The notes below the pieces were generated by a model, which was given only the letters and a program-made list of their open reading frames with translations, ran no database searches and was not told where the DNA came from. A DNA stretch of 64,000 nt from Archangium violaceum (GTDB taxonomy: Bacteria > Myxococcota > Myxococcia > Myxococcales > Myxococcaceae). Location: contig NZ_CP069396.1 of assembly GCF_016887565.1 (NCBI RefSeq), positions 248,001 through 312,000 on the forward strand, in the 5' to 3' direction. This document shows positions 1-64,000 of this stretch, piece by piece. Both the position numbers and the translations under genes were made by a program. Each line of letters begins with the position of its first letter. The first letter of the stretch is position 1.

Positions 1-1033
1 CATTGCCGAGCGCGGTGAGCGAGCCCGGCGCGTCATCGAAGCTCCGGACGAGGACCGGCGCCGTGCCATTGCTCTTCCAGAGCGACGCGGAGCTCGAGAG
101 GAAGAGGGTGCCGTTGACGGCCTCCAGGTCGGCGATCCTGGAGGACTGCGTGGCCACGGCGACCGTTCCCGCGGGCGTCCCGTCGCTCTTCCACAGGACC
201 TTGTCCACGGTGAAGAAGAGCGAGCTGCCCACCTGGGTGAGGAGGTGACTGGAGATGTAGGAGCTGGACGGCACGGGGATCGTCTTGAGGAGCACGGCCG
301 CGCCGGTCCCAGCCCGCTTCCACAGCACCAGGTTGTTCGCGGCGTCCCTGCCGGTGAAGAACAAGGTGGTGCCCGTGGAGAGCAGCTCGAAATCGCAGCC
401 GCAGCTGTCCGTGGGAGCCAGTTGCTGGAGGAGCACGGTGCCCGCCTCGGTGCCATCGCTCTTCCAGAGCTGCTGCAGATAGTTCCCGTCGTACTGGTGG
501 TAGATGAAGAACACCGTTCCACCCACCTGGACCATGGCTCCAATCTGGTCCGAGTCACCGGTCCTGGGCAGGCGCTTCACCAGGACGGTGCCCGCCGCGG
601 TGCCGTCCGTCTTCCAGAGCTCCTCGCTCCCGAAGTCGTCCGCGCCCCCACTCTGGGCCGCGAAGAAGACCGTCCCCTGCGCGAGCGTCAGGAGCCGGGG
701 CCCAGAGCCCTTCAGTCCTGGCGCGAGGTCCTTCACCAGCGAGGTGCCCGCCTCGGTCCCGTCACCGCGCCACAGCTCCCTGCCATGCAGCTCGTCTTCC
801 GCCACGAAGAGCGACACGCCACTCGTCAGGGCCACGGACCCGGGGCGGTGCTGGGGAAACCGGACCGGGCGGGTGTTGATGTCCCGCACCTGGGCCGCAC
901 CCAGCGGTAACACCTGGCTCGCGGTGCTCGGAGCCGGTTCCTGAACGTCATCCCTTCCACGTGTCTCCGTGCAGCCGCCGAGCACAACCACCATTCCGGC
1001 GAGCAGCAACCGGGTTGCCTCTGTCACCTTCAT
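1..1033 (-). CDS. ELWxxDGT-repeat lipoprotein, C-terminus cut by window edge
   Basis: The reading frame starts at an ATG at 1033 and runs off the left edge, so the C-terminus is missing. The first 22 residues form a lipoprotein signal ending in LGGC. The rest is built of repeats of about 50 residues with the core ELWKSDGTxAGTVLV (for example near 780, 610 and 460), each followed by a hydrophobic strand such as GGTVFFI. This repeat is common in large secreted myxobacterial proteins and is expected to form a beta-propeller-like surface structure. No enzymatic motif is visible and the ligand is unknown. The adjacent hydrolase is on the same strand, 86 bases upstream of this start. Confidence 0.8.
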   Translation of the reverse strand, partial: MKVTEATRLLLAGMVVVLGGCTETRGRDDVQEPAPSTASQVLPLGAAQVRDINTRPVRFPQHRPGSVALTSGVSLFVAEDELHGRELWRGDGTEAGTSLVKDLAPGLKGSGPRLLTLAQGTVFFAAQSGGADDFGSEELWKTDGTAAGTVLVKRLPRTGDSDQIGAMVQVGGTVFFIYHQYDGNYLQQLWKSDGTEAGTVLLQQLAPTDSCGCDFELLSTGTTLFFTGRDAANNLVLWKRAGTGAAVLLKTIPVPSSSYISSHLLTQVGSSLFFTVDKVLWKSDGTPAGTVAVATQSSRIADLEAVNGTLFLSSSASLWKSNGTAPVLVRSFDDAPGSLTALGN

Positions 1034-1119
1034 TCACATCCCCTGTGGGGGAAGGAGGACAGAGGCGGCACACGCCTCCCCCGTGAGCGCGCCGCGTGGC
1101 CCCCGCGGCGCTCCCGGTA

Positions 1120-2019
1120 TCAGGCCCTCGAGCCCGCGTGCGTGAGGATCGCTCGCGCCATCTCCCCGAGCAGTGGGCGGGGAAAATCGTGGCCCAGCCC
1201 TTGTAGCATGAGCAGCCTGGCTCCGGGGATGGTCTCGGCCACGGCGACCCCGTGCGCGGGAGGAAGGATCGGATCCTCGGATCCGTGAATGACGAGCGTG
1301 GGGACGCGCAGGCGCTTCAGCGCCTCGGCCTGCTCGTGAGTGGCGGAGGGCACGAGCCCGTGGTTCATCGCGGCGGCCGGGTTGCGCGCACGTTCGAGCA
1401 TCCGTTCCACCTTCCGCCGGATATCCGGCTCGTCGAAGGGGGCCGCGCTGCCGGACAGGGCTCGGACCATCTTCACCTGGAAGTCGATGTGCTCCTGGCG
1501 CGTGACGGGCGGTTTGCTGGCCGCCGCCATGTGCATCTCGATGATGTGTGGGGCGGGCGGTGGCAGCGGCGCCTCCGTCGTTGTCCGACCCTGGATGGCC
1601 TGCTGGATGGACTCCAGGGTCGCGGGCCGCAGCGGCGTGGACATCATCACGGTGAGGGTACGCACGCGCTCGGGGTGGAGGATGCTCACCATCTGGGAAA
1701 TCATTCCTCCCATCGAGGCGCCCACCAGATGGGCCGCGGTGATGCCGTACGCATCGAGCAAGCCCACCGTGTCCGCGGCCATGTCCGCCAGCGTGTAGGG
1801 ATTCTTCTGGAAGTCGAAGCAGGTCGACTGGCCGGTGTCTCGATGGTCGTAGCGGATGACGAAGTGCCCTCCGGCGACCAGCTGCTCGATGAGCTCCTCG
1901 GGCCAGGCGATGCCCTGGGCCGAGGCGCCCATCACCAACAGGATGGCTGGGTCCCTGGAGTCGCCAAAGCTCTCGGTCCACAACTCGATGCCATTGGACT
2001 GCACCTTGCGTTCCGCCAT
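1120..2019 (-). CDS. alpha/beta-fold hydrolase
   Basis: A 299-residue alpha/beta hydrolase. The nucleophile elbow GASMGG puts Ser at about 102. The acid lies in HGSEDP (Asp about 249) and the base in GLGHDF (His about 277), giving a complete triad, and HxG-like and DHRDTGQS motifs precede the elbow. Its closest relatives by appearance are the esterase/epoxide-hydrolase-like proteins with a short cap; the substrate cannot be read from the sequence. The start at 2019 was chosen over the in-frame start at 2217 because AGGAGAG lies just upstream and the fold begins at once (VQSNGIELWTESFG). It is divergent from the RiPP precursor at 2268, so the two share a 248-base promoter region. Confidence 0.85.
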   Translation of the reverse strand: MAERKVQSNGIELWTESFGDSRDPAILLVMGASAQGIAWPEELIEQLVAGGHFVIRYDHRDTGQSTCFDFQKNPYTLADMAADTVGLLDAYGITAAHLVGASMGGMISQMVSILHPERVRTLTVMMSTPLRPATLESIQQAIQGRTTTEAPLPPPAPHIIEMHMAAASKPPVTRQEHIDFQVKMVRALSGSAAPFDEPDIRRKVERMLERARNPAAAMNHGLVPSATHEQAEALKRLRVPTLVIHGSEDPILPPAHGVAVAETIPGARLLMLQGLGHDFPRPLLGEMARAILTHAGSRA

Positions 2020-2175
2020 GCCGCTCTCCTTCTTCTGTGATTGAACCTGGGCGCGCGTGACGATGCCGAGGCTCGCACACGTCCGCATCAAGATTCGTGA
2101 AACGCTCCCCGCCGCGCTCAGGTGTGACGCGAGCTCCCCATCCGGGTCACACGCTGAAATCGTACGGGCACCTTG

Positions 2176-2200
2176 GGAATAAATCCTCCCAGCGGCGTTA
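2176..2200 (+). promoter_or_regulatory. possible ECF-type promoter upstream of RiPP precursor
   Basis: GGAAT (2176-2180) is followed 15 bases later by CGTTA (2196-2200). This resembles the GGAAC/CGTC layout of ECF sigma promoters and would leave a leader of about 60 bases before the peptide gene. It is found only by eye and the match is imperfect. Confidence 0.2.
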
Positions 2201-2267
2201 TGTCCGCAGCGCTTCATCGGAGCCCGAGCTCGATGGGGCGGCTCGCAAACCCTACATGGAGAACAAC

Positions 2268-2435
2268 ATGAGCAAGATGCAGCCGAAGACCCGCCTCCAG
2301 GTGAAGGACATCGCCGAGACCTCGAAGCGGCTGGGTGAGCGCGAGATCTCCGAGGCGGAGCTGAAGTTCGTCACGGGCGGCCAGGGCCCCACCCAGGGTG
2401 GCACCACCTCCGACACCGGTGACACCGACCAGTAA
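2268..2435 (+). CDS. RiPP precursor peptide, graspetide-like, double-glycine leader
   Basis: A 55-residue peptide with no catalytic features. The leader (residues 1-38) is charged and ends in ISEAELKFVTGG, which matches the classical double-glycine leader pattern LSxxELxxIxGG recognised by C39 peptidases. The remaining 17 residues, QGPTQGGTTSDTGDTDQ, form a core of five Thr, one Ser and three Asp with no Lys or Glu. That composition suits an ATP-grasp ligase joining hydroxyl side chains to carboxylates. The start at 2268 is preferred to the ATG at 2256 because GGAG lies six bases upstream of it. The ATP-grasp gene follows after 82 bases on the same strand. The family assignment is an inference from context and composition. 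Confidence 0.8.
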   Translation: MSKMQPKTRLQVKDIAETSKRLGEREISEAELKFVTGGQGPTQGGTTSDTGDTDQ

Positions 2436-2517
2436 GAAGTAGGAATCAGGCGCGTCTGGTCCGCCAGATGGCGAGCCGGGCGCGCCTGCTTCACCAACCC
2501 CTTCCGCGGAGCGGGTC

Positions 2518-3549
2518 ATGATTCTCATCGTGAGTGAACCCAAGGACCTGCACGCCAACGCCGTCGAGGCGAAGCTGCTCCAGCGCGGCGCCAGGGTGTG
2601 CCGCTTCGACTGGGCCGAGTTCCCTGGCACGGCGGCGATGTCCATCTCCTATCGCGGCGGGCACAAGAGTGTCCGGCTCACCCGCGGCGGCGAGGTGTTC
2701 GAGCTGGCCGAGTGCACCAGCGCCTGGTTGCGCCGCCCGAGCAAGCCTCGCGTCCCCACGCACATCCCCTTGCCGCTGCTCAAGGAGTACGCGGACGAGG
2801 AGTGCTACCGGCTCGTCCAGGACACCACCAACGCCTTGGAGGAGGTCCCCTGGTTGCCAGGGCCCATCGACGCCATCCGGCGCGCGGACAACAAGCAGCT
2901 CCAGCTTCAGTTGGCCACGCAGCTCGGGCTCGAGATTCCTCCCACGCTCATCACCAACGAGCCGGATGAGTTCCTGGAATTCTATCGCCAGCATGACGGG
3001 CAGCTCATCGACAAGTTTCCCAGTGTCGCCATGCCCGCCAGCCAGCGCACCGGCCGCGAGCTGATCCGCTACACGCAGCCAGTCACCACCCGCGACGTGG
3101 GCTACGCGCGGCGCCTGCGCCACAGCCCCATGTTGTTCCAGGCCCGTGTGCCCAAGAAGTTCGAGCTGCGCATCACCGTCGTCGGTGAGGCGGTGCTCGC
3201 CGCCGAAATCCATTCCCAGTCCACCAAGCGCACCCAGCTCGACTGGCGTCACTATGACCTGGGCCACACTCCGCACCGCGAGCACCACCTGCCGGACTCC
3301 GTCCGCCGCGCCTGCCTGGAGCTCGTCGCCCGCCTGGGACTGTGCTTCGGCGCCATCGACATCATCGTCACCCCGGATGACCGCTACGTCTTCCTGGAGA
3401 TCAACCCCAACGGCCAATGGTTGTGGATAGAGGAGCAGACGGGCCTGCCCATCGGCGATGCCATCTGCACCGCGCTCATGAACCCGGGCGCTCCCACCCG
3501 TTTTCCCACCAGCCGGCCCTCGCGCGCCTCACAGGAGAAGTGCCCATGA
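2518..3549 (+). CDS. MvdC/MvdD-family ATP-grasp peptide maturase
   Basis: A 343-residue ATP-grasp ligase of the kind that makes omega-ester or omega-amide crosslinks in microviridin-like graspetides. Residues 1-110 form the MvdD pre-ATP-grasp domain, including the WLRRP motif near 70-74. The ATP-grasp fold follows, with nucleotide-contact segments at 163-168 (LIDKFP) and 208-222, and the Mg-binding motif VFLEINPNGQW at 291-301, where Glu294, Asn296 and Asn298 are intact. The length is typical of the family. GGAG six bases before the ATG supports the start. The stop overlaps the next gene by four bases (ATGA), so the maturase and the PpiC-like protein are translationally coupled. The substrate is inferred to be the peptide encoded just upstream. 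Confidence 0.9.
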   Translation: MILIVSEPKDLHANAVEAKLLQRGARVCRFDWAEFPGTAAMSISYRGGHKSVRLTRGGEVFELAECTSAWLRRPSKPRVPTHIPLPLLKEYADEECYRLVQDTTNALEEVPWLPGPIDAIRRADNKQLQLQLATQLGLEIPPTLITNEPDEFLEFYRQHDGQLIDKFPSVAMPASQRTGRELIRYTQPVTTRDVGYARRLRHSPMLFQARVPKKFELRITVVGEAVLAAEIHSQSTKRTQLDWRHYDLGHTPHREHHLPDSVRRACLELVARLGLCFGAIDIIVTPDDRYVFLEINPNGQWLWIEEQTGLPIGDAICTALMNPGAPTRFPTSRPSRASQEKCP

Positions 3550-4604
3550 AGGAGTCCCTGCTTGCCGCCGTCCGCGACTCGCTCGAGCTGCTGGTGCGGC
3601 TGCGCCAGGAGCGGCTCGAGCCCGACCAGGCCAAGGAGCTGGTCCGCGAGTTGAAGGCCCGTCACCCCGCTCACTGGATGAACATGGTCTGGGAGCAGGA
3701 GACGTACGAGGACAAGCGTCACTACGACATCCTCGTCGGCGATGATGACGGCACGTACTCGCTGGGCTACTGCGCCGACGAGTCGCTGCCCTGGCCCGCG
3801 CGCGGGCTACAGCGGATGAACGAGTCGCTCGTGGTGCGCGTCAACGACGAGCCCATCCGCATCAACCAGGTCATCACCAGCCTGGACTACGCGTGGCACA
3901 CCCTGCACATCGGCCGTCACCTCATCAACGTGGCCATCATCGAGCAGGAGCTCCAGGGCGGCGTCGTCGAGGTCACCGACGAGGACTTCGCCGAGGCGCT
4001 GCTCGAGTTCCGCCAGCGGCGGCGGCTGTTCACCGCGGCCCAGGTGGAGCGCTGGATGCTCGAGCACGGCACCACCGAGCAGCTGCTGGAGAATCACCTG
4101 CGCTCGACGGTGGCGCAGAAGAAGCTGCGCCAGCGCGTGTCCGAGGGCCGTGAGGAGGCGTGGTTCAACAGCCACCGTGCCGAATTCGATCGTGTCCAGG
4201 TCGCCCGGGTGTTCATCGCCGACCAGGCCGAGGCCCAGCGGACGTACGAGCAACTGCGCGGCAAGCCGGGCCAGTTCCTCCAGATGGCCCAGACGCGCTT
4301 CCTGGAGCGCAACGAGCCGAGCGACCTGTTCGTCACGCTGCGGCGCGGAGAGGTCGAGCCCCAGCAAGCCGAGGTCCTCTTCTCCACCGAGCCGGGGCAG
4401 TTGGCCCCTCCCGTCAGCAGCGGGAATGGCTGCGAGCTGGTGCAGGTGTTGCGCTTCCTCCCCGCCCGGTTCGACGAGGCGATGCGCGCGAAGGTGGCGG
4501 ACCAGATGTTCGAGGAGTGGCTCGCCCAGAAGCGCCGCGAGGCCCGCGTGGAGTGGTACTGGGGCGCGGCCGAGGCCGCTCCGTTGCCCGCCGTGTCCTT
4601 GTGA
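3546..4604 (+). CDS. PpiC-like putative peptide maturation system protein
   Basis: A 352-residue soluble protein. The N-terminal 85 residues are mixed alpha/beta with conserved aromatic residues (HWMNMVW, DILVGDDDGTYSLGYC). Residues from about 115 look like the SurA/PpiC chaperone arm, and from about 210 like a degenerate parvulin domain (VARVFIADQAEA, GELxxPV-like AEVLFSTEPGQLAPPV). It resembles the TIGR04500 family, found beside ATP-grasp RiPP maturases; that assignment is from memory of the family and is unverified. It starts inside the stop codon of the ATP-grasp gene behind AGGAGA. A role in presenting or folding the precursor is inferred. There is no signal peptide, so it should act in the cytoplasm. 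Confidence 0.75.
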   Translation: MKESLLAAVRDSLELLVRLRQERLEPDQAKELVRELKARHPAHWMNMVWEQETYEDKRHYDILVGDDDGTYSLGYCADESLPWPARGLQRMNESLVVRVNDEPIRINQVITSLDYAWHTLHIGRHLINVAIIEQELQGGVVEVTDEDFAEALLEFRQRRRLFTAAQVERWMLEHGTTEQLLENHLRSTVAQKKLRQRVSEGREEAWFNSHRAEFDRVQVARVFIADQAEAQRTYEQLRGKPGQFLQMAQTRFLERNEPSDLFVTLRRGEVEPQQAEVLFSTEPGQLAPPVSSGNGCELVQVLRFLPARFDEAMRAKVADQMFEEWLAQKRREARVEWYWGAAEAAPLPAVSL

Positions 4605-4643
4605 GCCGAGGGGCCTCGCGCCCCTGTGCCCTGGAGGTCTCTC

Positions 4644-6065
4644 ATGAAAAGGTCTCTCGCGTTCCTGGCGTGTGCGCTCGCCGTGGCCCTGCTCGGGCCG
4701 GGGTGCGCCCACGCCCCGGCACCCACCGCCGCTTCGGCGCCCGCTGTCGCTCCGGCGCCCACCGCCGCTCCGGTGGATGCGAATGCGCTGAGGCAAGAGG
4801 CCGAGGCGGCGTACTTCGCGCTCGACTTCCCTCGCTGTGCCGAGCGCTACCGCTCGTCCGCGGACGCGAGCCCGGAGGCCGCCACCCGTGGCGAGCTCCT
4901 CTATTCCGCGGCGTGCTGCGCATCGTTGGCCGGTGCTCACCAGGAGGGGCTCGGGCTGCTGCGGCGCGCGGTCCAGGAGGGCTACCCCCAGGCCGACACG
5001 CTGGCGAATGATCCCGAGCTCCGCCCGCTGCGCGCGCTCGAGGGCTGGGACGCGGTGCTCGCCCAGGCGAGGGCCAATGCCCAGAAGGCGCCCAAGCCCC
5101 CACCGCCCCTGCGCGTGCTCGCGGGGGTCGACGTGTATGGCTCGCGCCGCGTCGATGCCGAGACGGTGCGCCGCGCGTTCGGCTTCGAAGTGGGCCGGCC
5201 CTTCGTGTTCAGCCAGGCGCTGGTGACGATGAAGGAGACCGAGCTCCGGAGACAGTACGCCCTGGCCTTCTCCCATGTGGCGTACATCAGCTACCACGCG
5301 GGCGCCGAGGCGGGCCGCGACTACATCACCGTGGACCTGGTGGACGAGGACGAGGCCTGGCGGCTGAAGTTCCTCCCCGAGCCGGCCGGGCATCCGGAGG
5401 ACCCGGAGGGGCTCGTGGCGCGGTGGCGGGAGTACGAGGACCGGGCCTGGACGCTGCTGCGCCGGGGCGAGCTGGACCTCGCGAAGCCCGTCTGCCGGGT
5501 GACGCACTGCTCGCTGGGCTTCGGCCACCCCGAGCTGTCGTCCTTCGAGCCCGTCTTCGTGGAGAAGGTCCCCGCCCGCGTGGACGCGCTGGCCCGCGTG
5601 CTGCGCGAGGACGCCGACCCGAAGAACCGGGCCGCCGCCGCCTTCCTGCTCGCGTATGCCTCCGAGTCGGGTCCAGCCATCGAGCGGCTCGTGGGCTCCA
5701 TCCGGGACTCTTCCCCGCTGGTGCGCAACAACGTGCTCCGCGTGCTGGGCGCCCTGCAGCGCAACGCGGACCGGCCGCTCGTCGAGCTGTCCCGCGTGCT
5801 CGATGCCATGGCCCTTCCGCAGACGACCGACCGCAACAAGGCCACCAGCCTGCTCGCGGCCGTGCTCGAGAAGACGAGCCCCTCGGAGCTGACGGCCCGT
5901 CGCGCGGACATCCTCCGTCAGGCCGGTGCGCAGCTCGTGGCCATGACCGCGCTCCAGCAGCCCATCAACCGCGACCCGGCCCGCACCGTGCTGGAGCGCC
6001 TCTCGGGAGAGCAGCACGACTCCGAGGGCTGGCGAGTGTGGCTCCGGAAGCAACAACGGCCGTGA
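4644..6065 (+). CDS. lipoprotein with TPR-like, POTRA-like and HEAT regions
   Basis: A 473-residue protein with an N-terminal hydrophobic signal ending in GPGC at 18-21, a lipobox-like site without the usual aliphatic residue at -3. An Ala/Pro linker follows, then an alpha-helical TPR-like stretch to about 150. Residues of about 158-240 resemble a POTRA-type strand-helix unit (VDVYGSRRVDAETVRRAFGF). The C-terminal half (about 310-470) is alpha-helical HEAT-like repeats (AAAAFLLAY, VRNNVLRVLGAL). AGGAGGT-like GGAGGT lies five bases before the start. It follows the PpiC-like gene after 39 bases on the same strand, so it probably belongs to the RiPP operon. Its role there is unknown; surface anchoring or transport assistance is a guess. 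Confidence 0.7.
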   Translation: MKRSLAFLACALAVALLGPGCAHAPAPTAASAPAVAPAPTAAPVDANALRQEAEAAYFALDFPRCAERYRSSADASPEAATRGELLYSAACCASLAGAHQEGLGLLRRAVQEGYPQADTLANDPELRPLRALEGWDAVLAQARANAQKAPKPPPPLRVLAGVDVYGSRRVDAETVRRAFGFEVGRPFVFSQALVTMKETELRRQYALAFSHVAYISYHAGAEAGRDYITVDLVDEDEAWRLKFLPEPAGHPEDPEGLVARWREYEDRAWTLLRRGELDLAKPVCRVTHCSLGFGHPELSSFEPVFVEKVPARVDALARVLREDADPKNRAAAAFLLAYASESGPAIERLVGSIRDSSPLVRNNVLRVLGALQRNADRPLVELSRVLDAMALPQTTDRNKATSLLAAVLEKTSPSELTARRADILRQAGAQLVAMTALQQPINRDPARTVLERLSGEQHDSEGWRVWLRKQQRP

Positions 6066-6163
6066 GCCCGTTTTTCCAGTCCTCGCCTTGATTCGAGGTC
6101 TGGCTCGCATTCATGCTCTCCCGGTTCGACGGCATGCTGCCGTCGAAGGGGAGGAAGACCTGG

Positions 6164-8062
6164 ATGCGTACCCGCATGCTCGCAGCTTGTCTCACGTTCG
6201 CCCTCACGGCCTGTGGCACGGAGCAGTCGGACCCTTCCGCCGGTGAGGCGAAGGTCGATGCCACCGACCTCGGCTCCACCCAGGACATCGAGGCGGCCCT
6301 CGCCGCCTTCCCCTCGACGCAGGTGCTCGGCACGCACGACAACGGCGTTCCGTACATGGTTCGCGGCGACTTCGGCTCGACCGACCTGTCGCTTCAGGGG
6401 CTCGCGGCCCGGGATGCTCACGCGCAGGTCAACCAGGCCCTGGCCGGCATCGCTCCCATGTTCCGCTTGAATGCCGCCGACCTCGTCGTGCGCCACCTCA
6501 CCCAGGACGAGCAGGGCCACACCCACATCCGCTATGCCCAGATGAAGAACGGGCTGCCGGTCGTGGGCCAGGAGCTTGCCGTCCACGTGGACGGTGACGG
6601 CCGCATCTACGCCGCCAATGGCTCGGCCCGCGATGGCGAGCAGCTCCCCTCCCGCGCCCGCATCTCCCCCGAGGCCGCGCGTGTCGTGTCGCTCGAGAGC
6701 ACGCCGGGTGGCAGCTCCACGCAGGAGTCGCCCCGGCTCGTCTACATCCGCTCCAGCGCGGACGGGCGGTTGAAGCTGGCCTTCGAGACCCTCGTCACGG
6801 GCTCGCACGAGGGCATGCCGGTGAAGGATCGCGTCTTCGTCAACGCCCTCGATGGTGCCGTCGTGGAGCGCATCTCGGAGATCCACGACGCACTCAACCG
6901 CGCCATCTACTCGGCGACCCCTCCGCCCACCCACCTGGTCCGCAGCGAGGGGCAGGCTCCCACGGGGGACCCCGTCGTGGACAAGGCCTATGACAACCTC
7001 GGCCTCTTCTACAATTGCTTCTCTCAGAACCTCGGCCGCGACTCGTTCAACGGCGCCGGGGCGCAGCTGCGGGCCACCGTCCACTACGGCAGCAACTACG
7101 TCAACGCCTACTGGGACGGCAGCCAGATGACCTGCGGTGACGGAGATGGCGTCAACAGTGGTTCGCTGTGCAACGACCTGGATGTCGTCGTCCACGAGTT
7201 CACCCACGCGGTGACCGAGTACGATTCCAATCTCATCTACTCGGGCGAGTCCGGCGGCCTCAACGAGGGCATGAGCGACATCTTCGCCGCCTACTGCGAG
7301 AGCTGGACGCGCACCTGGGCCACGGACCTGGACGTGTGGAAGGTGGGCGAGGACATCTGGACGCCCTCCACCGCGGGTGACGCGCTCCGCTACATGTATG
7401 ACCCGGCGCTGGACGGCTCCTCGCTCGACTACTGGACGAGCAGCGCCGGCAGCGTGGACGTGCACTACAGCTCGGGTATCGCCAACCTGGCGTTCAAGCT
7501 GCTGTCCACGGGCGGCACGCACCCGCGCGGCAAGTCGACCACGGTGGTGACGGGCATCGGCGTGCAGAAGGCCGGCGCCATCTTCTACAAGGCCAACAGG
7601 GATTTGATGACGGCCTCCACCACCTTCGCCCAGGCGAAGACCTACACCGAGCAGGCCGCGATTTCGCTCTACGGCACTGGCTCGGCCGAGGTGGCCGCGG
7701 TGACGGCGGCCTGGACGGCCGTGGGCGTGGGCGTGTCGGTGCCTCCTCCGCCGGCCAGCCCGCTGACCAACGGCGTGGCGAAGACGGGCCTGTCGGGCGC
7801 CACGGGCTCGCAGACCTACTACTACCTGGACGTGCCGGCCAGCAAGGCGTCCAGCTTCGTCATCAGCGGCGGCACGGGTGACGTGGACCTGTATGTGAAG
7901 GCGGGCTCCGCGCCGACCACGTCCTCGTACGACTGCCGTCCGTACCTGAGTGGCAACAACGAGACGTGCAACATCGCGGCGAAGACCGCGGCCACCCGCA
8001 TCTACGTGTTGTTGCGCGGGTACTCCACGTACGCGAGCGTCTCACTCAAGGGCAGCTACTAG
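6164..8062 (+). CDS. M4 (thermolysin-like) zinc metallopeptidase with PPC domain
   Basis: A 632-residue secreted protease. It has a lipoprotein-type signal (LTFALTACG), an FTP/PepSY propeptide, and the M4 catalytic domain with HEFTH at 344-348 and the third zinc ligand and NExxSD-like motif in GGLNEGMSDIF. A C-terminal pre-peptidase (PPC) domain (YYYLDVPASKASSFVISGG) begins near 545. The start at 6164 is preferred because GGGGAGGAAG lies upstream and the signal peptide begins there; upstream ATGs at 6113 and 6134 only add a charged tail. It probably digests extracellular protein, in keeping with predatory nutrition. It lies 98 bases behind the RiPP lipoprotein, but nothing links it specifically to leader removal. 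Confidence 0.92.
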   Translation: MRTRMLAACLTFALTACGTEQSDPSAGEAKVDATDLGSTQDIEAALAAFPSTQVLGTHDNGVPYMVRGDFGSTDLSLQGLAARDAHAQVNQALAGIAPMFRLNAADLVVRHLTQDEQGHTHIRYAQMKNGLPVVGQELAVHVDGDGRIYAANGSARDGEQLPSRARISPEAARVVSLESTPGGSSTQESPRLVYIRSSADGRLKLAFETLVTGSHEGMPVKDRVFVNALDGAVVERISEIHDALNRAIYSATPPPTHLVRSEGQAPTGDPVVDKAYDNLGLFYNCFSQNLGRDSFNGAGAQLRATVHYGSNYVNAYWDGSQMTCGDGDGVNSGSLCNDLDVVVHEFTHAVTEYDSNLIYSGESGGLNEGMSDIFAAYCESWTRTWATDLDVWKVGEDIWTPSTAGDALRYMYDPALDGSSLDYWTSSAGSVDVHYSSGIANLAFKLLSTGGTHPRGKSTTVVTGIGVQKAGAIFYKANRDLMTASTTFAQAKTYTEQAAISLYGTGSAEVAAVTAAWTAVGVGVSVPPPPASPLTNGVAKTGLSGATGSQTYYYLDVPASKASSFVISGGTGDVDLYVKAGSAPTTSSYDCRPYLSGNNETCNIAAKTAATRIYVLLRGYSTYASVSLKGSY

Positions 8063-8074
8063 CCTCTGGGCGCG

Positions 8075-8100
8075 GGGGGCACCTCGCCCGGGGTGCCCCT
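8075..8100 (+). terminator. hairpin terminator after M4 peptidase
   Basis: GGGGCACC (8076-8083) and GGTGCCCC (8092-8099) form a perfect 8-bp stem around an 8-base loop, 13 bases after the stop codon at 8062. There is no T-run after it, as is common in high-GC genomes. Confidence 0.5.
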
Positions 8101-8214
8101 CGGAGTGTTGGTTGCTTGACACATGGGTCTCCGGCCACGGAGCATCCCGCCTCCCCCTGCACGGACGTGGAGCCCATTTCCGAGGCTCCCTCCCGTGGCA
8201 GGGTGGGGGAAGAC

Positions 8215-8967
8215 ATGCTGCTCAAGGACAAGGTCATCATCGTCACCGGCGCCACGTCTGGCATTGGAGCCGCCACCGCCGTGGAGGCGGCCCGGCAGGG
8301 TGCCCGGGTCGTGCTCGCCGGCCGCCGCGCCGACAGGGGCGAGGAGCTGGTGGGGCAGATCCGCGCCAGCGGAGGCCAGGCGCTCTTCGTGCGCACGGAC
8401 GTCTCGCAGGAGTCGGAGATCGAGGCGCTCGTCGCGCGCACCGTCCGCGAGTACGGCAGGCTGGATGGTGCCTTCAACAACGCCGGCATCCCCGGCCCGC
8501 TCGGCAAGCTCGCGGACCTCCCGGCGGCCGAGTACCGCCAGCTGATGACGGTCAACCTGGACTCCGCCCTGCTGTGCATGCGTTGCGAAATCCAGGCGAT
8601 GAAGAAGACCGGGGGTGGCTCCATCGTCAACTGCGCCTCCATCCTCGGGCTCGTCGCCGGTTCCGGCTTCGGGGCCTACACGACGGCCAAGCATGGATTG
8701 CTGGGCATGACCAAGGCCGCGGCCCTGGACTACGCGACGGAGGGCATCCGGGTGAACGCCGTGATGCCCGGCCCGATCGAGACGGAGATCTGGAGCCACA
8801 TCCAGCAGGGCGAGCCGGTCCGCCAGGCCTTCGTCGACGGCGTGCCGATGCAGCGCGCGGCCCGCTCGGAGGAGGTGGCGAAGCCGGTGCTGTTCCTGCT
8901 GTCCGACTGGTCGTCGTACATCACCGGCACGGCGCTCGTCATCGACGGCGGCTACACGGCCCGGTAG
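8215..8967 (+). CDS. SDR family oxidoreductase
   Basis: A 250-residue classical short-chain dehydrogenase/reductase. The cofactor motif TGATSGIG is at 11-18, NNAG at 88-91 and the catalytic Ser142-Tyr155-Lys159 are all in place, with the C-terminal DGGYTAR typical of 3-oxoacyl-ACP-reductase-like proteins. An Arg-rich segment after beta-2 (AGRRADRG) suggests NADP(H). The substrate cannot be told. The start at 8215 follows GGGGGA. It stands alone between the M4 peptidase, whose terminator hairpin precedes it, and the convergent WRRTWD-repeat gene whose stop is only 15 bases away. Confidence 0.9.
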   Translation: MLLKDKVIIVTGATSGIGAATAVEAARQGARVVLAGRRADRGEELVGQIRASGGQALFVRTDVSQESEIEALVARTVREYGRLDGAFNNAGIPGPLGKLADLPAAEYRQLMTVNLDSALLCMRCEIQAMKKTGGGSIVNCASILGLVAGSGFGAYTTAKHGLLGMTKAAALDYATEGIRVNAVMPGPIETEIWSHIQQGEPVRQAFVDGVPMQRAARSEEVAKPVLFLLSDWSSYITGTALVIDGGYTAR

Positions 8968-8982
8968 GGCTCCAGGGCGCTC

Positions 8983-9993
8983 CTACCGCTCGTAGAAGAG
9001 CAGGCCCGGGTCGAGGATGGGCCCGGAGCCTGCCAGGGTGCCGAACACGATGGCATCCCAGGTGCGGCGCCAGTTGGTGTACCGCGCCACCTGGGCGATG
9101 CTTCCGCGTCCATCCACCGCGTACAGCTCTCCCTGCCCCACGCTCCGGTCGTAGAACAGCAGGCCGTTGGCGCCGGTGTCGGAGATCCTGCAGGGGATGA
9201 TCATGTCCCAGGTGCGGCGCCAGTTCGTGTGCGCCGCCAGCAGGGCGATGCCTCCTTGCCCATCCACCGCGTACAGCTCTCCGTGGCCCGCGTTCCGGTC
9301 GTAGAACACCAACGTGGTGCGATTGGCGTCGCTGGTGGACTGGGTGAAGGGGACGATCAGGTCCCAGGTGCGGCGCCAGTTGGTGTGACTCGCCACCCGG
9401 GAGATGCGTCCCTGTCCATCCGTCGCGTAGAACTCGCCGTGGCCCGCGGCCCGGTCGTAGAAGAGGATCGAGTCGAAGGCCAGCGGGGCGTCGGGAGCCA
9501 CGTCCAGGGGGAGGATGGGAAGGATGGCGTTCCAGGTGCGGCGCCAGTTGGTGAACCGCGCGACCCGGAAGATGTCCCCCTCATCGCCCGTTCCATAGAG
9601 CTCTCCCAGCCCCTCCTCCCGATCGTAGAAGAGCAGCGAGTCACCCTTGCTGGCCTCCAGGAAATTGCTCGGGACGATGAGATCCCACCCACGGCGCCAG
9701 TCGGTGTGTCGCTTCAGGAGCTGGGGCTCGCCCCCTTCCCCGCTCGGCAGGTAGAACTCCCCCACGCCCGCCGTGCCGTCATAGAAGAGAAGGTTCGTGG
9801 CTTCCGTGAACTCCAGAAAGGCGCCCGGGATGATCATGTCCCACGTGCTCCGCACGTCGCGCTGGGTGTACGCGCGCTCGAGCTTGCCGGCCAGGAAGGT
9901 GTAGCCCTCGAGCTCTCCGTCGAAACGGATATCCGGGGCCCTGGCATCGGACAGCTCCTGCGTGGATGGGGCCTGCTGTGTCTCGGTCGACAT
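8983..9993 (-). CDS. six-repeat WRRTWD/LLFYDR protein, predicted propeller
   Basis: A 336-residue protein made almost wholly of six repeats of about 50 residues. Each contains TNWRRTWDxIIP, then LLFYDRxxGxGEFYAxDGQG, then a hydrophobic strand. The repetition shows at DNA level too (GGCGCCAGTTGGTG near 9068, 9221, 9376 and 9545). The pattern suggests a small beta-propeller with lectin-like surface, but no function is assignable. There is no signal peptide or double-glycine leader; the N-terminus is MSTETQQAPSTQELS. The start at 9993 has GGAG seven bases upstream. It is the last gene of the exporter operon, 157 bases behind the C39 ABC transporter, so it may be a cargo, an accessory or an immunity factor. 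It could also be independently transcribed. Confidence 0.8.
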   Translation of the reverse strand: MSTETQQAPSTQELSDARAPDIRFDGELEGYTFLAGKLERAYTQRDVRSTWDMIIPGAFLEFTEATNLLFYDGTAGVGEFYLPSGEGGEPQLLKRHTDWRRGWDLIVPSNFLEASKGDSLLFYDREEGLGELYGTGDEGDIFRVARFTNWRRTWNAILPILPLDVAPDAPLAFDSILFYDRAAGHGEFYATDGQGRISRVASHTNWRRTWDLIVPFTQSTSDANRTTLVFYDRNAGHGELYAVDGQGGIALLAAHTNWRRTWDMIIPCRISDTGANGLLFYDRSVGQGELYAVDGRGSIAQVARYTNWRRTWDAIVFGTLAGSGPILDPGLLFYER

Positions 9994-10150
9994 GATTGTC
10001 TCCAGGTGTTGGAAGCGCACTGCGCTGGAGATTGAGTGGGCTGGCAGATGATGTGAGCCGCGCGGTCCAATGGCAGGCGGGCGGGCGAGGCCGTGCTCGC
10101 CCTCTTCCACGGTGGACCCTCCGAGACTTCATCACCCGCGAGGGAGTTCC

Positions 10151-12376
10151 TCAGCCCGCCTTGTCGTGCTTCAGCTCGGAGCCGGGGGCGTGCACCAGCG
10201 TGGCGTAGAAGCCTCCCCGCCGCATCAACTCCTCGTGCGTGCCGGACTCCACCACCTGCCCGGCGTCCATCACCAGGATGAGGTCCGCCGCCTGCACCGT
10301 GCTCAACCGGTGTGCGATGACCACCCGGGTGCAGCGCAGCTCCGCCAGCGCGTCCTGCACCCGCCGCTCGGTGACGGTGTCCAGCGCGTTGGTTGCCTCG
10401 TCCAGCAGCAGCACCGCGGGCTTCATCGCCAGCGCCCTCGCCAGGGCCAGTCTCTGCCGCTGGCCTCCCGAGATGGCTCCGCCCATGTCCGACAGCAGCG
10501 TCTCGTAGCCCATGGGCATTCCCATGATGTCCTGGTGCACCTGCGCCAACTGCGCCGCCCGCTCCACCTCCTCGAGCGTCAGCGACGGGTCCGCCAGCGC
10601 GATGTTGCTGCGGATGCTGCCGCGGAAGAGCGCCGGATTCTGCATGACGATGCCCAGCTGCCGCCGGACCGCGCGCAGGTCCAACGAGGCCAGGTCCACC
10701 CCGTCGTAGAGGACCCGGCCCGAGCTGGGCAGGTACATGCCCACCAGCAGCTGCGCCAGCGTCGTCTTCCCCGCTCCGGAGCGGCCCACGATGGCCACGA
10801 ACTGCCCGGGCGGGATGTCCACCGTCACGTCCTTCACCACCAGCGCGCCCTGGGCGGAGTAGCGGAAGGACACCTGCTCCAGCTTGATGCCACCGCGCAG
10901 CGTGTGCGGCGGCCGGGGCTCTCCCCGGGGCTGCTCGGGAGGGCTGTCCAGGATGTCTCCCAGCCGCTCCATGTACCCGCCCAGCAGCTGCAGCTGGTTG
11001 GCGGTGCCCACCAGCGTGGCCAGGGACGTGAGGAAGCCCGCGGCCAGGGCGCTCAGCGCCAGCATGGTGCCCAGCGACAGCTGGCCCTGGAGCACCAGCG
11101 AGGCTCCCACGCACAGGATGACGAGCGGCGAGGCCAGCCTCAGCGCGTTGCCGGCCGACTCGGTGAGCGCGTTGAGACGGCCCCGATCCAGCGAGCTGTT
11201 GAGCACGTCCACGTAGAGGTTGGACCAGTGCTCCACCGAGCGGGGCTCCACGCCCAGGGCCTTGAGCGTCGGCATCCCCGTGAGCATCTCCAGCAGGTAG
11301 CTCTGCGAGGTGGCTTCCGCCTCGAGGTTGCGCGCCAGCAGCTCGCGCTGCTTCGCCATGGGCACCACGAACACCAGCACCTGCACCACCGCCAGTCCCA
11401 GCGAGAGCAGTCCCAGCGCCGGGCTGAGCACCATCAACAGCACCAGGTAGCCGCACACCATCACGCCATCGAGCAGTCCGGAGAGCGCTCCCGTGGTGAG
11501 CATCTCGCGGATGGTGCTGTGGCTGTTGACGCGGCCCATCAGGTCGCCCGCCGAGCGCAGCTGGAAGAAGGAGAGCGGCAGGTCCACCATGTAGTCCAGG
11601 AAGCGCAGTGTCATGCGCGCGTCCAGCCACGTGCGCAGGTGCAGCAGCAGGTGCGCGCGCACCAGCGTGACCAGGAACTGGAAGACGGTGAGCGACACCA
11701 GCCCCGCGCCCACCACCATCAACAGCCGTGAATCCCCTCGGGGGATGATGCTGTCCACCACCGCCCCGGTGAGCGATGGCACCGCGAGCGCGAAGAACTG
11801 CAGCGCGGCGGACACCAGCGCGACGCGCGCCAGCAGCGGCCACTGCTGCACCACCTGGCGCACGTAGCGCCCCGCCGGGCTGGTCCGCGTGCCGCCCTTC
11901 TCGAAGCCCTCGCCCGGCTCGAACAGCACGGCCACGCCCGTGAAGGAGCGCGCGAAGGACTCCAGGGGGATGTGGCGCCGCCCCAGCCCTGGATCCAACA
12001 GGTCCACCCCGCCGTCGCGCACCGCCTCGAAGACGACGAAGTGCTTGAACTCCCAGTGGAGGATGGCGCCGGGCTCGAGCAGCTCCACCTCGTTCAGCTC
12101 CACCTTCACCCCGCGCCCGTGCAGGCCGTAGGCCCGGCCCGCGCGCAGCACGTCCAGCGCCGTCGTCCCGTCCCGGCCCACCCCCATCGTGCCGCGCAGC
12201 TCGTCCAGGCTCACCCGGCGGCCGTGATACGCCAGCACCATGGACAGGCAGGCCGCGCCGCACTCGGTCGCCGCCAGCTGCCGCACCAGCGGAATGCGCC
12301 GCTTGCGCCCGCTCCTCCCCAGCTGGAGCAGGGCGGGAAACCTGTCGAAGAAGCCTCGGGGGTTTTCTTCACTCAC
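10151..12376 (-). CDS. C39-peptidase ABC exporter (double-glycine peptide transporter)
   Basis: A 741-residue peptidase-containing ABC transporter. The N-terminal C39 peptidase has the catalytic triad Cys39 (ATECGAAC), His112 (FKHFVVF) and Asp128 (LLDPG), with Gln33 for the oxyanion hole. A six-helix membrane domain spans about 170-450. The ATPase has Walker A GRSGAGKTT at 531-539, signature ISGGQ at 635-639 and Walker B VLLLDE at 655-660. Such proteins cut leaders after GG and export the cargo across the inner membrane with an HlyD adaptor. It starts at GTG 12376, overlapping the HlyD gene by eight bases. The precursor at 2268 carries a fitting leader motif and is the likely substrate, by inference. 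Confidence 0.93.
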   Translation of the reverse strand: MSEENPRGFFDRFPALLQLGRSGRKRRIPLVRQLAATECGAACLSMVLAYHGRRVSLDELRGTMGVGRDGTTALDVLRAGRAYGLHGRGVKVELNEVELLEPGAILHWEFKHFVVFEAVRDGGVDLLDPGLGRRHIPLESFARSFTGVAVLFEPGEGFEKGGTRTSPAGRYVRQVVQQWPLLARVALVSAALQFFALAVPSLTGAVVDSIIPRGDSRLLMVVGAGLVSLTVFQFLVTLVRAHLLLHLRTWLDARMTLRFLDYMVDLPLSFFQLRSAGDLMGRVNSHSTIREMLTTGALSGLLDGVMVCGYLVLLMVLSPALGLLSLGLAVVQVLVFVVPMAKQRELLARNLEAEATSQSYLLEMLTGMPTLKALGVEPRSVEHWSNLYVDVLNSSLDRGRLNALTESAGNALRLASPLVILCVGASLVLQGQLSLGTMLALSALAAGFLTSLATLVGTANQLQLLGGYMERLGDILDSPPEQPRGEPRPPHTLRGGIKLEQVSFRYSAQGALVVKDVTVDIPPGQFVAIVGRSGAGKTTLAQLLVGMYLPSSGRVLYDGVDLASLDLRAVRRQLGIVMQNPALFRGSIRSNIALADPSLTLEEVERAAQLAQVHQDIMGMPMGYETLLSDMGGAISGGQRQRLALARALAMKPAVLLLDEATNALDTVTERRVQDALAELRCTRVVIAHRLSTVQAADLILVMDAGQVVESGTHEELMRRGGFYATLVHAPGSELKHDKAG

Positions 12377-13367
12377 GGGAAGGCCACAACGGCTTGAGGA
12401 CGGGGAAGAGCGCCACCAGCGCGCCGCGCGTACCCACTCGCGCCCGCGCCGTGCCGGTCATCCCGTCGTGGTAACGGTAGGTGCGTCCCTCGCTGGAGAA
12501 CTCGCGCGAGGGCAGTTGCGCCCGGACGAGCACCAGCGAACCCTGCTGCAAGGACACCACGTCCCCTCGCGCCTGGCCCAGGTAGCGCCGCACCTCGGTG
12601 GGGCCCACCAGCTCGTCCGCCATCTCCGAGATGGTCAGGTCCACGTACTCGTAGGGGAAGCCGTGCAGCTCCAGGCGCACGGCGCCTCCCACGCGCAGCA
12701 TCGGGCGGGAATAGCCCGGCAGCAGCACCGTCACCGAGACGGGAGCCGCGTCCCGGCGCAGCGACAGCAGCACATCGCCCGGGCCCACCGCCTGTCCCGG
12801 GCGGACGCGGATGTCACCCACCACGCCGTCGGTGGGGGCCCGGAGCGAGCGCTCGTCGAGGCGGGCCTGGGCCAGCGCCAGCTGCGCCCGCAGGGAGGTG
12901 AGCGTCTGGCGCGCGCTCTCGTCGGTGAGATCCAACATGCGCCGGACGAGCTGTGCGTCCAGCTCGCGCTGGAGCCGATCGCGCTCGGCGAGCTCCTGCG
13001 CGGGGTAGAGGCGCAGCAGGACGCGGCCCGCCGTCACGCGCTGCCCGGGGCGCACGTCCACGTTCGTGACGATGCCCGAGGCCGTCGCGGTGAGGTCCTG
13101 CCCGCCCTCCACCTGGACGAAGGCGGGCCCCTCGGCGTACTCGTCGATGGAGGCCAGGACGAGGCCCAGCACGCCCGCGGCCAGCGCCCCGGTGAGCACC
13201 CAGAAGCTCGCGCGCAACCAGACGGGCGTGAGCGTCAGCAGGTTGCCCTGGGCGGCTCCGGCGGCATGCTCCTCGAGTGCCTGGCGTCGGAAGATGGATT
13301 CAGGCCCTGCCGGCAACGCCCCGACCTCCCCGGCGCGTCCGCCGCGCTGGTGAATGGCAATTACCAC
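12369..13367 (-). CDS. HlyD-family periplasmic adaptor of the C39 exporter
   Basis: A 332-residue membrane fusion protein. A cytoplasmic N-terminus is followed by one membrane helix at about 52-72 (SFWVLTGALAAGVLGLVLA). Two lipoyl half-motifs (ATASGIVTNVDVRPGQRVTAG and LRAPTDGVVGDIRVRPGQAV) flank a short coiled coil, and a beta-barrel region follows. It couples the ABC transporter to an outer-membrane channel. The start is GTG at 13367, 24 bases after the stop of the preceding adaptor; the ribosome site is weak, and translational coupling is likely. The stop overlaps the start of the ABC gene. No TolC homologue is present in the window. Confidence 0.88.
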   Translation of the reverse strand: MVIAIHQRGGRAGEVGALPAGPESIFRRQALEEHAAGAAQGNLLTLTPVWLRASFWVLTGALAAGVLGLVLASIDEYAEGPAFVQVEGGQDLTATASGIVTNVDVRPGQRVTAGRVLLRLYPAQELAERDRLQRELDAQLVRRMLDLTDESARQTLTSLRAQLALAQARLDERSLRAPTDGVVGDIRVRPGQAVGPGDVLLSLRRDAAPVSVTVLLPGYSRPMLRVGGAVRLELHGFPYEYVDLTISEMADELVGPTEVRRYLGQARGDVVSLQQGSLVLVRAQLPSREFSSEGRTYRYHDGMTGTARARVGTRGALVALFPVLKPLWPSRE

Positions 13368-13391
13368 ACCGGTTCCGCTGGGAGGAGCGGC

Positions 13392-14363
13392 TCATGGGGT
13401 CTCACCCACCCGCGTCGTCCGAGGCCCGCCGAGCGCCACGCGCACGGTGGTGCCGCCGAAGACGCGCGCGGCCCCGGCGTCGGGCGTGAGGGTGGCCAGG
13501 GCGAAGACCTGCTGGGAGGCCGCGTCGACCTCGGGGGCCACGCTCTCCACGGTGGCCTGGAGCAGCCGGCCGGTGGCCTCGACGGACACCTGGACGGGAG
13601 CGCCCGGGGCGAGCCGCGCGGCCACCTGCTCGGGGACGGCGAAGCGCACGCGCAGTACGTCGGCGCTGAGCAGCCGCAGCACGGGCGTGCCCTTGGCGAG
13701 CCGGGTTCCAGGGCTCACATAGCGCGCGGCCACCATGGCGTCGAAGGGCGCGCGCAGCCGGCCTTCCTCCAGTTGGGAGCGCAGCTGCGTCACCCGCGCC
13801 TGCTGCTCCTGTTGGCGTGCCTCGGCCGCCACCAGGCGCGCCTCGGCTCCGCGCTTCTGGTACTCGGCGATGGAGAGCTCCTCCGCCGACAGGGCCGCCT
13901 CCTTGGTGGCCTGGCGCCGCGCCAGACGCTCCCTGGCCTCCTCGACCTCCAGGGCGATGCTCTCCCGCTGGGCGATCGTCACCTGCAGCGCGGCCTCGGC
14001 GGCCAGGAGCTCCTGCTGCGTCTCCCGGGCGTCCAGGGCCGCCACCACGCTGCCTCGGTTGATCCGCTCACCCACCTGGCAGCAGACGGAGGCCAGCCGC
14101 CCTTCCACTCCGGCGGTGAGCTCCACCACCTCGCCGTGGAGGACCACGCCGAGGAACTGCTCTCCCGGCTCCGCCGCGTCCGAGCCGGGCCCCCGTGAGG
14201 CCTCGGGTACCGGAGCCGTGCTGGAGGGCGATGGAGCCTGGGCGCCACGGTTGGCCAGGACGACGCCCAGCCCACTCAGCCCCAGCAGCCCGGCGATGAG
14301 CCATGTGCTCGGAGGAATCCGCCGCCTGCCCCGTCCGCCTGTCATTCCAGAGTGCTCGTCCAT
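13392..14363 (-). CDS. second HlyD/efflux adaptor-like protein
   Basis: A 323-residue periplasmic adaptor. One membrane helix lies at about 20-38 (TWLIAGLLGLSGLGVVLA), then a Pro/Ser linker. The lipoyl halves VEGRLASVCCQVGERINRGS and APFDAMVAARYVSPGTRLA flank an alpha-helical hairpin of about 80 residues, and a beta-barrel with a C-terminal domain follows. It resembles RND-type adaptors more than the next gene does. It is the first gene of the operon, and two different adaptors with one ABC protein is unusual. The ATG at 14363 lacks a clear ribosome site; the in-frame ATG at 14345 is an alternative. Function in export is known for the family; the pairing is inferred. Confidence 0.85.
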   Translation of the reverse strand: MDEHSGMTGGRGRRRIPPSTWLIAGLLGLSGLGVVLANRGAQAPSPSSTAPVPEASRGPGSDAAEPGEQFLGVVLHGEVVELTAGVEGRLASVCCQVGERINRGSVVAALDARETQQELLAAEAALQVTIAQRESIALEVEEARERLARRQATKEAALSAEELSIAEYQKRGAEARLVAAEARQQEQQARVTQLRSQLEEGRLRAPFDAMVAARYVSPGTRLAKGTPVLRLLSADVLRVRFAVPEQVAARLAPGAPVQVSVEATGRLLQATVESVAPEVDAASQQVFALATLTPDAGAARVFGGTTVRVALGGPRTTRVGETP

Positions 14364-14519
14364 GACGCGTCGTGAAGTGGAGCGCCCAGGGTAGAGGATG
14401 GGCGGGCCGGAGCATAGGCGGACATGGCTGCGTCTCCAGTCCCTGGCGAACGGATGCGACCGCCTGCCTGCTCGTCATCCCGGAGGGAGGAATCCCACCC
14501 CGGCGGACCAGCGTGGGCG

Positions 14520-15455
14520 TCAGCTTCCCTGGAGCGCTCGGGTGAGGGTGATGGCCAGCTGGCTGCGCACCAGCTCGAGGATGTCATTCAGCTCCTCGGC
14601 CTCCACCTTCAGGAGTGATTGCAGTTCCCGCTGGGTCGCGAGCAGCAGCCGCGTTCGGGCGTGCGTCAGCCAGCGTGCCATGGTGATGCGGTGCACGTTG
14701 TACAGCTTGCCCAGCTGCTCCTGGGTGGCTCCTCCCACGAAGTGCAGGCGCAGGATGTTGAGCTCCTGGTCCGTGAGCGTGTCGAGCGCGGCGCGGAAGG
14801 CCCGCTGGAATGCCTCGCGGTACTGGCTCTTGATGAGCTGGAGCTCCGGGCCCGCGCTGTCCGTCCTGAGCCCGGTCGCCAGACGTTCATCCAGCGGAAC
14901 CTCGGCCGAGGCGCCGCGACGCAGGTTGATGGCCGCCCGGAGCGTGACGGCGCGCACCCAGCCCGCCAGCGGGCCCGTGCCCGCGTAGGACGCGATCTTC
15001 GGGCCACTCCGCTCCCGGCGCAGGAAGAGCCGCTCGCGCACGGCCTGCAGCGCCTCGTCGACGAAGGAGGGCGATGGATCCAACCGCCGCAGCGCGGCGC
15101 TCATCTCGGCGCCGAAGCGCTGGTCGAACTCGGCCAGGGCCACGGGGTGGCCCGCGGCGCACCCCAGCGCCAGCACGACGTCCGCGGCGTGGATGGACCG
15201 CAGCGTCCCCAGTGCATCCCCCGCTGGCGTCACCTGACGCAGGAGTGCCTCGAGGAAGTCGTCATCCGTGACCTCGAACCGTGTCCGGGCCTGGGCGCTC
15301 GCTTCGAAGAGCGCGTGGAGCACCGGCCCCAGCTGCTCCTCCTTCTCCAGTGCGCGCGCGGCCGGAGAGGGAAGCAGCGCGAGGGCTCGTGCGCGGAGCT
15401 GTTCCGGAGAGAGGTCGGTCTCGGGAGGAGGGGCAGGCGGCGAGGGTGATGTCAT
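14520..15455 (-). CDS. ECF-like sigma-70 family factor paired with kinase
   Basis: A 311-residue sigma-70-type protein. An N-terminal extension of about 110 residues precedes region 2-like sequence (RRERSGPKIASYAGTGPLAGWVRAVTLRAAINLRR). Region 4 has a clear helix-turn-helix (LTDQELNILRLHFVGGATQEQLGKLYNVHRITMARWL) near 225-275. It is much longer than a minimal ECF factor. It follows, after 21 bases, the gene for a kinase with an N-terminal anti-sigma-type zinc finger, so the two very probably form one signalling unit in which the kinase holds or phosphorylates the sigma factor. The target promoters are unknown. The exporter operon lies just beyond and may be a target, which is speculative. Confidence 0.82.
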   Translation of the reverse strand: MTSPSPPAPPPETDLSPEQLRARALALLPSPAARALEKEEQLGPVLHALFEASAQARTRFEVTDDDFLEALLRQVTPAGDALGTLRSIHAADVVLALGCAAGHPVALAEFDQRFGAEMSAALRRLDPSPSFVDEALQAVRERLFLRRERSGPKIASYAGTGPLAGWVRAVTLRAAINLRRGASAEVPLDERLATGLRTDSAGPELQLIKSQYREAFQRAFRAALDTLTDQELNILRLHFVGGATQEQLGKLYNVHRITMARWLTHARTRLLLATQRELQSLLKVEAEELNDILELVRSQLAITLTRALQGS

Positions 15456-15476
15456 GGAACCGCCCGCAGTCTAGCC

Positions 15477-18400
15477 TCAGGGAGACGCGGGATGGGCACC
15501 GAGCCATGCGTCCGCCTCGGTACGGGCGGCCTCATCCAGCTGGTCTCGCAGTTCGAGAATCCGCTGACGCGCCCGCCCTCTATCCGCGCCGCCGTTCTCC
15601 CACTGGAGCAGCGCCAGACGGAACCGCGTCTCCGCCTGCTCCGGGCCCAGGTTCGCATGCCGCTCGAAGATGGCGAGCGCTCGTTCCAGGGAGGTGCGCG
15701 CCTGGGCGAGCCGCCCCAGTCCGGCCAGTGCCAGGCCCACCTGGTAGTGAGCCGTGGCCACATGGGGATGCTCTCCCGGGAACGAGGCGGTGAAGATCTC
15801 CAGCTCGCGCCGGAAGTGCTCGAGTGCCTCGGTGTACCGCCCCAGCTTCATCAGCGAGATGCCCATCGAGTCCAGCGACACCCCCACCAGCACGTGGCGG
15901 GGGCCGAACTTCGTGGTGCGCAGGGAGAGCGCCTCCTGGTTGACCGCCAGCGCCTCCTCGAATCGCCCGAGGTGCCTGTACACGGAGGCCATGTTCGTGA
16001 GGACATTGGCCAGGGAATCCGAGTCCTGCTCCTTGCTCGCCCGCTCGATGTCCACGGCGCGCTGGAACGCGGTGAGGGCCTGCTCATTGTCTCCCAGCTC
16101 GTTGAGCAGGGCGCCCAGGTTGGCCAGCGTCTGGGCGTAACGGGAGGATTGTTCACCCGACAGGCGGGCGTAGATCCGCAGCGCCCGTTCATACGCCTCG
16201 CGTGCTTCGGGGAGCTGATGTCTGTGTTTGGCGATGATGGCGAGCAGGTTGAGCCCCGTGGCGAGCTTCAGGGTCTCGGGCCCCCAGTACCGCTCGCTCA
16301 ACACCAGGGAGCGATGGATGGCGGTGTAGGCCTCATCCAGGCGCCCCTGCATGTAGCGCGAGGCGGCCAGACCGTACAGGGCTCTGGCCAGGGCGGGCGC
16401 GTCCGGCCCGAGCCGCTGCTCCAGCGCCGTGACGCGCTCCTGGTCCAGCGCGGCCGCCTCGGCGTACTTCCCCTCTCGGTCCGCCAGCCCCGCGCGAGTC
16501 CCCAGCAACTCCGTCTCCAGGAGCAGGTCCCGGTGGCCCAACCGGTCGAGCTTCGCCTGGGCATAGTCGATGCTGCGGTGCGCCTCGGCGAACTCCTTCT
16601 TATCGGTGGCGTAGATCAGGGCCAGCAGCGTCCAGGCTCGCGTGGCGAGCGTGTCCTCGTGCCCTCTCTCCGCTCGGAGCGCCGCCTGGCGGAGCCGCTC
16701 GAGCGCTTGCGGTATCTGCTCATCCAGGCGCAGCAGCTCTCCTTCGAGGAGGAGCACCTCGGCCTGCAGGGGAGGGTAGGCCAGCGCCTCGGAGGCCCGG
16801 GTCAGTGCTTCGGCGCGCGGGAGCGCCTCCTTGAGGTGACCCAGCTCCTTGAGCGTCTCCAGTTCCGCCAGCTGTCCGCGCAGTGTGAGCACCTGCTGCC
16901 GGACGGAGGCATCCTGGGGCAACCCCGGAGCCTCCAGCAGGGCCGCCGCGTTGGCGCACTCGCTCAACGAGGGGAGCGCATGCACGGCGTCCAGCGCCTT
17001 GTCCGCCGTGGCGCGATCGGCGTGCTCCAGCTGACGTGCCAGGGCCGACATGCGTTGCAGCGCGTGCTCCAGACACAGCATGCGGCGATCGAGCAGTTGC
17101 TCGGACTGCTCACCCCGGACGCGAGTGGCCTCGCAGGCCTCGCGGTGCATGGAGGCCCAGTCCGAGGTGTAGCCATCCACGCGCTGGGTGAGCAGTTCCC
17201 AGGTCCGTTCCGCACCGGGAGCCCCGCTGGCCAGCAGCCCGCGGCGCACGTTCTCCCGGGCCGCGGCTCCCCACGCGGACTGGACGCGGGCGGGCCCTCC
17301 GGCACACAGCTGGGCCGAGCGGTACGTCCACTGCGCGAGGCCCGCTCCCAACAACCCCAGCAGCAACACCCCCGCTCCCAGCAGCGCCGCGACGCGCCTG
17401 CGCCTCCGCGCCGGGTCCAGCTCCAGGAGGGCCAGCAGCGCCTCCATGGAAGGGTGGCGCGCCGAGGGCTCGGGCTGGAGCCCGCGCACGAGCGCCGCGT
17501 GGATTCGCGCGGGAATCTGCCGCTGAGCGGGCGCGGCGCGCAGGCGGCCCGCGAGCACTTCCTGTCTCAGCGCGGCGGGCGAGTCGCCGGCGAAGGGGTG
17601 CTCGCCATGGAGCGCCTCCCAGAGCGCCACGCAGAAGCTGAATTGATCCGTAGAGGGGCCCGTGGCCGCTCCCAACCACTGCTCGGGCGCCATGTAGCGG
17701 GGGGTGCCGGCCTGGGCGCCCGACAAGCTCGAGGGCTGGGCCTCCGTGCGCACCTGTCCCGCTTCGGCTCCGGGGAGCGTGTCCGGTGTGACTTCCGTCA
17801 CTCGCGCCAGGCCGAAGTCGGTGACGCGCACCCGGCCCTCGCGCCCGAGGAGCACGTTGTCGGGCTTGAAGTCGCGGTGGACGAGCCCCACCGCGTGGGC
17901 GGCGGCGAGCCCCCGGCCCGCCTCCGCGAAGCAGTGCAACACCCGCCGCCAGTCGTGGGAAGCGGCCGACAGCCACGTCCCGAGCGTCTGCCCGTCCACC
18001 AACTCCATGGCGACGAATACCTGCTCGCCCTCGGTGCCCACGTCGTAGACGGTGACGACGTTGGGATGGGACAGCCGGGCCAGCGCGCGGGCCTCGCGTT
18101 GCAGTCGGAGCCGTCCCTCGGGAGAAGAGGCGCCATGAGGGCCGTGGGGCGACAGCAGCTTGAGCGCGACCTTGCGGTCGAGCTCCGGGTCATACGCCGA
18201 ATACACCACACCCATGCCACCGATGCCGATGGGGTCGAGCACCAGGTAGCGCCCCATGGCCGTGCCGCGGGACAGCACGGGCGCGGGTTGGGGCGGTGAC
18301 GAGACGCTGGCCGCGGGGCCGTTCTCCGCGACCAGTGCCGACACCACCTCGAAGCACACGCTGCATCGAGCCAGGTGTGCTTCGAGCGCCGAGCGCTCCG

Positions 18401-18485
18401 TGTCGGGGAGCGAGCCGGTCGCGAAGCCGACCAGTACCTGCTCGGGGGGGCACCCCACCGCCCCTGATGAAGACGATTGGCTCAT
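15477..18485 (-). CDS. zinc-finger Ser/Thr kinase with TPR array
   Basis: A 1002-residue protein of four parts. Residues 10-50 have an anti-sigma zinc-finger-like arrangement (Cys12, then His37, Cys41 and Cys44 as HLARCSVC). The kinase spans about 80-350: G-loop GIGGMGVVY, Lys109, catalytic loop HRDFKPDN, DFGLA and the APEQW segment. One membrane helix follows (AALLGAGVLLLGLLGAGLA) near 375-395. The C-terminal 550 residues are TPR repeats, for example ALTAFQRAVDIERA and RYTEALEHFRRELEIF. The start at 18485 is the first ATG; GTG at 18512 would add nine residues. It is cotranscribed with the sigma factor. The TPR part would face the periplasm and could sense a protein ligand (inference). Confidence 0.9.
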   Translation of the reverse strand: MSQSSSSGAVGCPPEQVLVGFATGSLPDTERSALEAHLARCSVCFEVVSALVAENGPAASVSSPPQPAPVLSRGTAMGRYLVLDPIGIGGMGVVYSAYDPELDRKVALKLLSPHGPHGASSPEGRLRLQREARALARLSHPNVVTVYDVGTEGEQVFVAMELVDGQTLGTWLSAASHDWRRVLHCFAEAGRGLAAAHAVGLVHRDFKPDNVLLGREGRVRVTDFGLARVTEVTPDTLPGAEAGQVRTEAQPSSLSGAQAGTPRYMAPEQWLGAATGPSTDQFSFCVALWEALHGEHPFAGDSPAALRQEVLAGRLRAAPAQRQIPARIHAALVRGLQPEPSARHPSMEALLALLELDPARRRRRVAALLGAGVLLLGLLGAGLAQWTYRSAQLCAGGPARVQSAWGAAARENVRRGLLASGAPGAERTWELLTQRVDGYTSDWASMHREACEATRVRGEQSEQLLDRRMLCLEHALQRMSALARQLEHADRATADKALDAVHALPSLSECANAAALLEAPGLPQDASVRQQVLTLRGQLAELETLKELGHLKEALPRAEALTRASEALAYPPLQAEVLLLEGELLRLDEQIPQALERLRQAALRAERGHEDTLATRAWTLLALIYATDKKEFAEAHRSIDYAQAKLDRLGHRDLLLETELLGTRAGLADREGKYAEAAALDQERVTALEQRLGPDAPALARALYGLAASRYMQGRLDEAYTAIHRSLVLSERYWGPETLKLATGLNLLAIIAKHRHQLPEAREAYERALRIYARLSGEQSSRYAQTLANLGALLNELGDNEQALTAFQRAVDIERASKEQDSDSLANVLTNMASVYRHLGRFEEALAVNQEALSLRTTKFGPRHVLVGVSLDSMGISLMKLGRYTEALEHFRRELEIFTASFPGEHPHVATAHYQVGLALAGLGRLAQARTSLERALAIFERHANLGPEQAETRFRLALLQWENGGADRGRARQRILELRDQLDEAARTEADAWLGAHPASP

Positions 18486-18589
18486 GGAGACACGACGAAC
18501 TGACGGGAGCACCTTACCGCTCAGGGAGCGCTTCTGGCACCCGCGCCCGTCCGCCGTATCCTTCGCGACTTCTGGGAAACTGGGACCTC

Positions 18590-19225
18590 TCAGACGGCGG
18601 TGTAACCGCCATCGGCCATCACGACGGAGCCGGTGACGAAGCTCGCGCGGTCAGAGGCCAGGAAGGCGATCACCTCGGCGATCTCACCCGGCTGGGCGAC
18701 GCGGCCGATGGGCGCGGCCTTTCCATGCTCGACCAGGAACTGGCGGCCGTCCGGCCGGACTTCATCCAGGATTCCGGTCTCCACGTCGCCCGGCGCGACC
18801 GCGTTCACCCGCACGCCATGGGCGGCGTTCTCGATGGCGAGCACCTTGGTCAGTTGGGCGACGGCGCCCTTGGAGGCCGCGTAGGCGGAGATCGTCGGCA
18901 GGGCGTAATAGCAGGCGTAGGAGCCGACGTTCACGATCGACCCGGCTTCCCTGGGGATCATCGCCCGCAGCGCCTCGCGCGCATGGACGAACATCCCGCG
19001 CGCATTGACCGCCATGAGCGAGTCCCACTCGTCGACGGTCATGTCGACGGCCAGCTTGTTCAGGATCCGCGCGGCGTTGTTCACGAGGATGTCGACCTTG
19101 CCGAAGCGTTCGAGGGCGAGGGCCACCGCGCGCCGGGCGGTCTCTTCTTTCGAATGGTCTCCGAACCGGTGGACCCACCTCTTCCTCCGTACCACGACGG
19201 AGCGATGGCGCATCACCGGGTCCAT
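18590..19225 (-). pseudogene. SDR oxidoreductase lacking its N-terminal cofactor site
   Basis: From about 19160 to the stop this is a good classical SDR: GKVDILVNNA, catalytic Ser and YAASK, and C-terminal SVVMADGGY. The first 50-55 residues of the family, with the TGxxxGIG dinucleotide motif, are absent. Upstream in frame the sequence is Arg-rich and unlike any SDR (MDPVMRHRSVVVRRKRW), and no other frame upstream holds the missing part. The gene is therefore probably a 5'-deleted remnant. A functional start was not found; 19225 is the nearest plausible ATG. The next gene on this strand, the kinase, begins 105 bases downstream of the stop. Confidence 0.6.
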
Positions 19226-19244
19226 GCTTCCGCCGGGCGGCGGT

Positions 19245-19260
19245 GTTCGATCAATCGAAC
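19245..19260. promoter_or_regulatory. 16-bp dyad, possible operator
   Basis: GTTCGAT and ATCGAAC are perfect inverted arms separated by two bases. They lie in an unusually AT-rich stretch (about 19240-19320) just upstream of the truncated SDR. The size and symmetry suit a TetR-type operator; no regulator gene is nearby. Confidence 0.3.
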
Positions 19261-19464
19261 CTACATATCTAGATTCTTCGGCTGTTCCGTCAGTGCGTCG
19301 AACGCCATATTGCATCCGTCCCCGGCGCTGCCGGATGGCTGTGCCGCGACGGAATGAATTCCGCGTTCGGCTGTCAGTGGAGCGTTCAACTCGTCACTGC
19401 CACGGGTTCCGGGGCGGGACTTCGCGGGGGGGTCGTCGCCGACGACGGGAGGAAGGGCCGCCGC

Positions 19465-19833
19465 TCAGTCGTCGAGGTCCCGATGGTCGCGCACCGGGGA
19501 ACAGGAGGGGCACTGGCTCCGGCGCGCGGGCGCGAGCGTGTGCGGGTCGATGCTCAGGTATTGGAGCACCCGCGCCGGGTGGCTGGGAATCCCCCGCGTC
19601 TTCAGATGGAGCCCCGGCAGCCGGGCCAACCCCTGGACGAGCAGATCCAGGGCGAAGTCCTGGAAGGTGTTCACCCTGCTGAAATCCAATTCCAGGTGGC
19701 CCGCGTCGGCCTGGCGCTGGAGGAGCGCCAGGACATCCCGGGCCGCACTGGCATCGAAGGTTCCTTGCAGTTCGATGCAGGAGCACGCGGAGAGACGCTC
19801 CCGCTCTTCTTGGATGGGTGTGGACGGGTTCAT
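19465..19833 (-). CDS. STAS-domain protein (anti-sigma antagonist-like)
   Basis: A 122-residue protein with one STAS-like domain at about 18-95 (CIELQGTFDASAARDVLALLQ, then LELDFSRVNTFQDFALDLLVQGL). STAS proteins bind anti-sigma factors or act in signalling stressosomes. The residue that is phosphorylated in SpoIIAA-type antagonists (D-S-S-G) is replaced here by FQDFA, so regulation by phosphorylation at that site is unlikely. The C-terminus has an unusual CPSC pair. A perfect AAAGGAGG ribosome site precedes ATG 19833, which is why the longer frame from 19932 was not used. No kinase or phosphatase partner is adjacent. Confidence 0.75.
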   Translation of the reverse strand: MNPSTPIQEERERLSACSCIELQGTFDASAARDVLALLQRQADAGHLELDFSRVNTFQDFALDLLVQGLARLPGLHLKTRGIPSHPARVLQYLSIDPHTLAPARRSQCPSCSPVRDHRDLDD

Positions 19834-19982
19834 GGACGGTCCTCCTTTCCAGGACACCCTGTTTGAAAGTCGCGTGCCAGCCGAGCCGCCCGGAAAGTCG
19901 GGGCGCCGGGCGAAAAGCGTGCGCTTCCGCACACTGCGGCGTGCAGTCGTTGCGCCCCCACACCGCGGGTTCTCTCATCGAC

Positions 19983-21284
19983 TCACAGCCAGTACGTGGT
20001 GCCGAGCGCCAGCGCGCCCACCGCCAGCGTCGCGCCGAAGGCGAGCAGCACCCACCGGCCGAAGCTCCACCCGCCCACCACCGTCGCCATCACGCCCTTG
20101 GCGAGGGTGTTGGAGACCGTGCCCAGGAAGATGGTGGTGACCGCCACCGCCTCGGGCAGGGATCCGCCCTGCGCCAGCTTCGCCATGGAGAGGGTGATGG
20201 CGTCCACGTCCGTGAGCCCCGCCAGCACGCCGGCGAGGTACGCACCGCTTCGCCCGAGGTACTCGGTGGCGGCCCGGGCTCCCAGCAGCACCCCGGCGAA
20301 GAGCAGGGTGAACTTGAACGCCGAGCCCAGGGCGAAGGGATTGGCGAACTCCACCTCGGCGCCCTCGCCGCGCACCTCGCGCGTCTGGCGGTAGAAGAGG
20401 ACGCCAGCCCCGAGCAGCGTGAGCGCCATGGCCCCCATGGGCACCGCCACGAGCCGCAGCAGCGGCGGGTGCACCACCGCCACCTCCACCATCACCCGCG
20501 CGAACATGAGCGCCGAGGCCAGCAGCACCGCCAGCGCGCACCCCAGGCGCAGCTCGCGCGGCGCCCCCTTCGCCCTCCCGGAGAAGGACAGCGTCACCGC
20601 CGTGGAGGACACCAGCCCGCCGATGAGGCCCGTCACCACCAGTCCGCGTCGCGAGCCCAGCGCCTGGATGGCCACGTACCCCGCGAAGCCGATGCCCGCG
20701 ATGAGCAGCGTCAGCCAGCCGAGCTGCCTCGGGTTGAGCACGTCCAGGGGCCCGTAGGTGGCGTCCGGCAGCAGCGGCACCACCACCACGGCGACGAAGA
20801 GCAGTTGCACCCCGGCCGACACGTCGCGCCGCTGCAGCCGGCCGATGAAGGCGTGCAGCACGGGCTTCATGGACAGCAGCAGGGTGGCCACCACCGTGAG
20901 GCCCGCCACCGTCAGCACCTTCACCCGCGGCGAGCCGAACACGCCTTCCGTCAACGCCAACACGCCCAGCAGGTAGCTGAGCAGCAGCGCCACCTCGGAG
21001 GTGAGCCCGTGCGAGTACCCCTTGCGCACGTCACCCGCGTAGGACACCACCAGCAGCGCCCCCACCGCGACGAGCGACACCAGCAGCAGCCACGGGCCGA
21101 ACTGCCGCGCCACCAGCGCCGAGGCCGCTCCCGCCAGTGACACCAGCGGGTAGGTGCGCGAGCCGCCGAGGAAGGACTCCTTGCCCTCGCGCGGGTCCGG
21201 CGCCGAGTACTCCCGCTCCTGGCCGATGAGGAATCCGGCCGCCAGGGCGAGACCGAGTGAGAGAAACGGCTCGTAGGTGTCCAT
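19983..21284 (-). CDS. MgtC/SapB-DUF4010 family membrane protein
   Basis: A 433-residue polytopic inner-membrane protein. The N-terminal third is MgtC/SapB-like (GLALAAGFLIGQEREY, then GGSRTYPLVSLAGAASAL) with the conserved acidic/Arg cluster after helix 1. The C-terminal two thirds are a DUF4010-type domain with about eight helices (LIGGLVSSTAVTLSFSGRA, GVLAGLTDVDAITLSMAKL). Members are widely distributed and of uncertain function, linked to Mg limitation or ion homeostasis. GAGGAAA lies before ATG 21284; the longer in-frame start at 21365 adds a non-membrane tail and is not supported. Confidence 0.87.
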   Translation of the reverse strand: MDTYEPFLSLGLALAAGFLIGQEREYSAPDPREGKESFLGGSRTYPLVSLAGAASALVARQFGPWLLLVSLVAVGALLVVSYAGDVRKGYSHGLTSEVALLLSYLLGVLALTEGVFGSPRVKVLTVAGLTVVATLLLSMKPVLHAFIGRLQRRDVSAGVQLLFVAVVVVPLLPDATYGPLDVLNPRQLGWLTLLIAGIGFAGYVAIQALGSRRGLVVTGLIGGLVSSTAVTLSFSGRAKGAPRELRLGCALAVLLASALMFARVMVEVAVVHPPLLRLVAVPMGAMALTLLGAGVLFYRQTREVRGEGAEVEFANPFALGSAFKFTLLFAGVLLGARAATEYLGRSGAYLAGVLAGLTDVDAITLSMAKLAQGGSLPEAVAVTTIFLGTVSNTLAKGVMATVVGGWSFGRWVLLAFGATLAVGALALGTTYWL

Positions 21285-21357
21285 GTGATTTCCTCTATCA
21301 GATCGCACCCCGCGTTCGTGTAGCGCTTCCCCCCGGGCCGTCACCAGGGCCAGGGCA

Positions 21358-21380
21358 GGTGTCAAAGAATTTCTGACACC
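21358..21380. promoter_or_regulatory. 23-bp dyad GGTGTCA-N9-TGACACC
   Basis: Perfect 7-bp inverted arms (GGTGTCA at 21358-21364, TGACACC at 21374-21380) enclose AAGAATTTC, itself nearly symmetric (AGAA/TTCT). It sits 74 bases upstream of the MgtC-type start and before the 21419 fragment. It could be an operator or a hairpin. Confidence 0.35.
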
Positions 21381-21418
21381 CGCGCAAGCGCGCCCGAGGG
21401 TGCCTGTTCTCGCGGTAT

Positions 21419-21712
21419 TTGATTGGCATTCGGGTTGGGTTGCTTTCCAAGACCCTCTATGTCGGACCAGGGAATGGCTCGGTGCTCTTCGCCTGGAGCG
21501 CTGGCTTCAAGGTTTCCAGCCTCGAGACGGGGAGGGCCTGGAGCGGATTCCTGGCCCAGGACACGTGCCTCACCAAGAGCAACGGGACCAAGGTCATCTG
21601 CGCGGCCATGGGCACCAACTCCTCGGGCGGAGCCACGAACTGGCTGCAGTTCGACGCCAATGGCTACGTCTACGTCGTCTCGGGCAGCTGCAAGGTGCTT
21701 GGCTCCTGTTAG
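21419..21712 (+). pseudogene. possible 5'-truncated secreted-protein fragment
   Basis: From about 21460 to the TAG at 21712 the frame has strong GC bias at third codon positions and reads like the end of a secreted, Cys-containing beta protein (VGPGNGSVLFAWSAGF, TNWLQFDANGYVYVVSGSC). Upstream of 21460 the codon use decays, there is no signal peptide, and the only start is a TTG at 21419 without a ribosome site. Most likely this is the 3' remnant of a larger gene. A genuine small protein of 97 residues cannot be excluded. No family was recognised. Confidence 0.4.
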
Positions 21713-21907
21713 ATGCGGAGTGCCGAGGCGCGCCGTGCTGCCCCCGTGAATTGAGAAAGCGACACAACGAACAGGGTGGGTGCCAATCCCCGGTATGGAT
21801 GCACCTGCCCACCGCGCCGGCTGTCGATCGCATGTGACATCCCGGCGCCTGCCTGTGTCTTACGGGCAATCGTTCATGACGAACGAGAGCATCAAGGACA
21901 CAGCTCG

Positions 21908-22654
21908 ATGAACTCCAATTCCAGGAACCTGCTCCTTCTCCTTTGCATGGCGGGTACCGCCGCGTGCGGCCCCGAGGCCGCGCAGGCAGGCAATGGCGCG
22001 CCGCTCGGTCTCAGCCAGCAGACGCTCAGCCCGCCGCTGCAGGATTCGCAGCAGTGCAACCTGCCCGCCGGCCGTTACGTGGTGGCGGCGAAGCCGACCA
22101 CCCTGGCCAACGTCTACGACGTCTCCTTCTACAATGACGCGTACGACCCCAACAACAAGCCCTCCACGGGCTGCAAGAGCATGATCTTCGTGTGGAACGA
22201 GGCCACCAACCCGGTGCCTCCCACTCCGCCGCAGGTGGAGCAATTCAGCATCCACCTGTTCGAGGGGTGGTGGTTCGGCTCGTATCCCGCCACGGGGCAG
22301 CGGCGCTTCGCGGTGAAGGCGGTCTGGCGGACGGAGAACCGGGTGTCCGTGTTCCCGACCACCTATCAGGCTCGCTTCTTCACCTACGGCGAGTTCTACG
22401 ACTACGGCGCCACGTTCAACGTCATCAGCCCGGGCGTCGATCAGAACCACAGCGTGTGGAACTACATGGCCTCCGCGGGTCAGGATCACAACACGATCAC
22501 CATCACCCCCTGGAACACGGACTCCACCATCGTGCAGTCGCTCTACCTGGCGTCGGGCACGACCCGGCTCGGAGGCTTCGAGCTGGTGCGCAACTACGAT
22601 GGAAGCTGCCCGGCGGGCTACACCTGCGCTCCGCTGCCGCCCAACGGATGGTAG
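21908..22654 (+). CDS. secreted lipoprotein of unknown function
   Basis: A 248-residue protein with a lipoprotein signal (NLLLLLCMAGTAACG). The mature part is rich in aromatic residues and Thr/Asn, probably all-beta: GRYVVAAKPTTLANVYDVSFYND, FEGWWFGSYPATGQRRFAVKAVWR and YGEFYDYGATFNVISPG. The C-terminus has two Cys in CPAGYTCAP. No family was recognised. The start at 21908 follows AAGGA at nine bases. It stands alone, preceded by the 21.3-21.9 kb region with its gene fragment, and the next gene on the strand begins 260 bases later. Confidence 0.7.
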   Translation: MNSNSRNLLLLLCMAGTAACGPEAAQAGNGAPLGLSQQTLSPPLQDSQQCNLPAGRYVVAAKPTTLANVYDVSFYNDAYDPNNKPSTGCKSMIFVWNEATNPVPPTPPQVEQFSIHLFEGWWFGSYPATGQRRFAVKAVWRTENRVSVFPTTYQARFFTYGEFYDYGATFNVISPGVDQNHSVWNYMASAGQDHNTITITPWNTDSTIVQSLYLASGTTRLGGFELVRNYDGSCPAGYTCAPLPPNGW

Positions 22655-22913
22655 CCGCCGTCCGTCGTTCATGACCTCTGGCGCGAGGCGCGGTTCCGCA
22701 CGCGCCAGCGGAGCTCCTCGGCGCCTCCAGCAGGGTTTCCTCGAGCCCGCGCCCGTCTGGAAGCTGGGCTTCCCGTGTCCAGGCATGCGTTGTTCTGCCA
22801 GACGGGCCGAGACAGGGCCGTGATGGGGTTCACTCCGCCATCGTGAAGACTGTCACAGCCTGCGGTGCGGTGTGGGTGAGGTGGCCCGTTGTGTGCTTGG
22901 GGAGCGGTTCGCC

Positions 22914-23900
22914 ATGTCTGGACCGCATGACCTCTTCGCCCGTTACACCTTCGGCCACCCCGAGCGGGCCGCCGCCGAACTACGCGCCGTGCTGCCTCCA
23001 CAAGTCGTCTCGGCGGTGGACTGGTCGTCCCTGCGGCGAGAGCCAGGCAGCGTGGTGGACCCGGAGTTGAGGGAGACGGAGAGCGACCTGCTCTTCTCGG
23101 CCCGGTTGCGCACGGGCCAGCCGCTGCTGCTGTACGTGCTGCTGGAGCACCAGTCCACGGTGGATGGGTGGATGGCGCTGAGAATGCTGCGCTACGTAGT
23201 GCGGCAGGTGGAGCGCTGGCGCCAGGAAAACCCCGAGAGAGCCCTGCTGCCGCTCATCATCCCGCTCGTCATGTACCACGGGCCGGAGGGGCGCTGGACG
23301 GCGCCGCGCCGGGTGGAGGACCTGTTCGATCTACCTGAAGAGGAGCGGGAGCGATGGGGCGAGTTGGTGCCGCGCTTCGAGTACCTGCTCGATGACCTGA
23401 CGGCCGAGCGGGAGGAGGCGTTGAGAGAGCGCCCGGGCCCACCGCTGGCCCGGCTGGCGTGGCTCGTCCTGCGTCACGGGCGTAGTGAGGAGTTGGCGCG
23501 GAAGTTGCCGGAATGGGTGGCGCTCTTCGCCTTGGTGCAGGAAGGCCCGGAGGGAGCCGAGCATCTGGTGGTGCTCCTCCGTTACCTGCTGTGGGTGGGG
23601 GACGAGGCAGTCCATGAAGCGGCCAGGCGGGTGTTACATTCGGTGCTGGATGAGCAACGAGCGGAGGAGCTGATGCGAAGCTATGGCGAGCAACTCATCG
23701 AGCGGGGACTCCAGCGGGGGCTGACCCGAGGGCGTGCCGAGGACATCCTGCGGATTCTCGCCGCGCGGGGAGTGAGCGTCGACGAGGAGGCCCGCCAGCA
23801 CATCCTCACGTGCACGGACGTGGCCACCCTCGACCGTTGGTTCGACCGTTCCCTGAACGCCACCACTCTTGCCGACGTGCTGGATGACCCCGCGGTGTGA
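22914..23900 (+). CDS. Rpn/YhgA-like PD-(D/E)XK nuclease-family protein
   Basis: A 328-residue protein of the Rpn (recombination-promoting nuclease, formerly putative transposase YhgA-like) family. The N-terminal half has the family core ETESDLLFSARLRTG followed by LLYVLLEHQSTVDGWMALRMLRY, holding the Asp and Glu-x-Gln of a PD-(D/E)XK active site, then LPLIIPLVMYHG. The C-terminal third is helical and variable, as usual in these proteins (YGEQLIERGLQRGLTRGRAEDILRIL). Family members cut DNA and stimulate RecA-independent recombination in E. coli; no transposon ends are visible here. The start at 22914 follows GGGGAG. It is convergent with the glyoxalase gene, the stops only eight bases apart. 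Confidence 0.87.
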   Translation: MSGPHDLFARYTFGHPERAAAELRAVLPPQVVSAVDWSSLRREPGSVVDPELRETESDLLFSARLRTGQPLLLYVLLEHQSTVDGWMALRMLRYVVRQVERWRQENPERALLPLIIPLVMYHGPEGRWTAPRRVEDLFDLPEEERERWGELVPRFEYLLDDLTAEREEALRERPGPPLARLAWLVLRHGRSEELARKLPEWVALFALVQEGPEGAEHLVVLLRYLLWVGDEAVHEAARRVLHSVLDEQRAEELMRSYGEQLIERGLQRGLTRGRAEDILRILAARGVSVDEEARQHILTCTDVATLDRWFDRSLNATTLADVLDDPAV

Positions 23901-23908
23901 GCGAGCCG

Positions 23909-24289
23909 TCACCAGCCGCCGTAGGGAACGGTGATGGCCTCCATGTAGTGACCCGAGGGGTCCTGGAAGTAGACCCCGCGGCCTCCGTCGTTGGTGTTGA
24001 TCTCATTGCGGCGCTGGCCGCGCGGGTCGGCCCAGTGTTCGATCCCCCGGTCGCGAATCTTGGTGATCAGCGCGTCGAACACGTCGTCCGACACGAGGAA
24101 CGCATAGTGCTGGCCGGGGAAGTCGGTATCGGTGCTGATGTAGTCGAGCGATACCCCATCATCCAGCGTGACGGCCTGGAAGTGACCGACGGGTTTCGGC
24201 TCGGGCAGCCCGAGCAGCTCGGCGAGGAATCGCGCGGAGCGCACCTTGTCCTTCGCGGCGATGATGGTGTGGTTGAAACGGACGGTCAT
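23909..24289 (-). CDS. VOC/glyoxalase-superfamily protein
   Basis: A 126-residue single-domain vicinal-oxygen-chelate protein. The N-terminal strand holds a potential metal ligand (VRFNHTIIAAKDK) and the C-terminal strand another (DPSGHYMEAITVPYGG). The central FLAELLGLPEP and HYAFLVSDDVFDALITKI segments are typical. The chemistry (lyase, dioxygenase or antibiotic-binding) cannot be decided. It lies 46 bases behind the MFS transporter gene on the same strand when measured from that gene's stop, so cotranscription is possible. Confidence 0.85.
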   Translation of the reverse strand: MTVRFNHTIIAAKDKVRSARFLAELLGLPEPKPVGHFQAVTLDDGVSLDYISTDTDFPGQHYAFLVSDDVFDALITKIRDRGIEHWADPRGQRRNEINTNDGGRGVYFQDPSGHYMEAITVPYGGW

Positions 24290-24335
24290 GGATGGGTCCT
24301 TGTCGTCTGGCTTCAGGAACTTCGTGGATACTCCC

Positions 24336-25661
24336 CTACGAGGCGCTCACCGCGGCGAAGCGCGAGCGGCCCACGCTCAAGAGGTAGATCGCCACCAGGA
24401 GGCCCACGCCACACAGCGCCGCCACGTAGTATGCGGGCGAGAGCCGGTTCGTGTTCGTCAGCAGGGTGACCGCCGGCGGCGTCAGGCCCCCGAAGATGGC
24501 GTAGGCCACGTTGTACGAGAACGAAATCCCCGAGAAGCGCACCGCCGCGGGAAAGGCTCGCACCATCACCGTGGGCACAACCCCCACCACGCCGACGCAG
24601 AACCCCGTCAGGGCATACAGCTCGACGAGCCGCTCCGGCGCTCCGGCCACGCCGCGATAGAACAGGTACACCGTCACGAGCAGCGCGATGCACCCGGCGC
24701 CCAGCGCCCGCCCGACACCGAAGCGATCCGCGGCCAGTCCGAAGGCGATACATCCGAACGTGAGGCTCAGCGTGGCCATGCTGTTGGCCTTCAGCGCGTG
24801 GGTGGGGGAGATGGCGTAGTGTTGCTGGAGCAGCGTCGGCGTCATCAGGATGACCACCACGATGCCGGCGGTGAGCACCCAGGTGAGCAGCATCGACACC
24901 GTCACCGCGACGCCGTGGCCGCGCAGCACCGCCTTGATGGGCAACTCCCGCACCAGGGCCTTGCGCTGGCGCATCTCCTCGAAGACCGGCGTCTCCGCGA
25001 GCCACCGGCGCAGGAACACGGCGAAGAAGCCAAACACGCCACCGAGGATGAACGGGATGCGCCAGCCAAAGGTCCGCACCTCCTCCGGGGTGTAGGCCTC
25101 GTTGACCGCCCTCGCCACCAGCGAGCCCAGCAGGATGCCGAACGTGAGCCCCGCCGTGAGCGTTCCGCAGGCGAAGCCGACACGGCGCTCCGGCACGTGC
25201 TCGGAGACGAAGACCCAGGCTCCCGGCACCTCGCCGCCCACCGCCGCGCCCTGCAGGACGCGCAGCGCCAGCAGCGCCAGGGGCGCCGCGTACCCCGCAG
25301 TGGCGTAGGTCGGCAGGATGCCGATGAGCAGCGTCGGCACCGCCATCATGAACACGCTCAGCGCGAACATGCGCTTGCGGCCGCTCCGGTCTCCGAAGTG
25401 CGCCATGATGATGCCGCCCAGCGGACGCGCGAAATAGGCCACCGCGAAGACCCCGAACGTCTGCAACTGGCGCAGCACGTCCGACGTGTTGGGCGGGAAG
25501 AACAGCTGGCCGATGACCGGCGCCAGGAAGACGTAGATGATGAAGTCGTAGAACTCCAGGGCGCCGCCCAGCGCGGCCAGCGCGAGCGTCTTGGCATCCT
25601 GGCGGGTGAGCGGGCGCTGGGCGGCCGGCTGGCCAGCGTCGGGAGTCGGGGAAGTCGGCAT
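24336..25661 (-). CDS. MFS transporter, metabolite:H+ symporter (MHS) type
   Basis: A 441-residue transporter with twelve predicted membrane helices. It has the MHS-type N-terminus (ALEFYDFIIYVFLAPVIGQLFFP), motif A between helices 2 and 3 (HFGDRSGRKRMF) and the GEVPGAW segment of helix 5. Relatives (ProP, KgtP, ShiA) import organic acids, proline/betaine or shikimate with protons; the substrate here is not deducible. The start at 25661 opens just before the first conserved helix; the frame is open to 25892 but that stretch is low-complexity. No clear ribosome site is present. The glyoxalase-fold gene follows. Confidence 0.85.
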   Translation of the reverse strand: MPTSPTPDAGQPAAQRPLTRQDAKTLALAALGGALEFYDFIIYVFLAPVIGQLFFPPNTSDVLRQLQTFGVFAVAYFARPLGGIIMAHFGDRSGRKRMFALSVFMMAVPTLLIGILPTYATAGYAAPLALLALRVLQGAAVGGEVPGAWVFVSEHVPERRVGFACGTLTAGLTFGILLGSLVARAVNEAYTPEEVRTFGWRIPFILGGVFGFFAVFLRRWLAETPVFEEMRQRKALVRELPIKAVLRGHGVAVTVSMLLTWVLTAGIVVVILMTPTLLQQHYAISPTHALKANSMATLSLTFGCIAFGLAADRFGVGRALGAGCIALLVTVYLFYRGVAGAPERLVELYALTGFCVGVVGVVPTVMVRAFPAAVRFSGISFSYNVAYAIFGGLTPPAVTLLTNTNRLSPAYYVAALCGVGLLVAIYLLSVGRSRFAAVSAS

Positions 25662-25845
25662 GGGCGGATGAGAGCGTGACAGGCACCGGGCGGGCAAGGG
25701 CCAGCAGCCAGCCAGTCGAGCCTGGAGGTCCGGACCGCTCGCGCTTGCCCAGTCAGGGGAGCTCGGCACGGCTGCCCTGCCTTGCCGGGAACCGTTCAGG
25801 GTCACACGTTTGGCCCCAGGTGGAATGGAGTCCGGGAGGACGGGA

Positions 25846-26967
25846 ATGCTGCATCCGCTGGTGGCGCTGCTGGCCGTGGTCAGCCTCGGCACGGCAGGGG
25901 GAGCGACGGAACAGTCTCACGGCCCGAGCGAGACCGGGGCGGGGGGGAGCGTCGTCCAGTCGCCCCGGGACGAGCTGACACGCCTGCGCGAGGAGAAGCG
26001 TCGGCTCCACCAGCGCTTGAGCGAGCTGCGCGCGGAGGAGGGGCGCCACCAGGAGGACTCGGAGCATGCCACGGGCGGCGCGGGCGAGGCGGGTGAGCCC
26101 GAGGCCCCGGCTTCCTCCGAGCAGGCGGCTCCACCCTCCGCGGTTCCACCCTCCCAGGAGCAAGCGGTGTCCGAGGAGCTCCGCGCGTTGCGCCAGGAGG
26201 TGGCGGAGCTGCGCCAGGCGGTGATGTCGGCCGAGGCCCGCTTCGCCAGGCCCGTGGAGCCCGTGAAGCCCCCGGAGGCGAAGTCCGAGCCCGAGCCCCC
26301 CTCCGAGCGCGAGGCGGCGTTGGACCTGCTGCGCAACTCGGAGGTACTGACGGTGCAGAACGCCAGCCCCCTCGAGCGCCAGGTGATGGGCGAGGTGATG
26401 GTGGCCAACCGGACGCAGACGGGGGAGGTGGGCTTCGTCCTGGAGCCGCGGGTGCGGGTGGGCACACCGTGGAAGGTGGAGTTCGGCGCGGGCGCGCAGT
26501 TGCAGAACCTCGCGGGCGAGCAGGAGGGCACCACGGGCGCGGTGGAGGCGTACGCCCTGGGCCAGCTCGTCGAGGAGAAGCGGGCGGTGCCCCAGGTGGC
26601 GCTGCTCGGCGAGGTGACGAGCCCGCAGGGGGACGAGGGCGTGAGCGCGGAGGCGCGGGTGCTGGCGACGAAGACGTTCGGCCAGACGCGGCTGCACGGC
26701 AACGTGGGGTACCGGGCGAGCCAGGACTCGCCGGACGATTACCTGCTGGGGCTCGCGGCGGACCACCCGATCGGGGACCGGCTGCTGCTCCAGGGGGATG
26801 CGTATTACGTCAATCCCCTGGGGGACGAGGAGGCCTCGGTGAACGCGAGCGTGGGCACGGGTGTGCGGGTGGGCTCGTCGTTCGTGGTGACGGGGGCGGT
26901 GGGGGTGAACGCGACGGCCGCGGACGTGGCACCCCGGCTGCTGTTCGGGGTGATCGGCCGCATCTGA
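25846..26967 (+). CDS. coiled-coil periplasmic/outer-membrane barrel protein
   Basis: A 373-residue exported protein. A signal peptide at 1-21 (MLHPLVALLAVVSLGTAGGA) is followed by a coiled coil (DELTRLREEKRRLHQRLSEL), an acidic Pro-rich linker and a second coiled coil near 110-135. The C-terminal 180 residues alternate hydrophobic and polar residues (VGFVLEPRVRVGTPWKVEFGAGAQL, LHGNVGYRASQD, ASVNASVGTGVRVGSSFVVTGAVGV), like a small outer-membrane beta-barrel. The start at 25846 is set by GGGAGG six bases upstream. It is the first gene of a three-gene set with 26977 and 27190. The function is unknown; an envelope-spanning role is inferred. Confidence 0.72.
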   Translation: MLHPLVALLAVVSLGTAGGATEQSHGPSETGAGGSVVQSPRDELTRLREEKRRLHQRLSELRAEEGRHQEDSEHATGGAGEAGEPEAPASSEQAAPPSAVPPSQEQAVSEELRALRQEVAELRQAVMSAEARFARPVEPVKPPEAKSEPEPPSEREAALDLLRNSEVLTVQNASPLERQVMGEVMVANRTQTGEVGFVLEPRVRVGTPWKVEFGAGAQLQNLAGEQEGTTGAVEAYALGQLVEEKRAVPQVALLGEVTSPQGDEGVSAEARVLATKTFGQTRLHGNVGYRASQDSPDDYLLGLAADHPIGDRLLLQGDAYYVNPLGDEEASVNASVGTGVRVGSSFVVTGAVGVNATAADVAPRLLFGVIGRI

Positions 26968-26976
26968 GGAGGCGCC

Positions 26977-27150
26977 ATGCCGATTCTCTACCTGTTGCTG
27001 GGACTGGGGCTGCTGGCCTTGTGGGTCGTCGCCCTGGTGCAGGGTGGGGTGGTGGGGTGGTTCCTCTGGTTGACCTTCGGGGTGGCGGTGGGCGTGGTGC
27101 TGCTGGCCATCCTTCATTTCGCCTACGAGCGGAGGCGCGAGGTGACGTGA
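26977..27150 (+). CDS. 57-residue two-helix membrane protein
   Basis: A small protein with two predicted membrane helices (ILYLLLGLGLLALWVVALVQ and WFLWLTFGVAVGVVLLAILH) and a positively charged C-terminus (YERRREVT). GAGGAGG lies just upstream of the ATG at 26977, and the gene starts nine bases after the stop of the coiled-coil barrel gene, so it is surely translated from the same message. The family is not recognised. It resembles small lipid- or holin-associated membrane proteins. Confidence 0.7.
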   Translation: MPILYLLLGLGLLALWVVALVQGGVVGWFLWLTFGVAVGVVLLAILHFAYERRREVT

Positions 27151-27189
27151 GCCGGGCCGCGTGCGGCGGTGGTCGAGAGGAGGCAGGCC

Positions 27190-27591
27190 GTGGAGAGCTG
27201 GAAGAGTCCCGAGGCGGGCATGTCGACGAACGAGCTCGTCCGCCGGGCGATGTACGAGGCGCGATTGCTGGCGAAGGCGGAGCTGCTGCACGCGAAGGTG
27301 GAGCTCACGAAGGAGGCGCGCGCGGCGCGCTTCTCGGGGGTGTTCCTGGGCGGAGCGGCGGCCCTGTCGGTGGTGGGCCTGGCGCTGCTCTTCACGGCGG
27401 GCGCGGCGGCGCTGGCCCTGCCGCTCTGGGCGGGGGCGCTCCTCGCCGCGGGTGTGGTCTTCGTGCTCGCGGCCCTCTGCGCGGCCATCGGCTGGGTGAA
27501 GCTGCCGAAGAAGCCCATGCGGCACACGCTCGAGCGCCTGTCGATGGACCTGGAGGAGATTCGCCAACACGTCGAGCGCACCCGGCACTGA
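27190..27591 (+). CDS. holin-like membrane protein (phage holin superfamily III type)
   Basis: A 133-residue protein with an amphipathic N-terminal helix (ELVRRAMYEARLLAKAELLHAKVEL), two membrane helices (FLGGAAALSVVGLALLFTAG, LAAGVVFVLAALCAAIGWV) and a charged tail. This is the layout of the holin-like family common in non-phage chromosomes of myxobacteria and actinobacteria, where it is probably a membrane-stress or envelope protein rather than a lysis factor. The start at GTG 27190 is chosen because AGGAGG lies seven bases upstream; GTG at 27169 lacks a site. It is the third gene of the set beginning at 25846. Confidence 0.75.
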   Translation: MESWKSPEAGMSTNELVRRAMYEARLLAKAELLHAKVELTKEARAARFSGVFLGGAAALSVVGLALLFTAGAAALALPLWAGALLAAGVVFVLAALCAAIGWVKLPKKPMRHTLERLSMDLEEIRQHVERTRH

Positions 27592-27700
27592 GGCACCCGG
27601 GAGCATCCGGTGCTGGCACGGCCCCGAGCCGGGCCGCTAGGGTCTCGCGTGCAGGGGGGAGCCATCGGGGCTCCCGCGGACATCTCCGGAGACACTGACG

Positions 27701-28951
27701 ATGCGGCTGCGCGCGATGCTTCTGCTGGGCCTGCTGACCGGCTGTGCCACCACGGCCTCCTCCAGGTCCGAGGCTCCCTCCGGGGCCTCCGCTCCGGCAC
27801 GGGCCCCGTCCGCCGCCGGGCCGAAGCTCGATTTCAAGGCGCTCTCGGCGCGCGAGCTGGCTCCCCTGTCCAGGCAGCAGGTGTCCGCGCCGGATGGCTC
27901 CTTCACCGGCGAGGTGGAGACGGCGGGCACTCCCACCTTCCAGCAGCAGCAGGGCTTCCTCGTGCTCAGCGTGCCGCTCGGCACCCGGAGCCCGCTCACC
28001 TGCTTCATCTACTCCGAGCCCCTGGACGCGGGCGCGGCCATCCACCGGTTGCTGTCCATGGTGGGCCAGCACACGGACCTTCAGCTCGCGCGCGCCACGG
28101 ACGTGCGGCTCATCGGTGACGCCCCCGCCGTGTTCGCCGAGGCGCAGTACCTCGTGGACACGCCCCAGGGGAAGGCCGTGGGCCAGGCCAAGCTGATGGT
28201 GCACGTGGACGACCAGGTGCCGCTGGTGTGCTCGCACGACGAGCTGGGCTATTCGGAGAGCTTCGAGCGCATCACCAGTGCGCTGGCCAGCTCGCTCACG
28301 AGCTCCACCGCCGGCAAGCGGAAGGCCTCGCGCTACTCCGAGTTCCACCTCGTCCGCGTGGAGGGCCGTCCGGTGGGGTTCGAGAAGCGCGCCGTCCGCG
28401 ACTCGGCGGGGGGCGCGAAGCTCACCGAGGTGGAGACGAGCCTGCTGCTGCCGCGCACGGCTCGCGAGCTGATGGTGCAGGACACCGTCTCCACGGAGCT
28501 GACGGACAAGGACGGCAGGCTGGTGGCGCGCGACTACGCCCGCTCCACCAACGGCGAGCTCGACATCCAGATGTCGCTCGAGCAGGTGGGCGGGCGCGAG
28601 TACCACTACGAGGGCAAGCACAGCGGCAAGGAGCTGAGCGGCAACTTCACCGTGAAGACGGACCTGTCCACGAGCCCGTCCACCGCGCGGCTGGTGCGCG
28701 AGCAGCTGCTATCGGGCAGGAAGAAGGAGCTGACGCTGCGGGTCTACGACCCCGCGGCCAACCCCATCGCGCCGGTGGACCAGGTGTTGAGCAGGGAGTC
28801 GGACAAGGGCCGCGAGCTGAAGATGAAGATGGGTCCCCTCGAGGCCACCCTCACCGTGGACGTCCAGGGCCTGGTGGAGAAGGCCGAGCTGCCCTTCACG
28901 GGAGACCTGCGGATGGTGCAGGAGCGCGTGAGTGTGAGCGGCTCGCCCTGA
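27701..28951 (+). CDS. lipoprotein of unknown function
   Basis: A 416-residue lipoprotein (MRLRAMLLLGLLTGCA), then a Ser/Ala/Pro linker to about 45. The mature protein appears alpha/beta with strands such as LVLSVPLGTRSPLTCFIYSEPLDAG, ELMVQDTVSTELTDKDGRLVARDY and EYHYEGKHSGKELSGNF. No motif tied to a known enzyme was seen. GGAG at nine bases precedes the ATG. It stands alone, 109 bases behind the holin-like gene and 104 bases before the EamA gene. Confidence 0.7.
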   Translation: MRLRAMLLLGLLTGCATTASSRSEAPSGASAPARAPSAAGPKLDFKALSARELAPLSRQQVSAPDGSFTGEVETAGTPTFQQQQGFLVLSVPLGTRSPLTCFIYSEPLDAGAAIHRLLSMVGQHTDLQLARATDVRLIGDAPAVFAEAQYLVDTPQGKAVGQAKLMVHVDDQVPLVCSHDELGYSESFERITSALASSLTSSTAGKRKASRYSEFHLVRVEGRPVGFEKRAVRDSAGGAKLTEVETSLLLPRTARELMVQDTVSTELTDKDGRLVARDYARSTNGELDIQMSLEQVGGREYHYEGKHSGKELSGNFTVKTDLSTSPSTARLVREQLLSGRKKELTLRVYDPAANPIAPVDQVLSRESDKGRELKMKMGPLEATLTVDVQGLVEKAELPFTGDLRMVQERVSVSGSP

Positions 28952-29055
28952 CGGGCTCCCGCTTCTCGGCCCTCCAAGACATTCGAATCGGGGCGGTGGC
29001 TCCTTGAACGCGCGGTCCATGGCGGCGGGAGGTTTCGCGTGGTACTGGCGCCGCC

Positions 29056-30024
29056 ATGTCCGCTTCCGGGGCCTCGCGTGCCCGCCTGCTGTTCGCCTAC
29101 ATCGCCTGCTTCGTCCTCTGGGGCTCCACCTGGTCCGTGGTGAAGGTGGGACTCGCGGACCTGCCACCGCTGCGCTTCGCTGGCACGCGCATGCTGCTCG
29201 CCGGCCTGGTGCTGGTGCCCTTCAGCGGTCTGCGCCGCTTCAGGCCCGATGCCCGGACGTGGTGGATGCTGGTGGGCGTGGGCGTGCTTCAGATCGCCCT
29301 CCCCTACGGGCTGCTCTTCGTGGCGCAGCAGTGGATTCCCTCCAGCTGGTCCGCGCTCCTCTTCTCCACCTATGCGGTGTGGCTGCTGCTGGTGGGCCGG
29401 CTGCTGTTGCCCGACCAGCCGCTCACGCCGCTCAAGCTCGGCTCCGCGGCACTGGGGCTCGCTGGCATCGTCGCGCTCCAGTACGAGCACCTGCGCGGCC
29501 TCGGCTTCTCCGGCCTGGTGGTGGTCGGGTGCGTGCTCACGCTGCTGGCCACCGTCTCCATCTCCGTGGCCAACGTGCTCGTCCGGCGCTCCCTGGCGCA
29601 CGTGTCCACCAGCCTGTCCGTGTGCGTGCAGACGCTCAGCAGCTCCGTGCTGCTGCTCGGCGCCTCGTTCGCCTTCGAGTCCCACCTGCCCGGCCACTGG
29701 ACGCCTCGCGCCGTGCTCGCCATCGTCTACCTGGCGGTGGGCGCCACCGCCCTCACCTACCAGCTCCTCTTCTGGCTGCTGCAGCGCGTGCCGCTCGCCG
29801 TCATCGGCGCCATGCCCCTGCTGGACACGCTCGTGGCCGTGTTCCTCGGTGTGCTGATGCTCGGCGAGCGCGTGGACTCCTCGCTGCTGGTGGGCGGTGC
29901 GCTCATCCTCGCCAGCGCGGCCCTGGCCAACCTCGCGCCCTCCTCGTCCACTCCGCCTTCCGACGCGGCCCCCGGGACGCCCCGCTCCGAGCCCCTGGCT
30001 CCCTCTCCCCGCGAGGCGACCTGA
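29056..30024 (+). CDS. EamA/DMT-family transporter
   Basis: A 322-residue drug/metabolite-transporter protein with ten predicted membrane helices in two EamA repeats. The first begins FAYIACFVLWGSTWSVVKVGL and includes PLRFAGTRMLLAGLVLVPF; the second ends PLLDTLVAVFLGVLMLGERV. These proteins usually export amino acids, sugars or other metabolites; the substrate is unknown. A Ser/Pro-rich C-terminal tail of about 30 residues is unusual. No ribosome site of note precedes ATG 29056. Confidence 0.88.
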   Translation: MSASGASRARLLFAYIACFVLWGSTWSVVKVGLADLPPLRFAGTRMLLAGLVLVPFSGLRRFRPDARTWWMLVGVGVLQIALPYGLLFVAQQWIPSSWSALLFSTYAVWLLLVGRLLLPDQPLTPLKLGSAALGLAGIVALQYEHLRGLGFSGLVVVGCVLTLLATVSISVANVLVRRSLAHVSTSLSVCVQTLSSSVLLLGASFAFESHLPGHWTPRAVLAIVYLAVGATALTYQLLFWLLQRVPLAVIGAMPLLDTLVAVFLGVLMLGERVDSSLLVGGALILASAALANLAPSSSTPPSDAAPGTPRSEPLAPSPREAT

Positions 30025-30146
30025 GGCTCGCCGCTCTCCCGCGCCTCCCACCCGGGCCGGGGCTCGGCTAGCGTTGTCCTCATCGAGCGGGAGGGGGCGA
30101 CGGCGATGGGCCGAGGTGCTCGACGTCCGTCGTCAGGAGCGAGTGG

Positions 30147-31364
30147 ATGGGTCACGACATCCGTAGGTGTGGTGCCAACCGGTGGTGGATCGACGACGCG
30201 AGGCTGCACGTGCGGCGCGAGCGCGGGGTGAAGCGGGTCCTGAAGGGAGTGGCGGCCCTGGCGTTGTCCGCGGGGCTGTCGTTGTTCCTGGTGAAGGCAG
30301 GCTCGTGGGATCCGCAGGGGCTCCTCGCCGTGGCGCTCTCGCTCGCCTACGGGCTCCAGAGGGCGCTGGGGGTCTGGGAGGTGTCGCTGGACCGGGTGCG
30401 CGGGAAGGTGTCCTGGGTGTGGGGACTTGGGGTGCCCATGTTGCGGTGGTCGCGGCGAGTGGCGGACTTCGACCGGGTGCGGCTCTTCACCCAGGAGCAG
30501 TCGCCAGCGCGCGACGTCCGGCTCATCGGGCCGGGCAGGGACCAGCTGGTGGCCAGGGGCGCGGACCCCGACGAGGTGTTCGCGCTGGCCGAGGCCGTGG
30601 TCCGCCACGTCCGTCTGGGATTGCAGGTGGGCACCGGGCGCGTGCGTCCACCCGGTGAGCTGGATTCACCCGAGCGTGCACGGGCCCTGGCGCAGCTGAG
30701 CGCCCGTCTTCAGGGCGTGGGGGAGGGCTCCGCGCTGGAGGCCTCGCGGTCCGAGCCCATCGAGGTGCCCGAGCCTCCGCCGGGCTGCCGTGTCCGGGTC
30801 CACGAGGAGGACGGACAGTGGCGGTTGATTCTGCCCGAGCCCGGTTGGGTGAATGGATTCCGCTTCCAGTTCGGTATGGGCGTCGTGACGCTGATGCTGA
30901 CGCTGGGCGCGGGAGGCTACCTGCTCTCGCTGACCCTGGAGACGGTGTCCCTCCTCATGGTGATGCCCTTCGTGCTGGTGCTCGGCCTGTTCGGAGCCCG
31001 CTTCATGTGGAAGGCGATGATGGGGGCCATCACCACCTGTCATCTCTCCGTGTCACGGCCGGGCCTGGCGGTGGAGCGCTCCACGAGCGGGCTTACTCAA
31101 CCCCTCCGGATTCCGGCGCAGCTCATCCGGGACGTCGACGTGCGAGACCACTCGGAGGGGGCTCCGCTCATGAATCTCTTCGATCCTTCCACCTGCCCCA
31201 TGCTCATCATCGACCGGTACGACGGGAAGCAGCTCACGTTGGGGGCGGGGCTGCCGCGAGAGGAGCTGGAGTGGGCGGCGGCGCTGGTGCGCCAGCGGCT
31301 CGCCAGGGAGGCGGAGGCGCGGCGCCAGGAGTCACTCCCGGAGAAGGCGGCGCGCGGGAAGTAG
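30147..31364 (+). CDS. membrane protein of unknown function
   Basis: A 405-residue protein with four likely membrane helices in two pairs: near 28-65 (VAALALSAGLSLFLV, LLAVALSLAYGLQRA) and near 245-290 (GMGVVTLMLTLGAGGYLLSL, LLMVMPFVLVLGLFGARFMW). The pairs are separated by a soluble domain of about 170 residues (FDRVRLFTQEQSPARDVRLIG). The C-terminal domain again has PH-like strands (HLSVSRPGLAVERS, PMLIIDRYDGKQLTLGAGL). The two halves are similar in layout, suggesting internal duplication. AGGAG seven bases upstream supports the start. The stop is nine bases from the convergent oxidase gene's stop. Confidence 0.65.
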   Translation: MGHDIRRCGANRWWIDDARLHVRRERGVKRVLKGVAALALSAGLSLFLVKAGSWDPQGLLAVALSLAYGLQRALGVWEVSLDRVRGKVSWVWGLGVPMLRWSRRVADFDRVRLFTQEQSPARDVRLIGPGRDQLVARGADPDEVFALAEAVVRHVRLGLQVGTGRVRPPGELDSPERARALAQLSARLQGVGEGSALEASRSEPIEVPEPPPGCRVRVHEEDGQWRLILPEPGWVNGFRFQFGMGVVTLMLTLGAGGYLLSLTLETVSLLMVMPFVLVLGLFGARFMWKAMMGAITTCHLSVSRPGLAVERSTSGLTQPLRIPAQLIRDVDVRDHSEGAPLMNLFDPSTCPMLIIDRYDGKQLTLGAGLPREELEWAAALVRQRLAREAEARRQESLPEKAARGK

Positions 31365-31372
31365 GGAGGCGC

Positions 31373-32407
31373 TCAGGGCCGGCGAGGGGCGAGCAGGTCG
31401 GGGCCGACGTCGGAGAGGCGGGGCAGTCCGGCGAGGGCGAGCGCGTGGGAGGTGTCCTCGCGCAGGAAGTTGAGCACCTGGCGCACGCCGTCGGCGCCGT
31501 CGGTGGCGAGTCCCCAGAGGATGGGCCGGCCGAGCAGCACGGCGCGAGCACCGAGGGCCAGGGCGCGCAGCACGTCGCGGCCGGAGCGCACGCCGCCGTC
31601 GACGAGCACGGGGACGCGGCCCTCGGAGGCCTCGACGACCTCGGGGAGTGCGTCGGCGGTGGCGAGGGCGCCGTCGAGCTGCCGGCCGCCGTGGTTGGAG
31701 ACGATGAGGCCGGCGGCGCCGTGGTGGAGACACTCGCGGGCGTCATCGGCGCGCAGCACGCCCTTGACGAGCACGGGCAGGCCGGAGTCCTGACGCAGGC
31801 GATCGATGTCCGCGAAGGTGACATCGGGGGCCTGCTCGGCGAGTGAGCGGTGGGTGAGGCCCTCGAGGTTGGCGAGGAGATCCTCATCGGGGAGGAGGAG
31901 GGAGCAGTCCCCGCGGTTGCGGCGCTTGCGGCCGACGTAGGGGGTGTCCGCGGTGAGGACGAGGGCGCGGGCCCCGGCGGCGGTGGCACGCTGGACGAGG
32001 GAGCGGGTGAGGCCGCGGTCGCGGAAGACGTAGACCTGGAACCACCAGGGCCCGGCGTGGGAGGCGACGGTTTCGATGCGGCGGGAGGCTCGCGAGGAGA
32101 GGACGAGGAGGGAGCCGGCCTCGCGGGTACCGCGGGCGGTGGCGAGCTCGGCCTCGGGGTGCGCGAGCGAGTGGAAGGCGGTGGGCGCGACGAGGACGGG
32201 GGCGCGCAGTGGGGTGCCGAGCAGCTCGGTGGAGGTGTCGACGGAGGACACGTCGCGGAGCACGCGAGGGCGGAGGCGGAGCCGGGCCCATGCGGCGGAG
32301 TTGTCGGCGAGGGTGGATTCCTCGCCGGAGCCCCCGGCGAAGTAGTCATACACGGCCTGGGGCAGGCGCTCGCGAGCCAGGGCCTCCAGGGCGTCGTAGG
32401 GGAGCAT
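31373..32407 (-). CDS. FMN-dependent alpha-hydroxy-acid oxidase/dehydrogenase
   Basis: A 344-residue TIM-barrel flavoenzyme of the glycolate/lactate oxidase family, oxidising an L-2-hydroxy acid to the 2-oxo acid. The active-site set is visible: Tyr of DYFAGG near 22, FQVYVFRDR, LTADTP, the catalytic His-Arg motif SNHGGRQLDGA near 240, and the FMN-phosphate segment DGGVRSGRDVLRALALGA with GRP. Whether it uses oxygen or a quinone is not decidable. The start at 32407 is the only ATG compatible with the fold; the upstream in-frame extension to 32551 is non-homologous. It is divergent from the RCC1-MopE gene across 143 bases that hold a dyad. Confidence 0.9.
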   Translation of the reverse strand: MLPYDALEALARERLPQAVYDYFAGGSGEESTLADNSAAWARLRLRPRVLRDVSSVDTSTELLGTPLRAPVLVAPTAFHSLAHPEAELATARGTREAGSLLVLSSRASRRIETVASHAGPWWFQVYVFRDRGLTRSLVQRATAAGARALVLTADTPYVGRKRRNRGDCSLLLPDEDLLANLEGLTHRSLAEQAPDVTFADIDRLRQDSGLPVLVKGVLRADDARECLHHGAAGLIVSNHGGRQLDGALATADALPEVVEASEGRVPVLVDGGVRSGRDVLRALALGARAVLLGRPILWGLATDGADGVRQVLNFLREDTSHALALAGLPRLSDVGPDLLAPRRP

Positions 32408-32450
32408 GGCCTGGGAGCCTGTCACATTGTTGGCGCTGAAAGCAGCGCTG

Positions 32451-32465
32451 GACGTGCGGCACGTC
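32451..32465. promoter_or_regulatory. 15-bp perfect dyad in divergent promoter region
   Basis: GACGTGC-G-GCACGTC is a perfect palindrome in the 143 bases between the divergent oxidase and RCC1-MopE genes. A second, weaker pair (GCGCTG/CAGCGC) lies at 32433-32448. A TATAGG hexamer near 32512 could be a -10 box for the rightward gene. A shared operator is possible. Confidence 0.35.
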
Positions 32466-32550
32466 GTGCTCACTCGAAGGGAAATGGCTTTTGCCAGGAG
32501 TGAACGGTCTATAGGGTGGGCGGGATCTGTTCGAGGCAGAGGAGTGCGCA

Positions 32551-35235
32551 ATGCAAAGGCAGTTGTCTGGGATCTGGATTCTGTGTGCGGTGCTTTGGGG
32601 CCTATGGGTGACAGGTTGTGGAGTGTCGGTCTCGGAAGGTGACATGCTCGAGAGCGAGTTCCCGGCGCGAACGGGAGAAGCGCTGCCAGCCGAGGCGAAG
32701 GACGAGCGGACCGTAGCCGCCGCGCTCGTCACCCGCAGCACCGTGACGAAGGCCATCTCCGCCGGCAACTTCCACTCCCTGGCCCTGCGCACGGACGGCT
32801 CGGTGTGGGCGTGGGGACAGAACACGGAGGGGCAACTCGGCAACGGGACGCAGACTCTCAGTAAGGTCCCGGTCCGTGTGACGGGCCTTCCCGCCATCAA
32901 GGCGATCGCCGCGGGCAGGAACCACTCGCTCGCGCTCGGGGTGGACGGCACGGTCTGGGCCTGGGGACAGAACAGCTCTGGCCAGCTGGGTGATGGAACG
33001 ACGACCGGCCGCCTGACTCCCGTGTCCGTGACCATTCCGGGCGGCGCCGTGGCCATCGCCGGAGGTCTGAGCCACTCGCTGGCCATTGCCGCCGATGGCG
33101 GTGTCTACGCGTGGGGCGCCAACACCTATGGCCAGCTCGGAGATGGAACGACGAGCGCCCGGCTGACGCCGGTGCGCCTCGGCCTGCCTGGCGGCATCGC
33201 GGCCATCTCGGCGGGGTGGTACCACTCGATGGCACTGGGGGCGGACGGACGTGTGTGGACGTGGGGCCGCAACGTCAATGGGCAGATCGGCAATACGATC
33301 GCCTCGAGCGTCAATCAGCTCTCGCCGTACCAGGTGAGCCTGGCGCGCGGAGCCACCGCCATTGCCGCCGGAGCCAACCACGCGCTGGTGCTGCTCTCCG
33401 ACCAGAGCATGGTGGCGTGGGGGCAGAACACCAATGGACAGCTTGGCAACGGGACGACCGCCACGGCGCAGAGCACGCCCGTGGTGGTGGGACTCACGGG
33501 GGCCGTGACCGCCATCGCCACGGGAAGCAACTTCTCGCTGGCCATCGACTCCACCGGGGCGGCCTGGGGCTGGGGACAGAACACCAATGGACAGCTCGGC
33601 GACGGGACGACGGTCCAGCGCACCAGCCCGGTGCGAGTGCAGGGGTTGAATGATGCGCTGGCGCTCTCCTCGGGACTCTTCCACGCCCTGGCGCTGCGGC
33701 CCGGCTGCCCGTTCTGGGCCTGGGGGGTGAACTCCTCGGGGCAACTGGGCGATGGCACGCAGAGCAACCAGCTCACGCTGACCCAGGTGCAGTTGCAGAA
33801 CATCTACTTCTACGATGCCGATACCGATGGCTATGGCGGCGACCTGCTTTCCCCCGTGGAAGACTGCCAGCCTCCAGGCCCCGAATACGTGGAGAATGAC
33901 CTGGACTGCGATGACTTCGATCTCGCGGTCAACCCCGAGGCCACGGAGGTATGCGATGGCCTGGACAACAACTGCAATGGCCAGACGGATGAGGAGGGGG
34001 GCAGCACCTGGTACCGCGACGCGGATGATGACAAGTATGGCAATGCGGCGGTGATCAGCCAGGCCTGCGTGCAGCCCTCGGGCTACGTGACCAACTCCAG
34101 CGACTGTGATGACAGCAAAGCCAGCGTGAAGCCTGGAGCCACCGAGGCGTGCAACGGGGTGGATGACAACTGCAACGGCTCCATCGACGAGGCAGGGGGC
34201 AGCACCTGGTACCGCGACGCGGATGGGGATGGGTATGGCACTGCGACGGTGAGCACCCAGGCCTGCGCGCAGCCCTCGGGCTACGTGTCCAACTCCAGTG
34301 ATTGCAACGACACCCAGGCCAGCGTGAAGCCTGGAGCCACCGAGGTGTGCAACGGGGTGGATGACAACTGCAACGGCTCCATCGACGAGGCAGGGGGCAG
34401 CACCTGGTACCGCGACGCGGATGGAGACGGGTATGGCACTGCGACGGTGAGCACCCAGGCCTGCGTGCAGCCCTCGGGCTACGTGTCCAACTCCAGTGAT
34501 TGCAACGACACCCAGGCCAACGTGAAGCCTGGGGCCACCGAGGTGTGCAACGGGGTGGATGACAACTGCAACGGCTCCATCGACGAGGGGGTGCCCACGA
34601 CCACCTGGTACCGCGACGCGGATGGAGACGGGCGCGGCACTCCCTCCGTGAGCACCCAGGCGTGCTCGGCCCCTGCCGGTTACGTGTCCACCTCCGACGA
34701 TTGCAACGATGCCGACGCCTCGCTGCCTCGCTACTTCGTCCGGGATTCCGATGAGGACGGGTACGGCTATGGTTTTGTCGTAAGCCCGGCTCCCGCGGCG
34801 CCCTGGGGCTGCATTCCGCCCGCGGGTTACTCCACCAGGTCCGACGACTGCGACGACAGCAGGTCCAGCGTGCATCCCGGAGCCGCCGAGGTGTGCGACA
34901 GGCAGGACAACAACTGCAATGGCTCCCTCGACGAAGGCTGCTCGTGCTCGGCGTGGCTCACCAGTAACAGGATCCCCAGTGGTGGCACGGCGACCTTCGG
35001 TTTCACCTCGTCGGGCCCCTTCCCCGCGGGCTCCAGAGCCTACCTGTATGGAACGAGGAATGGCGTGGTGGATACGAACGGCTCGTTGTCCTACGACCAG
35101 ATCTCGTTCTCCTACCTCGTCCTCAACTCTCCCGGCCTCGAAGGCTACTACGAGCGGTATGTCGTCATCCGAGGGCCTGACAACCTCGACCTCTGCACGA
35201 CCAACACCGTCTCCGCGTGGTTCCTCTATCCGTAA
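32551..35235 (+). CDS. RCC1-repeat/MopE-repeat surface lipoprotein
   Basis: An 894-residue exported protein with a lipoprotein-type signal (LWGLWVTGCG). Residues of about 70-420 form seven RCC1 repeats (SVWAWGQNTEGQLGNGT, VYAWGANTYGQLGDGT and so on), a seven-bladed propeller. From about 425 the protein has Cys/Asp-rich MopE-like repeats of about 66 residues: WYRDADGDGYG, CNDTQASVKPGA, then EVCNGVDDNCNGSIDE. This motif is named for copper-binding MopE, and the Asp clusters also resemble calcium sites. The last 110 residues are Ig-like. GGAG lies upstream of ATG 32551. A hairpin follows the stop. It is probably a surface or matrix protein. Confidence 0.88.
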   Translation: MQRQLSGIWILCAVLWGLWVTGCGVSVSEGDMLESEFPARTGEALPAEAKDERTVAAALVTRSTVTKAISAGNFHSLALRTDGSVWAWGQNTEGQLGNGTQTLSKVPVRVTGLPAIKAIAAGRNHSLALGVDGTVWAWGQNSSGQLGDGTTTGRLTPVSVTIPGGAVAIAGGLSHSLAIAADGGVYAWGANTYGQLGDGTTSARLTPVRLGLPGGIAAISAGWYHSMALGADGRVWTWGRNVNGQIGNTIASSVNQLSPYQVSLARGATAIAAGANHALVLLSDQSMVAWGQNTNGQLGNGTTATAQSTPVVVGLTGAVTAIATGSNFSLAIDSTGAAWGWGQNTNGQLGDGTTVQRTSPVRVQGLNDALALSSGLFHALALRPGCPFWAWGVNSSGQLGDGTQSNQLTLTQVQLQNIYFYDADTDGYGGDLLSPVEDCQPPGPEYVENDLDCDDFDLAVNPEATEVCDGLDNNCNGQTDEEGGSTWYRDADDDKYGNAAVISQACVQPSGYVTNSSDCDDSKASVKPGATEACNGVDDNCNGSIDEAGGSTWYRDADGDGYGTATVSTQACAQPSGYVSNSSDCNDTQASVKPGATEVCNGVDDNCNGSIDEAGGSTWYRDADGDGYGTATVSTQACVQPSGYVSNSSDCNDTQANVKPGATEVCNGVDDNCNGSIDEGVPTTTWYRDADGDGRGTPSVSTQACSAPAGYVSTSDDCNDADASLPRYFVRDSDEDGYGYGFVVSPAPAAPWGCIPPAGYSTRSDDCDDSRSSVHPGAAEVCDRQDNNCNGSLDEGCSCSAWLTSNRIPSGGTATFGFTSSGPFPAGSRAYLYGTRNGVVDTNGSLSYDQISFSYLVLNSPGLEGYYERYVVIRGPDNLDLCTTNTVSAWFLYP
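34003..34596 (+). repeat. 198-bp in-frame tandem repeat, three units
   Basis: Units begin with AGCACCTGGTACCGCGACGC at 34003, 34201 and 34399 and are 198 bases (66 codons) each. The second and third differ at only a few positions. A diverged start of a fourth unit follows at about 34597. They encode the MopE repeats. Confidence 0.85.
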
Positions 35236-35257
35236 CCCTTCGACGTGTCGTGACGGA

Positions 35258-35289
35258 CAGGGCCCCATCCTCTTGGGGGTAGGGCCCTG
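35258..35289. terminator. hairpin between convergent genes
   Basis: CAGGGCCC (35258-35265) pairs perfectly with GGGCCCTG (35282-35289) around a 16-base loop, 23 bases after the RCC1-MopE stop and 31 bases beyond the convergent radical SAM gene's stop. It could serve both directions. Confidence 0.5.
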
Positions 35290-35319
35290 GGCCAGGCCGG
35301 TATCCCCGCGTACCCCGGC

Positions 35320-36426
35320 TCAGAACGCGTAGCGCACGCGGCAGTACGGCATGCGCCGGGCGAGCAGTTGCTTGAACTCCTCGACGAGCCTGCCCTTGAG
35401 CCCGGTGCGGTAGCGCACGTTGGCGCCGCCGCCCTGGGACACCTTGGCCTCCTGGAGCTCGGGCCGCCACAGCAGCTCCTCGGCCTTCGGGTGCCAGCGC
35501 AGGTTCACCTCGTGCAGCCGCTCGTTGTGGGTGAGGAAGATGACCTCGGCGGCGAGCTGCTCCTTCGCCTTGTCGCCGATCGTGTCGTCCACCTGCTGGA
35601 ACAGCGCGTCGTACGCGTCCTGCCAGCCCTCGGAGACGACCACGGGCGAGAAGTTCAGGTGCACCTCGTAGCCGGCGGCCACGAAGTCGTCGATGGCGGC
35701 GATGCGCTCGGCGATGGGGCTGGTGCGCACGTCGAGCAGCTTCGCCCTGGCGTGCGGCATGAGGCTGAAGCGGATGCGCGTCTTGCCTCGGGGCGAGTAG
35801 GTGAGCAGCTCGCGGTTGACCAGCTTGGTGGCGAACGAGCCCATGGCGTTGGGCAGCGTGGTGAAGAGCCGCACCATGTCGCGCACGTTGTCACTCAGGG
35901 CCGCGTCGGCCGAGCAGTCGCTGTTGCAGCCGATGTCATAGACCCAGTAGCGCGGATCCACGGTGTTGGGCTGCGTCTTGGGCCCGAGCCTGCCCGCGTG
36001 GCGGCGGATGGCGGCCGAAATCTGCTCGATGTTGACGAAGACGGTGACGGGGTTGGCGTAGCCCTTGTGGCGCGGCACGTAGCAGTAGGCGCAGCTCATG
36101 ACGCAGCCGTTGGCGGCCGAGGGCGGGAGGAAGTCGGCGCTGCGGCCGTTCTCCTCGAAGGACATGGCCTTCTTCACGCCCAGCACGAGCGTGCTGCCCT
36201 TGATGCGGTTCCACGCCTCGGCGTTGCCCTCGTTGCCGAAGAGGCCGGGGATGTTCCAGTGGGAGCGCACCTCGATGCGCTCGGCGTCGGGGAAGCGCGC
36301 GAGGATGTCCCGGCCCCGGGTGAAGCGCTCGATGTCGGGCTCCAGATAGATGCGGGAGACCTTCAGCAGGTGGGCGAGCGGACCGGGTGGGAGCGGCTCC
36401 GGGGGAAACAGGTCCAGGTTCGTCAC
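35320..36426 (-). CDS. spore-photoproduct-lyase-family radical SAM protein
   Basis: A 368-residue radical SAM protein. The cluster motif CVMSCAYC (C-x3-C-x2-C) lies near 108-115, preceded by the family's conserved SxAANGCVMSC context. Further SPL-like segments are FSLMPHARAKLLDVRTSPIAERI, VHLNFSPVVVSEGW and the C-terminal CRVRYAF. SPL reverses the thymine dimer spore photoproduct in Bacillus spores; homologues in non-endospore bacteria are of uncertain role. Myxobacteria make myxospores, so UV-lesion repair is plausible but inferred. The start is a GTG at 36426 with no strong ribosome site. It diverges from the small membrane-protein gene at 36531. Confidence 0.85.
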   Translation of the reverse strand: MTNLDLFPPEPLPPGPLAHLLKVSRIYLEPDIERFTRGRDILARFPDAERIEVRSHWNIPGLFGNEGNAEAWNRIKGSTLVLGVKKAMSFEENGRSADFLPPSAANGCVMSCAYCYVPRHKGYANPVTVFVNIEQISAAIRRHAGRLGPKTQPNTVDPRYWVYDIGCNSDCSADAALSDNVRDMVRLFTTLPNAMGSFATKLVNRELLTYSPRGKTRIRFSLMPHARAKLLDVRTSPIAERIAAIDDFVAAGYEVHLNFSPVVVSEGWQDAYDALFQQVDDTIGDKAKEQLAAEVIFLTHNERLHEVNLRWHPKAEELLWRPELQEAKVSQGGGANVRYRTGLKGRLVEEFKQLLARRMPYCRVRYAF

Positions 36427-36530
36427 GGTCCAGGTGGGATGCGTCAGGGCGCACCGGGTTCCGTTGCGCGGTGCGGCGAGGAGGCGGGCAGGCGGTACCC
36501 TGCTCGGGGGACATCGGTTAGAATGGGCGC

Positions 36531-36896
36531 ATGCCCCCCGATGAGCCAGGACTGGCCCCTGTCATCCGGCTCCCCGTCAAACCTCGACCCTCTCTGTCCG
36601 CCGTCCCCGTGGTGGATGCTCGCCGGGAGCCCCTCCATGTCGTCCGGGCGCGTCGGATGAAGTGGGGGGTGCTGCTGACCGGCGTGTTCCTGGTGGGCGT
36701 CATGGGGTCGCTGCTGATGATGGCGATCGACTCGGTGGACGAGGCGGGAGGACCTCTGCGTTCGACCCGGGAGGACGCGTCCTCCGACTCCGAGGACACG
36801 TCCCCCTTCCTGCCATCATCGGTGGAGAAGCCGGGCCTCGCCGGACCCGCGTGGTTCTCGACCACGGGGTCGGGTCAGGGCAGCTCCTCCAAGTAG
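36531..36896 (+). CDS. small single-helix membrane protein
   Basis: A 121-residue protein with a Pro/Arg-rich cytoplasmic N-terminus, one membrane helix (WGVLLTGVFLVGVMGSLLMMA) near 45-65 and an acidic Ser-rich C-terminal region (TREDASSDSEDTS). No family was recognised. No clear ribosome site is present. Its stop is one base from the stop of the convergent aldo/keto reductase. Confidence 0.55.
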   Translation: MPPDEPGLAPVIRLPVKPRPSLSAVPVVDARREPLHVVRARRMKWGVLLTGVFLVGVMGSLLMMAIDSVDEAGGPLRSTREDASSDSEDTSPFLPSSVEKPGLAGPAWFSTTGSGQGSSSK

Positions 36897-36897
36897 C

Positions 36898-37983
36898 CTA
36901 GTACCGCTCATTGTCCGACTTCGGCGCCCAGGGCAGCGGGGGCGCGGAGACGCCGTTCACGGTGAGCCCGCCGTGCATGAAGGTGGGCGAGCCCTGGAGG
37001 AAGGCGGCGGGGAAGTTGAGCGTCGGCTGGGAGACCTCGTCGAGCGCGGCCACCTGGGCGGGGGTGAGCTTCACGTCCAGCGCGCCCAGGTTGTCCTCGA
37101 GCTGCGCCAGCGTGCGTGCGCCGATGATGGTGGAGGTGACGCCGGGGCGGTTCTGCACCCAGGCGAGCGCCACGTGGGCCGGCGTGTTGCCCTGCTCCTT
37201 CGCGACGCGTTGCAGCACGTCGATGATGGTGTAGGCGCGCTCGTTGAGGTTGCTCTCCACCCACGCGCCGCGGCCGGCCTTCACCTTGCCGGCGTTCTCC
37301 CGGGTGTACTTGCCGCTGAGCACGCCGCTCTTCAGGGGGGACCAGGGCGTCACGCCCAGCCCCAGCTCCTGGGCCATGGGGATGAGCTCGCCCTCCACGG
37401 TGCGCTCCAGCAGCGAGTACTCGATCTGCAGCGCCACCAGGGGCGTCCAGCCGCGGAACTGGGCGATGAGCTGGGCCTGGGCCGTCTTCCACGCCGGGGT
37501 GTCGGAGAAGCCGATGTAGCGGACCTTGCCGGCGCGCACGAGGTCATCCAGGGCGCGCATCGTCTCCTCGATGGGAGTGTGGCGGTCCCACGCGTGCATC
37601 CACAGCAGGTCGATGTAGTCCGTCTGCAGGCGGCGCAGGGACTCGTGGGTGGAGGCGACGAGGGCCTTGGTGCCAGCGCCGCCGCCGTTGGGGTCCTCGG
37701 GGAAGAGGTTGCCGAAGAATTTGGTGGCGATGACGACGCGGTCGCGGCGCGAGGGCGTGCGGCCGATGTGGTCGCCGATGATTTTTTCCGAGTGGCCGCG
37801 GGTGTAGGCGTTGGCGGTGTCGATGAAGTTGCCGCCCAGGGCGAGGAAGCGGTCGATGATGGCGTTGGAGTCCTGGATGCTGGAGCCCCAGCCGAGGTCA
37901 TCGCCGAAGGTCATGGCGCCGAGGCACAGGGGGCTGACGCGCAGGCCGGAGCGGCCGAGGGTGACGTAGTGGTTGAGAGGCAT
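36898..37983 (-). CDS. aldo/keto reductase
   Basis: A 361-residue NADP(H)-dependent aldo/keto reductase. The catalytic tetrad is in place: Asp and Tyr in NFIDTANAYTRGHSE, Lys in VVIATKFFG and His in DLLWMHAWDRH. The cofactor segments near the C-terminus (TSTIIGARTLAQLEDNLGAL) are typical of the YajO/AKR-like group. The substrate is unknown. The start at 37983 directly precedes the first conserved strand (YVTLGRSGLRVSPLCLGAM). The following gene to the right, an L,D-transpeptidase, diverges from it across 136 bases. Confidence 0.9.
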   Translation of the reverse strand: MPLNHYVTLGRSGLRVSPLCLGAMTFGDDLGWGSSIQDSNAIIDRFLALGGNFIDTANAYTRGHSEKIIGDHIGRTPSRRDRVVIATKFFGNLFPEDPNGGGAGTKALVASTHESLRRLQTDYIDLLWMHAWDRHTPIEETMRALDDLVRAGKVRYIGFSDTPAWKTAQAQLIAQFRGWTPLVALQIEYSLLERTVEGELIPMAQELGLGVTPWSPLKSGVLSGKYTRENAGKVKAGRGAWVESNLNERAYTIIDVLQRVAKEQGNTPAHVALAWVQNRPGVTSTIIGARTLAQLEDNLGALDVKLTPAQVAALDEVSQPTLNFPAAFLQGSPTFMHGGLTVNGVSAPPLPWAPKSDNERY

Positions 37984-38119
37984 GGTGTGGAGTCTCTCCG
38001 GGTGGGAGGGGAGCGCAGTGCTAACGCGCCGGGTGGAGGCACGCCACGGGTGCGCACCCGTCCTCCTTTCGTTGTGCCAGCCACGGAACGTTGGGGGCCC
38101 GCGAGGCGTCCTCGGGGGC

Positions 38120-38842
38120 ATGACACGACTGCTTTTCGTGGTGGGACTGCTGGCGGCGCTGACGGCGGGGGCGAGGGACCGGGTGGAGGAGGCGCGGCGG
38201 GCGAAGGCGCGCGCCGTGGCCGAGGCCTTCGCGGCGGCGGGAGTCTCCTGGCCGCCGGACGAGCTGTACGTCCGGGCCTTCAAGCAGGAGCGGGAGCTGG
38301 AGGTCTGGGCGGGGGCGCGGGGCAAGCCGTTGCGCCGGGTGAAGACGTTCCCCTTCTGCGCGGCCTCGGGGGACGTGGGGCCCAAGCGCCGCGAGGGCGA
38401 CGCGCAGGTGCCGGAGGGCTTCTACACGCTGGACCAGTTCAACCCGCGCAGCCAGTTCCACCTGTCCATGCGGGTGAGCTACCCGAATGACGCGGACCGT
38501 GTCCGGGGCGAGCGTCCCCTGGGAGGCAACATCTATATCCACGGCAACTGCGCGAGCATCGGGTGCATCGCCATCGAGGATGGCCCCATCGAGGAGCTGT
38601 ACCTGATGGTGCTGGAGGCGCGGGCGAGGATGAAGCGGGACGTGCCCATCCACATCTTCCCGCGCCGGCTGGACGCGGCGGGCCTGGCGGCGCTGGAGAA
38701 GCACCCGAGGGCCACGCCGGCGCGGGTGGCCTTCTGGCGCGACCTGGAGCCAGGCTGGAGGCTCTTCGAGGAGACGCGGCGTCCGCCCCGGGTGACGGTG
38801 GACGCCCGGACGGGGGCCTACAGCGTGCGGCCCGGGAGGTAG
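38120..38842 (+). CDS. exported L,D-transpeptidase (YkuD family)
   Basis: A 240-residue periplasmic enzyme with a signal peptide at 1-18 (MTRLLFVVGLLAALTAGA). The YkuD catalytic motif IHGNCASIGCIAI (H-x3-S-x-G-C) is at about 145-157. The preceding YVRAFKQERELEVW and VPEGFYTLDQFNPRS segments match the YafK-like murein L,D-transpeptidases, which cleave or form peptidoglycan crosslinks or lipoprotein links. The start at 38120 lies immediately before the signal peptide; a longer in-frame start at 37973 adds a non-signal stretch. Confidence 0.88.
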   Translation: MTRLLFVVGLLAALTAGARDRVEEARRAKARAVAEAFAAAGVSWPPDELYVRAFKQERELEVWAGARGKPLRRVKTFPFCAASGDVGPKRREGDAQVPEGFYTLDQFNPRSQFHLSMRVSYPNDADRVRGERPLGGNIYIHGNCASIGCIAIEDGPIEELYLMVLEARARMKRDVPIHIFPRRLDAAGLAALEKHPRATPARVAFWRDLEPGWRLFEETRRPPRVTVDARTGAYSVRPGR

Positions 38843-38974
38843 GAGGCCGGGAGGAGCGATGGGGGGCTCGGGGGTTGGCCCACCAGGAAGCGAGTGTGGG
38901 CCAGGGAACGGGATGGGGCGGACGGGAGTGCCGGAGGGGTCGGGGCCTGCGAGCCTGGGTGAAGGAGGAGGCAC

Positions 38975-39820
38975 ATGGAGAAGCGCGTCTTCGGCCCCAC
39001 GGGTGTGTCCATACCGGTGCTGGGGCAGGGCACCTGGCAGATGGAGGGGGATGACCGGGAGGAGGCCATCCGCGCGCTCCGGGTGGGGCTGGACCTGGGC
39101 CTGACGCACGTGGACACGGCGGAGCTGTACGGCTACGGCGAGGTGGAGGAGCTGGTGGCCGAGGCGCTCGCCGGGCGGCGGGACGAGGTCTTCCTCGTGT
39201 CCAAGGTGATGCCCAACAACGCCACCTACGAGGGGACGCTGAAGGCGTGCGAGCGCTCGCTGCGCAAGCTGAAGACGGACCATCTGGACTGCTACCTGCT
39301 GCACTGGCCGGGGCCGCACCCGCTGGAGGAGACGCTGCGAGCCTTCGAGGCGCTGCGGACGGACGGAAAGATTCGCGCCTGGGGGGTGAGCAACTTCGAC
39401 GTGGACGACCTGGAGGAAGTGCTGGCGCTGGTGGGGCCGGGGAAGCTGGCCTGCAACCAGGTGCTCTACCACCTGCGGGAGCGCTCCATCGAGCACCGGG
39501 TGCTGCCGTGGTGCGAGCGCAACGGGGTGGCGCTGGTGGGCTACAGCCCCTTTGGCAGCGGAGACTTCCCAGGAAGTGAGAGTGCGGACGGGAGGGTGCT
39601 GGGGGAGGTGGCGAGGGCGCACGGGGCGACGCCGAGGCAGGTGGCGTTGAAGTTCCTCACGCGCCGGGCGCCGCTGTTCGCCATCCCCAAGGCGAGCCAC
39701 GAGGCACACACCCGAGACAACGCGGCGGCGGACGGGCTGAGGCTGACGGGGGCGGAGCTCGCCCGGCTGGAGGCCGCCTTCGCGTTGGGGCCAGTGAAGA
39801 GGGAGTTACCGGTGGTGTAG
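38975..39820 (+). CDS. aldo/keto reductase, small type
   Basis: A 281-residue aldo/keto reductase with the tetrad in HVDTAELYGYGEVEE, FLVSKVMP and YLLHWPGPHP. The NADP-binding C-terminus is FAIPKASHEAHTRDN. It is shorter and of a different AKR group from the one at 36898 (closest in look to 2,5-diketo-gluconate-reductase-like enzymes, AKR5). AGGAGG at seven bases supports the start. The substrate is unknown. Confidence 0.9.
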   Translation: MEKRVFGPTGVSIPVLGQGTWQMEGDDREEAIRALRVGLDLGLTHVDTAELYGYGEVEELVAEALAGRRDEVFLVSKVMPNNATYEGTLKACERSLRKLKTDHLDCYLLHWPGPHPLEETLRAFEALRTDGKIRAWGVSNFDVDDLEEVLALVGPGKLACNQVLYHLRERSIEHRVLPWCERNGVALVGYSPFGSGDFPGSESADGRVLGEVARAHGATPRQVALKFLTRRAPLFAIPKASHEAHTRDNAAADGLRLTGAELARLEAAFALGPVKRELPVV

Positions 39821-39951
39821 GACCGGCGTGGGTGGGTGTGGACCCTGGAGGGGGGCGGGCGAGCGAATGCCCGGGCCGGGGTGTGCTCGGCGATCTGATA
39901 CGGTGGCGCGACGGGTGAAGAGGTATCGGTCCTCGGGCCCGTCGTAGCGAC

Positions 39952-41451
39952 ATGGACACATCCCCCCGCTCTCTCCAGGCCGAGGAGGCCTACCGCGAGT
40001 TCCTGCTGACGCGAGGGCCTGGCCGGCTGCGCCAGCTGTGCGTGCTCGGTGTGGTGGCCACCGCGGTGCTGTTCGCATTGGACGTGCTGAACGTGCTCGT
40101 GACGACGGGCGGCGAAGCGAACCTGGGGGAGGTGGCGCTGGCGCGACTGCCCTGGGTGCTGTTGCCGCTGCTGCTGGGGGTACTGCGGGGGGTGCTGGGC
40201 CCGGCGGACATACCGGTGGCGGCGTTCCTGGTCACGGGGCTGTTCGCCATCGGCAACGAGTGGACGTTCTACCGGATAGGGACGGCGGGCTCGGGCTACC
40301 ACGTGGTGCTGGTGTTCCTGAACGCGCTGGTGGGGCCGTCGGTGATGCCGATCGGCCGGTGGGGGAGACTGGGCTTCTACGGGTTGCTGGCGCTGGCGCA
40401 CCTGGGATTCGACGTGATGCTGTCGGGCGCGCCGTTGGCGAGCGCGCTGGTGCTGGACGTCACGCTGTTGGTGGGGATGGTGGCGGTGGGGGTGCTGCTG
40501 GAGGCGTTGCACCGCGGGCACCGGAGACAGTTCTTCCTGCGGCGGGAGATGCAGCAGGCGCTGAAGGAGCTGGAGACGTCGAGGGGGCAGGTGGTGGAGA
40601 CGGGGAGGACGCTGGCGGGCTCGGCGCAGGTGCTGTCCTCGACGATTTCGGAGATGTCGCAGCAGGCGGCGCACGTGCGGATGGCGGCGTTGAGGATCGC
40701 CTCGGCGAGCGAGCAGATGGCGAGCGCGGCGGGGACGCTGTTCCGGCACTCGAGGGCGAGCGCGACGCAGGCGGAGGAGGCGCAGCGGTACACGGGGGAG
40801 GTGGACGCGCTGGTGAGCGGGATGGAGAGCAGCATGACGGCGATCGCGCATGCGGTGGGCCGCAGCGCGCTGAGCGTGCAGAAGCTGGAGGAGAGCTCGG
40901 ATCGGATCCACGGCTTCGTGGAGACGATTCAGGAGATGGCGGCGGCGACGAACATGCTGGCGCTGAACGCGGGAATCGAGGCGGCGAGAGCGGGGGAGCA
41001 CGGGAGGGGCTTCGCGGTGGTGGCGAAGGAGGTGGGGAAGCTGGCGGAGGAGTCGGGGAGGAGCTCGGCGCAGATTGGGGCGGTGGTGGGAGGGGTGACG
41101 AGGCAGATGGCGGAGACGCTGCAGGCGGTGGGGAACATCCGGGAGACGACGGCGCGCTTCACGCCGGTGCTGGAGTCGGCGAGGACGACCCTGAGGTCCA
41201 TCCGGGAGACGGTGCTGCAGAACCAGCAATTGATGGAGAAGAGCTCTGGGGAGGCGGAGCGTCAGGCGGAGCAGACGACGCACATCTCGCAGGGGTGCGC
41301 GAGGCTGTTGGAGTTGGTGGACACGTACGCGCAGATGGGGACGGACGTGACGGCGACGGCGCTGCAGTTGGGGAAGATGGCGGACGAGCTGAAGAAGCTA
41401 TTGCCAGAGGAACCCAAAGCCCCCTCTCCCTCCGGGAGAGGGAAAGGGTGA
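39952..41451 (+). CDS. methyl-accepting chemotaxis protein with membrane sensor, no HAMP
   Basis: A 499-residue chemoreceptor. The N-terminal 190 residues hold about six membrane helices ([39 protein letters not shown] and so on) instead of a periplasmic ligand domain. No HAMP domain follows. The cytoplasmic signalling hairpin is normal: [23 protein letters not shown] with [18 protein letters not shown]. The last 12 residues ([13 protein letters not shown]) are encoded by the start of a palindromic intergenic repeat (41418-41456), so the natural tail may have been altered. Ligand and partner kinase are not evident; frz- or che-like signalling is inferred from the family. Confidence 0.88.
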
Positions 41452-41456
41452 GGGTA
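41418..41456. repeat. palindromic intergenic repeat, copy 1
   Basis: Contains CCCTCTCCC-TCC-GGGAGAGGG, a perfect 9-bp inverted repeat, followed by AAAGGGTGAGGGTA. It overlaps the 3' end of the chemoreceptor gene and supplies its stop codon. Confidence 0.75.
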
Positions 41457-41481
41457 GCCGTAACCCGGGTTGTACCGGTGT

Positions 41482-41520
41482 AAGCCCCCTCTCCCTCTGG
41501 GAGAGGGCTGGGGTGAGGGT
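41482..41520. repeat. palindromic intergenic repeat, copy 2
   Basis: Same element in the same orientation 64 bases after copy 1: CCCTCTCCC-TCT-GGGAGAGGG then CTGGGGTGAGGGT. Between the copies lies AACCCGGGTT, a 10-bp palindrome. Confidence 0.75.
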
Positions 41521-41537
41521 CAGTCGCCGCAGCTCCG

Positions 41538-42113
41538 TCACTTCGATCCAGAGGAGCGAGCCTGGGACTCGGAGTCCGACGAGGTCTCAACCCGAACCGG
41601 CTCATGAACCCGAGTAGCGGTGGAGTTCGGAGCCGCGGGCGTCTGTGAGCGCAGGTCGGCGATCTGCGCGATGGAGCGAGCCTTCTCGCGGAAGCTGGCG
41701 ATGCCCTTGATGGCGTCATGCCAGAACTTGGCGCCGAAGGCGGTGGCGAAGCCCATCAAGGTGCACCCGAGGGCATCGCGGAGGAGGTTGCCGAGGAGCC
41801 TGCCGAAGGGGAGAGCATCGAAGGAGTTGGCCTTGCCCTTCCAGTCGGCGAGGACCTCGCCCCAGGCCATGTAGTGCTCGAAGAAGAGCAGAGTGGGCAC
41901 ACCGTCGCGGGTGACGGTGGTGAACAGCTCGAGCAGGTTGGCGTGGGTGACGAGGGCGAGGCCGACGGCGAACATCATATTGCGGCGATCGAACTGTTCC
42001 TCGGACAGCACCTTCCACCGTTTGACGAGCCAGTTGCGCATGAGCTCGAGGACGCGCTCATGTACCGCGGCGAAGGCCGCGATGATGGTGGCGGCCTGGA
42101 TGATCATCTCCAT
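41538..42113 (-). CDS. small membrane-associated protein of unknown function
   Basis: A 191-residue protein with an N-terminal amphipathic/hydrophobic helix (MIIQAATIIAAFAAVHERVLELM), two possible membrane helices (MMFAVGLALVTHANLLELF and LGCTLMGFATAFGAKFW) and a disordered Ser/Thr-rich tail. No family was recognised with confidence. The start at 42113 is preferred because GGGGAGGA lies eight bases upstream; the in-frame GTG at 42131 contains that site. Confidence 0.6.
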   Translation of the reverse strand: MEMIIQAATIIAAFAAVHERVLELMRNWLVKRWKVLSEEQFDRRNMMFAVGLALVTHANLLELFTTVTRDGVPTLLFFEHYMAWGEVLADWKGKANSFDALPFGRLLGNLLRDALGCTLMGFATAFGAKFWHDAIKGIASFREKARSIAQIADLRSQTPAAPNSTATRVHEPVRVETSSDSESQARSSGSK

Positions 42114-42195
42114 GGGTGCATTCCTCCCCACGGGGGTGACGGGGTGCGGACGAGGAATGTGACGGAGGCTGCGGAAGGAACAGCGCGCGAAGGGC

Positions 42196-43416
42196 TCACG
42201 GCTGCCCGATGAACTTGTCGAGAAACCCCGAGCGCTGGAGCCACAGCATGAAGGCGAAGTTGAGGGTGTTGAAGGTGGCGTGGGCGAGGATGAGGGAGGG
42301 GAGACGGAAGCGGTAGATGAAGACGAGGCCGAACCAGGCGCCGAGGGCGGCGGTCTGAAAGACGGCGAGGGTGCCCTGGTAGAAGTGCCCGAGGCCGAAG
42401 AGGGCGGCGGAGACGAAGACGGCGGCGTACCAGTGTCCGAGGACGACGCGGAGCCTGGGGACGAGGAAGCCGCGGAAGGCGATCTCCTCGAAGCCGGTGA
42501 CGAGCACCATGGCGGCGGCGAAGGCGGGGATACCGAGACCGGTCTCGACGAGAGCGGTGGCGACCTCCTTGCGAGCGAGGGTCTCCTTGCCGGCGAGCTT
42601 CAGGAGCGAGGCGAGGACGGCGAGGGGAACGGATGCGGCGATATGGGCGGCGTACGTGCCGAGGGTGACGGGGATGCCGAGGAGGAGCTCGCGACCGAGC
42701 CCGTGGCGGACGAGCCCGATCTGATCGGGGCCCTGCCCATCGCGCCAGAGGAGGAGGGCGACGAGGAGGATGGCGCCGAGGGCGCGGAGGCACAGCCAGA
42801 GGATGGCGCCGGACCGGAAGAGCCCGGCCTTGCGAGCGGGCCCGAGGTGGACGGTCACCTCACGAGGCGTTCCCTGGCGCTCGATGCTCAAGCGGAGGTC
42901 GGCGCTGTCCCCGCCGCCCGCCTCGCGGATGCGCTTCTGGAAATCCAGCTCGGGAGCGGAGGAGGACAGGGGCTGACCGTCCACGGCGAGGACGCGGTCT
43001 CCGACCTCCAGGAGCCCGTCGGCGGGAAGGCCGGGCAGCACACGTGTGAGCTCGACGACCTCGCGTGCGGGCTGACCGTCACGTTGCACGGAGACGCTCT
43101 GGTGCGTCACGCCGAGCCGGGGAGAGGGCGCGAGTGAGTCACCGGACCACTCACTGGCCGTCAGGGCCGCGAGGGCCACGGCGAAGAGGAGGACGAGGAC
43201 GAGAGCGCGGCCGACATGGCCCGAGCGCCAGTCCGACCAGGGATGCAGGAGGAGGAGTCCCCAGGCGAACAGGACGCAGGTGACGGCGAGGAGGGGTGCC
43301 CATCCGAGCACGGCGAAGTTCGCCGGGAGGAAGACGGAGAAGAGCACGAGGGCCGCTTCGGCGAGCGCCCGCCCGCGAGGAGGAGTGTTGGGGAGGAGCT
43401 GGGCGACGATTCGCAC
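42196..43416 (-). CDS. CPBP intramembrane glutamic protease with inserted PDZ domain
   Basis: A 406-residue membrane protein. Two or three helices at the N-terminus are followed by a PDZ domain of about 95-190 (VLPGLPADGLLEVGDRVLAVDGQPL). The C-terminal half is a CPBP/Rce1-like protease with the three signature motifs EEIAFRGFL, FGLGHFYQG and LAHATFN, holding the Glu-Glu, His and His/Asn active-site residues. CPBP proteins cleave membrane or prenylated/peptide substrates and include bacteriocin-immunity proteins. The PDZ is probably periplasmic and could recruit substrates. The start is a GTG at 43416 with a weak site. It diverges from the DUF4184-like gene at 43460. Confidence 0.85.
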   Translation of the reverse strand: MRIVAQLLPNTPPRGRALAEAALVLFSVFLPANFAVLGWAPLLAVTCVLFAWGLLLLHPWSDWRSGHVGRALVLVLLFAVALAALTASEWSGDSLAPSPRLGVTHQSVSVQRDGQPAREVVELTRVLPGLPADGLLEVGDRVLAVDGQPLSSSAPELDFQKRIREAGGGDSADLRLSIERQGTPREVTVHLGPARKAGLFRSGAILWLCLRALGAILLVALLLWRDGQGPDQIGLVRHGLGRELLLGIPVTLGTYAAHIAASVPLAVLASLLKLAGKETLARKEVATALVETGLGIPAFAAAMVLVTGFEEIAFRGFLVPRLRVVLGHWYAAVFVSAALFGLGHFYQGTLAVFQTAALGAWFGLVFIYRFRLPSLILAHATFNTLNFAFMLWLQRSGFLDKFIGQP

Positions 43417-43459
43417 GAGGAGGTCCCGGGTTTCCGTGGCACGCTACCGGGAGGAAAGA

Positions 43460-44041
43460 ATGCCTGTCACCCTGCTGTGGGTGTGGCTGGAGGTGCTGGT
43501 GCTGCCGGTGTTGCGCCGCACGCTGCCCGAGGTGGGCGGAGTGCAGTGGGGCCGCTTCCTGCGGACGCGGGGCCTGCCGCGCGCCGCGCGTGAGTGGGCA
43601 CTGGGGGTGCTGGCGGTGTGGCTCGGCGCGGTGACGCACGCGGTGTGGGATGGCTTCACCCACCGTTACCGCTGGCCCGCGAGTGAGCTCTACCCCCAGG
43701 CCATGCTCACGGTGGGCCCGTGGGAGCTGCCGCTCGCCATGTGGCTCCAGCACGGCTCCTCGGTGGTGGGCTCGCTGGTGGTGCTCTGGGCCCTGGCGCG
43801 CCGCTACCCCCATCTGCCCGAGGAGCGAGGAGGCCGTTGGCGCGACTTCCTCCCGGTGCTGTTGCCCACGGTGGTGCTCGGAGTGGTGCTGCTGGGATTG
43901 CGGCTGGCGCGGGCCCCGAGCCAGGGCTCGCTCGAGCTGCAATTGAAATGGGCCGTGTGGCACGGGCTCGATGGAGCACTTGCCGGACTCACCCTGGGCT
44001 GCGTGTGGGCCCGGCTCCGCGACAGGGGTCGCACGAGCTGA
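43460..44041 (+). CDS. DUF4184-like membrane protein, short N-terminus
   Basis: A 193-residue protein with four or five helices matching the C-terminal two thirds of DUF4184 proteins (VWLGAVTHAVWDGFTHRYRW, MLTVGPWELPLAMWLQHGSSVVG). The His and Asp of the HAVWDGFTH motif are those assigned to a metal site in the family. The N-terminal 60-80 residues of the family are missing, yet GGGAGGAAAG five bases before ATG 43460 gives it a good ribosome site. It may be a functional short form or a truncated gene. The role is unknown. Confidence 0.65.
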   Translation: MPVTLLWVWLEVLVLPVLRRTLPEVGGVQWGRFLRTRGLPRAAREWALGVLAVWLGAVTHAVWDGFTHRYRWPASELYPQAMLTVGPWELPLAMWLQHGSSVVGSLVVLWALARRYPHLPEERGGRWRDFLPVLLPTVVLGVVLLGLRLARAPSQGSLELQLKWAVWHGLDGALAGLTLGCVWARLRDRGRTS

Positions 44042-44363
44042 GAGCTGCTACGCTCGCCCAGCCATGTCCCCAGGCGGTTCGAGTCGGACTTCAATGTCTG
44101 CCATCGCAGCCTGGTGGCGAGCGCCGCATCCTCCCGCGCGGGCGATCTCACGCCGCTCCACCTTGTCCTGACGGGGACACCTTCCGGTCTCGCTTTGCCC
44201 GAACTGGTCCGACAATCAGACCAGTTGAGCGAACTCGCGCCCGGAGGCCGGCTCTCCCCACTCCGCACGGGAAGTTCGTGGACACGCCACTCGCGGGCCA
44301 TCACGGAGGGCGCGGGGCGTCCGGCGTTCCGGTAGGGTGGAGTCCCCGAGAGGACGTGCGCCG
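44042..44363. other. 322-base gap with a dispersed hairpin repeat
   Basis: No convincing reading frame is present. It contains one copy of the AACTGG hairpin repeat at 44202-44226 and otherwise unremarkable GC-rich DNA before the DUF819 gene. Confidence 0.6.
44202..44226. repeat. AACTGG hairpin repeat, copy 1
   Basis: 11-base arms AACTGGTCCGA and TCAGACCAGTT (one mismatch) around a CAA loop. About 14 bases later comes GCGCCCGGAGG. The same arrangement recurs at 48888. Confidence 0.65.
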
Positions 44364-45500
44364 ATGACGATCATCCAGGTGTTGTTCTGCGTGTTCTTCC
44401 CGGCGGTGGCCATCTGGGCCGCCGAGCGCTTTCGCGCGGCGCGGTTCCTCGGCCCGGTGACGCTCTGCTACGTGGCGGGCGTGCTCGCGGCGAACGTGCC
44501 CGGGGTGAGGCTGTCTGCGGACACGGCGATGAGCGTGAGCGAGGCCGCCGTGCCCCTGGCCATTCCCCTGCTGCTGTTCTCCACGGATGTGCGCGAGTGG
44601 CCGAGGCTCGCGCGCTCGCTGCTCATCTCCTTCGCGCTGGCGTGCGTCGCGGCGGTCGTCTCCGCGGGGCTCGTCGGCTGGTTCTTCCGGGACAGGACGG
44701 ACGAGTGGTGGAAGATCGCCGGCATGCTGGTGGGGGTGTACGTCGGGGGCACCGCCAATATGGCCGCGATCGGGCGGGTGCTGGAGGCGCGGAGCGAGAC
44801 CTTCATCCTGCTCAACGCGGCGGACCTGGCCGCGGGCGGCGCCTACCTCATCTTCCTGCTCACCTTCGCGCAGCGGTTGCTCCTGCGCTTCATGCGGCCC
44901 TTCACCGCCGCGCCGCACCACGAGGCCTTCGAGCACCCCGGGGAGCGGCTCGGTGCCTGGACGCGACACCACCTGCGGGAGATGGGGCTCGGCTTCGCGC
45001 TCTCGGCGCTCATCGTGGCGGTGGCCATTGGCATGACGTTGGCCGCGTTCGGAAAGCTGGAGGCCGGCCCGGCCCTGCTCGGCATCACCACGCTGGGCAT
45101 CGTGGCCTCGCTGTCAAAGCGGATCCGCGCGCTGGCGGGAGTCTACGAGCTGGGGGAGTACGTGTTGCTCGTCTTCTGCGTGGCCATGGGCTCGCTGGCC
45201 GATGCGCGGCTGCTGAGTGGGGGCAGTGTGATGCTGGCGCTCTTCGTGGTGCTGGTGATGGGGCTCGCCATCGTCATTCACGTCGCGCTCTCGGCGCTCC
45301 TGCGCATCGACGTGGACAGCACGCTCATCTGCTCGACGGCGACCATCTACGGGCCGGCGCAGATAGGTCCGGTGGCGGCGGCGCTGAAGAACCGCAGCAT
45401 CGTGGGACCCGGCCTCACGCTTGGGCTCGCGGGCATCGCCCTGGGCAACTACCTTGGGCTGGCCACGGCCTGGGGACTGCGCTGGCTCGCGGGCGGCTGA
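44364..45500 (+). CDS. DUF819-family membrane protein
   Basis: A 378-residue protein with about ten membrane helices. Family-typical segments are VPLAIPLLLFSTDVREW, MLVGVYVGGTANMAAIGRVL and SLADARL, with the C-terminal STATIYGPAQIGPVAAALK. DUF819 proteins (YjcL-like) look like secondary transporters, but no substrate is established. GAGAGGA upstream of ATG 44364 fixes the start; the in-frame start at 44337 is less likely. Confidence 0.85.
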   Translation: MTIIQVLFCVFFPAVAIWAAERFRAARFLGPVTLCYVAGVLAANVPGVRLSADTAMSVSEAAVPLAIPLLLFSTDVREWPRLARSLLISFALACVAAVVSAGLVGWFFRDRTDEWWKIAGMLVGVYVGGTANMAAIGRVLEARSETFILLNAADLAAGGAYLIFLLTFAQRLLLRFMRPFTAAPHHEAFEHPGERLGAWTRHHLREMGLGFALSALIVAVAIGMTLAAFGKLEAGPALLGITTLGIVASLSKRIRALAGVYELGEYVLLVFCVAMGSLADARLLSGGSVMLALFVVLVMGLAIVIHVALSALLRIDVDSTLICSTATIYGPAQIGPVAAALKNRSIVGPGLTLGLAGIALGNYLGLATAWGLRWLAGG

Positions 45501-45539
45501 GGTGGGCTTTTTCTGGCGAGTGGCGTTAGCCTCCCGCGC

Positions 45540-46463
45540 ATGCCACTCGATCCGCAGGCCCGGAACTTCCTCTCCATGGTCGCCGACGCGCCTCCACTCG
45601 ACACGCGCACCGTCGAGGAGAACCGGGCGCAGCTGGCGGCGGTCGTGCCCCTGACCGGGACACCGGCGGAGATGGCGGACGTCACCGACCTCTCATTGCC
45701 CGGTCCGGCCGGTGGCGTGCGGGTGCGGGTGTACCGGCCCGACAAGGCGGCCCACCTTCCGGTCGTCGCGTACTTCCACGGTGGCGGATGGATGTTGTGC
45801 GACCTGGAGACCCACGACACGACGTGCCGGGACATCGCGCGCCACTCGGGGGCGGTGGTGGTGTCGGTGGACTATCGCCGTTCACCGGAGCACCCCTTCC
45901 CCGCGGCCTACGAGGACTGCCTGTCCGTCACGCGCGCCCTGCTGGACGGCAGCGCGGGTCTCGGCACGGACCGCACGCGGGTGGCGGTCGCGGGAGACAG
46001 CGCGGGCGGCAACATCGCGGCGGCCGTGGCCCAGGGTCTGCGCGGCAGGTCCCAGGGACTCGTCCATCAGGTGCTCGTCTATCCCCTCACCGACGCTCGC
46101 GTGGGCCGGACGCCCAGCTACGCGGAGTTCGGCGAGGGCTACTTCATGACCCGCCGCGACATCGAGTACTTCCTGAAGGCCTACGCGGGCGGGGCGGACC
46201 CGGCGGATCCGCGCCTGTCGCCGGCCCGAGCGGAAGACCTTCGCGGCCTGCCGGCGGCGACCGTCATCACCGCCGAGTGCGATCCCCTGCGCGACGATGG
46301 CGAGGCCTACGCGGCGGCGCTGCGCGCGGCGGGAGTCCCGGCCGAGTACCGGTGCTTCGCGGGCCAGGTCCATCCGTTCGTCCTGCTGGCCGGTCTCATC
46401 GACGCCGCGCACGATGCCCGGAGGCTGATGGGCGAGCGATTGCGAGAGGCATTCGGAGGCTGA
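45540..46463 (+). CDS. HSL-family alpha/beta hydrolase (esterase/lipase)
   Basis: A 307-residue carboxylesterase of the hormone-sensitive-lipase group. HGGGW near 80 supplies the oxyanion hole, GDSAGG near 153 the nucleophile Ser, and TAECDPLRDDGEAYA and GQVHPF the Asp and His. The family hydrolyses short-chain esters and acetylated substrates. It starts 39 bases after the DUF819 stop on the same strand, so cotranscription is possible. It precedes the siderophore receptor by about 200 bases; a link to iron uptake is not shown. Confidence 0.9.
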   Translation: MPLDPQARNFLSMVADAPPLDTRTVEENRAQLAAVVPLTGTPAEMADVTDLSLPGPAGGVRVRVYRPDKAAHLPVVAYFHGGGWMLCDLETHDTTCRDIARHSGAVVVSVDYRRSPEHPFPAAYEDCLSVTRALLDGSAGLGTDRTRVAVAGDSAGGNIAAAVAQGLRGRSQGLVHQVLVYPLTDARVGRTPSYAEFGEGYFMTRRDIEYFLKAYAGGADPADPRLSPARAEDLRGLPAATVITAECDPLRDDGEAYAAALRAAGVPAEYRCFAGQVHPFVLLAGLIDAAHDARRLMGERLREAFGG

Positions 46464-46639
46464 GCGGAGCCTTGCATCCTGGTTGCTCCCGGGGGGAGTT
46501 GAGTCCGTTCGCGAAGCACTCAGGCGGATGGGTTGCGCCTCGGAGGTGAGCGACCTGCCGCGCCTCCTGACCGCACCTAATCCCCGCTTGCCTGCCCCAG
46601 GGGCCCATGTTACGCCGCGTGGAACTCCACTCTGAATTT

Positions 46640-46658
46640 GCGAACAAGAATCATTATC
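46640..46658. promoter_or_regulatory. Fur-box-like site at the TonB receptor start
   Basis: Nineteen bases with the right half AATCATTATC perfect; 14 of 19 positions match the classical Fur consensus. It ends three bases before the ATG at 46662, so it overlaps where a ribosome site would be expected. Confidence 0.65.
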
Positions 46659-46661
46659 AAT

Positions 46662-48821
46662 ATGTCCTCTCTGATTCGGAACAGGCGCGGACAGCGCTTC
46701 CCCGCGCCGGCGTCTATTGCCGGTGTCTCCCTGCTCGTGCTCGCGACGACCGCTGTCGCCCAGGAAGCGGAGGAGGCGAAGCCCATCACGCTGGACGTCG
46801 TCCAGGTGCAGGCGGAGCGGGAGCGCGCGACGGGACCCGTGAAGGGCGTCGTCGCAGAGCGCAGCGCGAGCGGCACCAAGACGGACGCCTCCCTCCTGGA
46901 GACGCCGCAGGCGGTCTCCGTCGTGGGCCGGGAGCAGATGGACGCCCAGCAGGTGCAGTCCATCGTCGAGGCCACGCGCTACACCCCCGGCGTCCGGGCC
47001 GAGTCGTTCGGCGGTGACTCGCGCAACGACTGGTTCCTGGTGCGCGGCTTTCCCTCCCAGGAGGCTGGCTATTACCTCGACGGCCTTCAGCTCTTCTCCA
47101 GCTCCTTCGCCACCTGGCGTCTGGAGCCCTTCGGGCTGGAGCGCATCGAAGCGGTGCGAGGCCCCTCGTCGGTTCTCTACGGCGGCACCAATCCCGGCGG
47201 TCTGCTCAACCTCGTGAGCAAGCGTCCCCCCACCGAGCCGCTCCGTCGCGTGGAGGCGGGCATCAACGAGTACCTCAACGGCTACGGCGCGGTGGACCTC
47301 GGTGGGCCCATCGGCCAGAGCGAGCAGTGGTTCTACCGGGTGTCGGTGCTGGGCCGGGGCGGTAACACCCAGGTTCGCTCCATCGACAACAACCGCCTCT
47401 TCATCGCCCCGAGCCTCACCTGGAAGCCGACGGACCGCACGTCCCTGACGCTCCATGGCAGCTACCTGCTCGACCGCACGCGCGGCCAGAACTTCCTGCC
47501 CTACGTGGGCACCGTCGTCGACGCGCCCTATGGCCGCATCCCCACGGACCTGTTCACGAGCGATCCCAGCATGGACCGCTTCGCGCGCGACCAGGGGCTC
47601 GTCGGCTACGAGTTCGAGCACCGCTTCGACGACACGTGGACGGTGCGTCAGAACCTGCGCTTCGGCCGCCTCGGCATCGACTTCCAGACGCTCTACGGCG
47701 TGGGTCATGCCACCACGCCCGAGGACGCGAAGCTCGCCCGCTTCAACTTCGTGACGACGCCACGCTCGAGCCTGTTCACGGTCGACACCCAGGCCCAGGC
47801 GCGCTTCACCACCGGCCCGCTGCGCCATGACGTCCTGTTCGGGCTCGACTACAAGCACTACCGCCTCAACGACGCGCAGGGCTTCGAGGCCACGGATGCC
47901 CTCGACCTCCTCGCTCCCGTCTACGGCTCCTACGCGCCCACCGGGTCGCGCTACAACCTCAGCAGGACCCGGCAGAACCAGCTCGGCGTCTACCTCCAGG
48001 ACCAGCTCCAGCTCGTCGAGCGCCTGCGCCTGGTGCTCAGCGGGCGCCATGACTGGGTGGGCGTCCAGCTCACCAACCCGCTCCTGGCGGCCGCGAGCTA
48101 CGAGGGCCGTGACAGCGCTTTCAGCGGCCGTGCCGGGCTCCTCTACACCTTCGACAGCGGCCTCGCGCCGTACGTCAGCTACTCCCGGTCCTTCAATCCC
48201 GTGGCTGGCACCAACGCGGCCGGAGAGCTCTTCGAGCCCGAGCTCGGCGAGCAGCTCGAGGCGGGTCTCAAGTTCCAGCCGGAGGACACGCGGCTCTCGC
48301 TGGGCCTCTCCGTCTTCGAGCTGCGCCGCGAGAACTTCCTGACGACGGACACCGCCTTCCAGACGCTCCAGATTGGCGAGGTGCGCTCCCGCGGCCTGGA
48401 GCTCGAGGCGAACGCGAACCCGGTCCAGGGCCTCAGCCTCATCGGCTCCGCCTCGTACTACCGCCTGCGCATCACCGAGGGAGCCGACTTCGAGGTCGGC
48501 AAGGCGCCCGTGGGCGTGCCGGAGCTGCAAGGCTCGCTGTGGGCCGACTACACCTTGCAGGGCGGGGTGCTCCAGGGATTCGGAGCCGGCGCGGGCGTGC
48601 GCTACGTGGGCGCGTCGTTCGCCAACCGGAACAACTCGCTGGAGGTGCCGGGCTTCACGCTCGTGGATGCCGGTGTCCACTACGAGCGGGCCCAGTGGCG
48701 GGCGGCCATCCACGCCTCGAACCTGCTGGACCGCACGTACGTGTCGTCCTGCAGTTCCGAGACGGCCTGCTTCTACGGCGACCGGCGCCGGGCCATGCTC
48801 AACGTGGGCTACTCCTGGTAG
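46662..48821 (+). CDS. TonB-dependent siderophore receptor
   Basis: A 719-residue outer-membrane receptor. The signal peptide is at 1-35 (ASIAGVSLLVLATTAVAQ), then a TonB-box region, then the plug domain (ETPQAVSVVGREQM, RYTPGVRAESFGG, LEPFGLERIEAVRGPSSVLYG). The 22-strand barrel ends in the aromatic terminus NVGYSW. It resembles FhuA/FpvA-type ferric-siderophore receptors. The start at 46662 directly follows a Fur-like box and has no ribosome site; a TTG at 46638 is in frame. It faces the PepSY operon, whose genes commonly accompany such receptors. The exact siderophore is unknown. Confidence 0.92.
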   Translation: MSSLIRNRRGQRFPAPASIAGVSLLVLATTAVAQEAEEAKPITLDVVQVQAERERATGPVKGVVAERSASGTKTDASLLETPQAVSVVGREQMDAQQVQSIVEATRYTPGVRAESFGGDSRNDWFLVRGFPSQEAGYYLDGLQLFSSSFATWRLEPFGLERIEAVRGPSSVLYGGTNPGGLLNLVSKRPPTEPLRRVEAGINEYLNGYGAVDLGGPIGQSEQWFYRVSVLGRGGNTQVRSIDNNRLFIAPSLTWKPTDRTSLTLHGSYLLDRTRGQNFLPYVGTVVDAPYGRIPTDLFTSDPSMDRFARDQGLVGYEFEHRFDDTWTVRQNLRFGRLGIDFQTLYGVGHATTPEDAKLARFNFVTTPRSSLFTVDTQAQARFTTGPLRHDVLFGLDYKHYRLNDAQGFEATDALDLLAPVYGSYAPTGSRYNLSRTRQNQLGVYLQDQLQLVERLRLVLSGRHDWVGVQLTNPLLAAASYEGRDSAFSGRAGLLYTFDSGLAPYVSYSRSFNPVAGTNAAGELFEPELGEQLEAGLKFQPEDTRLSLGLSVFELRRENFLTTDTAFQTLQIGEVRSRGLELEANANPVQGLSLIGSASYYRLRITEGADFEVGKAPVGVPELQGSLWADYTLQGGVLQGFGAGAGVRYVGASFANRNNSLEVPGFTLVDAGVHYERAQWRAAIHASNLLDRTYVSSCSSETACFYGDRRRAMLNVGYSW

Positions 48822-48887
48822 CCCGAGCTCGCCAGGCCAGGTGGGTTGGGTCGTTTCAGGAGGGAGGTCCCGGGCGCGCTCGGGAGC

Positions 48888-48912
48888 AACTGGTCTGACA
48901 GTCGGACCAGTT
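48888..48912. repeat. AACTGG hairpin repeat, copy 2
   Basis: 11-base arms AACTGGTCTGA and TCGGACCAGTT (one T-G wobble) around a CAG loop, then GCGCCCGGAGG after about 18 bases. It lies between the convergent receptor and PepSY genes and could also act as a terminator hairpin. Confidence 0.65.
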
Positions 48913-48997
48913 CGTCCGAAGTGCGCCCGGAGGGTGCCCCGTCCCTTCCCGCGGGAGCGCCCTTGAAAGAACCTGCTTCAGTTGACTTGGACGCCTC

Positions 48998-50557
48998 TCA
49001 CGCGGAAACCCGGGAGGGGGAGGGCGCCTCGACCCGCTCGGGCCGCGCCTCCGCCGGACGCTTGCGCTTCAGTCCCCACGCGAGCCCACCGCAGCCCAGG
49101 GCGAGCGCGCACAGCAGCAGCTCCGCGAGGAACACGGGTGGCAGTCCTCGCGCGAGCGCCGTGAACAGATTCACCTCCCGGAACGCCACGTCCGAGGCGA
49201 GGACTCCCCCGAAGAGGGCGGACGCCGCCCCGCATAGCCCGATGCCCGCGCGCCGGGACGAGACGCCCGGCACCAGAGTCACGAGGACCGCGAGCCCCCA
49301 GGCGCCGAGGAACAGGCCGAACTCCCAGTCGCCTCGCCTCGCGGCATCCCACGGCAGCGCGCGGTTGGCGGTGAAGTAGACGGAGGAGGCGAAGGCGAGC
49401 CCCGCGGACACGCCCACCGTCAGCCGCTCCAGGAGCCGGTTGCCCCAGTGCGCGCGGTGCGCGTCCCGGCGCTCGAGCCAGATGAGGTTGCCGGTGATGA
49501 GGACGGCGCACATGGCGAGCGCGAGCAGCGCGTAGAGCGGCTTGAGCAGCAGGCCCGCGTAATGCGCGGCGTGCAGGTCGAAGAACACGCGCTCGAGGAA
49601 GAACGTGGGCGTCGAATATTCGGCGCTCGTCCCGAAGGGCGTGCCGCTCACCGCGTCCATGAAGGCGAAGTGGTCCGCGCCGAGCGGTGCCATCTGGAAG
49701 TAGATGCCGGCCCACGCGTTCGCGTCGCCCTGGAGCTGGAGGTCGACGTAGCGCGGAGTGCCCTCGGCCCCAGGGACGGCGGCGCGGGCCCGGGACACGA
49801 GCTCATCCAGGGACAGCATGGGCGCCTCGCGCCCGGTGGCGGCGCGGGTCGGTTGGGCATAGCCCCTCAGCTCGGTGACCCGGTTCGGGTTGCCGTCGAA
49901 CACGGTGGCGGTGAAGCCCTGTCCCGCCAGGGCCGCGAGGCACAGGACGGCTCCCGTCCAACCGAGCATCGCGGTGAAGGGCAGCCCGAAGACGCCGAGC
50001 ACCTTGTGCGCATCCGAGGACGAGAAGCGCAGCTTCAGCTCGGGGCGGAACCGCCACCACTGCTGCCGCAGGTCCTTGAGATGGATGACGAGCCCGCTCA
50101 CGAGCACCACGAGCATCGCCACCGACACCACGCCCGTGAGCTCCATGCCCCAGGGCACGCGGTAGAAGAAGTGCATCCAGTAGAGCTCGCTCGACAGCCG
50201 GCTTCGCCCGGACAGCACCGTGCCGGTGACGGGGTCGAGCCAGAGCTCCCGCGTCCCCTCCGGCTCGAAGAGATAGGCGGTGACGAACCGTGTCTCCTCG
50301 TGGGGCAGGAAGCCCACATGCGAGCCGCGCGGCATCGGGCCGAGCTGCTTCACGCGCGCGAGCAGCGCGTCGAAGGAGGGGGGCTGCCCGTGCGGCGGCG
50401 CGACGTGGAGCGCGGGCTCCTGCCACACCTCGAGCTCCTCGCGGAACAGCGCGAAGACGCCGCAGAAGAAGATGACGAAGAGGAAGAGGCTCGCGATGAC
50501 GCCGGCCCAGGCGTGCACGTCCCACTGGATGCGGAAGGTACGGGGAGAGAGCTTCAC
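48998..50557 (-). CDS. PepSY-associated TM protein (iron uptake, reductase-like)
   Basis: A 519-residue inner-membrane protein of the PepSY_TM family. The first helix is WDVHAWAGVIASLFLFVIFFCGVFALF. A periplasmic PepSY-like region holds FEPEGTRELWLDPVTGTVLSG, and conserved His residues lie in LYWMHFF, LVIHLKD, DAHKVLG and DLHAAHYAG. These proteins accompany ferric-siderophore receptors and are thought to reduce the ferric complex in the periplasm. The start is GTG 50557, behind GGAGG, overlapping the stop of the DUF3649-like gene (GTGA). The C-terminus is a basic tail. Confidence 0.88.
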   Translation of the reverse strand: MKLSPRTFRIQWDVHAWAGVIASLFLFVIFFCGVFALFREELEVWQEPALHVAPPHGQPPSFDALLARVKQLGPMPRGSHVGFLPHEETRFVTAYLFEPEGTRELWLDPVTGTVLSGRSRLSSELYWMHFFYRVPWGMELTGVVSVAMLVVLVSGLVIHLKDLRQQWWRFRPELKLRFSSSDAHKVLGVFGLPFTAMLGWTGAVLCLAALAGQGFTATVFDGNPNRVTELRGYAQPTRAATGREAPMLSLDELVSRARAAVPGAEGTPRYVDLQLQGDANAWAGIYFQMAPLGADHFAFMDAVSGTPFGTSAEYSTPTFFLERVFFDLHAAHYAGLLLKPLYALLALAMCAVLITGNLIWLERRDAHRAHWGNRLLERLTVGVSAGLAFASSVYFTANRALPWDAARRGDWEFGLFLGAWGLAVLVTLVPGVSSRRAGIGLCGAASALFGGVLASDVAFREVNLFTALARGLPPVFLAELLLCALALGCGGLAWGLKRKRPAEARPERVEAPSPSRVSA

Positions 50558-50841
50558 CCGAGCCTCCGCGCCACCAGCGTGGCTACCAGGGGCAGCATGA
50601 GCGCGGCGCACACGGCCCAGGCCACGCGCCCGTTCCTCAGCAGTGGCAGCCCGCACGCGAGCGCCACCCAGAGGGGCACCACCAGGTGGAAGCCCACCAG
50701 GAAGGTCCACCCTCCGGAGACGGGGAGGAGCGCCACCAGTCCGGCCCCGAACGCGAACGCCGCCAGGGGCGCCCCCACCAGGGCCGCGAGGGTCCGCGCG
50801 AGGCTGTGATTCGCCGCCTTGCTTCCCACGCCCTCGCTCAC
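50554..50841 (-). CDS. DUF3649-like small membrane protein
   Basis: A 95-residue protein with three hydrophobic helices (LARTLAALVGAPLAAFAFGAGLVALL, FLVGFHLVVPLWVALACGLPLL, VAWAVCAALMLPLVATLVA). Its place between the DUF3325-like and PepSY genes is the usual place of DUF3649 in siderophore-uptake operons, which is the main basis for the name. It starts at GTG 50841, overlapping the previous stop (GTGA), so the three genes are translationally coupled. Confidence 0.65.
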   Translation of the reverse strand: MSEGVGSKAANHSLARTLAALVGAPLAAFAFGAGLVALLPVSGGWTFLVGFHLVVPLWVALACGLPLLRNGRVAWAVCAALMLPLVATLVARRLG

Positions 50842-51131
50842 CCGTGCACTCCCGCGAGCACCGCTGGCACCAGCCCGAGCAGCCCGCTCACGAGCGCGAC
50901 CGTCCGCGCGTGCTCGGGCCGGGGCGCCAGCACCAGCACCAGCACCGAGGCCACCGTCATGGCGAGCACGAGCAGCACGAGCAGTCCCCCCACGGCACCC
51001 GACCCGGCGACACAGCACGCGGCCGCAGCGAGTCCGGTACAGGCCGCCGCCCAGCGCGTGGGCCCTCGGGTTCCATCGCTCAGCCACGAGACCGCCGAGA
51101 CGCAAAAGGCGAGTGCCGCGAGGCTCAACAC
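50838..51131 (-). CDS. DUF3325-like small membrane protein
   Basis: A 97-residue, three-helix membrane protein (LSLAALAFCVSAVSWL, WAAACTGLAAAACCVAG, LLVLLVLAMTVASVLVLVLAPRPE). The APRP ending and position at the head of the operon fit DUF3325, but the assignment rests mostly on context. The start is GTG 51131 behind AGGAGG. A Fur-like box lies 53 bases upstream at 51184. Confidence 0.65.
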   Translation of the reverse strand: MLSLAALAFCVSAVSWLSDGTRGPTRWAAACTGLAAAACCVAGSGAVGGLLVLLVLAMTVASVLVLVLAPRPEHARTVALVSGLLGLVPAVLAGVHG

Positions 51132-51183
51132 CGCGACGTCCTCCTGGCCCAGGTCCCTCGCTTCATGCGCTTTCGTGAATTGT

Positions 51184-51202
51184 GAGAATGATTTGCATTT
51201 TC
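51184..51202. promoter_or_regulatory. Fur-box-like site of the DUF3325-DUF3649-PepSY operon
   Basis: GAGAATGATTTGCATTTTC matches the classical Fur consensus at 14 of 19 positions with dyad symmetry (GAAT...ATTT). It lies 53 bases before the GTG at 51131, an ordinary operator position. Confidence 0.6.
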
Positions 51203-51293
51203 AGCGGACACCCCCTGGCTGTCAAGTGAGGACGGCGGCTCCACGGGGGCCGGGTTATAGAGGCGCCACTGGAGTCAGACAGGGAGAGTTCGC

Positions 51294-52472
51294 ATGGCCA
51301 AGGGAGCCTTCTTCAATGTGCCCCTCCACGGGCACGTCAACGCCACGCTGCCGGTGGTGCGGGAGCTGGTGGAGCAAGGGGAGCAGATCACGTACTACCT
51401 CACCGACTCGTTCCGGTCCCAGGTGGAGCGGACGGGGGCGCGGTTCCACCGCTACGAGAGCACGTTGGAGGGTGGGCCGAAGGGGGGCGCGATAGGGTTT
51501 CTCCCGGCCCGCATGCCCGGTGAGGGCCGCCAGGTGCTCGCCCAGCTGTTGGAGGTCGTACGCGCGGAGCGCCCCGACTACCTCGTCTATGACCCGATGT
51601 GCCTGTGGGCACGGATGCTGGGGCAGATTCTGCGCATCCCCGCCATCACGTTCCGTCCCACCATGGCCATCGACCCCCGGTCGGGCCAGTTCGCGGCCTT
51701 CTTCAAGAGCAGGGCCGCGGCGTTCGCGGGACTGTTCGAGCAGGCCGGCAAGGATCTGGCGGCCCTGATGCGGGAGTACGACCTGCCCCCGACCGACTTC
51801 GTCAGCGTGATGAGCCAGGCGGAACCGCTGAACCTGGTCTGCGTGCCGCGCTCGTTCCAGGTGGGCGGCGACACGTTCGATGAGCGCTACGTCTTCGTGG
51901 GGCCGTCCATCCGGTCGCGCGGAGACGCGGGGGACTTCCCCCTGGAGCATCTCGCGGGAGGCCCGGCGCTCTACATCTCGCTGGGGACGATCTTCAACAA
52001 CTGGCCGGAGTTCTACCGGATGTGCTTCGCGGCGTTCGGCGGGACGAAGTGGCGCGTGGTGCTCGCCACGGGGCACGCGGTGAACGCCGCGGAGCTGGGC
52101 CCCATCCCCGACAACTTCCTGGTCCGCCCCTCGGTGCCGCAGCTGGAGGTCCTCGAGCGCACGGACGTCTTCCTCACCCACGGCGGCGCCAACAGCCTGA
52201 TGGAGTCGTTCGCCTATGGCGTGCCGGTGGTCGTGATTCCGCAGATGGCGGAGCAGCCGCTGAACGCCCATCGGGTCGCCGAGCTGGGTCTGGGGCTGGC
52301 CCTGGAGAAGGAGACCGTCACCGTGGAGCAGCTCCGGCAGTCGGTGGACCGGGTCTCCCACGAGCCGGAGTTCCGGACGAAGGTGCGGGCCATGCAGCAG
52401 GATGTCCGTGGCTCGGGAGGTTACCTCCGCGCCGCCGAGGCCATCCTCGCGTTCCGCGCCCGTCAGGGCTGA
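51294..52472 (+). CDS. GT1-family (MGT-like) glycosyltransferase
   Basis: A 392-residue GT-B enzyme of the macrolide-glycosyltransferase-like group. The N-terminal acceptor domain begins AFFNVPLHGHVNATLPVV, with the catalytic His of GHV. The C-terminal nucleotide-sugar domain has YISLGTIF, VPQLEVLERTDVFLTHGGANSLMESFAYGVPVVVIPQMAEQ, which is the donor-binding signature, with the E/D-Q ending. Such enzymes attach UDP- or dTDP-sugars to antibiotics, flavonoids or lipids. The acceptor is unknown. AGGGAGAG supports the start. The 3' end overlaps the convergent kinase gene by 10 bases. Confidence 0.9.
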   Translation: MAKGAFFNVPLHGHVNATLPVVRELVEQGEQITYYLTDSFRSQVERTGARFHRYESTLEGGPKGGAIGFLPARMPGEGRQVLAQLLEVVRAERPDYLVYDPMCLWARMLGQILRIPAITFRPTMAIDPRSGQFAAFFKSRAAAFAGLFEQAGKDLAALMREYDLPPTDFVSVMSQAEPLNLVCVPRSFQVGGDTFDERYVFVGPSIRSRGDAGDFPLEHLAGGPALYISLGTIFNNWPEFYRMCFAAFGGTKWRVVLATGHAVNAAELGPIPDNFLVRPSVPQLEVLERTDVFLTHGGANSLMESFAYGVPVVVIPQMAEQPLNAHRVAELGLGLALEKETVTVEQLRQSVDRVSHEPEFRTKVRAMQQDVRGSGGYLRAAEAILAFRARQG

Positions 52473-55400
52473 GCGGCCCGGTCCTCCCCCTCGGGGCGGT
52501 GCTCGGACAGGGGGAGCTCCAGCGTGGCCGTGGCGCCCGTGCCGGGGCCATCGCTCTCCAGCGTGAGGCGCCCTCCCATCATCTGCGCCGCCAGCACGCT
52601 GGCGTGCAGGCCGAATCCGTGGCCGTCCTTGCGCGTGGTGAAGCCGTGCGTGAAGAGCCGCTCGCGGAGCTCGGGGGCGATGCCCATCCCGTTGTCCACC
52701 ACCTGGATGCGCGCCCACCGCCCCTCGGAGGCGAGCCGCACGCGCAGCACCCGCTGGCTCTCCGGGAGCACGTCCAGCGCGTGCTTCGCGTTGCTGATGA
52801 GGTTGATGAGGATCTGCAACACCTTGTGCTTGTCCACCATCACCCTGGGCACCGCGGACAGCTCGCGGGTGACGGAGATGCCGTGGCGCTTGAGCGAGGC
52901 CAGCTGGATGCGCAGCGCGTCATCGACGAGCTGCGAGAGATCGCACTCCATCGCCAGGACCGACGTCTTGGCGTAGTTCTGCTGCACCTGGACGATGGCG
53001 CGGATGTGGTCGATGTACCGGTTCATCGCCTCCACATCGCCCATCAACGTCTCCTGCTCGCGCAGCAGCTCCTCGGACAGCTCGGCGAGGTACTCCGGCA
53101 GCTGGCTGCCGCGCGCGTCCCGGGTGAGGAAGTCCGGGAGGGAGTCCCGGTGCTCCAGGAGCAGCGCCGAGGCCTGCTTCACCCGGCCCACGCGCGAGGC
53201 GCCCACGTGCCTGCGCATCATCTCCACGTTGATGACGGCACTGGTGAGGACGTTGCCCACGTTGTGCAGCACGTTGGAGGCCACCTCGGCCATGCCCACC
53301 TCGCGGGCCGTGTCCACCAGCCGGGCCTGGGCCTCCTTGAGCGCGCGCGTGCGCTCCTCCACCCGCTGCTCCAGCTCGTCGTTGGCCTGGCGCAGGGCCG
53401 CCTTGCCCCTGCGGACATCCTCGTACAGCCGCGCGTTCTCGATGGAGATGGCGGCCTGGCTGGCGAGGTGACTGAGCAGGGCCATGCGCTCCGGGTTGAA
53501 GGCGTGGGTGGCCAGGTTGTTCTCCAGGTACAGGGCGCCGCGGAACGCCTCCCGCCGCATCAGCGGCAGGCACAGCACCGAGCGCGCCCCGCTGCGCAGC
53601 AGGTACTCGTCGGACGAGAAGGGATGGGGCCGGGAGGCGTCGTGGATGAGCACGTGCTCGTGCGTGCGCTTGACGTAGGAGATGAGCGTCCCCGGCAGCT
53701 CATGGGCCGTGCCCTCCTCGGCGGGGAGGATGGTGCCGTCCGGCGAGGAGCCGGAGACGGCGGCGACCGAGAGCGTGTCCCCATCCGGCAGCAGCAGGGC
53801 ACCCCGCTGGGCGCCGGCGTTCTCGATGGCCACCCGCAGCAGGGTGGTCACCAGCTGCTCCAGGACGATCTCCCCGGAGATGGCCTGCTGCGCCTTCACC
53901 ACGGAGAGCGCGTCGATCTGCGTCGAGTCCGTCGTACTGGTGGTCTCCTCATATGAGGCCTCTCGCGAGGGCGACAGGTCGGGCCACCGCGTCTCCAGGT
54001 GCAGGGCCTTGCCGGTGGCGCCCCATTGCCGGTACGCGGCCTGGGCCTCGCGCGCGAAGGAGAGGGCGGCCACGGGCGCCTGCCGCGCCTGCCAGAAGTT
54101 CGCCGCGAGCTCGGCCGCGATGCCGACGTTCTGGGTGAAGCCGTTCTCACGGGCCTGGCGCATGGCCTCTTCGTACGCGCGGACCGCGTCATCCAGCCGC
54201 CCCTCCAGGCGGGCCAGCTCCGCGAAGACCATCCGCTCCGGAGCGCGGAACGTCTCCGGGCAGCTCTGCGCCCATTCGGCGAGCTGCTGGTGGTGCCGCT
54301 GGATGGCCTCGAGCGACTTCGCCCGCGCCTGTGCCTCCTGGCCCTCGCAGCTCGCGGCCAGCGACAGGGCCCGGTAGAGGTGGAAGTCCAGGTTGTTGAT
54401 GCTCCCCCTCATCACCCAGAGGATTCCAGCCGCCTGCTCCGCGGCGTCGAGCGCCTCCGCGTAGGCGCCGCACATGTAGCGGGACCTGAGCTTGGTGATC
54501 CAATAGGTGGCTCGCAGGCTGCTCAGGCGCGCGGACGTCAGGCCGGCCTCGAACGCCTGCTCGTCGAAGCCCTCCCCGCTCAGCGTGCCGAACGAGAGCG
54601 TACGCCCGCGCAACTGCTGCACGTAGCGCTGGTGGACGAGGAGGGTGTCCCTGGCGTCCAGGACCCCGGCCTTGCGCGTGAAGTCTCCCCGGACGACCGA
54701 CTCCTGGTAGACGTCATCCAGGTGGTGCCCCATCACCAGGCGGTTCAGGGTGATGGTCGAGCCGCAGAAGCACGCCGCCTGGAAGTCCCCCGCCTGGACC
54801 GCGTAGTGGAAGCCGTCGAGGACGAGCTCCTGCGTCGCGGAGAGGGGTTGGGACCAGTAATAGATGAACTGCAGGCTGAAGAGCACCTTGCCCCGTTGAG
54901 AGGACAGGTTGTGACGGTCGAGGAGCGCGCGGGCGAGCATTCCCAGCGCATGGCCTTCCCGGTATTGTTTGAAGTGGACGCCGGCCAGCATTCCCAGCCA
55001 GCTGAACCCGGACACGGCGGTCTCCGTGAAGCCGTGACGCAGGGAGAGGGTGACGATCTGGCTCAGGTCGATGATGAGCAGGTGGACATCCGAGAAGAAC
55101 GCCGTCGCGAAGAGGGCCTCGAGGGCGGCCATCTTCGCCTTCATGTCCGGATCCGTCATGAGGGGAAGGTCGACGAGGCTCTCGATGGGGCCCTCGCGGA
55201 GCAACGCCCAGACCTCCTCATAGGCGGCCGCCGCCTCCTGCGGGGTGGGGCGCGCCGGAATCGGCATGCCCAGCCGTGACAGGCACTCCAGGATGTTGGC
55301 GCCGGCCTCCCGGTTGCGGCCCGTCGCCACGTAGACGGAGTTCCTCAGGAGGTAGGCGGCCACCATGTCCGTGTTGTTCCTCGCCCGGGGCAGCAGCTCC

Positions 55401-57787
55401 TCCGCCAGACGTTCCGCCTCGGCGGCATTGCCGCTCGTGAGCTCGCAGCTCGCCCACGCGCGGCGCACCTTGAAGGCCAGCGCGGCGTCCGTCTCCCAGG
55501 GGTCTCCGGGAATGAGCGAGAAGGCCATCTTGAAGTAGGCGATGGCGGGCCGGTGCGCGATGGACGCCAGGGCCTTGAGCCCGGCCTCCGCGTTCAGCCT
55601 CGCCAGCTGGTGGCGCTCCGCGGGCTCGTGGATCAGCTCCACCCCGGCGTTGAGCTGGCTCACCACGTCGAAGAGCTTCTCGCGCAGCATGTCGGGCGGG
55701 AGGCTCGCCAGCAGCGACCGGCCGATGCGCAGGTGGATGGCCTTGCGCTCCTCCTCGGAGCTGAGGGCATGGGCCGCCTGGTGGATGCGGTCATGCAGGA
55801 AGCGGTATTGCTCCGGGCCGCCGCGCATCAACAGGCCCTCCTGCAGCGCGGGACAGAGCCCCTGCTCCACCTCCCCCAGGTCCTCCACGTCGAAGAGGGT
55901 GCTCAACATCGTGAGGGAGAAGGTGTTGCCCACGCACGCGGCCAGGCTCAGCAGGCGTTGTACCTGCGCGGGCAGCTGGCGCAGCTTGTCCAGCAGGAAG
56001 TGGACGACGTCGTCCGAGTAGCCCGTGGTCCAGACGTCCTCGGCGTTCCACTTCCATCCGCCCTCGGGCGTGCGCGTCAGCAGCCCATCGTGGTCGAGCG
56101 CCAGCATCAGCTGGCCGAGGAAGAACGGATTGCCGCGCGACTTCTCGTGGAGCCGTGACGACAGCGGAACGATGACCTCCTGCCCCGCCCCTGGCAGCGC
56201 ATCCGTGACGAGCTGCCGGACCTGCTCCAGGCCCAGCGGCTCGAGCTGGAGGTCCGTCACCCGCGCGCCCGATTTGCGCACCCCCTCCACCATCGACATC
56301 ACCGGATGGGAGGGGCTGACCTCGTTGTCGCGGTAGGCCCCGAGCAGCAACAGCGGCGGTGTCTCCGGGTGGGTGAGCAGGTTCTGGAGGAGCTGGAGGC
56401 TGGCCAGGTCGGCCCACTGCAGGTCGTCCAGGAACAACACGAGCGGGTGCTCCGGCGTGGCGAAGACGCCGAGGAACTTGCGGAGTACCTGGCCGAAGCG
56501 GTTGCGCGCGTCGGTGGGCGGCAGCTCCTGGACGGGAGGCTGTCCGCCGACGACGAGCTCCAGCTGGGGAACGAGCTCCACCAGGACCTGGCCATACTCG
56601 CCCCAGGCCGCCTGGAGGCGCTCGCGCCACCCGGCCAGCTCCTCGTCCGTTCCCGCCAGCAACTGCTGCACCAGTCCCTGGAGGGCCTGTGCCAGCGTGG
56701 AGTAGGGGATGTCGCGGTGGAACTGCTCGAACTTCCCACTCAGGAAGAAGCCACGCCGCTGCACCACCGGCTTGTGCAGCTCCAGCACCACCGAGGACTT
56801 GCCGATGCCGGAGTAGCCGCGCACCAGCATGAGCTCCGCCTGTCCTCCGTGGCGGACCCGTTCGAACCCTTGCAGCAGCGTGGCGACCTGGGCCTCGCGC
56901 CCGTAGAGGCGCTGCGGGAGCTGGAAATGCTGGGGGACGTCCCGGGCGCCCAGGGGGAACGCCTCGAGCGCCCCCTCGCGGCACTTCTCCAGGTCGGCCC
57001 GCAGCCCCTCGGCGCTCTGGTAGCGCTCCTCGGCCGTCTTGGCGAGCAGCTTCATCACCAGCGCCGAGACGGCGGGGGGAATGGTGGGGAGGAGCTCGTG
57101 GGGCGGCCTGGGGTGCTGGGCCATGTGCGCGTGGAACCACTCGAGCGCATCACGCCCCTGGAAGGGGCGGCTCCCCGTCAGCAACTCGTAGAACGTCACA
57201 CCCAGTGAATAGAAGTCGGTGCGGTAGTCGACGAGGCGGTTCATCCGCCCGGTCTGCTCCGGCGACATGTACGCCAGCGTCCCCTCGATGAGGTTGGCCG
57301 GTGCGGCGTCCAGGTGCTCCACGCGTTGGAGCGAGGCCACCCCGAAATCCACGAGGCGGGTGCTTCCCTCCGGCTCGGCGATGATGTTGGCGGGCTTGAG
57401 GTCCTTGTGGATGACGCCGTGGCGGTGGAGCTCCGCGAGGGTGGACGCCAGGGAGATGGCCAGCTCGAGGAAGCGTGGCACCTCCAGGGGCTGGCCGACG
57501 AGCTCGGACAGGGGTTCGCCCCGCAGCCGCTCCATCATGAGGACGGGACGGCCGAGCACGTACGCGTGGGAGTAGGAGCGGACCACGCCGCTCACATCCC
57601 GCAGCCGCTGGAGGATGCTGAACTCCCGGCGGTAGCGTTCGCGCTCGCGGGGCCCCGGGGCGCGGATGGAGGGAGTCTTGATGATGACCGGCAGGCCATC
57701 GGACTCGCGCACCGCCTGGAGGAGCACGTTCGCGCCCGTCGTGCGGAGCGTACCGAGGAGCTTGTAACCTGGGATGTCGAGCGTCAT
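52463..57787 (-). CDS. Ser/Thr kinase-AAA ATPase-GAF-histidine kinase fusion
   Basis: A 1774-residue cytoplasmic signalling protein. Residues 1-265 are a Hanks-type kinase (HKDLKPANI, DFGVAS, MSPEQ). From about 300 there is a predicted P-loop ATPase of the AAA/STAND type (GYSGIGKSS, then LLFLDDLQWAD). A long TPR-like helical region spans about 600-1270. A GAF domain covers about 1310-1450. A coiled coil leads to a histidine kinase with His1508 in VLHNVGN, N-box NLISNAKHAL, VDNGMGIA and GHGFGLH. No receiver domain is present. Related fusions in myxobacteria and cyanobacteria are poorly understood. The ATG at 57787 begins the kinase directly. Its histidine-kinase end closely resembles that of the protein at 60951. 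Confidence 0.92.
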   Translation of the reverse strand: MTLDIPGYKLLGTLRTTGANVLLQAVRESDGLPVIIKTPSIRAPGPRERERYRREFSILQRLRDVSGVVRSYSHAYVLGRPVLMMERLRGEPLSELVGQPLEVPRFLELAISLASTLAELHRHGVIHKDLKPANIIAEPEGSTRLVDFGVASLQRVEHLDAAPANLIEGTLAYMSPEQTGRMNRLVDYRTDFYSLGVTFYELLTGSRPFQGRDALEWFHAHMAQHPRPPHELLPTIPPAVSALVMKLLAKTAEERYQSAEGLRADLEKCREGALEAFPLGARDVPQHFQLPQRLYGREAQVATLLQGFERVRHGGQAELMLVRGYSGIGKSSVVLELHKPVVQRRGFFLSGKFEQFHRDIPYSTLAQALQGLVQQLLAGTDEELAGWRERLQAAWGEYGQVLVELVPQLELVVGGQPPVQELPPTDARNRFGQVLRKFLGVFATPEHPLVLFLDDLQWADLASLQLLQNLLTHPETPPLLLLGAYRDNEVSPSHPVMSMVEGVRKSGARVTDLQLEPLGLEQVRQLVTDALPGAGQEVIVPLSSRLHEKSRGNPFFLGQLMLALDHDGLLTRTPEGGWKWNAEDVWTTGYSDDVVHFLLDKLRQLPAQVQRLLSLAACVGNTFSLTMLSTLFDVEDLGEVEQGLCPALQEGLLMRGGPEQYRFLHDRIHQAAHALSSEEERKAIHLRIGRSLLASLPPDMLREKLFDVVSQLNAGVELIHEPAERHQLARLNAEAGLKALASIAHRPAIAYFKMAFSLIPGDPWETDAALAFKVRRAWASCELTSGNAAEAERLAEELLPRARNNTDMVAAYLLRNSVYVATGRNREAGANILECLSRLGMPIPARPTPQEAAAAYEEVWALLREGPIESLVDLPLMTDPDMKAKMAALEALFATAFFSDVHLLIIDLSQIVTLSLRHGFTETAVSGFSWLGMLAGVHFKQYREGHALGMLARALLDRHNLSSQRGKVLFSLQFIYYWSQPLSATQELVLDGFHYAVQAGDFQAACFCGSTITLNRLVMGHHLDDVYQESVVRGDFTRKAGVLDARDTLLVHQRYVQQLRGRTLSFGTLSGEGFDEQAFEAGLTSARLSSLRATYWITKLRSRYMCGAYAEALDAAEQAAGILWVMRGSINNLDFHLYRALSLAASCEGQEAQARAKSLEAIQRHHQQLAEWAQSCPETFRAPERMVFAELARLEGRLDDAVRAYEEAMRQARENGFTQNVGIAAELAANFWQARQAPVAALSFAREAQAAYRQWGATGKALHLETRWPDLSPSREASYEETTSTTDSTQIDALSVVKAQQAISGEIVLEQLVTTLLRVAIENAGAQRGALLLPDGDTLSVAAVSGSSPDGTILPAEEGTAHELPGTLISYVKRTHEHVLIHDASRPHPFSSDEYLLRSGARSVLCLPLMRREAFRGALYLENNLATHAFNPERMALLSHLASQAAISIENARLYEDVRRGKAALRQANDELEQRVEERTRALKEAQARLVDTAREVGMAEVASNVLHNVGNVLTSAVINVEMMRRHVGASRVGRVKQASALLLEHRDSLPDFLTRDARGSQLPEYLAELSEELLREQETLMGDVEAMNRYIDHIRAIVQVQQNYAKTSVLAMECDLSQLVDDALRIQLASLKRHGISVTRELSAVPRVMVDKHKVLQILINLISNAKHALDVLPESQRVLRVRLASEGRWARIQVVDNGMGIAPELRERLFTHGFTTRKDGHGFGLHASVLAAQMMGGRLTLESDGPGTGATATLELPLSEHRPEGEDRAAQP

Positions 57788-57865
57788 GGCTCCGCCGGGG
57801 CGTTGCTACGTGTTACCAGGGCCAGGGCACCTCGGCCACGTGCATCCTCTCCTCTCCGCCGCTCC

Positions 57866-59209
57866 TCACCCCAGGCGGCGGAACCGCAGCTGGATGCCGC
57901 TCCTGGGCTTGGGGAAGGGGACCAGGATATAGGAGAGATCCTGCCCCGGTACGAGCTCCCACGTGTAGTGCTTGAGCAGCAGCGCCAGCATCACGCTCAT
58001 CTCCACCATGGCGAAGTGCTGGCCCAGGCAGATGCGCGGTCCGCCGCCGAAGGGGATGAAGGCGCCCTGCTTCCGCTGCTCGGCGCGCTCGGGGCTGAAG
58101 CGGTCGGGATCGAACCGGTCCGGTTCCGGCCAGCTCGAGCCCGCGTGCGCGGTCCTGATGCTGACGGGCACCGCCCACCCCTGGGGGATGCGGTAGCCGT
58201 TGTAGACCACGTCCCGCGTGGTGACGCGGAAGGCCCCGCCGATGGGCGGAATGACGCGCATCCCCTCGTGGAGGAGCTGGACGAGGTAGGGCGTCGCCCG
58301 CAGCCCATCCAGGGTGAGGGGGCCCTCCAGGTGGGCCACCGCCTCGCGGCCACGCTGGAGCACCTCCGGGTGCCGGGCCAGCAGCAGCACGAGGTTGGAG
58401 GTGGCGGTGACGGTGGTGTCATGCCCGGCGAAGAGGAGCAGCTGCAGCTCGTCGACGATGGTCTCTCGCGACAGGGGGGGCTCCCCGTCCTCGCGGCGCT
58501 GGAGGAGCGAGCCGAGCAGATCCGGCGGCTGCTCGGTGCGCGCCTGCCGCTCGGCGACCACCTTGTCCAGGTAGTCGATCATCGCCTTCTTCGAGGCGAG
58601 CGCCTTGCCGAACGTCGTCCAGGGCAGGTTGACCGGGGCGGGTACGAAGAGGCCCGCCGTCCACCTCTGGAAGTGGTGCATGAGGAACGGCACGTCCACG
58701 GCGTCCTGGCCGAAGATGAGGGTGAGGGCGATCTCGAAGGCCAGCTCGCGCATGGCGGGCCACAGGGTGAGCTCGCCCGGGAGCGCCGCCCAGCGCTCGA
58801 AGTGGCGCGTGACGAGCGACTCGATGACGGGCACGAAGCCGCGCATCGTCGCGTAGCTGAAGTGGGGGGCGAGCAGGCGGCGCCGCTCCAGGTGCTCCTC
58901 GCCCTCGAGCAGGGAGAGGCAGCGTGCCCCGAGCAGCCGGCGGACGCCAGGGCTCCAGCGGTTCTTCAGGTACTTGCCCTCGCCCGCGAAGATCCACTGC
59001 ATGGCCTCGGGGCCGGTGAGGAACACGGTGGGTGAGCCCAGCACGTGGGTGCGGAAGACGGGGCCGTACTGGCGCTGCCGGCGCTCGGAGAAGGCCCGGC
59101 TGGAGCGCAGGAACTCCAGGGTCTCTCCGAGCAGCGGGAGGCCAGACCTGCCAGGTGGAAGCGGGAAGTTCTCGGGAGCGGGGGTACTGGCATCCACCTG
59201 GGGGGTCAT
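57866..59209 (-). CDS. cytochrome P450
   Basis: A 447-residue P450. The I-helix has LLLFAGHDTTVTATSN (the acid-Thr pair), the K-helix ExxR is EGMR, and the haem loop is FIPFGGGPRICLGQ with the thiolate Cys. The overall pattern resembles CYP120/CYP26-like bacterial P450s, which hydroxylate retinoids or lipophilic substrates; the true substrate is unknown. The start at 59209 is preferred because GGAG lies about nine bases upstream and the first conserved block (PPGRSGLPLLGETLEFLR) follows soon. No ferredoxin partner is adjacent. The FAD oxidoreductase lies 139 bases upstream on the same strand. Confidence 0.93.
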   Translation of the reverse strand: MTPQVDASTPAPENFPLPPGRSGLPLLGETLEFLRSSRAFSERRQRQYGPVFRTHVLGSPTVFLTGPEAMQWIFAGEGKYLKNRWSPGVRRLLGARCLSLLEGEEHLERRRLLAPHFSYATMRGFVPVIESLVTRHFERWAALPGELTLWPAMRELAFEIALTLIFGQDAVDVPFLMHHFQRWTAGLFVPAPVNLPWTTFGKALASKKAMIDYLDKVVAERQARTEQPPDLLGSLLQRREDGEPPLSRETIVDELQLLLFAGHDTTVTATSNLVLLLARHPEVLQRGREAVAHLEGPLTLDGLRATPYLVQLLHEGMRVIPPIGGAFRVTTRDVVYNGYRIPQGWAVPVSIRTAHAGSSWPEPDRFDPDRFSPERAEQRKQGAFIPFGGGPRICLGQHFAMVEMSVMLALLLKHYTWELVPGQDLSYILVPFPKPRSGIQLRFRRLG

Positions 59210-59347
59210 GTCGGTCGTCTCCGGGCCGCTGGGGGGGGAAGAGCCCTCGATCCTTGACGATACAGGAGGTTCAGGCGGGACGTGAGACGCCCCCACCGAT
59301 GCGACGAGCGGAGACCTGGAGGGCGAGCGGCGGGCTCATACCCGGAT

Positions 59348-60802
59348 TCAAAAGATGCCCTGACCCGGAGTGAGGACATTGTCCGGATCGAACGCGCGCT
59401 TGGCGTGCTTGAAGCGCTCCCAGAAGGGCTGGAAGTGCTCGCGCCAGTCGGCGGCGCTCATCTGGACGGAACCGACCGGGTAGCGCTTGCCCCCCACGCA
59501 GGTGAGCTGATCGAGGATGGCGTGGTTCTTCGCGACGAGGGCCGCCGCGTGCTCCGGGGTGGGAGGGATGGCGGTGCGCAGCAGGGAGAAGAGGAAGGCA
59601 TCGCGCCCCGTGGGGACGCGCGCGAAGGGCGCGGTGAGCCGCTCCAGGTGGAAGGGGTAGAGGAGGATGGGCCCCTGTCCCATCTCGGACTCGGGTGTCT
59701 GGGCGAGCACCTGCTCCACGAAGGAGGCCGTCGCCGGCTCGGGGACGAAGCTGTCCAGCCACGGGTGGGGGAACTCCCAGACGCCGATGCTCTGGAGGAA
59801 CTCCACCACGGGGGCGAGCCGGTTGGCGAAGTCGAAGTAGCTGCTGTCCGTCACCTGCAACGTGCCCGGCTCGAAGGACAGGCCGGCGAGCAGCCGCGCA
59901 TCGTCCGGCTCGGAGCCGGGAGCGAAGTACTTCACCACCTCGAGCTGGTAGGCCCGGCCGCTGTCCGTGGAGACGACGAAGCCCTCGACGTAGTCGAAGC
60001 GGCCCTCCGCGATGAGCTTCTTCTGGTCGCTCAGGAAGAGGCGGAGGTCCTGGTACATCGCGTGATACATGCGCGCCCGCGGCGGTACGTCCACCAGCCG
60101 GACCCGGGCCCGCACGATGATGCCGAACTGCCCCAGGCCCGCGCGGACGGCGTCGAACAGCGGCCGGTTGCGGAAGCGGGAGCACCGCACGAGCTCCCCA
60201 CGGCCGGTGACCACGTCCATCTCCAGGACGTTGTCCACCTGCAGGCCCCAGCGGAACGTCTGCCCGCCAATTCCTCCCACCGACAACGTCCCTCCGATGC
60301 TCAGGTCGATGTAGTCGGTCAGCGTCGGAGGGCTCTTGCCCAGGGGCAGCGTGGCCTCCAGCAGGTGTTTCCACCGCAGGCCCGCGTCCACCCACGCGCT
60401 CGTCGCGTCGATTTCATGGATGGAGGAGAGCGCGGACATGTCGATGACCACGCCGGCCTCCACTTGCGACTGGCCCTGGCTGCTGTGGCTCTCGCCGATG
60501 CCGCGCGCGCCGGCCACCTTCAGGCCGTGCCGTCGCGCGAAGCGGACCATCTTCACGATGTCTTGCACCGAACCCGGGACGAGCACGGCCCAGGGGGTCC
60601 GGTGGACGATGTGACCGAAGTCCTCCGCGGCCCGTGTGCGCGTCGCCGCGTCCGTCAGGAGTTGTCCGTCCAATGGTGGGAGGCCGATGGCGCCCGGCTC
60701 CGGTGTGGAGGCCCAACCGCGACTCACGGGGTTGAACAGGGTGACGGTCGTCACCAGGGCACCCTGAAGGACTGTTCGGCGCGGCAGGACGCGGCTCGAC
60801 AT
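59348..60802 (-). CDS. secreted FAD-binding oxidoreductase (cytokinin-oxidase-like)
   Basis: A 484-residue FAD oxidoreductase of the vanillyl-alcohol/berberine-bridge superfamily. A Tat-type leader (LPRRTVLQGALVTTVTLF) marks it for export. The FAD_binding_4 domain has PGSVQDIVKMVRFARRHGLKVAGARGIGESH, with the His of GESHS in the flavin-attachment position. VGGIGGQTFRWGLQVDNVLEMDVVTG is characteristic of cytokinin dehydrogenase. The C-terminal half (PFHLERLTAPFARVP, FDPDNVLTPGQGIF) fits the cytokinin-binding domain. The substrate is unproven. The start at 60802 is used; a GTG at 60832 would add ten residues. Confidence 0.9.
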   Translation of the reverse strand: MSSRVLPRRTVLQGALVTTVTLFNPVSRGWASTPEPGAIGLPPLDGQLLTDAATRTRAAEDFGHIVHRTPWAVLVPGSVQDIVKMVRFARRHGLKVAGARGIGESHSSQGQSQVEAGVVIDMSALSSIHEIDATSAWVDAGLRWKHLLEATLPLGKSPPTLTDYIDLSIGGTLSVGGIGGQTFRWGLQVDNVLEMDVVTGRGELVRCSRFRNRPLFDAVRAGLGQFGIIVRARVRLVDVPPRARMYHAMYQDLRLFLSDQKKLIAEGRFDYVEGFVVSTDSGRAYQLEVVKYFAPGSEPDDARLLAGLSFEPGTLQVTDSSYFDFANRLAPVVEFLQSIGVWEFPHPWLDSFVPEPATASFVEQVLAQTPESEMGQGPILLYPFHLERLTAPFARVPTGRDAFLFSLLRTAIPPTPEHAAALVAKNHAILDQLTCVGGKRYPVGSVQMSAADWREHFQPFWERFKHAKRAFDPDNVLTPGQGIF

Positions 60803-60950
60803 GGGCTTCTCGCTTTCTCGTTTGAGTCGCACGGATGTTCACGCCCGTGCGGGCCGGCCAGGAGTCCTCTCTGGCAGGCAATCCCTTGTATAGTGTTCGA
60901 GGGAATTTCCGCGAGTGCCCTGGTGTCACTCCGGGTTCGACCCGTCCTCC

Positions 60951-63206
60951 ATGCCTCCATCTTCCGGCCCACGAGACCCGCTGGCCCGATCGACGCTCCT
61001 CAAGATGGGGGCGCGCATCGCGGTCATCATCGCCCTCTCCACGCTCTTCAGTTACCTCCACATGCGTCATGCCCTGCGCACCGAGTCCCTCGCGCAGTTG
61101 AAGGCGCAGGTGTTCGAGCGGGGCCAGCGGGAGGAGGCCATCTTCCTGTTGGCGGAGGACAATCACACCCTCCTCAAGAACACCCTGTTGGAGAGGATCC
61201 AGACCCTTCAATCCCAACAGGAGGACGTGGACGCGCGCTTCGCCCACCTGTTCAGGCGGCTGCCCGATGGGACGATCCGCAACAAGACCGAGCTCCTCGA
61301 TGGCACGCGGATGGTGCAGCTCTTCGTTCCCCGCAAGGCGACCCTCGATGCCGCGTTCCGCATCCGGCTCATGGCCGCCTACGACGTGCTCACCTGGTAC
61401 GGCCCCGCCTTCTTCATCCGCTTCAAGACGACCTACATCGCCTTTCCGGAGGGAGCGATCGCCGGCTTCTGGCCCACGGCTCCCACCTGGAGCCTGCAAC
61501 TCGCGTCCGACTTCTCGGTCACCGATTACGAGGACTTCCCCCTCAGCCTGCCGGAGAACAATCCACGGCGGCGGACCATCTGGACGGGCATCTACAAGGA
61601 GACCGTCTCCAACATCTGGATGGTCTCGGTCGCCACGCCGGTGGACCTGGACGGCCGCCAGATCGCGACGGTCGGCCATGATCTCTTCCTCGGTGAGTTG
61701 ATGAACCGCACCATCAACGAGCACAGCCCCGGGGCCTACAACGTGCTCTTCCGCGACGATGGTCTGCTCATCGTCCACCCCGAGCTGAAGCTGGAGAGCA
61801 CCAACGTCGCCTACAACCTCGTGAGCGATGCCGGGAAGCCCGAGCTCTCGGAGAAGCTCCTCGGCTCGCGGGAGATGGCCGACCACCTGCGGAGCCTCTT
61901 CGAGCGGGTGAAGAGCCGCCCATCCGAGCAGCCCATCCTGGAGCTGCCGGAGTACGACGAGTACATCGCGGTGACGCGGCTGAGGGGCCCTGGCTGGAAC
62001 CTCGCCATGGTGCTGCCCGAGCGTGTGTTGTCCGAGCCCGCCTTCCTGGCGGCGCGCTACGTCCTGCTGCTGGGCATCGTGTCACTGCTGGTGGAGCTCT
62101 TCATCATGTACCAGGTGCTCCAGCAGCAGATCACCCGTCCGCTGCTGACCTTGAGCCAGGCCACCGACAAGGTGGCGACCGGTGACTTCAAGGTGGCGCT
62201 GGACACCGCACGCGGCGACGAGCTGGGGCAACTGGCCCGTGCCTTCAAGCTCATGGCCGACGAGGTCCAGCGGCGCGAGGAGGCCCTGCGCCAGGCCAAC
62301 GAGGGGTTGGAGCAGCGTGTCGAGGAGCGCACGCGCGAGCTCAAGGACGTCAACCAGCAGTTGGTGCAGACGGCCCGGCGCGCGGGGATGGCGGAGGTCG
62401 CCACCAACGTGTTGCACAACGTGGGCAACGTGCTCAACAGCGTCTACACCTCGGCCCAGGTGGCCAAGGAGCGGGTGCTGGGGATGAAGCTCGAACACGT
62501 GGGCCGGGTGGCCCAGATGCTCGAGCAGCACCAGGCGGACCTGTCGACCTTCATCGGGCAGGACGAGCGCGGACGGCACCTGATGCCCTTCCTGAACGGG
62601 TTGGGACGCAACCTGCTCGAGGAGCGCACGGAGATCGTCTCCCTGCTCGATGACGTGGGCCGCTACACCGAGCACATTGGCGACATCGTCAAGGTGCAGC
62701 AGAACTACGCCCGCACGCCCCGGATGCACGAGCCCGTCGACCTGGCGGATCTGCTGGAGGACGCCTTGCGCATCAACTCGGCCGGGCTCACCCGCCACCA
62801 GGTGAAGGTGCAGCGGCAACTGACGTCCCTGCCGCCCGTGATGACCGACAAGCACAAGACGCTGATGATCCTGGTCAACCTGGTCAGCAACGCCAAGTAC
62901 GCCCTGGACGAGGCGCCCTCGGGCGAGCGGCTGCTGACGGTGAAGCTGGAGCAGGCCCATACCGACCGCTTCCGCATCGTCATCCATGACAACGGCATGG
63001 GCATCGCGCCGGAGATGCTCACCCGCATCTTCCAGTATGGCTTCACCACGCGAGAGGAGGGGCACGGCTTCGGCCTGCACTCCAGTGCGCTGGCGGCCCA
63101 GGAGCTGGGCGGCTCGTTGAACGTCCACAGCGAGGGGCTCGGACGCGGAGCCACGTTCTCCCTGGAGCTGCCCTACGTTCCGGTCCAGCCGCGGGCCCAG
63201 TCGTAG
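60951..63206 (+). CDS. cache-type sensor histidine kinase
   Basis: A 751-residue membrane sensor. Helix 1 is near 20-38; the periplasmic region of about 330 residues has cache-like features (IWTGIYKETVSNIWMVSVATPVD). Helix 2 is near 365-385 (YVLLLGIVSLLVELFIMY), then a HAMP (ITRPLLTLSQATDKVATGDFKVAL) and a coiled coil. The transmitter has H489 in VLHNVGN, NLVSNAKYAL, IHDNGMGIA and GHGFGLH. The H-box lacks the usual acidic residue after His. The start at 60951 is the better of two in-frame ATGs (other 60915), neither with a good ribosome site. It has no adjacent response regulator and may share one with the 1774-residue kinase. Confidence 0.9.
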   Translation: MPPSSGPRDPLARSTLLKMGARIAVIIALSTLFSYLHMRHALRTESLAQLKAQVFERGQREEAIFLLAEDNHTLLKNTLLERIQTLQSQQEDVDARFAHLFRRLPDGTIRNKTELLDGTRMVQLFVPRKATLDAAFRIRLMAAYDVLTWYGPAFFIRFKTTYIAFPEGAIAGFWPTAPTWSLQLASDFSVTDYEDFPLSLPENNPRRRTIWTGIYKETVSNIWMVSVATPVDLDGRQIATVGHDLFLGELMNRTINEHSPGAYNVLFRDDGLLIVHPELKLESTNVAYNLVSDAGKPELSEKLLGSREMADHLRSLFERVKSRPSEQPILELPEYDEYIAVTRLRGPGWNLAMVLPERVLSEPAFLAARYVLLLGIVSLLVELFIMYQVLQQQITRPLLTLSQATDKVATGDFKVALDTARGDELGQLARAFKLMADEVQRREEALRQANEGLEQRVEERTRELKDVNQQLVQTARRAGMAEVATNVLHNVGNVLNSVYTSAQVAKERVLGMKLEHVGRVAQMLEQHQADLSTFIGQDERGRHLMPFLNGLGRNLLEERTEIVSLLDDVGRYTEHIGDIVKVQQNYARTPRMHEPVDLADLLEDALRINSAGLTRHQVKVQRQLTSLPPVMTDKHKTLMILVNLVSNAKYALDEAPSGERLLTVKLEQAHTDRFRIVIHDNGMGIAPEMLTRIFQYGFTTREEGHGFGLHSSALAAQELGGSLNVHSEGLGRGATFSLELPYVPVQPRAQS

Positions 63207-63244
63207 AGGCGTCCAGCCGGGCCCGCGCCGTGGACTCTCCCGCG

Positions 63245-64000
63245 TCAGCGCGTGTACCGCTCCACCGCGCCATTTCCCACCGCCAGCACCTGGCCCGTCT
63301 GCAGCAGCACGGTGGCGAAGTCCCCGCGCACCTGCTGGGCGGGAGCCGCGAGGCGCCACGCGTTCGTCGACGCGTCATACAGCGCGCCCTGTCCGGAGCT
63401 GTTGAGCACCAGCACCTCGCCCGAGTAGAGCATCGTCGCGCTGACGTAGGGGCCGGAGATGGGAAGGGACGGGCCCGCGAGCCACTGGTGGCTGTACGGG
63501 TTGTACACGTCGGACGAGGTGTCGTTCACGTCCGCCGTGCCACCGGCGACCAGCACGTTGCCCGAGTAGAGCCGGATGGCGACGTGGCCCATGCGCGTCC
63601 TCGACATGTTGCCCGCCGGAGTCCACGTCTTCGTGGCCGGCTGGAACAGGTAGGCCGCGCTGCGCGGGTTGCTGAAGGGGTAGCTGAAGCTATCGAAGTG
63701 GGTGCCGCCCGTCACCAGGACCTCGCCGGAGTAGAGCTGGGTCGCCGTGTGAACGGAGAGCTCCTCGGGAAGGGCGCCCGCGCCGCTCCACGTGCCCGTG
63801 GCGGGGTCGTACAGCTCCGCGAGTGCCGTCTGACCACGCAGGTTGTAGCTGCCACCCACCACCAGTACCAGGCCCGAGTCGAGCAGCGTCGCCGTGTGCT
63901 CGACGCGGCCCTGGGCCATGGAACCCGTGGAGCTCCAGCTCTCCGTGGCGGGGTCGAACAGCATTGCCTGATTCTGGTTGCCGGACGACATGGTGCCACC
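63245..64000 (-). CDS. Kelch-repeat protein, N-terminus beyond window edge
   Basis: The frame is open from the right edge to a stop at 63245, so the protein continues beyond the window. At least five Kelch-like repeats are visible with the pattern HTATxLxSGxVLVxGG...LYDPATxTW (for example RVEHTATLLDSGLVLVVGG, MGHVAIRLYSGNVLVAGG). Kelch propellers in myxobacteria are usually secreted surface proteins. The last blade ends in VGNGAVERYTR. Function is unknown. Confidence 0.85.
   Translation of the reverse strand, partial: GGTMSSGNQNQAMLFDPATESWSSTGSMAQGRVEHTATLLDSGLVLVVGGSYNLRGQTALAELYDPATGTWSGAGALPEELSVHTATQLYSGEVLVTGGTHFDSFSYPFSNPRSAAYLFQPATKTWTPAGNMSRTRMGHVAIRLYSGNVLVAGGTADVNDTSSDVYNPYSHQWLAGPSLPISGPYVSATMLYSGEVLVLNSSGQGALYDASTNAWRLAAPAQQVRGDFATVLLQTGQVLAVGNGAVERYTR

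Follow-up and report, generated by a model that had tools for sequence, protein, structure and literature searches.

A putative three-gene graspetide cluster with a TIGR04500 partner protein in Archangium violaceum

The window, a 64,000-nucleotide stretch of the Archangium violaceum genome, very likely carries a graspetide cluster of three genes that belongs to the TIGR04500-partnered, rosaritide-like type (group 21). Its three adjacent genes, coding for a precursor peptide (A), an ATP-grasp ligase (B), and a chaperone-like partner (C), probably make a small ring-locked peptide by means of the ligase and its partner. We describe the gene content, homology, and conservation of this locus and the fold of C, and infer the chemistry of the peptide, its ring pairing, its protease, and its function. 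A graspetide locus had been proposed in an earlier note on this DNA, a proposal that is borne out by the ligase homology, its motifs, and the conserved A-B-C gene order. That note also took the PpiC-like protein for a partner in a possible less-described subtype. The partner role stands; the claim about the subtype does not, since TIGR04500, group 21, and rosaritide have already been characterized (PMC13097080). The proposed subtype is known in outline, and what is new is the peptide core and the Thr/Cys variation among its relatives. Partner-dependent graspetides have so far been characterized in a single actinomycete; the cluster would widen their range to myxobacteria and to Chloroflexota and bring in a core that is much shorter.

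Genes of the cluster and predicted rings

Four open reading frames, all on the plus strand and closely spaced, lie where the earlier note had placed them. These and other relevant features of the window are as follows.

2268 to 2435, plus strand: precursor peptide gene A, 55 aa (start shared with the closest relative, G063; end of the leader conserved across five myxobacterial loci)
2382 to 2432, plus strand: predicted core QGPTQGGTTSDTGDTDQ after the double-Gly site (cleavage site predicted from the GG motif)
2518 to 3549, plus strand: graspetide synthetase B, ATP-grasp ligase, 343 aa (homology to TIGR04187, PF21068, and PDB entries 5ig8/5ig9; tree)
3241 to 3249, plus strand: DWR motif of B, residues 242 to 244 (identical in seven homologues)
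3397 to 3411, plus strand: EINPN metal/ATP-binding motif of B, residues 294 to 298 (identical in seven homologues)
3546 to 4604, plus strand: partner protein C (TIGR04500), 352 aa (TIGR04500 match; SurA/Cj1289-like fold)
4644 to 6065, plus strand: lipoprotein D, TPR-end/HEAT, judged to be outside the system (follows the triad only in G063)
10151 to 12373, minus strand: C39-peptidase ABC transporter, candidate exporter and leader protease (PF03412, PF00664, PF00005)

The gene for the 55-residue peptide, which the earlier note had recognized, starts with the ATG at 2268 and encodes a GG leader. There is also an in-frame ATG upstream, at 2256, but G063 lacks it, which favors 2268 as the start. 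The leader, MSKMQPKTRLQVKDIAETSKRLGEREISEAELKFVTGG, has an ELxExELxxVxGG-like end that is common to the myxobacterial precursors, and the precursor is the sole match to a simple GG-leader pattern on either strand of the 64 kb. The predicted core consists of 17 residues, with 6 Ser/Thr, 3 Asp, and a single Pro. As expected of a graspetide precursor, A is short, is encoded beside the ligase, and combines a leader with a core that offers Ser/Thr donors and Asp acceptors. The putative ATP-grasp target family TIGR04497 showed weak matches, all below its curated cut-off, to the precursors of Archangium lansinium (G062), another myxobacterium (G100), and Nonomuraea, and no match to the window precursor; a TIGR04497 scan of 96 Myxococcaceae gave nothing above the cut-off, and its weak matches were noise-like.

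The ligase is of the MvdC/MvdD/TIGR04187 kind expected in graspetide clusters, with intact motifs. The graspetide models TIGR04187, MvdD, and MvdC match 2518 to 3549 at E values from 1e-66 to 1e-73, below their curated cut-offs (for TIGR04187, 246 bits against a cut-off of 350), whereas PF21068 is found above its cut-off. B also aligns with the solved graspetide ligases 5ig8 and 5ig9 (E about 1e-51). The earlier note was right in describing an MvdC/MvdD-like ligase with an intact Mg-binding motif (EINPN), and the DWR motif of B corresponds to DFR in graspetide synthetases. Six other TIGR04500-partnered ligases show 42 to 97% identity to B, and in a tree of 26 rows, with MirB of the rosaritide cluster left out, the seven group together with a support of 94/93 and in 98% of the bootstrap trees.

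The predicted core of G063, AGPTQGGTTSDTGDTDQ, differs from that of the window at one residue. The A. lansinium core, MASQGGTCSMCGDCDE, has no Pro; the other predicted cores are RLAVQDLACTCPNTCGPCGPDDH in a further myxobacterium (G099), AGCSCPNTCGPCGPDDHQVL in G100, and ARMERCYHTNGTEGRPSDGWVSDY in Nonomuraea, and the Herpetosiphon precursor ends in CTCTPWGGIDVD. In a short alignment, three Cys of A. lansinium, three apart, stand opposite Thr9, Thr12, and Thr15 of the window core. Hydroxyl residues are kept at Thr4/Ser3, Thr8/Thr7, and Ser10/Ser9 (window/A. lansinium), and acidic residues at Asp14/13 and Asp16/15. Since Thr9, Thr12, and Thr15 correspond to Cys in A. lansinium, where the remaining donors are still Ser or Thr, our best guess from these sequences is that up to three rings would form, with Thr4, Thr8, and Ser10 as donors, Asp11, Asp14, and Asp16 as acceptors, and a conjectural pairing. 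The hydroxyls are predicted to be the ring-formers because Ser/Thr match Asp/Glu in number in the cores of A. lansinium (three and three) and G100 (two and two). As a lead, drawn from a short alignment and a small sample, we suggest that ring formation falls to the hydroxyls and that any Cys may serve another purpose, e.g., disulfides.

It is also conceivable, if rather doubtful, that the myxobacterial TIGR04500-partnered graspetides alternate between Thr and Cys at fixed positions of the core, the Cys versions having either natural thioester rings or extra disulfide or metal cross-links over the ester rings. We consider it distinctly unlikely that the Cys/Thr positions are themselves the donors, with thioester rings in the sister species and esters at the same positions in the window. 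The alignment of three Thr with three Cys fits such a reading, and graspetide synthetases do tolerate substituted donors, thioesters being possible on engineered substrates; however, the equal numbers of Ser/Thr and Asp/Glu make Cys donors unnecessary, and a narrow literature search found no natural thioester graspetide. Natural homologues in which these sites hold either Thr or Cys provide a ready test of cysteine use by graspetide ligases in nature.

Distribution, loss, and neighboring genes

TIGR04500 is found above its cut-off in 5 of 195 Myxococcota genomes, including the genome of the window. In all five, a ligase gene directly precedes the TIGR04500 gene and is itself preceded by a small GG-type peptide gene. 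The A. lansinium cluster is located on contig NZ_JAPNKA010000001, and a search of genome contigs matched A. lansinium alone. Outside Myxococcota, the A-B-C order is found on the Herpetosiphon plasmid pHAU01 and in Nonomuraea gerenzanensis, both of which encode a C protein above the TIGR04500 cut-off; partner searches started from these two each matched only itself, and a comparison of precursor A with plasmids gave no match. The earlier note had held that ligase homologues consistently lacking a nearby small peptide gene would speak against its proposal; such a gene is found just upstream of every TIGR04500-partnered ligase homologue detected. Given that the precursor-ligase-partner order is common to seven genomes from three phyla and that the GG-leader pattern is unique in the 64 kb, the locus is not a chance arrangement.

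On pHAU01, the precursor gene (7776 to 7931 of the retrieved locus, L083), which precedes an annotated ATP-grasp gene, is unannotated, and the partner gene seems to have been annotated with a start too far downstream.

The cluster has been lost in some close relatives. The corresponding region of G061 (L067) is co-linear with that of A. lansinium at about 85% identity, but it lacks everything between a point upstream of A and a point within C, and only the end of C remains; G064 (L066) has a C fragment and no B. The triad is therefore dispensable. The loss in G061 of A and B and of the larger part of C, at the site where these genes lie in A. lansinium, together with the remnant in G064, could mean that the window cluster, too, is decaying or silent and yields no product. 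We regard this as very unlikely, as none of the three genes is disrupted in the window and their motifs are conserved, B and C are 97% and 93% identical to their G063 counterparts, and the predicted cores differ at one residue.

A four-gene system, with the HEAT lipoprotein D as an immunity or export partner, is harder still to credit. D is encoded on the same strand after a gap of 39 bases, and the gene order is the same in G063, which is co-linear with the window over 10 kb at 89.7% DNA identity. However, G063 is the one relative in which D comes after C; the triads of A. lansinium, G099, and G100 have no D beside them, the G099 homologue of D lies on a contig other than that of the triad, and many Myxococcaceae carry the lipoprotein without a full-length TIGR04500 gene. 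On this synteny and distribution, the partnership suggested in the earlier note had to be rejected: D is a neighbor, outside the three-gene system.

Right after the lipoprotein gene, the window encodes an M4 thermolysin-like metalloprotease (6113 to 8059, plus strand) with an FTP propeptide and a PPC domain, a family with many paralogues. Long open reading frames at 12240 to 14195, 15492 to 18296, and 18296 to 19354, all on the plus strand, have no Pfam match and lie near a sigma-70-like gene (14520 to 15455, minus strand).

Group 21 clusters show high, although not reportedly universal, co-occurrence with PCAT/NHLM transporter genes; in the window, no transporter gene adjoins the triad. The nearest C39 ABC transporter gene is about 4 kb away on the opposite strand, and no such gene was found in the retrieved flanks of the other triads. 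It is possible that this C39-peptidase ABC transporter cleaves the precursor after GG and exports the product; the genome holds further candidates of the same type. Directly downstream of the transporter gene, a minus-strand gene (8983 to 10110) encodes repeated NWRRTWDxIIP units with no Pfam match.

The partner protein

The gene for C overlaps that of the ligase by four bases (ATGA, 3546 to 3549), as the earlier note had it. C scores 246.7 bits against TIGR04500 (cut-off, 180), and its gene adjoins that of the ligase, as is typical of the group 21 partner. It consists of an N-domain, a SurA-like chaperone part, and a parvulin-like domain that lacks both catalytic His. As modeled by AlphaFold2, C has a mean pLDDT of 72.7 overall, and the model is good at residues 130 to 330, approximately. 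In this model, the best Foldseek match is Cj1289 (3rgc), and C has the SurA-like C-domain characteristic of group 21 partners. The N-domain, with two helices and three strands in a low-confidence part of the model, gave no significant match, and no RRE was among the matches listed; for the N-domain of MirC, the rosaritide homologue of C, the resemblance to RRE is reported as weak (PMC13097080).

The positions of the two parvulin His are occupied in C by Arg221 and Glu297; neither is His in any of the seven homologues, and the myxobacterial proteins have Arg/Glu. That C works as a prolyl isomerase and controls the cis/trans state of the core, as the Rotamase_2 match (E value, 2e-8) and the modeled alignment of residues 211 to 310 with the parvulin domain 3gpk (Z score, 10.4; 2.5 Å; 94 residues) might suggest, is most improbable and was rejected, given the loss of the conserved His pair in all seven proteins, the one Pro in the window core and none in that of A. 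lansinium, and the reports that MirC has no similarity to PPIase domains and that the Pro residues of rosaritide were trans (PMC13097080). Since the parvulin-like fold is kept without the two catalytic His, a role of C as adapter or chaperone is, judging from the model, more probable than one as isomerase. Such a partner, parvulin-like in its fold but devoid of the active site, would go some way to explaining the dependence of the ligase on it.

Proposed pathway and comparison with known systems

TIGR04500 had already been listed among the genes near ATP-grasp loci in a 2022 survey (PMC8939145) and has since been described as a conserved partner that co-occurs with the graspetides of group 21 (PMC13097080). 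In Micromonospora rosaria, MirB gives no product without the TIGR04500 protein MirC, the two proteins co-purify as an active complex, and rosaritide contains three esters (macrolactones), S8-D22, S9-D26, and T11-D24 (PMC13097080, 2026). Dependence on C, B-C co-purification, and three esters, all demonstrated for the Micromonospora homologue, may apply to the window by analogy. Precursor A would be made by the ribosome and its leader would dock on a complex of B and C, in which C would stabilize the ligase and present the core. B would then use ATP to phosphorylate the Asp side chains of the core and join them to Ser/Thr hydroxyls, each of the resulting ester rings corresponding to a loss of 18 Da, and a C39-type protease-transporter would cut off the leader after GG.

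Microviridins (MvdC/MvdD, MdnB/MdnC) share with this cluster the family and fold of the ATP-grasp ligase and a short leader-core precursor. In contrast to them, the window has one ligase rather than two, no TxKxPSD core, and no PFFARF-type leader helix; microviridin membership was therefore rejected. The same genome does encode a canonical microviridin locus with tandem ligases (contig G000:C1, about 9967342 to 9969800, minus strand; L068), whose precursor has three TxKYPSD-type cores (TTKYPSDSDE once and TMKYPSDGDE twice) and whose C39-type ABC gene is at 9960354 to 9962504.

With the TIGR04497 family, the shared feature is a short leader motif, seen in the weak matches of the A. lansinium, G100, and Nonomuraea precursors; the window precursor does not match the family model. 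The middle and C-terminal parts of C have the fold of the chaperones and parvulins SurA, PrsA, and Cj1289, from which C differs in its extra N-domain, the linkage of its gene to a ligase gene, and the missing catalytic His. Unlike the rosaritide cluster (mirABCD), that of the window has no adjoining PCAT gene, and its C has a recognizable parvulin-like domain, reported to be lacking in MirC. The rosaritide core has an SSxT motif, about ten residues, and then DxDxD, whereas the window core is compact, with 17 residues and no long donor-acceptor spacer. This difference in layout, the lack of an adjoining exporter, and the ligase score below the TIGR04187 cut-off count against the reading proposed here. 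Both clusters combine a small precursor, a TIGR04187-type ligase, and a TIGR04500 partner, both cores have an Asp/Thr-rich end, and both partners have a Cj1289/SurA-like C-terminal part, Cj1289 (3rgc) being the reported top structural match of MirC as well (PMC13097080).
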